A stretch of DNA of 17,394 nt, from assembly GCA_001799195.1 (NCBI GenBank), contig MGSU01000047.1, positions 1-17,394 on the forward strand, given 5' to 3'. Origin of the DNA: Deltaproteobacteria bacterium RIFOXYA12_FULL_61_11 (GTDB taxonomy: Bacteria > Bdellovibrionota_F > JAHFAK01 > YA12-FULL-61-11). Under the pieces are notes generated by a model, which saw only the letters and a program-made list of their open reading frames with translations, ran no database searches and had not been told where the DNA came from. Of this stretch, positions 1 to 17,394 are shown piece by piece. The position numbers and the translations under genes were made by a program. Numbering within the stretch: position 1 is the first letter of the stretch; every line of letters begins with the position of its first letter.

Positions 1-546
1 GAGTTGAAAATGCTTGCCGAGGTGATCGAGACGTTGGGCAAAACCATTCAGGGCTTGCAGAGCATCGCGCATACTGTTCGGCAGTACTCGGACCTCTGCG
101 ACTCGCTGGAGTTGCCCCGAAGAGGTCCTGTAGGTGGGGTGAAAGGTCGTGGTCCCGCGAACGGTGCTTACAAAGTCTGAACTTCTCACGTTCTTGACGA
201 GCTGAGTGAACAGGGCCGGGGTCATCGAGGAGGGCTGGTCAAGAATCAAGCAAAGACACCCAATAACCGTGTTGCGATCGCAGGAGGTGATTGATTGCAG
301 GTTGGTGTGATCGCAATGCAGCACATCGCGCATGGAGAGGAAGCCCTCCTGCGTCGTTGTGCCCGCTTCACTCTCGAGATCAAAGAGAACCCGGTAGTGA
401 TATTTGGTGTAGAGTTTGGTCAAATGGGCGATCTCTGTGTTCAAAGCCGCTGTGTCGAGGGAGAGAGTAGGTACTGTCCACAAGCACAAACCCAGAGTCG
501 CGACCAGAAGAGCGCTGTGGCGGTGCTGTGTTAGCTGAGCTGCCAT
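1..546 (-). CDS. Secreted protein of unknown function (3' end beyond left edge)
   Basis: An open frame of 182 codons reads from an ATG at 546 leftward to base 1 with no stop, so the C-terminus lies outside the window. The start has a good ribosome site (GAGGAGG, 5 bases upstream). The N-terminus looks like a signal peptide: a short region with His and Arg, a hydrophobic core (ALLVATLGLCLW, residues 13-24), then small and polar residues, so export to the periplasm or beyond is likely. The following part has the flavour of an outer-membrane lipoprotein-sorting or lipid-handling protein (a stretch LYTKYHYRVLFDLES near residues 45-59), but I do not recognise the family. Three cysteines cluster around residues 107-116. 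It is divergent from tatA, and a plausible sigma-70 promoter precedes it. The frame, start and signal peptide are seen directly; the function is unknown. Confidence 0.75.
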   Translation of the reverse strand, partial: MAAQLTQHRHSALLVATLGLCLWTVPTLSLDTAALNTEIAHLTKLYTKYHYRVLFDLESEAGTTTQEGFLSMRDVLHCDHTNLQSITSCDRNTVIGCLCLILDQPSSMTPALFTQLVKNVRSSDFVSTVRGTTTFHPTYRTSSGQLQRVAEVRVLPNSMRDALQALNGFAQRLDHLGKHFQL

Positions 547-598
547 GGTAACCTCCTCGCGCAGGTGCCGACTTCGATAGGATCTTGTCGACTTCGCG

Positions 599-627
599 AG
601 CATAGACGGGGATGCTTGAAATGGCAA
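599..627 (-). promoter_or_regulatory. Candidate sigma-70 promoter for the left-edge secreted protein
   Basis: On the minus strand a -35 box TTGCCA (622-627) and a -10 box TATGCT (599-604) are separated by exactly 17 bases. They match the consensus at 5/6 and 4/6 positions. The -10 lies 52 bases upstream of the ATG at 546, leaving a short leader with a strong ribosome site. No comparable promoter is evident for the divergent tatA. Confidence 0.4.
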
Positions 628-739
628 CGCCATCGTCCTTCGTCCTCTAGCCCTTCCTCTGGAAATGGGTTAGGACATGGACAGGTCGGTTCGGGCTATG
701 CTATGCGAGAGAAGATGCCGTGCAATGGGGTTACCCACC

Positions 740-952
740 ATGTTCGGACTTGGCACTACAGAGATCGTCGTCATTTTGGCGATTGTCGTGATTCTCTTTG
801 GCGGGCGCAAGCTGCCACAACTTGGTAGAGGTCTCGCAGAAGGTATCCGCAATTTTCGCCTCGGCCTGAGGGAAGAAGAGGATTCCCCTGATTCAAAAAA
901 GAACGACGAGGCCCCCCCTGATATGGAAAAACGGGATCGCGATCCTCAATGA
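740..952 (+). CDS. tatA: Sec-independent protein translocase subunit TatA/TatE
   Basis: This 70-residue protein is the small membrane subunit of the twin-arginine translocase, which moves folded proteins across the cytoplasmic membrane. It begins MFGLGTTEIVVIL, the classic TatA opening. A short transmembrane helix (about residues 6-20, with Glu8 in the usual polar position) ends at the FGGRKLPQLGRGLAEG hinge and amphipathic helix. A charged, mobile tail rich in Asp, Glu, Lys and Arg follows. The start at 740 gives the canonical N-terminus and has GGGG 9 bases upstream; an in-frame ATG at 725 would add MGLPT, and one at 677 would add a non-family leader. No tatB or tatC lies nearby. Its last 7 bases overlap the end of the convergent uvrA. 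The family is certain; TatA versus TatE cannot be separated by sequence alone. Confidence 0.93.
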   Translation: MFGLGTTEIVVILAIVVILFGGRKLPQLGRGLAEGIRNFRLGLREEEDSPDSKKNDEAPPDMEKRDRDPQ

Positions 953-3771
953 AGTACCCTGCGCAGGTATTGGCCTGTATAGGATCCTTCCACTGTCGCC
1001 ACCTCTTCAGGAGTGCCGCAGGCCAGGAGTTTGCCACCACCCGTGCCTCCCTCGGGACCTAGATCGATGATATGATCAGCGTTCTTGATGACATCGAGGT
1101 TGTGTTCGATGACAACAATGGTATTGCCGTTATCGGTAAGGCGGTGAAGGACGGCAAGCAGGTGTCGTACATCCTCGAAGTGCAAGCCGGTTGTGGGTTC
1201 GTCCAGGATGTACAGAGTTTTGCCCGTGGCTCTCTTGGTCAGTTCGCGCGAGAGTTTGATGCGCTGAGCCTCGCCGCCGGAGAGAGTGGTGGCACTCTGG
1301 CCGAGTTGCAGATAGGAGAGACCGACCTCCATCAAGGTGTCTAATTTGGACTTGATCTTGGGGATGGCCCCAAGGAAGGTAGAAGCCTCGGCCACGGTCA
1401 TGGCAAGAACTTCTGCGATATTTTTGCCCTTGAAGTTGATTTCCAGGGTCTCCCGATTATATCGTTTTCCATCACAGAGTTCACATGTGACGTACATATC
1501 GGGTAAAAAGTGCATCTCGATTTTGATCTGCCCGTCTCCGCTACAGGCTTCGCAGCGACCACCTTTGACGTTGAAGGAATAGCGCCCGGGTTTATATCCG
1601 CGAATCTTGGATTCGGGTAATTGAGTGAACAGTTCTCTGATGTCGTTGAAAACTCCGGTGTAGGTGGCCGGGTTTGAGCGGGGAGTCCTGCCGATCGGGG
1701 ATTGATCGATGACGATGATCTTGTCGATTTCTCGATCACCCAGAATGGCGCGGAAGGGGAGGGGTTCGGTCTTGGCCTTGTAGAGGGTGCGTTGGAAGTG
1801 ACGCGCCAGGGTTTCATTGACCAAGGAACTCTTGCCGGAACCCGAGACCCCGGTAACGCAGGTGAGCACCCCGAGCGGAAGGCTCACGTCGAGATCCTGC
1901 AAGTTGTGGCCTCTGGCTCCGAGAATTTTGACAGTTCGTTCACCGATGGGACGGCGCTTGGTCGGCACTTCAATAGCACGTCGGCCGCTGAGGTAAGCCC
2001 CGGTCAGTGATGCTTCGCACTGCTGGATGCCCTCGAGGGGACCTGCGTACACGACTTCGCCGCCGGCGACCCCGGCGCCGGGTCCCATGTCGACGAGAAA
2101 ATCTGCAGCTTCGATGGTTTCCCGATCGTGTTCGACCACGATCACGGTATTGCCGAGATCGCGTAGACGGTGCAAGGTGGCGATGAGTTTTGCGTTGTCC
2201 CTCTGGTGCAAACCGATCGAGGGTTCATCGAGGATGTACAATACACCGACGAGTTGGCTGCCAATTTGCGTGGCCAACCGGATGCGTTGGGCCTCTCCTC
2301 CGGAGAGAGAAGCTGCGGAACGGGAGAGGGTCAGATAACCCAAACCCACGTCACGAAGGAAAAACAAACGGGCTTCAACCTCTTTGAGCAAGGGAGCGGC
2401 GATTTGCCGCTGGCGACCGTCGAGTCGAAGGTCTGCAAGGAAAACGAGCAAGGTCTCTACCGAGAGGTCGGTCAGACGGCTGATGTCGAGATCCCCGAGT
2501 CTCACATGGAGACTCTCTTGACGTAAGCGCCTTCCTTCGCAGCGTGGGCAGGTCTGCACGCTCATGTAGGCTTCGAGTTCTTGACGGATGAAGTCGGATT
2601 CGGTTTCTCGATAACGGCGTTCGAGGTTGTTGACGACCCCTTCGAAGGATCGTCGCACGGTATGGGTCATGCTGTCTTTCTTGAACTGGAAAGTCAGTTC
2701 TCGTTCTCCCGAACCATAGAGAATGACTTGTCGTATCTCCTCCTGTAGCTTGGAGAAGGGGGTAAGTAGGCTAAAATCATATTCTTTTGCAAGAGCATGA
2801 AGGGATTGCAAGAAATAGAGGCTGGAGGATTTTGCATAGGGTTTGACCGCACCGCCGAGTAAGGATAGTTCGGGCACGGGAACGATAAGTACGGGATCGA
2901 AGTACATCTTGGTTCCCAAACCGCCGCAGTCCTCACAGGCGCCGTGCGGATTATTGAAGGAGAACATCCGTGGTGAGATTTCGGGATAGCTGACCCCGCA
3001 ATCGACACAGGCGAAACGTTCGCTGAAGAGTAATTCCCCGTCGGGCGCACCGGGTTGCTGGTGTTCGACCTTGACCAGTCCTTTGCCGATCTTGAGCGTG
3101 GTTTCTAGGCTGTCGATGAGACGATTGCGTATGCCGTCTTTGATGATCAGACGATCGATAAAAACATCGATGTTGTGCTGTTGGTTCTTGTTGATGACGA
3201 TGTCTTCTGCCAGATCGATGACCTGTCCATCGACCTTGACCCTGACAAAACCATCTTTACGCAGTTGATCGAACTCTCGCTGGTATTCGCCCTTACGGCC
3301 ACGGACGATTGGTGCTAGGATCGCGATTTTGGTCTGTTCAGGCAAGGTCTGGAGTCGTTCGGCCATTTGTTGGACGGTTTGGCTACTAATGGCTAAACCG
3401 CAGCGATGGCAATGGGGCTGGCCAATCCTCGCGTAGAGTACGCGCAGGTAGTCATAGATCTCGGTTGTTGTGCCGACCGTGGAACGCGGATTGCGGCTTG
3501 CCGAGCGTTGCTCAATCGAGATCGCAGGTGAAAGCCCCTCGATGCTCTCTACGTCCGGTTTCTCCATCTGCTCGAGGAATTGCCTGGCATAGGTGGAGAG
3601 GGATTCTACGTATCTTCGCTGACCTTCTGCAAAAATGGTATCGAAAGCCAGGGAGGACTTGCCGGAACCGCTCAAGCCAGTGATGACCACGAAGCGGTTG
3701 CGGGGCAGGGCAACGGTCACCCCCTTCAGATTGTGTTCGCGGGCGTTGCGCACCACAATATATTCGGCCAT
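946..3771 (-). CDS. uvrA: Excinuclease ABC subunit A
   Basis: UvrA is the damage-recognising ATPase of nucleotide excision repair; as a dimer it loads UvrB at lesions. With the start at 3771 the protein is 941 residues, almost exactly the usual size (E. coli 940). Both ABC modules are intact. Walker A1 is GLSGSGKSS at 32-40, followed by zinc-binding CxxC pairs (CHRC, CVDC, CEDC, CPRC) and the first signature [11 protein letters not shown] with LDEPSIGLH. Walker A2 is GVSGSGKSS at 641-649. The C-terminal zinc finger uses Cys 740, 743, 763 and 766. The second signature is [11 protein letters not shown] at 830 with LDEPTTGLH. An in-frame ATG at 3786 would add METKA but lacks a ribosome site, whereas GGAG lies 9 bases before 3771. 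It sits downstream of the HDOD gene, 40 bases away on the same strand, so co-transcription is likely. No LexA-like operator was noticed directly upstream. Confidence 0.97.
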
Positions 3772-3811
3772 GGCTTTTGTCTCCATGAAGACGACAAAGG
3801 GTTACCGTGGG

Positions 3812-5200
3812 TCAGAGCGAGCGCTCTATGGTGCTCATGAAGGTGGTCAGGTCAACCAGGGTCCTGCCCAGTTCGTCACGGCTCACCGCGAGATTGTGTC
3901 GCATAGGGAGGGAGAGGATGTCGTAGCGACATTCTGGAGTGAGCGCATATCCGAGATAATCGGCGAGGTGTCGACAGAAATCGAGATAGTCGTGTCCATG
4001 ATCCGGTTCCGCGGAAGGACCGGAGGGGAGGAGTATGGATTTCACAATGGAACCCGGGACGCGCCAACTGGTCAGAATGGCTTGAGTGAAGTGACGCTGG
4101 AAGTGGTTGATGAGATCGATCTTCTCCTGGAGCTTGAGTTTGCGGAACGCTACATGCTTGGAGAGTTTGTCGAGGATTTCCAGCAGGAACAATCGACCGA
4201 GGTTGTGGAATAACCCCACCAGGTAGAAACTGTCGGCCGCCGGGTCATTCTTGGCCAAGGCCAGAATACGCATAGCGTTGGCGGTACACAGGGAGTGCTT
4301 CCACAACCGGACTTTGACCTCGGACAACTCCTGTTCACGGACGATGAACTCCTGCTGCAAGAGGATGGTATGGACGAGGTTCTTGAGCCGGACTACGCCC
4401 AATTTGACGATAGTATGCTGGAGGGAGACATTGGGCGGCTTCACGCTACCCAGAAAATTCATTCCCGTGGCCAAGATCTTGGCTGAAACCGTGGGGTCTT
4501 TCTCTACGAGTTGGACCAGGTCGGTCATCACGAACTCGGGGTTGTGGATCAGCCGGTCGAATTCGACCAGGATGCTCGGCATGCTCGGTAGTTTGACTTC
4601 CGAGGTCTTGAGCTTGAGTAGGATGATTTTCATCAACGGCCCGTATTCTTGGTCCATCGGGTCGATCAGGCCTGCTTGGATGTTCGTGGCCTCCTCGATA
4701 CGAGTCCCCGGGTGGAGAGTGGGATCCTGCCCCTTCTGCACGTTCGGTGCTGGTAACGACGAGGTTGGCTGTTCGGAGTCCTGCGCTTCGGATTGTTCTA
4801 TTTTGTTGATGAGTGGTACAGGATTTTCCTCCAAGAGAAAATCTTTGATGACCATGATGAGGATGGAATAATTAAAGGGGACACGGATGTATTTGAATAC
4901 GCTGGGTTGCAGTGGTTGAGGTAGGTCGAAGACCGTACCTTTGGGTGAGAGTATGAACAGTCGTAATTTCAGTTCGGAAAGGCGTTTCAGTTGGGAGGGT
5001 TCGGCACTGGTGAGAACCTCGGAGGTAATGATGAGTAATTCGGACCGCCGTTCAAGGAGTGTGCTGAACACTTGGGCCAAGTTGTCGGCCACGAGCAGTT
5101 TAATGCCCTCTTTGGTCAGGCCAGAGGAGAGGATGACCCGCATCTTCGGGGTACGGTCGACCAACATGATCGAGGAAGTAGCGAGCTTAGTATTGACCAT
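3812..5200 (-). CDS. HDOD domain protein with N-terminal pseudo-receiver
   Basis: This 462-residue cytoplasmic signalling protein has two parts. Residues 9-125 look like a degenerate response-regulator receiver: it opens IMLVDRTPKMR, where active receivers have two adjacent acids. The phospho-acceptor strand reads LLIITSE without Asp, and the last strand reads YIRVPFN where KPF is expected, so it probably cannot be phosphorylated. Residues 203-395 form an HDOD domain, an HD-fold relative lacking metal catalysis. Visible marks are LPSMPSILVEF, ILATGMN, the LGVVRLKN helix, and GLFHNLGR at 329-336, where active HD proteins have HD. A low-complexity linker (135-165) joins the parts. The start at 5200 is an ATG with GGAG 4 bases upstream; the frame could extend to a TTG at 5218, but without a well-placed ribosome site. 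HDOD proteins often act in output complexes for motility, stress or cyclic-nucleotide signalling; which applies here is unknown. Confidence 0.85.
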   Translation of the reverse strand: MVNTKLATSSIMLVDRTPKMRVILSSGLTKEGIKLLVADNLAQVFSTLLERRSELLIITSEVLTSAEPSQLKRLSELKLRLFILSPKGTVFDLPQPLQPSVFKYIRVPFNYSILIMVIKDFLLEENPVPLINKIEQSEAQDSEQPTSSLPAPNVQKGQDPTLHPGTRIEEATNIQAGLIDPMDQEYGPLMKIILLKLKTSEVKLPSMPSILVEFDRLIHNPEFVMTDLVQLVEKDPTVSAKILATGMNFLGSVKPPNVSLQHTIVKLGVVRLKNLVHTILLQQEFIVREQELSEVKVRLWKHSLCTANAMRILALAKNDPAADSFYLVGLFHNLGRLFLLEILDKLSKHVAFRKLKLQEKIDLINHFQRHFTQAILTSWRVPGSIVKSILLPSGPSAEPDHGHDYLDFCRHLADYLGYALTPECRYDILSLPMRHNLAVSRDELGRTLVDLTTFMSTIERSL

Positions 5201-5251
5201 GGGGCTCCGAGAACGCAATCGAACTGGAAATATCTTGCTCCTTGGAGGCGT

Positions 5252-5584
5252 TCAGTCGTCCTCTGCCAGGGTGACCTCATCGAGAAAACTGTCGAGCTCT
5301 TCCTCGTTGGAGAAGATATCCTCGAGGTCGGTGGAGACCTGAGATCTCCCGGAATCCGCGGTAGTCCAGGCTTCTTGGTGTTGACCAGCATGACGTTCGA
5401 GCTCTTGCTGGTGGAGTTGCGGAGCGAGGACCTGTTTGAGGTAGTCATCGAGCGTAAGGTCGTGGACCTTCGCCTCTTTGGTCTTGAGTTGCCGCCAATT
5501 CTTGATGTAGTGAAGCCGACAATAGCCGGCGACGATCTGCGCATCGTTGCAGTTCTGCTCCTTGCACAGCTCGATATTCACCAT
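5252..5584 (-). CDS. Small protein with Cys/His zinc-type motif and acidic tail
   Basis: This 110-residue protein has an N-terminal motif C7-x4-C12-x9-C22-x2-H25 (within ELCKEQNC and GYCRLHYIKNW), a spacing that fits a single zinc ion. A basic segment follows (RQLKTKEAK), then a Gln/His-rich helix and a strongly acidic C-terminus (about residues 87-110). Similar short motifs ending in GYCRLHY occur in small uncharacterised proteins of deltaproteobacteria and in some phage HNH-type proteins; no nuclease residues are visible here. The ATG at 5584 has CGAGG 5 bases upstream. It is the first gene of a probable minus-strand operon with the HDOD protein (51-base gap) and uvrA, which hints at a regulatory or nucleic-acid-linked role. 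The motif and context are seen; the function is not known. Confidence 0.7.
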   Translation of the reverse strand: MVNIELCKEQNCNDAQIVAGYCRLHYIKNWRQLKTKEAKVHDLTLDDYLKQVLAPQLHQQELERHAGQHQEAWTTADSGRSQVSTDLEDIFSNEEELDSFLDEVTLAEDD

Positions 5585-5616
5585 AGGAACCTCGTATCCG
5601 TCGGGAAGCTGGACAC

Positions 5617-5645
5617 TCTCTAGCAGAAGACCTTGCCGACGTCAA
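5617..5645 (-). promoter_or_regulatory. Candidate promoter for the Cys/His protein-HDOD-uvrA operon
   Basis: On the minus strand TTGACG (5640-5645) and TAGAGA (5617-5622) are separated by 17 bases, with the -10 box 32 bases before the ATG at 5584. The -35 matches the sigma-70 consensus at 5/6 positions, but the -10 matches at only 3/6. The call therefore rests on position and spacing more than on sequence. Confidence 0.27.
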
Positions 5646-5762
5646 GATGCGCTGGGGTAATGAAACCCATGAAGTCAGGTTGCCAGTCGGACCTGGCCTT
5701 TCGAGGGACCAGGAGGTATGCTGCTGAGTAGCTTTGATTGGTTGATCCTCCGGAGGCTCCCG

Positions 5763-6854
5763 ATGCGAACAGGTCCACTCTTGTTCTTTCTTGTTGTTGT
5801 ATTATTACAATGTGTTGATACTGATTCAACGGTAACTACCGAGTTGGCCGACGAAAGTAATGATCTTGGTGAGGTCATCGAGAATGGTGACGTCAGCAAG
5901 GATACGCAGACTGCTACTGTCGAGGTTGAAGGAGACCCCTCCGCCGATCTGCCTGTCAACCCGGTGAGCAGCGAATTGGCAGGACACGAAGTACTCCTTG
6001 GTGATGCACGGCATGCGCCAGGTTATGGCAAGCCCCTTGAACATTGCGGTGGGTGCCACGGGGAAGTTCTCGAGGGTGGTCCCCATGCTATCCCTTCCTG
6101 TACCACCTGTCACGCCGAGGTTTGGAAAACGGGTGATCTCGATGTTTCCTCAGATCCTCAGGACGATCATGATCTTCTCTTCGGTGACGTGGGCCATCAT
6201 CCAGATGCCCAGCAGCCGGATCTTTCCTGTACCAGTTGCCACGGTGCGGATCTCCTCGGAGTTGAGGGGAAGGGTACGTCCTGCCAGTGGTGTCACGGGA
6301 TACTCTGGAATGGGACTACAAATGAGGCGTCAGAGGATCCGAGTATACAGGATGTGTCCGTGGATCCTCCGGTCGATCACGATCTCATGCGCGGAAATGT
6401 CGGTCACCAACGTGGGCTCACCGTTACGGTGTTGACCTGTGTCAAATGCCATGGGCGCGATCTCAAAGGGGGGGTTCACCGCGAACCTTCCTGCTATTCC
6501 TGTCATCAGGCTGTCTGGGAAGATGGCATGCAGGATGGCTTCCCGGAAGAGCCGGCGCATGATCAAGAACTCGGCGCGGTTCGGCACGCCGAGGGTTTCT
6601 CGACCCCGGCAGAACGCTGCAGCAGCTGTCATGGCAAGGATTTGGAGGGCGGTGAAGGGGGGCAGCCCGCTTGTTTCGACTGTCACGGCAACCATTGGTC
6701 CGAAAAACACGACCTGCGTTTAGAGGGCGTCGCACATGCCAGGGAACCTCGCCGAGCGAGCAGACGCTGCACTCCCTGTCATGGCGGGGACCTGAAGGGA
6801 GGAGAACATGAGGAACCCTCCTGTTTCAAATGTCATGGGATGAAGTGGCGATGA
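5763..6854 (+). CDS. Modular decaheme c-type cytochrome
   Basis: This 363-residue exported cytochrome has ten CxxCH heme-attachment motifs, at 95, 113, 156, 174, 226, 244, 286, 304, 336 and 354. They fall into five copies of one module. In every copy the spacing is identical: His, 9 residues on His, 11 on to the first heme Cys, 18 on to the second heme Cys, then CHG or CH and a Trp. Each module thus offers two heme sites and two extra histidines, enough for bis-His ligation of both hemes. Between the heme motifs runs a G-x-DL-x-GG stretch ending PSC or similar. Modules are joined by acidic linkers of about 23 down to 3 residues. The start at 5763 has GGAGG 6 bases upstream and gives a clean hydrophobic signal (LLFFLVVVLLQC); Cys17 is in a poor lipobox, with Gln at -1. 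A longer frame from 5718 has its ribosome site too close. The role is probably periplasmic or surface electron transfer; its partner is unknown. Confidence 0.9.
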   Translation: MRTGPLLFFLVVVLLQCVDTDSTVTTELADESNDLGEVIENGDVSKDTQTATVEVEGDPSADLPVNPVSSELAGHEVLLGDARHAPGYGKPLEHCGGCHGEVLEGGPHAIPSCTTCHAEVWKTGDLDVSSDPQDDHDLLFGDVGHHPDAQQPDLSCTSCHGADLLGVEGKGTSCQWCHGILWNGTTNEASEDPSIQDVSVDPPVDHDLMRGNVGHQRGLTVTVLTCVKCHGRDLKGGVHREPSCYSCHQAVWEDGMQDGFPEEPAHDQELGAVRHAEGFSTPAERCSSCHGKDLEGGEGGQPACFDCHGNHWSEKHDLRLEGVAHAREPRRASRRCTPCHGGDLKGGEHEEPSCFKCHGMKWR

Positions 6855-7027
6855 AACCTGCTCGAAGCAGGTTGCCAACCCCGCGGGAGCTTCGCCGTCT
6901 ATTCTTCTTGGATCCGTCGTGGACCTATCTCAATCACGGTTCTTTCGGAGCGTGCCCGCGCAAGGTCCTCTCCGTCGCCCAAGCCTGGCAGCGTGAGTTG
7001 GAAACAGCCGAGGGTTTGCAAATTTGA
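6851..7027 (+). pseudogene. Truncated class V aminotransferase remnant
   Basis: The 58-residue product contains ELRRLFFLDPSWTYLNHGSF and continues GACPRKVL, which is the typical N-terminus of class V PLP-dependent aminotransferases of the isopenicillin-N-epimerase type (pattern LDP, YLNHGSFGACP, P-x-VL). A full enzyme is near 380-400 residues and carries the PLP lysine around the middle; none of that is here. A TGA at 7025 ends the frame. The same frame then continues open for 20 codons (through RWRHFDADPDYRHHL) to a TAA at 7088, which could be further decayed coding sequence. The ATG at 6851 overlaps the TGA of the cytochrome gene (ATGA), so the intact ancestor was probably translated together with it. 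The N-terminal homology is a recognition by eye. Whether the short peptide is still made is unknown. Confidence 0.6.
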
Positions 7028-7108
7028 CGGTGGCGCCACTTCGACGCCGACCCCGATTATCGTCACCATCTAGGGGATACATTTGCTTAATAACACAAAG
7101 TAATAATT

Positions 7109-7130
7109 AAGATAAACGTGGTCTTATCTT
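7109..7130. repeat. Inverted repeat AAGATAA-N8-TTATCTT
   Basis: Two perfect 7-base arms (7109-7115 and 7124-7130) are separated by 8 bases, in an A+T-rich stretch 36 bases before the twelve-cysteine gene. The arms are too A+T-rich for a strong terminator stem and no T-run follows, so an operator is more likely. Confidence 0.5.
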
Positions 7131-7132
7131 TG

Positions 7133-7147
7133 CAATACGTCGTATTG
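7133..7147. repeat. Palindrome CAATACG-T-CGTATTG
   Basis: Perfect 7-base arms flank a single central base, only 2 bases after the previous inverted repeat and 18 bases before the ATG at 7166. The position over the leader of a secreted-protein gene, with a 1-base centre that cannot form an RNA loop without breaking pairs, fits a protein-binding operator. Confidence 0.5.
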
Positions 7148-7165
7148 TCATGCACGGAGGTCCCA

Positions 7166-7639
7166 ATGCATCCGGCAATGCTTTTGGTTCTCATTTTCTT
7201 GCTCTCGTCGGGCTCGTCCTTCGCTTTCCTCGATTACCACCGACATTGTTTTCCAGACCCCAGTCAGGCTCGTTTGCATTGTCGGGATCTCCATTGGAAT
7301 TGCACCAGTCTTCCGGAGTTGCAGATCCTTGCGCAGTGCGAGGATGTCGAAGAGGTCGAATCTCGAGGTACTACGTATGCCTCGGTTCGGCGTGAGTATT
7401 GTTACCATGACACGTTCACGGTCTGCCGAAAGGATACCCCAAAGATGGAATCCAGTTGTTATAACACCGAAAGTGAAGCGGTTTCATCCTGTAAGGAGGT
7501 TCATTGGCGTTGTACAGAGTTGGATGAACATGCAATACTCGAAATATGTCGGGACCTCTTCAACGTCCGGAGCGAGCAATTCGGGACCTACCGTTCCTGC
7601 TACTCCTTGCGCTTCCATCGTTGCCTGGATCAGCGTTGA
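7166..7639 (+). CDS. Secreted twelve-cysteine protein with two duplicated modules
   Basis: This 157-residue protein has a clear signal peptide (hydrophobic AMLLVLIFLLSSG, likely cleavage after SFA at 20), so it acts outside the cytoplasm. The mature part holds 12 cysteines in two tandem six-cysteine modules: 28, 39, 46, 58, 79, 87 and 98, 109, 116, 128, 145, 153. Successive spacings are 11, 7, 12, 21, 8 in the first and 11, 7, 12, 17, 8 in the second. Shared signatures include CRDLHWNCT versus CKEVHWRCT, and a following L-x-IL or AIL helix ending in C-x-D. The even, paired pattern suggests three disulfides per module. I do not recognise the family. The start at 7166 is set by CGGAGG 5 bases upstream; an upstream in-frame codon at 7118 has no ribosome site. 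Two inverted repeats lie just upstream. It stands alone, with gaps on both sides. Confidence 0.8.
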   Translation: MHPAMLLVLIFLLSSGSSFAFLDYHRHCFPDPSQARLHCRDLHWNCTSLPELQILAQCEDVEEVESRGTTYASVRREYCYHDTFTVCRKDTPKMESSCYNTESEAVSSCKEVHWRCTELDEHAILEICRDLFNVRSEQFGTYRSCYSLRFHRCLDQR

Positions 7640-7679
7640 ACCATAGGCGAAGGCGGATCTGACCGAGAACGTTGGGGAA

Positions 7680-7709
7680 TTGACACCCTTGAGGCAGCAT
7701 TGCAGTAAT
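7680..7709 (+). promoter_or_regulatory. Candidate promoter for the receiver-domain gene
   Basis: A perfect -35 box TTGACA (7680-7685) is followed after 18 bases by AGTAAT (7704-7709), a 4/6 match to the -10 consensus, in an A+T-rich stretch. It lies about 67 bases before the ATG at 7777, within the 137-base gap after the twelve-cysteine gene. Confidence 0.35.
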
Positions 7710-7776
7710 AATGATATGTTAACAATTGGCACGGGTTGTGTATTTCGGCCATGCTCCACCTGCTTGAAGGGAGAAT

Positions 7777-8226
7777 ATGGCCATGTCGATCGATTGGGGT
7801 CGAGGGGTATTTTGTCTCGGACAGGACCAGGTCGAATTACTTGTGTTCGAATCTGCCTTGCGACGTCTTGGACTTGAGCGGGTATTTCTTGGTCGCGATG
7901 CCGAGCGCTTACTCCTCAGCGTACCGGATTATGGTACTGTCTTGATTTTGATCGATGCCGATGCCTGGGATGATTGGGCGGAGTTACGTTTCGTGCGAGA
8001 TCGTCATCCTCATGCGCAAATTATAGTATTCAAAGAATATCTTGAGAAGACCGAGGTGGCCCAATTCCTCCGAGAAGGGATCTATACCTTTTATTTAAAA
8101 CCGCTCGATGGAGTACTCCTTGATTGTTTACGTAGTCATCTTGCTCTTGAGTCTTCCAATGACGATGGATTGTCATTGGCGAGTAATGTATTTCGAACAA
8201 CGACTTCTGATATTGTCGTACACTAA
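7777..8226 (+). CDS. Stand-alone degenerate response-regulator receiver
   Basis: This 149-residue soluble protein has the receiver fold pattern with no output domain. Strand 1 is GVFCLGQDQVE, with only one acid where two are usual. Strand 3 is TVLILIDADAW and keeps an Asp at the phospho-acceptor place. Strand 4 is QIIVFKEY, lacking the usual Thr or Ser. Strand 5 is TFYLKPLDG and keeps the conserved Lys-Pro. The C-terminal 25 residues are polar and probably disordered. Phosphorylation is possible but the metal pocket is incomplete; it may act as an atypical single-domain switch. Two starts fit: ATG 7777 (GAAGG 6 bases upstream) and ATG 7783 (GGGAG 9 bases upstream), differing by two residues. 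There is no adjacent histidine kinase. The receiver assignment rests on strand pattern rather than strong motifs. Confidence 0.7.
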   Translation: MAMSIDWGRGVFCLGQDQVELLVFESALRRLGLERVFLGRDAERLLLSVPDYGTVLILIDADAWDDWAELRFVRDRHPHAQIIVFKEYLEKTEVAQFLREGIYTFYLKPLDGVLLDCLRSHLALESSNDDGLSLASNVFRTTTSDIVVH

Positions 8227-8272
8227 GCACCTCGAGATGTGCTGCCTTGAAGCCCCCTCTGCTAGCTCTGTA

Positions 8273-8284
8273 AATTCATGAATT
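8273..8284. repeat. Perfect 12-base palindrome AATTCATGAATT
   Basis: A self-complementary 12-mer lies 12 bases upstream of a TTGACA box in the gap before the fatty-acid operon. The place fits a repressor or activator site, but no binding protein is identified, and A+T-rich palindromes of this size can arise by chance. Confidence 0.35.
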
Positions 8285-8295
8285 GTACAAATAAA

Positions 8296-8324
8296 TTGAC
8301 ACCGAACACCGTTCGAGATTGATT
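8296..8324 (+). promoter_or_regulatory. Candidate promoter and operator of the fatty-acid operon
   Basis: A perfect TTGACA (8296-8301) is followed after 17 bases by TTGATT (8319-8324), a weak -10 (3/6). The spacer contains an inverted repeat CGAAC-ACC-GTTCG (8303-8315), where a bound regulator would block polymerase. Transcription from here would leave a leader of roughly 230 bases before the first gene. The -35 and the repeat are seen; promoter activity is inferred. Confidence 0.25.
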
Positions 8325-8565
8325 TCCCTTGAAGCGTAGGTCGAGGAGAAGAACCCCTCGTAGAATTCCATTGCATTGTCTTGGAAAATTGGCTAGATCT
8401 CTAGGGTCGGTGCTCGAGACCGCTCGACCATGCCCTATGCCAAGTAGAGCTAGGCCGCGAAGTACTCCGACTAGAACGTACACAAAAATTAGCGGTAGTG
8501 TTGACGTTTCATCGGTCTTGTCGGAAGACAGTGTTCTCGGGTAGATTCCTAAGGGGAGGATGAAG

Positions 8566-8784
8566 GTGTCAGGCTGGTTAGGTCGTACTCTCTTTTTCCT
8601 ACTATTGGTCGGCGTGCTTCTTGCATTATTTGTATGGTTGCGACCATATATGCCTTTTATCGGCAAACTTCCCGGAGATATTACCTTCACCGCTGGGCGC
8701 ACGATTTATCACCTGCCCTTGGCGACCTGTCTATTGGTGAGTCTGGTCCTTGCCTCGCTCGTGAAGCTATTGAGAGGCAAGTGA
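8566..8784 (+). CDS. DUF2905 family small membrane protein
   Basis: This protein of about 72 residues has two hydrophobic helices: TLFFLLLVGVLLALFVWL near the start and PLATCLLVSLVLASLVKLL at the end. Between them is the family hallmark PFIGKLPGDI, followed by a beta-like stretch ending YHLPLATC. That layout and the GKLPGDI and PLATC motifs match DUF2905, a bacterial inner-membrane family without an assigned function. The start is decided by the ribosome site: GGAGG at 8555-8559 abuts the ATG at 8560 (zero spacing) but sits 6 bases before an in-frame GTG at 8566, so GTG is preferred; using ATG adds two residues. It heads the fatty-acid operon, with only 3 bases between its stop and the next start. 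Its link to lipid metabolism is suggested by position alone. Confidence 0.82.
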   Translation: MSGWLGRTLFFLLLVGVLLALFVWLRPYMPFIGKLPGDITFTAGRTIYHLPLATCLLVSLVLASLVKLLRGK

Positions 8785-8787
8785 GGT

Positions 8788-9705
8788 ATGAGTACTAGGA
8801 AGGTAGAGGGGGCGAGGGATCTACAAGATAAGGGTGTAAGGTCTCGACAGGAAACGATTCTCGATCAGCAATGTATCGATTCCCTCTCGGTACAATGCTA
8901 TCGTGATGCTATTGCAATTCCAGGAGAAGATGATATTCCTGGGGACGAGATGGTACCTCCCTTCTTTACTGTACGTGCATTATGGAAGTTCTTGAAGGGA
9001 AACCTCGAATGCCTGCGATGGGGAGATTGCACTACGGCGGTTATCCATCTTGAACAGGAACTCCATATTTCGTCCCTACCGCGTATCGGTGATGAGTACG
9101 AGCTGACGTGTACGGTAGAAAATGTAAAAAAGAGAGGGACATTACTCCTCCTTCGCGTCTCGGGTGTTGTGCGGGTAAAAGGGCTCGTATTTTTGGAACA
9201 TGCAAGCAGTTTTTGCATCAAACCATCGGTTCTCCATAGTGTTTCGGACGATCATTCGACCATAGTACCCGTGAACACTGACCTTTTCGAGGCCCATGGG
9301 CAAATCCAGTGTGCAAGGTGGACAGTCCCGATAGATCAGCCTCGACACTATGCCGAGGCCTCTGGAGACTATAATCCCGTCCATTTTGACCATAAAGTCG
9401 CCAGGCGATTCGGATTCTCCGCTCCTATCGTACACGGGCTCTGTACCCTAGCCCGAACCCTTGAAGCACTGAACCAAGCTGTACTAGGCTCTGGCTTGAA
9501 TCGTTTGAACAGTATTTTCACGAGGTTCAGTTATCCTGTATACCCCGGAGATATCCTGAGGTTGTTCTGTGAGAAGTCTAGTGGTCCAAAACTACGTTTT
9601 CAGGTGGTGAACCAACGAGGAGAGCCCGTACTACAGCGCGGAATAATCATCTCTAAATACAATGAGTATGATGGAAATAACAAGAGAAGTAAGGAGTGGC
9701 AATGA
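8788..9705 (+). CDS. MaoC-like double-hotdog acyl-CoA hydratase/dehydratase
   Basis: This 305-residue cytoplasmic protein appears to be a double hotdog. Residues 40-150 form a divergent first hotdog of the FAS1-dehydratase-like type with no catalytic motif. Residues 175-290 form a MaoC domain with the hydratase-2 motif YAEASGDYNPVHFD (188-201); Asp194 and His199 match the catalytic pair. The motif continues with an IVHGLCTLA helix. Such enzymes add water to enoyl-CoA, typically giving the (R)-3-hydroxyacyl-CoA, or dehydrate it in reverse. The start at 8788 has only GAGG one base upstream, a poor ribosome site, so it may depend on coupling with the DUF2905 gene ending 3 bases earlier. Its stop overlaps the start of the dehydrogenase gene (ATGA). 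The chain specificity and direction of the reaction cannot be read from the sequence. Confidence 0.85.
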   Translation: MSTRKVEGARDLQDKGVRSRQETILDQQCIDSLSVQCYRDAIAIPGEDDIPGDEMVPPFFTVRALWKFLKGNLECLRWGDCTTAVIHLEQELHISSLPRIGDEYELTCTVENVKKRGTLLLLRVSGVVRVKGLVFLEHASSFCIKPSVLHSVSDDHSTIVPVNTDLFEAHGQIQCARWTVPIDQPRHYAEASGDYNPVHFDHKVARRFGFSAPIVHGLCTLARTLEALNQAVLGSGLNRLNSIFTRFSYPVYPGDILRLFCEKSSGPKLRFQVVNQRGEPVLQRGIIISKYNEYDGNNKRSKEWQ

Positions 9706-11300
9706 AAACGCCGTATTTCAATGACGATCACGAAGCCTTCAGACAATCGGTCAGGAAATTCGTTGAAGGTGAATTGACGCCTCAAGCGGAAGAATGGGAA
9801 AAGGAACGGCGAATACCAAAACGGATATTCGCTCGTCTTGGCGAGATGGGCTATCTAGGTATCAATTATTCCGAGGAACTTGGGGGCAGTGGACTCGATT
9901 TCTTCTACAGCGTGGTGTTTTTCGAGGAATTAGTGCGTTGTCAGGTTTCCGGTTTGATGGCAGCAGTCGGTGTTCAATCCTATATGGCTACCCCGCCGAT
10001 CATGCATCTTGGATCTCAATACATAAAGGATGAGTTTCTCCTCCCGGCCATCCAGGGGAAGAAAATCGGTGCTCTTGCCATCACCGAACCGAATGCAGGG
10101 AGTGATGTCGCAGCGATTCGCACCTCCGCGCGCCTTGAGGGAGAGTACTATATCGTCAATGGCTCGAAAACCTTCATAACGAATGGTTGCAACGCCGATT
10201 TTGTGACCATGGCGGTGCGTACGAGCCAAGATGGTGGTTTTATGGGTATCTCTCTCCTTGTGGTAGATACCACTACCTCGGGCTTCAGAGTAGCGAGGAA
10301 ATTGGACAAGTTGGGTTGGTGGAGTTCCGACACGGCCGAGTTGGCCTTTGAAGACATGCGAGTTCCCCGGACCAACCTTCTCGGACAGGAAGGCAAGGGT
10401 TTTTATTATATTATGAACAATTTCCAATTAGAACGCCTGATTGCCGCTATCACGTCTATGGCAGGTATCGACCTGATGCTGTCAAAGACCCTCGAGTATA
10501 TGGCTTCTCGAGAGGCCTTCGGCAGGCCCATCAGCAAGTTCCAGGTTCTACGACATCGATTGGCAGATCTCTATAGCGAACTCGAGGCTGTTAGAGCCCT
10601 GACCTATCAATGTTCTTGGGGCTATGACCGTGGGGACTACCTGGTAAAGGAAATCACCATGGCTAAGTTGTTGGCCACGGAGTTGGCCGTGAAGACAGCC
10701 AACGAATGCGTACAGATGCATGGTGGTTATGGCGTCATGGAAGAGTATCCGGTGGCAAGGATGTATCGCGATACACGCATCGGTACCATCGGGGGGGGGA
10801 CCTCTGAGATCATGCGCGAAATCCTTGGGAAAATCGTGATCGATGGAATGGACTTCTCAACCTTCTCTCCAGCGGACGACCAACCAGAAGAAGAGGCATC
10901 GTTCTCGAAGAAGCAAACGATGGAAGCAGGGGGAAGCCAGGTTTCCTCCGAGAATCCCGCTCTTGAGGCTGCCTCTGTTTGCACCTGTGCTCAACTCGTT
11001 GCCACCTATCCGGCTCGGTTCCTCCCAGATAAAGCAGGTGGCTTCAATGGAACGGTGCATTTCAAGCTCACCGGAACCTCCGGTGGACAGTACACGGCCG
11101 TGGTCAAACACAGTGAACTCACAATATCCGAGGGACTTGAGGGGACCACCGATTGTCTGGTGGAGGCAAGCGACGAGACCTTCCTCGGGATCGAGAAGGG
11201 AACGCTCAACCCACAAATGGCCTTTATGATGGGCAAGATCAAGGTCAGCAACGTTGGTATCATGCTCAAGTTCATGGCGTTCTTCAGGCCGCTGCGATGA
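9702..11300 (+). CDS. Acyl-CoA dehydrogenase fused to SCP2 lipid-binding domain
   Basis: This 532-residue protein combines an FAD acyl-CoA dehydrogenase (about 1-385) with a sterol-carrier-protein-2 domain (about 425-532), joined by an acidic and Ser-rich linker (388-422). Dehydrogenase marks are ITEPNAGSD (127-135), ITNGCNADF, QMHGGYGVMEEYPVARMYRD (338-357) and GGGTSEIMRE. The position holding the catalytic Glu in medium- and short-chain enzymes is Gly365 (IGGGT); instead Glu244 in FQLERL lies where long-chain and isovaleryl-CoA dehydrogenases keep theirs. The SCP2 part shows FNGTVHFKLTG, DCLVEAS, and GTLNPQMAFMMGKIKVSN, typical of that fold. The start ATG at 9702 has AAGGAG 5 bases upstream and overlaps the previous stop. 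The tail could hold or deliver lipid acyl chains to the active site. A run of nine G (10791-10799) encodes Gly364-366. Confidence 0.92.
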   Translation: MKTPYFNDDHEAFRQSVRKFVEGELTPQAEEWEKERRIPKRIFARLGEMGYLGINYSEELGGSGLDFFYSVVFFEELVRCQVSGLMAAVGVQSYMATPPIMHLGSQYIKDEFLLPAIQGKKIGALAITEPNAGSDVAAIRTSARLEGEYYIVNGSKTFITNGCNADFVTMAVRTSQDGGFMGISLLVVDTTTSGFRVARKLDKLGWWSSDTAELAFEDMRVPRTNLLGQEGKGFYYIMNNFQLERLIAAITSMAGIDLMLSKTLEYMASREAFGRPISKFQVLRHRLADLYSELEAVRALTYQCSWGYDRGDYLVKEITMAKLLATELAVKTANECVQMHGGYGVMEEYPVARMYRDTRIGTIGGGTSEIMREILGKIVIDGMDFSTFSPADDQPEEEASFSKKQTMEAGGSQVSSENPALEAASVCTCAQLVATYPARFLPDKAGGFNGTVHFKLTGTSGGQYTAVVKHSELTISEGLEGTTDCLVEASDETFLGIEKGTLNPQMAFMMGKIKVSNVGIMLKFMAFFRPLR

Positions 11301-13084
11301 ATGAAATAAGCAACATCTACCACCTGCTAGTTCGGGGTGCGGAACGAACGCCGAAAGCCATCCGCTTCAGCGAAAAAAAAGCAGGCGTTTGGATGGGAAC
11401 CGATAACGCTACCCTGTTGCGGCAGGTGCAGCATCTCGGTCGGTTCCTACGCGAACGAGGGCTCGAACCAGGTGAACGCTGTGCCATCCTCGGTCAGACT
11501 TGCCAGTGCTGGGCCTTGTGCGACCTGGCGGTGTATGCTGTTGCTGGTGTGAGCGTGCCGATTTATCCCAATCTGCGGCTTGAGGACATTGCGTATATCA
11601 TCGACAACAGCCGTGCTCGGATCCTCTGCCTCCAAAGCCAAGAACACCTTGTCGAGGTCGAGGCAGCCCGTCGCGCCGGAGGTATGCCCTCCCTGCGTGC
11701 AGTGCTTACCTTCAACACTATCGGAACGCTCATCGGCGAAACTCACGAGAACTCAAACCCTTTCCCGGGGGAAGTATCGAAGCGAGAGGATCTAGCTACC
11801 ATCGTTTATACCTCAGGAACCACCGGCCCTCCCAAGGGGGCCATGCTCACCCATGGAAACCTGTTGGCCGAGCAAGAAGGATTGATCGAGTGGTTCGATC
11901 AGATTGAACGTGGAGATGAACCACTCTCTCTCCTGACTTACCTGCCGCTCGCTCACATGATAGCGCGTAGCGAGGTGTATGCTGGCCTATTTCACGACTT
12001 GAGGGTCCATTTTGCCTCTGCACTCGAGGCTTTGGCGACGGAACTCCTCGAGATTGAACCCAGCATTCTGGTGGCGGTACCGCGAGTATTTGAAAAGGTC
12101 TACGAGAAGATTCATGACCAGATACGGTGCAAATCTCGGCTCCAGCGAGCTATTTTCTCCTGGGCAAAGCACCTCGGACTTCGCACCGAAGAGAAAAAAG
12201 AAACAGGAGAGCGTCTACGGTTGAATGAACAGGTCCAGTTGGCCCTCGCCGACCGCTTGGTCTATCGTACCATTCGATCTCGTTTCGGGTCCCGGTTTCG
12301 CTTCGCAATACTTGGTGGAGCCCCCTTCCCTCCTGTTGTACATCGTTTCTTTGCTGCCTGCGGGTTGACCTTGCTGGAAGGTTATGGTTTGACCGAGGTC
12401 AGTGCACTCTCTCATGGTACTCGCTTCGGAGAGGTGAGGGTAGGAACAGTTGGGAAACCCCTACGCTCGATCACCTGCCGTTTCGACAGTGACGGGGAAA
12501 TTCTGCTCTGCGGTCCTACCGTGTTCCTCGGATATTATGCCAATCCTGAGGCGACTGCTTCAGCCTTCGATGGGGCTTGGTTCCGCACGGGAGATGTCGG
12601 CCGGCTCGATTGCTATGGCAATCTGGTCATCACCGACCGGAAAAAGGACCTCATTATCACTTCTCAGGGTAAGAATATTGCACCTCAGAATGTCGAACAA
12701 GTGATGAGTCGTTCGCCATTGATCGAACAATTCTTGTGCTTTGGCGATCGGCATAAATATTTGACGGGAATGATTGTACCCAATGTACTGCGTCTCTCAG
12801 AACGGCTAGGTTGCAATCTCGGAACATTACCTGACTGGCATCTCGATACGAGAGTTCAAAAGGTTATTCAGACCGAGGTCGAACGTCTCAACCAACAGCT
12901 CAATCGCTTTGAGCAGATCAAGGCTTTTCTCGTGGTTCCCGAACCATTCACAGTTGAGAACAGTTTGATGACCCCGACGATGAAGATACGCAGAAGAGCG
13001 GTGTACCAGAAGTATCAGAAGCTCCTCGAGGCGCTCTACACGGCTGAGGAGATTGCGACGTCTAGTACCTCTATCATACCATGA
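11297..13084 (+). CDS. Long-chain acyl-CoA synthetase (AMP-forming)
   Basis: This 595-residue protein activates fatty acids to acyl-CoA through an acyl-adenylate, feeding the cycle encoded around it. It has the complete AMP-binding layout: P-loop YTSGTTGPPKGAMLTH (171-186), LTYLPLAH, the A5 motif EGYGLTE (361-367), WFRTGDVGRLD (428-438) with the ATP-ribose Asp, and hinge region DRKKDLIITSQGKNIAP. The C-terminal TPTMKIRRR supplies the usual catalytic Lys. The central insertion rich in Arg and Glu (about 266-330) resembles FadD15-type long-chain synthetases. The frame stays open upstream to 11153, but that part lies inside the dehydrogenase gene; ATG 11297 overlaps the previous stop (ATGA) and yields the normal N-terminus, so translation is probably coupled. 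It contains an A8 run at 11373-11380. Substrate length is inferred from family resemblance. Confidence 0.93.
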   Translation: MNEISNIYHLLVRGAERTPKAIRFSEKKAGVWMGTDNATLLRQVQHLGRFLRERGLEPGERCAILGQTCQCWALCDLAVYAVAGVSVPIYPNLRLEDIAYIIDNSRARILCLQSQEHLVEVEAARRAGGMPSLRAVLTFNTIGTLIGETHENSNPFPGEVSKREDLATIVYTSGTTGPPKGAMLTHGNLLAEQEGLIEWFDQIERGDEPLSLLTYLPLAHMIARSEVYAGLFHDLRVHFASALEALATELLEIEPSILVAVPRVFEKVYEKIHDQIRCKSRLQRAIFSWAKHLGLRTEEKKETGERLRLNEQVQLALADRLVYRTIRSRFGSRFRFAILGGAPFPPVVHRFFAACGLTLLEGYGLTEVSALSHGTRFGEVRVGTVGKPLRSITCRFDSDGEILLCGPTVFLGYYANPEATASAFDGAWFRTGDVGRLDCYGNLVITDRKKDLIITSQGKNIAPQNVEQVMSRSPLIEQFLCFGDRHKYLTGMIVPNVLRLSERLGCNLGTLPDWHLDTRVQKVIQTEVERLNQQLNRFEQIKAFLVVPEPFTVENSLMTPTMKIRRRAVYQKYQKLLEALYTAEEIATSSTSIIP

Positions 13085-13104
13085 CTCAAAGGAGGAGAGA
13101 GCCG

Positions 13105-14886
13105 ATGAAACACTTGGCACCTGGAGGAGGTTTCTTGTTCAGTCAGCGACCGGACATTTTCATCCGCGAAGATCTGAGCGAGGAGCAACGCGAGTTCGGA
13201 GCGACTGCACGGCGGCTTTTCGAAGAGGAGATTGCCCCGAAGATCGAGCAGATCGAGCACAAGGGCATTGTGGAGAGAGAGGGGCATACTACTCCTCTTG
13301 CCATCGATTTCCTCAAGAAGGCCGGGGAATTGGGTATCCTCATGGTCGACATCGATGAAGAACATGGTGGACTCGGCTTGGACAAGACGACCTCGATGCA
13401 CATGAGTGAGATGTTCGTCGGGAATGCCAGTATCGCTACCACCATCGGCGCTCATATCGGCATTGGGACGTTACCCATCGTGCTTTTCGGCAACGAAGAG
13501 CAGAAAAATACTTACTTACCCAAGCTTGTCACCGCAGAATTGGTGAGCTGTTATGCTCTCACCGAGCCGGGAAATGGATCTGATGCGCTCTCGGGTAAGA
13601 CCACAGCCGTTCTGCAAGAAGATGGTCATTACCTCATCAACGGGGCCAAACAGTTCATCACCAATGGTGCATGGGCCGATCTGGCCATTGTTTTCGCCAT
13701 GGTCGAGGGGAAATATTCAGCCTTCATCGTTGATTTGCACACCAAAGGCGTTGAACGTGGGGCAGAAGAGAAGAAAATGGGCCTACACGGTAGTTCCACC
13801 ACTGCCCTGGTCTTCGACACAGTGCGTGTGCCCAAAGCCAATCTGCTCGGTGAGATCGGGGATGGTCCCAAAATTGCTCTCAACATCCTCAATCTCGGGC
13901 GGCTCAAACTCGGCTTTTCTTCGCTGGGCAATGCCAAGAAAGTCCTTGATATGACCATTCGCTACTGTCTCGATCGTAAGCAGTTCGGGAATTACATTAT
14001 CAACTTCGAAGCTCAAAAAAACCGTCTAGCTGAAATGACTGCTCGAATATTTGCAGTTGATTCATTTGGTTACTGTGCTTCGGGGCTGATCGACGAAGCA
14101 ATTGCACGACTCAAAGGCGGAGAGGACCACGCCTCGCAGACGGTCAAGGTCTTGCGGGACCACGCCCTAGAGGCTTCGGTGATGAAGATCGCTGGTTCAG
14201 AGCTTCTCTCTTTCGTGTGTGATCGCTGTTTGAAAATGCACGGAGGCTATGGATTTCTCGAGGAATACCATGTCGAGCGGTTCCTCCGAGATAACGTAGT
14301 TGATATGATTTTCGAAGGTACGAATGATATCAACAGGATAGTGATATTCGATTTTCTGGTACGGCGTGCGATGTCCGGTGAGATCGGTTTTCGTGAAGGT
14401 ATCGAACGCCTTGAGACGGACCTTGCCTCCGCTGGTTCAGAGGTGAACGTAGGGTGTATAAGTGAAATCGAGATCCTGCTCAAGGGGGCGCGCCTGCTTG
14501 TCGCCAACCTTCTGAATCAAGTTCTCATACATCTTGGCAAGGCAGTACGCACCAATCAGATGGCCATGGTGAACGTCGCGGATGCCGTGATCGAGTCCTA
14601 TATAGCCTATGCCGCATTCTTGCGCATGAACAAGCTCCAGATGAGGGATGAGGGTAATCCTGTCTTGCTCCAGGCTGTCGTCCGTCTCCTGGCCGAACAT
14701 GCTCGTACCAAGATCATTGCTTTGACTCATGAGACTTTTGCCTCGATTCTCCCGGAAAACCTGCGTGCAGTTCGTTTGGCAGAGGTGGGGACCCTCTGTG
14801 CTGCGCTCCCGCCGATGGCCGATCTTTTTGCGCTGCGAAGGATCATTGCCGAGGAAGTATCCGATGCAGGCAAGTACAATCTTTGA
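13105..14886 (+). CDS. Acyl-CoA dehydrogenase with C-terminal extension (very-long-chain type)
   Basis: This 593-residue flavoenzyme introduces the alpha-beta double bond into acyl-CoA. The dehydrogenase core (about 25-420) has YALTEPGNGSD (150-160), FITNGAWADLA, the substrate and FAD helix KMHGGYGFLEEYHVERFLRD, and IFEGTNDINR. Here Glu404 occupies the canonical catalytic position, while the alternative position reads NLGRLKLG without Glu, the opposite of the SCP2-fused enzyme upstream. The 170-residue C-terminal part (424-593) is alpha-helical in look and resembles the extra domain of VLCAD/ACAD9-like enzymes, which helps membrane association or dimerisation. The ATG at 13105 has AAGGAGG 9 bases upstream; an upstream in-frame ATG at 13081, overlapping the synthetase stop, would add eight residues but has a poorer site. 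The gap to the synthetase is 20 bases. Confidence 0.92.
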   Translation: MKHLAPGGGFLFSQRPDIFIREDLSEEQREFGATARRLFEEEIAPKIEQIEHKGIVEREGHTTPLAIDFLKKAGELGILMVDIDEEHGGLGLDKTTSMHMSEMFVGNASIATTIGAHIGIGTLPIVLFGNEEQKNTYLPKLVTAELVSCYALTEPGNGSDALSGKTTAVLQEDGHYLINGAKQFITNGAWADLAIVFAMVEGKYSAFIVDLHTKGVERGAEEKKMGLHGSSTTALVFDTVRVPKANLLGEIGDGPKIALNILNLGRLKLGFSSLGNAKKVLDMTIRYCLDRKQFGNYIINFEAQKNRLAEMTARIFAVDSFGYCASGLIDEAIARLKGGEDHASQTVKVLRDHALEASVMKIAGSELLSFVCDRCLKMHGGYGFLEEYHVERFLRDNVVDMIFEGTNDINRIVIFDFLVRRAMSGEIGFREGIERLETDLASAGSEVNVGCISEIEILLKGARLLVANLLNQVLIHLGKAVRTNQMAMVNVADAVIESYIAYAAFLRMNKLQMRDEGNPVLLQAVVRLLAEHARTKIIALTHETFASILPENLRAVRLAEVGTLCAALPPMADLFALRRIIAEEVSDAGKYNL

Positions 14887-14920
14887 CTACTGCCACGAAA
14901 AGAATATGGAGGAGGATATC

Positions 14921-16054
14921 ATGGAACATATTGGGATCGTAGATTTTTGCCGTTCACCCATCAGCAAGGCCAAAGATGGCGGACTCAACCAGTTGAGCAT
15001 TCTGGAAATCGCGACTCGGGTGGTGCGTGCGCTGCTTGATCGTAATCCGGCGGTGCCTCGGGATCTCATCGAAGTCGTAGCTGCTGGTTGTGCTTTCCCC
15101 GAGGCAGAGGCAGGTTTCAACATCGGTCGCTGTATTTCCGTCAAGGCCGGATTGCCGGCCGAGGTCGCGGGCCTGACCCTCAACCAGTTCTGTGGGTCAT
15201 CGCAGACTACGGTTGCCCTGATCGCCGATATGCTGGCCGTTGGCAAAGGCAAGATTGGTATTGCTGTCGGTCTCGAACATATGAAGCATATCCCCATGGG
15301 AGGCTTCAATCCATTGTTCGACAAAGAACTATCCGAGATGAATTTCTACATCGGTATGGGCGATACTGCAGAGAACCTCGCTAAGGAATTGCAGATCAGC
15401 CGCGAGGACCAAGAAGCCTACTCGATGTACAGTCATGAAAAGGCACTTGCCGCATGGGCTTCTGGAGCCTTCGATCGCGAAGTCATCCCGATGAGCCTGC
15501 CGGATGGCAGTACGTTGATCAAGGATGAATGTCCTATGCCGCCTAATCCCGAAAAGATGCGTTCTCTATCCCCTGCCTTTGACATCAAGGGGAGTGTTAC
15601 CGCGGCCACCTCTTCGCCAGTGACCTCTGGGGCAGGCGCGGCCCTCATTATGACCGAAGGTATGGCCAAGGAGCTTGGATTATCGCTGCGTGCAACCATC
15701 GTTACCACTGCCATGGCGGGATGCGACTGGACCAGAATGGGTATGGGACCATTACCAGCGACCGAAAAAGCCCTGACTCGGGCCAAGATGAAGATGGACG
15801 ACTTCGATGTCATCGAATTGAACGAGGCCTTCGCCGCGCAATCCCTCTATGTAATACGGAAAGGTGGTTGGGACGAACGCAAGATCAATTTATTAGGTGG
15901 TGCTATTGCTCTAGGACATCCCCTGGGTATGTCTGGAGTGCGTATCGTCGGGACGGCCATCACCGCATTGGAACAGACCGGTGGGACCTTCGCCTTGGCG
16001 ACCATGTGTGTAGGTGGTGGGCAGGGTGTCTCTACCATCCTGAAGAGGGGGTGA
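14921..16054 (+). CDS. fadA: Acetyl-CoA acyltransferase (3-ketoacyl-CoA thiolase)
   Basis: This 377-residue thiolase cleaves 3-ketoacyl-CoA with CoA, releasing acetyl-CoA, the last beta-oxidation step. The nucleophile is Cys91 in NQFCGSSQTT. NEAFAAQ lies at 301-307. His333 in GHPLGMSG and Cys363 in MCVGGGQG complete the catalytic set. The stretch VTAATSSPVTSGAGA replaces the usual Asp (N/S-DGA) by Ser-Gly-Ala, a mild oddity. The length is slightly below the usual 390. The start at 14921 is marked by GGAGG 5 bases upstream; the open frame begins far earlier but overlaps the dehydrogenase gene, and ATG 14906 lies inside the ribosome site. It follows the dehydrogenase by 34 bases and precedes the 3-hydroxyacyl-CoA dehydrogenase by 4. 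FadA is used for the role; FadI- or catabolic AtoB-like membership is not excluded. Confidence 0.93.
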   Translation: MEHIGIVDFCRSPISKAKDGGLNQLSILEIATRVVRALLDRNPAVPRDLIEVVAAGCAFPEAEAGFNIGRCISVKAGLPAEVAGLTLNQFCGSSQTTVALIADMLAVGKGKIGIAVGLEHMKHIPMGGFNPLFDKELSEMNFYIGMGDTAENLAKELQISREDQEAYSMYSHEKALAAWASGAFDREVIPMSLPDGSTLIKDECPMPPNPEKMRSLSPAFDIKGSVTAATSSPVTSGAGAALIMTEGMAKELGLSLRATIVTTAMAGCDWTRMGMGPLPATEKALTRAKMKMDDFDVIELNEAFAAQSLYVIRKGGWDERKINLLGGAIALGHPLGMSGVRIVGTAITALEQTGGTFALATMCVGGGQGVSTILKRG

Positions 16055-16058
16055 ACTC

Positions 16059-17394
16059 ATGAAAGACATCAAACATGTCTCCGTCATTGGCGGTGGCATC
16101 ATGGGAGCGGGTATTGCGGCCCTGTTCGCCAACAACGGCATTCACTGTACCGTGTATGATCTCACGCTCGAACTCGCGAGAGGATCGATTGGAAAATTGT
16201 CAGATCCCAAGGCCAAGATACCGACCATCTACACGAACCGGAGTATCTCACTCATCGAGGCTGCTGCAGTGAGCGATTTATCCGGCCTCTCCAAGACCGA
16301 TTGGATCATCGAGGTGGTGCCTGAGGTGCTGGACCTCAAACGCAAGGTCTTCGCGGACATTGACCGCTTTCGTCGGTTAGGTAGCATCGTCTCCACAAAT
16401 ACTTCGGGTCTCTCGGTCAATGCAATTGCTGCGGGGTGTTCCGACGACCTCCGCCGCAATTTCTTGGGCACCCATTTTTTTAACCCTGTGCGGTTCCTAC
16501 CGCTAGTCGAACTTATTCCCTGTTCCGATACCGACCCCTTGGTTGTGACCAAGGTCGGAGCTTTATTCGGTTCCTTCGGTAAAAAGGTGGTTGTTGGTAA
16601 AGATACTCCGAATTTCATCGCCAATCGGGTAGGCATCTTCATGATGATGAAGGTTCTGCAGCTTCAAGAGAAATTTGGGCTCGATGTCGAAACCATCGAT
16701 ATGCTCACGGGTCCTCCAGTAGGCAACCCGAAAACTGCAACCTTCCGATTGGCTGACATGGTCGGTATTGATACTCTTGTTCACGCTGCCAAGAACTGTC
16801 TCGAGAATTGCACCACAGATTCGAGACGGGAGTTATTCCGGCCCCCCGCCTTTCTCGAACGCATGGTAAGTGAGAAGATGCTTGGCGATAAAACCGGTGT
16901 TGGATTCTATCGCAAGCAGAAAGGTACAGGGAAGAAATCGGTCGAGATCCTCGACCTGAACTCCTTTACCTATCAGCCGACGAGGAATCCGAAATCGGAT
17001 GCCATTCGCACGGCAAAGACATTCGCCTCGGCCGAGGATAAAATTCGCTCGGTGATGACCTATCATCCTGAGGCTATTGAAACGCGTTGTATCTGTGAAT
17101 TGGTTCTCGATTCTGCTGCTTATGCTCTTTCCTTGGTAGGAGAGATCGCTGATGACATAGCGACCATCGATAATGCGCTCAAATGGGGATTTGCCAAGGA
17201 GGTGGGGCCTATTGAAACCCTGGACATCCTCGGTCTGCGCAGGTCCGTAGCCTTCATGGAACGCTTCCAGATCGCGGTACCGGAAATACTTGTACGGGCC
17301 CTTGCCCACACCGATCGCCTCTATCGCGAAGTGGGGGGAAGGAAGGAATTCTTCTGCCTCCGTGAGATGGTTTTCAAGCCGCTCATCGACAGGG
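16059..17394 (+). CDS. 3-Hydroxyacyl-CoA dehydrogenase, FadB/FadN-like (3' end beyond right edge)
   Basis: A frame of 445 codons runs open from ATG 16059 to the window end. The N-terminal NAD domain has VSVIGGGIMGAGIAALFANNG (8-27). The catalytic set is present: Ser116 (NTSG), His139 (THFFNP), Glu151 (LVELIP) and Asn189 (TPNFIANRVG). The first C-terminal domain follows, with GPPVGNPKTATFRLADMVGI and KTGVGFYRK. A second, related C-terminal segment contains NALKWGFAKEVGPIETLD. This order matches proteins of about 790 residues in which an enoyl-CoA hydratase domain follows (FadN-like), so a hydratase probably lies just past the edge. GAGGGGG at 16045-16051 precedes the start by 7 bases, and the thiolase stop is 4 bases away. 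The dehydrogenase function is firm; the hydratase half is inferred. Confidence 0.93.
   Translation, partial: MKDIKHVSVIGGGIMGAGIAALFANNGIHCTVYDLTLELARGSIGKLSDPKAKIPTIYTNRSISLIEAAAVSDLSGLSKTDWIIEVVPEVLDLKRKVFADIDRFRRLGSIVSTNTSGLSVNAIAAGCSDDLRRNFLGTHFFNPVRFLPLVELIPCSDTDPLVVTKVGALFGSFGKKVVVGKDTPNFIANRVGIFMMMKVLQLQEKFGLDVETIDMLTGPPVGNPKTATFRLADMVGIDTLVHAAKNCLENCTTDSRRELFRPPAFLERMVSEKMLGDKTGVGFYRKQKGTGKKSVEILDLNSFTYQPTRNPKSDAIRTAKTFASAEDKIRSVMTYHPEAIETRCICELVLDSAAYALSLVGEIADDIATIDNALKWGFAKEVGPIETLDILGLRRSVAFMERFQIAVPEILVRALAHTDRLYREVGGRKEFFCLREMVFKPLIDR

Follow-up and report, generated by a model that had tools for sequence, protein, structure and literature searches.

Five tandem diheme modules in a decaheme cytochrome, a probable lipoprotein with module relatives in many phyla

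Two proteins of Geobacter sulfurreducens are the closest described systems for the cytochrome analyzed here. The dodecaheme periplasmic "nanowire" cytochrome GSU1996 is a single chain of four homologous tandem heme domains joined by short linkers, with heme gaps of 3–5 Å, and its isolated domains can be produced alone (PMC10138318). These domains are triheme and c7-like, each contains one Met-ligated heme, and the chain has a crescent shape. In PgcA the heme domains are joined by flexible linkers, and the tethered domains stretch to 18 nm and pass electrons between one another (PMC11520253). PgcA comprises three monoheme domains, two of them His-Met, connected by (PT)x linkers. We investigated a decaheme cytochrome gene in a 17,394-nucleotide stretch of DNA (the window, contig MGSU01000047.1) from Deltaproteobacteria bacterium RIFOXYA12_FULL_61_11. 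In contrast to GSU1996, its product strings together five beads, each with two hemes and two spare His, by long acidic linkers, and no GSU1996-type chain was found among the PDB sequence matches. It also differs from PgcA, as the beads are diheme and presumably bis-His ligated and the linkers are acidic rather than of the (PT)x type; tethered electron transfer is what we propose for it. On our best reading the protein would work in the manner of PgcA or GSU1996, without being a member of either type.

The reading frame at 5763–6854 is real and lies behind a good ribosome-binding site, which supports the start at 5763. The layout is as follows:

5752..5756, + strand: Shine-Dalgarno-like GGAGG, 6 nt upstream of the ATG at 5763, read from the sequence
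5763..6854, + strand: decaheme cytochrome coding sequence, 363 aa plus stop
5763..5813, + strand: signal peptide with lipobox-like LLQC end, Cys17 being the presumed lipid anchor, from the alignment with tandem relatives
5814..5984, + strand: acidic N-terminal linker by composition, 57 residues with 15 D/E and 1 K/R
5985..6125, + strand: diheme module 1 (H75-W121), by motif spacing
6126..6167, + strand: linker of 14 aa between modules 1 and 2
6168..6308, + strand: diheme module 2 (H136-W182), by motif spacing
6309..6377, + strand: linker of 23 aa between modules 2 and 3
6378..6518, + strand: diheme module 3 (H206-W252), by motif spacing
6519..6557, + strand: linker of 13 aa between modules 3 and 4
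6558..6698, + strand: diheme module 4 (H266-W312), by motif spacing
6699..6707, + strand: linker of 3 aa between modules 4 and 5
6708..6848, + strand: diheme module 5 (H316-W362), by motif spacing

The protein contains ten CxxCH motifs, at residues 95/113, 156/174, 226/244, 286/304 and 336/354. An initial annotation of the locus had described five copies spaced H-(9)-H-(11)-C-(18)-C to the residue, and this is exact in all five: counted from the first motif, each copy has His at -20 and -11, CxxCH at 0 and +18, and a Trp at +26. This Trp, eight residues after the Cys of the second motif and likewise present in 5/5 copies, was missing from the initial list; it closes a module of 47 residues from first His to Trp. 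The linkers had been given as about 23 to 3 residues long and acidic. Measured from Trp to the first His of the following module the lengths stand, whereas acidity applies to the three long linkers (13–23 residues) and to the 57-residue stalk but not to the last linker. The net charge of the mature protein is -37. At its N-terminus Cys17 is invariant when tandem relatives are aligned with it; these relatives have canonical lipoboxes (SGC, AGC, SSC), while the LLQC of the window protein is atypical with Gln at -1. The decaheme protein is probably membrane-anchored, presumably via a lipid on Cys17.

We compared the protein with curated families and solved structures. It scores above the curated Pfam cut-offs for Cytochrome_C7 (PF14522, 46.8 vs 24.8 bits) and Cytochrom_CIII (PF02085, 32.4 vs 22.9 bits), a single window module alone scores under the cut-off. 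Both models cover the CxxCH stretches, and the H-9-H-11-C-18-C-8-W frame lies outside them; moreover the repeating unit of cytochromes c7/c3 carries three or four hemes, that of the window protein two. NCBIfam returned just far sub-threshold matches. A phmmer search of PDB sequences with the whole protein gave nothing meaningful, and module profiles matched only short CxxCHG stretches in the PDB (cytochrome bc1/cbb3 subunits, MtrF) and no whole module. AlphaFold2 modeled one module, using 52 sequences, with a pLDDT of 83, showing a short hairpin that spans both His and helices at both CxxCH motifs. Fold searches (Foldseek, VIA-align) with the 53-residue heme-free module model, a weak test at that size, gave no hit at E ≤ 0.001 or Z ≥ 2. 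The full-length model, built with 8 sequences, reached a pLDDT of 40.6 and a pTM of 0.24 and was discarded. A literature search found no paper on a repeating diheme module and no experimental data for a module of this type. The earlier remark that the protein was not recognised as a named family agrees with our searches of Pfam, NCBIfam and the PDB, in which no curated family or solved structure for the bead could be found beyond the generic c7/c3 models.

Conservation of the module was assessed in two ways. In an alignment of 52 modules from several phyla, a set chosen by profile, H4, H13, C24, C27, H28, G34, C42, C45, H46 and W50 are invariant. As a second test we collected modules from named loci by means of a pattern restricted to the heme half plus the Trp; two upstream His, 8–10 residues apart and mostly at -11 and -20, were present in 46 of the 47 modules obtained, a count that partly remains under selection since the loci had been confirmed by a whole-module query, the neighboring modules in the same proteins being unselected. 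His occurs at -11 in 34/47 and at -20 in 39/47 modules, as compared to 0–5 at nearly all other upstream positions, which excludes chance. Two spare His per two hemes, almost never absent, are what one expects of a pair of bis-His hemes. The suggestion that the extra His could serve in bis-His ligation is in line with this conservation, and such ligation of both hemes of each module is strongly supported. A second sub-type with a His spacing of 10 is common among diheme pairs.

We refer to an unnamed diheme module family, defined here by His at about -20, His at about -11, CxxCH at 0, CxxCH at +16 to +18 and Trp eight residues after the Cys of the second motif. The window protein fits this motif frame throughout.

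A profile built from the modules was run over 386 genomes. A whole-protein query against the genomes had found no relative, and a tighter module alignment was then used. Full-length modules were found in only a few of the lineages scanned, and a second, overlapping genome sample agrees with this. The only same-class genome in the comparison set gave no module match. In the named-genome scan two layouts were observed, stand-alone one-module lipoproteins and strings of two to six modules. The one-module lipoproteins are 76–92 aa long, and their mature part hardly exceeds the module; they occur in Calditrichaceae (Calditrichota, L050), Bacteroidales (L051/L055), other Bacteroidetes (L052), Neomarinimicrobiota (L053) and Ignavibacteria (L054). 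As such proteins exist, one bead suffices as a protein. A two-module string is found in Krumholzibacteriia (L062), and strings of three, four, five and six modules in Lambdaproteobacteria (L057-L059, L063, L081) and a related bin (L061/L064/L065). Large proteins also carry one or two modules, one of them (G043) together with choice-of-anchor-D domains. An eight-unit protein with 16 hemes (L003 279-1643, G026 contig 307) has a related but different frame, HG...CxxCHGxDxxGGxSGVSCxxCH...HP, in its tandem two-heme units.

Both the uncurated tandem lipoproteins of Lambdaproteobacteria (e.g. L063 and L081, 33–38% identity over aligned columns) and the single-bead lipoproteins (e.g. L051 and L053) share the module and, presumably, the Cys-anchored layout with the window protein. 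They differ in bead number, in their shorter linkers, which are nearly constant in length in the Lambdaproteobacterial strings, and in a Cys-Cys offset of usually 17 instead of 18. The decaheme protein is well conserved, not unique, and belongs among the tandem multiheme cytochromes. The idea that the module is peculiar to this gene was not borne out, since it occurs in many phyla; judged from this distribution it is an old unit, of which the window gene is one five-bead example.

The five copies are about 39% identical on average, as compared to 35–40% with modules of other phyla. Being no closer to one another than to the modules of other phyla, the copies are old, and a recent amplification was rejected on the same average identity. 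Of the proposed amplification of the module, what holds is that the copy number varies from 1 to 6 among relatives. The offset of 18, uniform in the window protein and a minority state among relatives, hints that the five copies share descent within one lineage, long ago. In a tree of the 52 modules, which is poorly resolved and has too few columns to date duplications, modules 1 and 4 group with a Krumholzibacteriia module, and a weak group unites modules 2, 3 and 5.

Our preferred reading, to which we assign a probability of about 60%, is that the protein is a secreted, lipid-anchored string of five autonomous, tethered diheme beads that carries electrons in the cell envelope. In each bead a β-hairpin would present two His, those at -20 and -11, for distal axial ligation of both c-hemes, which would be held by the CxxCH motifs following the hairpin, giving ten bis-His hemes in total. 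The acidic stalk and linkers would carry the beads. Electron passage would be fast inside a bead and also inside the closely joined pair 4–5, with other bead-to-bead transfer occurring by tethered encounters, and the string would move electrons between donors on the membrane side and other envelope cytochromes or acceptors. Three of the four linkers are 13–23 acidic residues long, and tethered beads are therefore favored over a rigid wire. The initial annotation had suggested a linear electron wire, unlike the compact fold of typical small multiheme cytochromes, and we treat both points as conjecture. Points against a tethered string are the missing electron-transfer operon nearby, the atypical LLQC and the three-residue linker 4–5.

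The last of these points, together with the tandem homologous heme domains as in GSU1996 (PMC10138318) and the short, nearly constant linkers of the Lambdaproteobacterial strings, would suit a rigid linear wire of five beads packed end to end with closely spaced hemes. Such packing is possible chiefly for beads 4 and 5; for the whole chain we regard it as unlikely, given three acidic linkers of unequal length, the strongly negative net charge and the lack of a whole-module sequence match or fold match to solved structures. The ten hemes on one anchored chain could instead serve chiefly as a charge buffer, periplasmic or at the cell surface, without a directed path. The window contains no adjacent partner genes, and a change in bead number, as seen among relatives, would simply raise or lower the capacity of such a store; single-bead forms would store little, however, and one relative is surrounded by genes for electron carriers of the b and c types, making a pure capacitor rather improbable. 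Still further down we place a role as part of a catalytic or terminal reductase, in which one heme or more would have an open coordination site. The genome does encode a reductive multiheme enzyme, NrfA, but every bead has two distal His without deviation and an extra catalytic domain is absent, so that this role seems very improbable.

More broadly, we make a tentative proposal, which we consider somewhat less probable than its opposite: that the bis-His diheme bead of 47 residues folds by itself and serves as a portable electron-transfer domain of unsolved fold, used in many phyla alone or in tunable numbers on lipid-anchored tethers, forming a tethered-diffusion carrier from multiheme instead of monoheme beads. 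Should the bead fold on its own, the lipoproteins with a single bead would offer a very small natural diheme unit for structure solution. Natural proteins with one to six beads would then show how electron-transfer rate and reach scale with bead number and linker length, and the module would serve as a marker by which to recognise, in uncultured phyla, electron-transfer lipoproteins that current family libraries class only as 'cytochrome c7'.

The genome encodes c-type cytochrome assembly proteins in addition to NrfA. Neither COX1 or another heme-copper oxidase nor an MtrB_PioB porin, as part of an MtrB-type porin-cytochrome conduit, was detected in the genome, which is 87% complete and gives such absences, e.g. 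of the oxidase, little weight; the host bacterium is apparently anaerobic. Contig 83 of the same genome (L048 1-12042) contains a large multiheme cytochrome cluster. This cluster includes a 993-aa frame with 23 hemes and repeats of the H-10-H type, a 1318-aa frame with 15 hemes, and proteins with 7–9 hemes. In a Lambdaproteobacterium (L057) the genes after a four-bead relative encode a c554-like pentaheme protein, a b561-type cytochrome and a 13-heme cytochrome; a dihaem cytochrome c and a two-component system are also encoded close by. Genome content and this gene run point to envelope electron transfer.

In the window itself the cytochrome gene has TatA, UvrA, an HDOD protein and a fatty-acid degradation cluster as neighbors, and no electron-transfer operon is found among them. 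A frame at 6851-7027 (+) overlaps the cytochrome stop (ATGA) and ends after 58 aa. Its product is similar to the N-terminal part of PLP-dependent C-S lyases, Egt2 among them (E 7e-4). The frame appears to be what is left of a truncated gene, and no other copies were found in the genome. At 7163-7639 (+) lies a gene without Pfam match whose product is secreted, rich in Cys and made of two halves that resemble each other (DLHWNCTSLPE / EVHWRCTELDE). A small protein, also without Pfam match, is encoded at 5252-5584 (-), divergent from the cytochrome gene, and carries a CxxxxCxxxxxxxGYCRLHYIKNWR motif.
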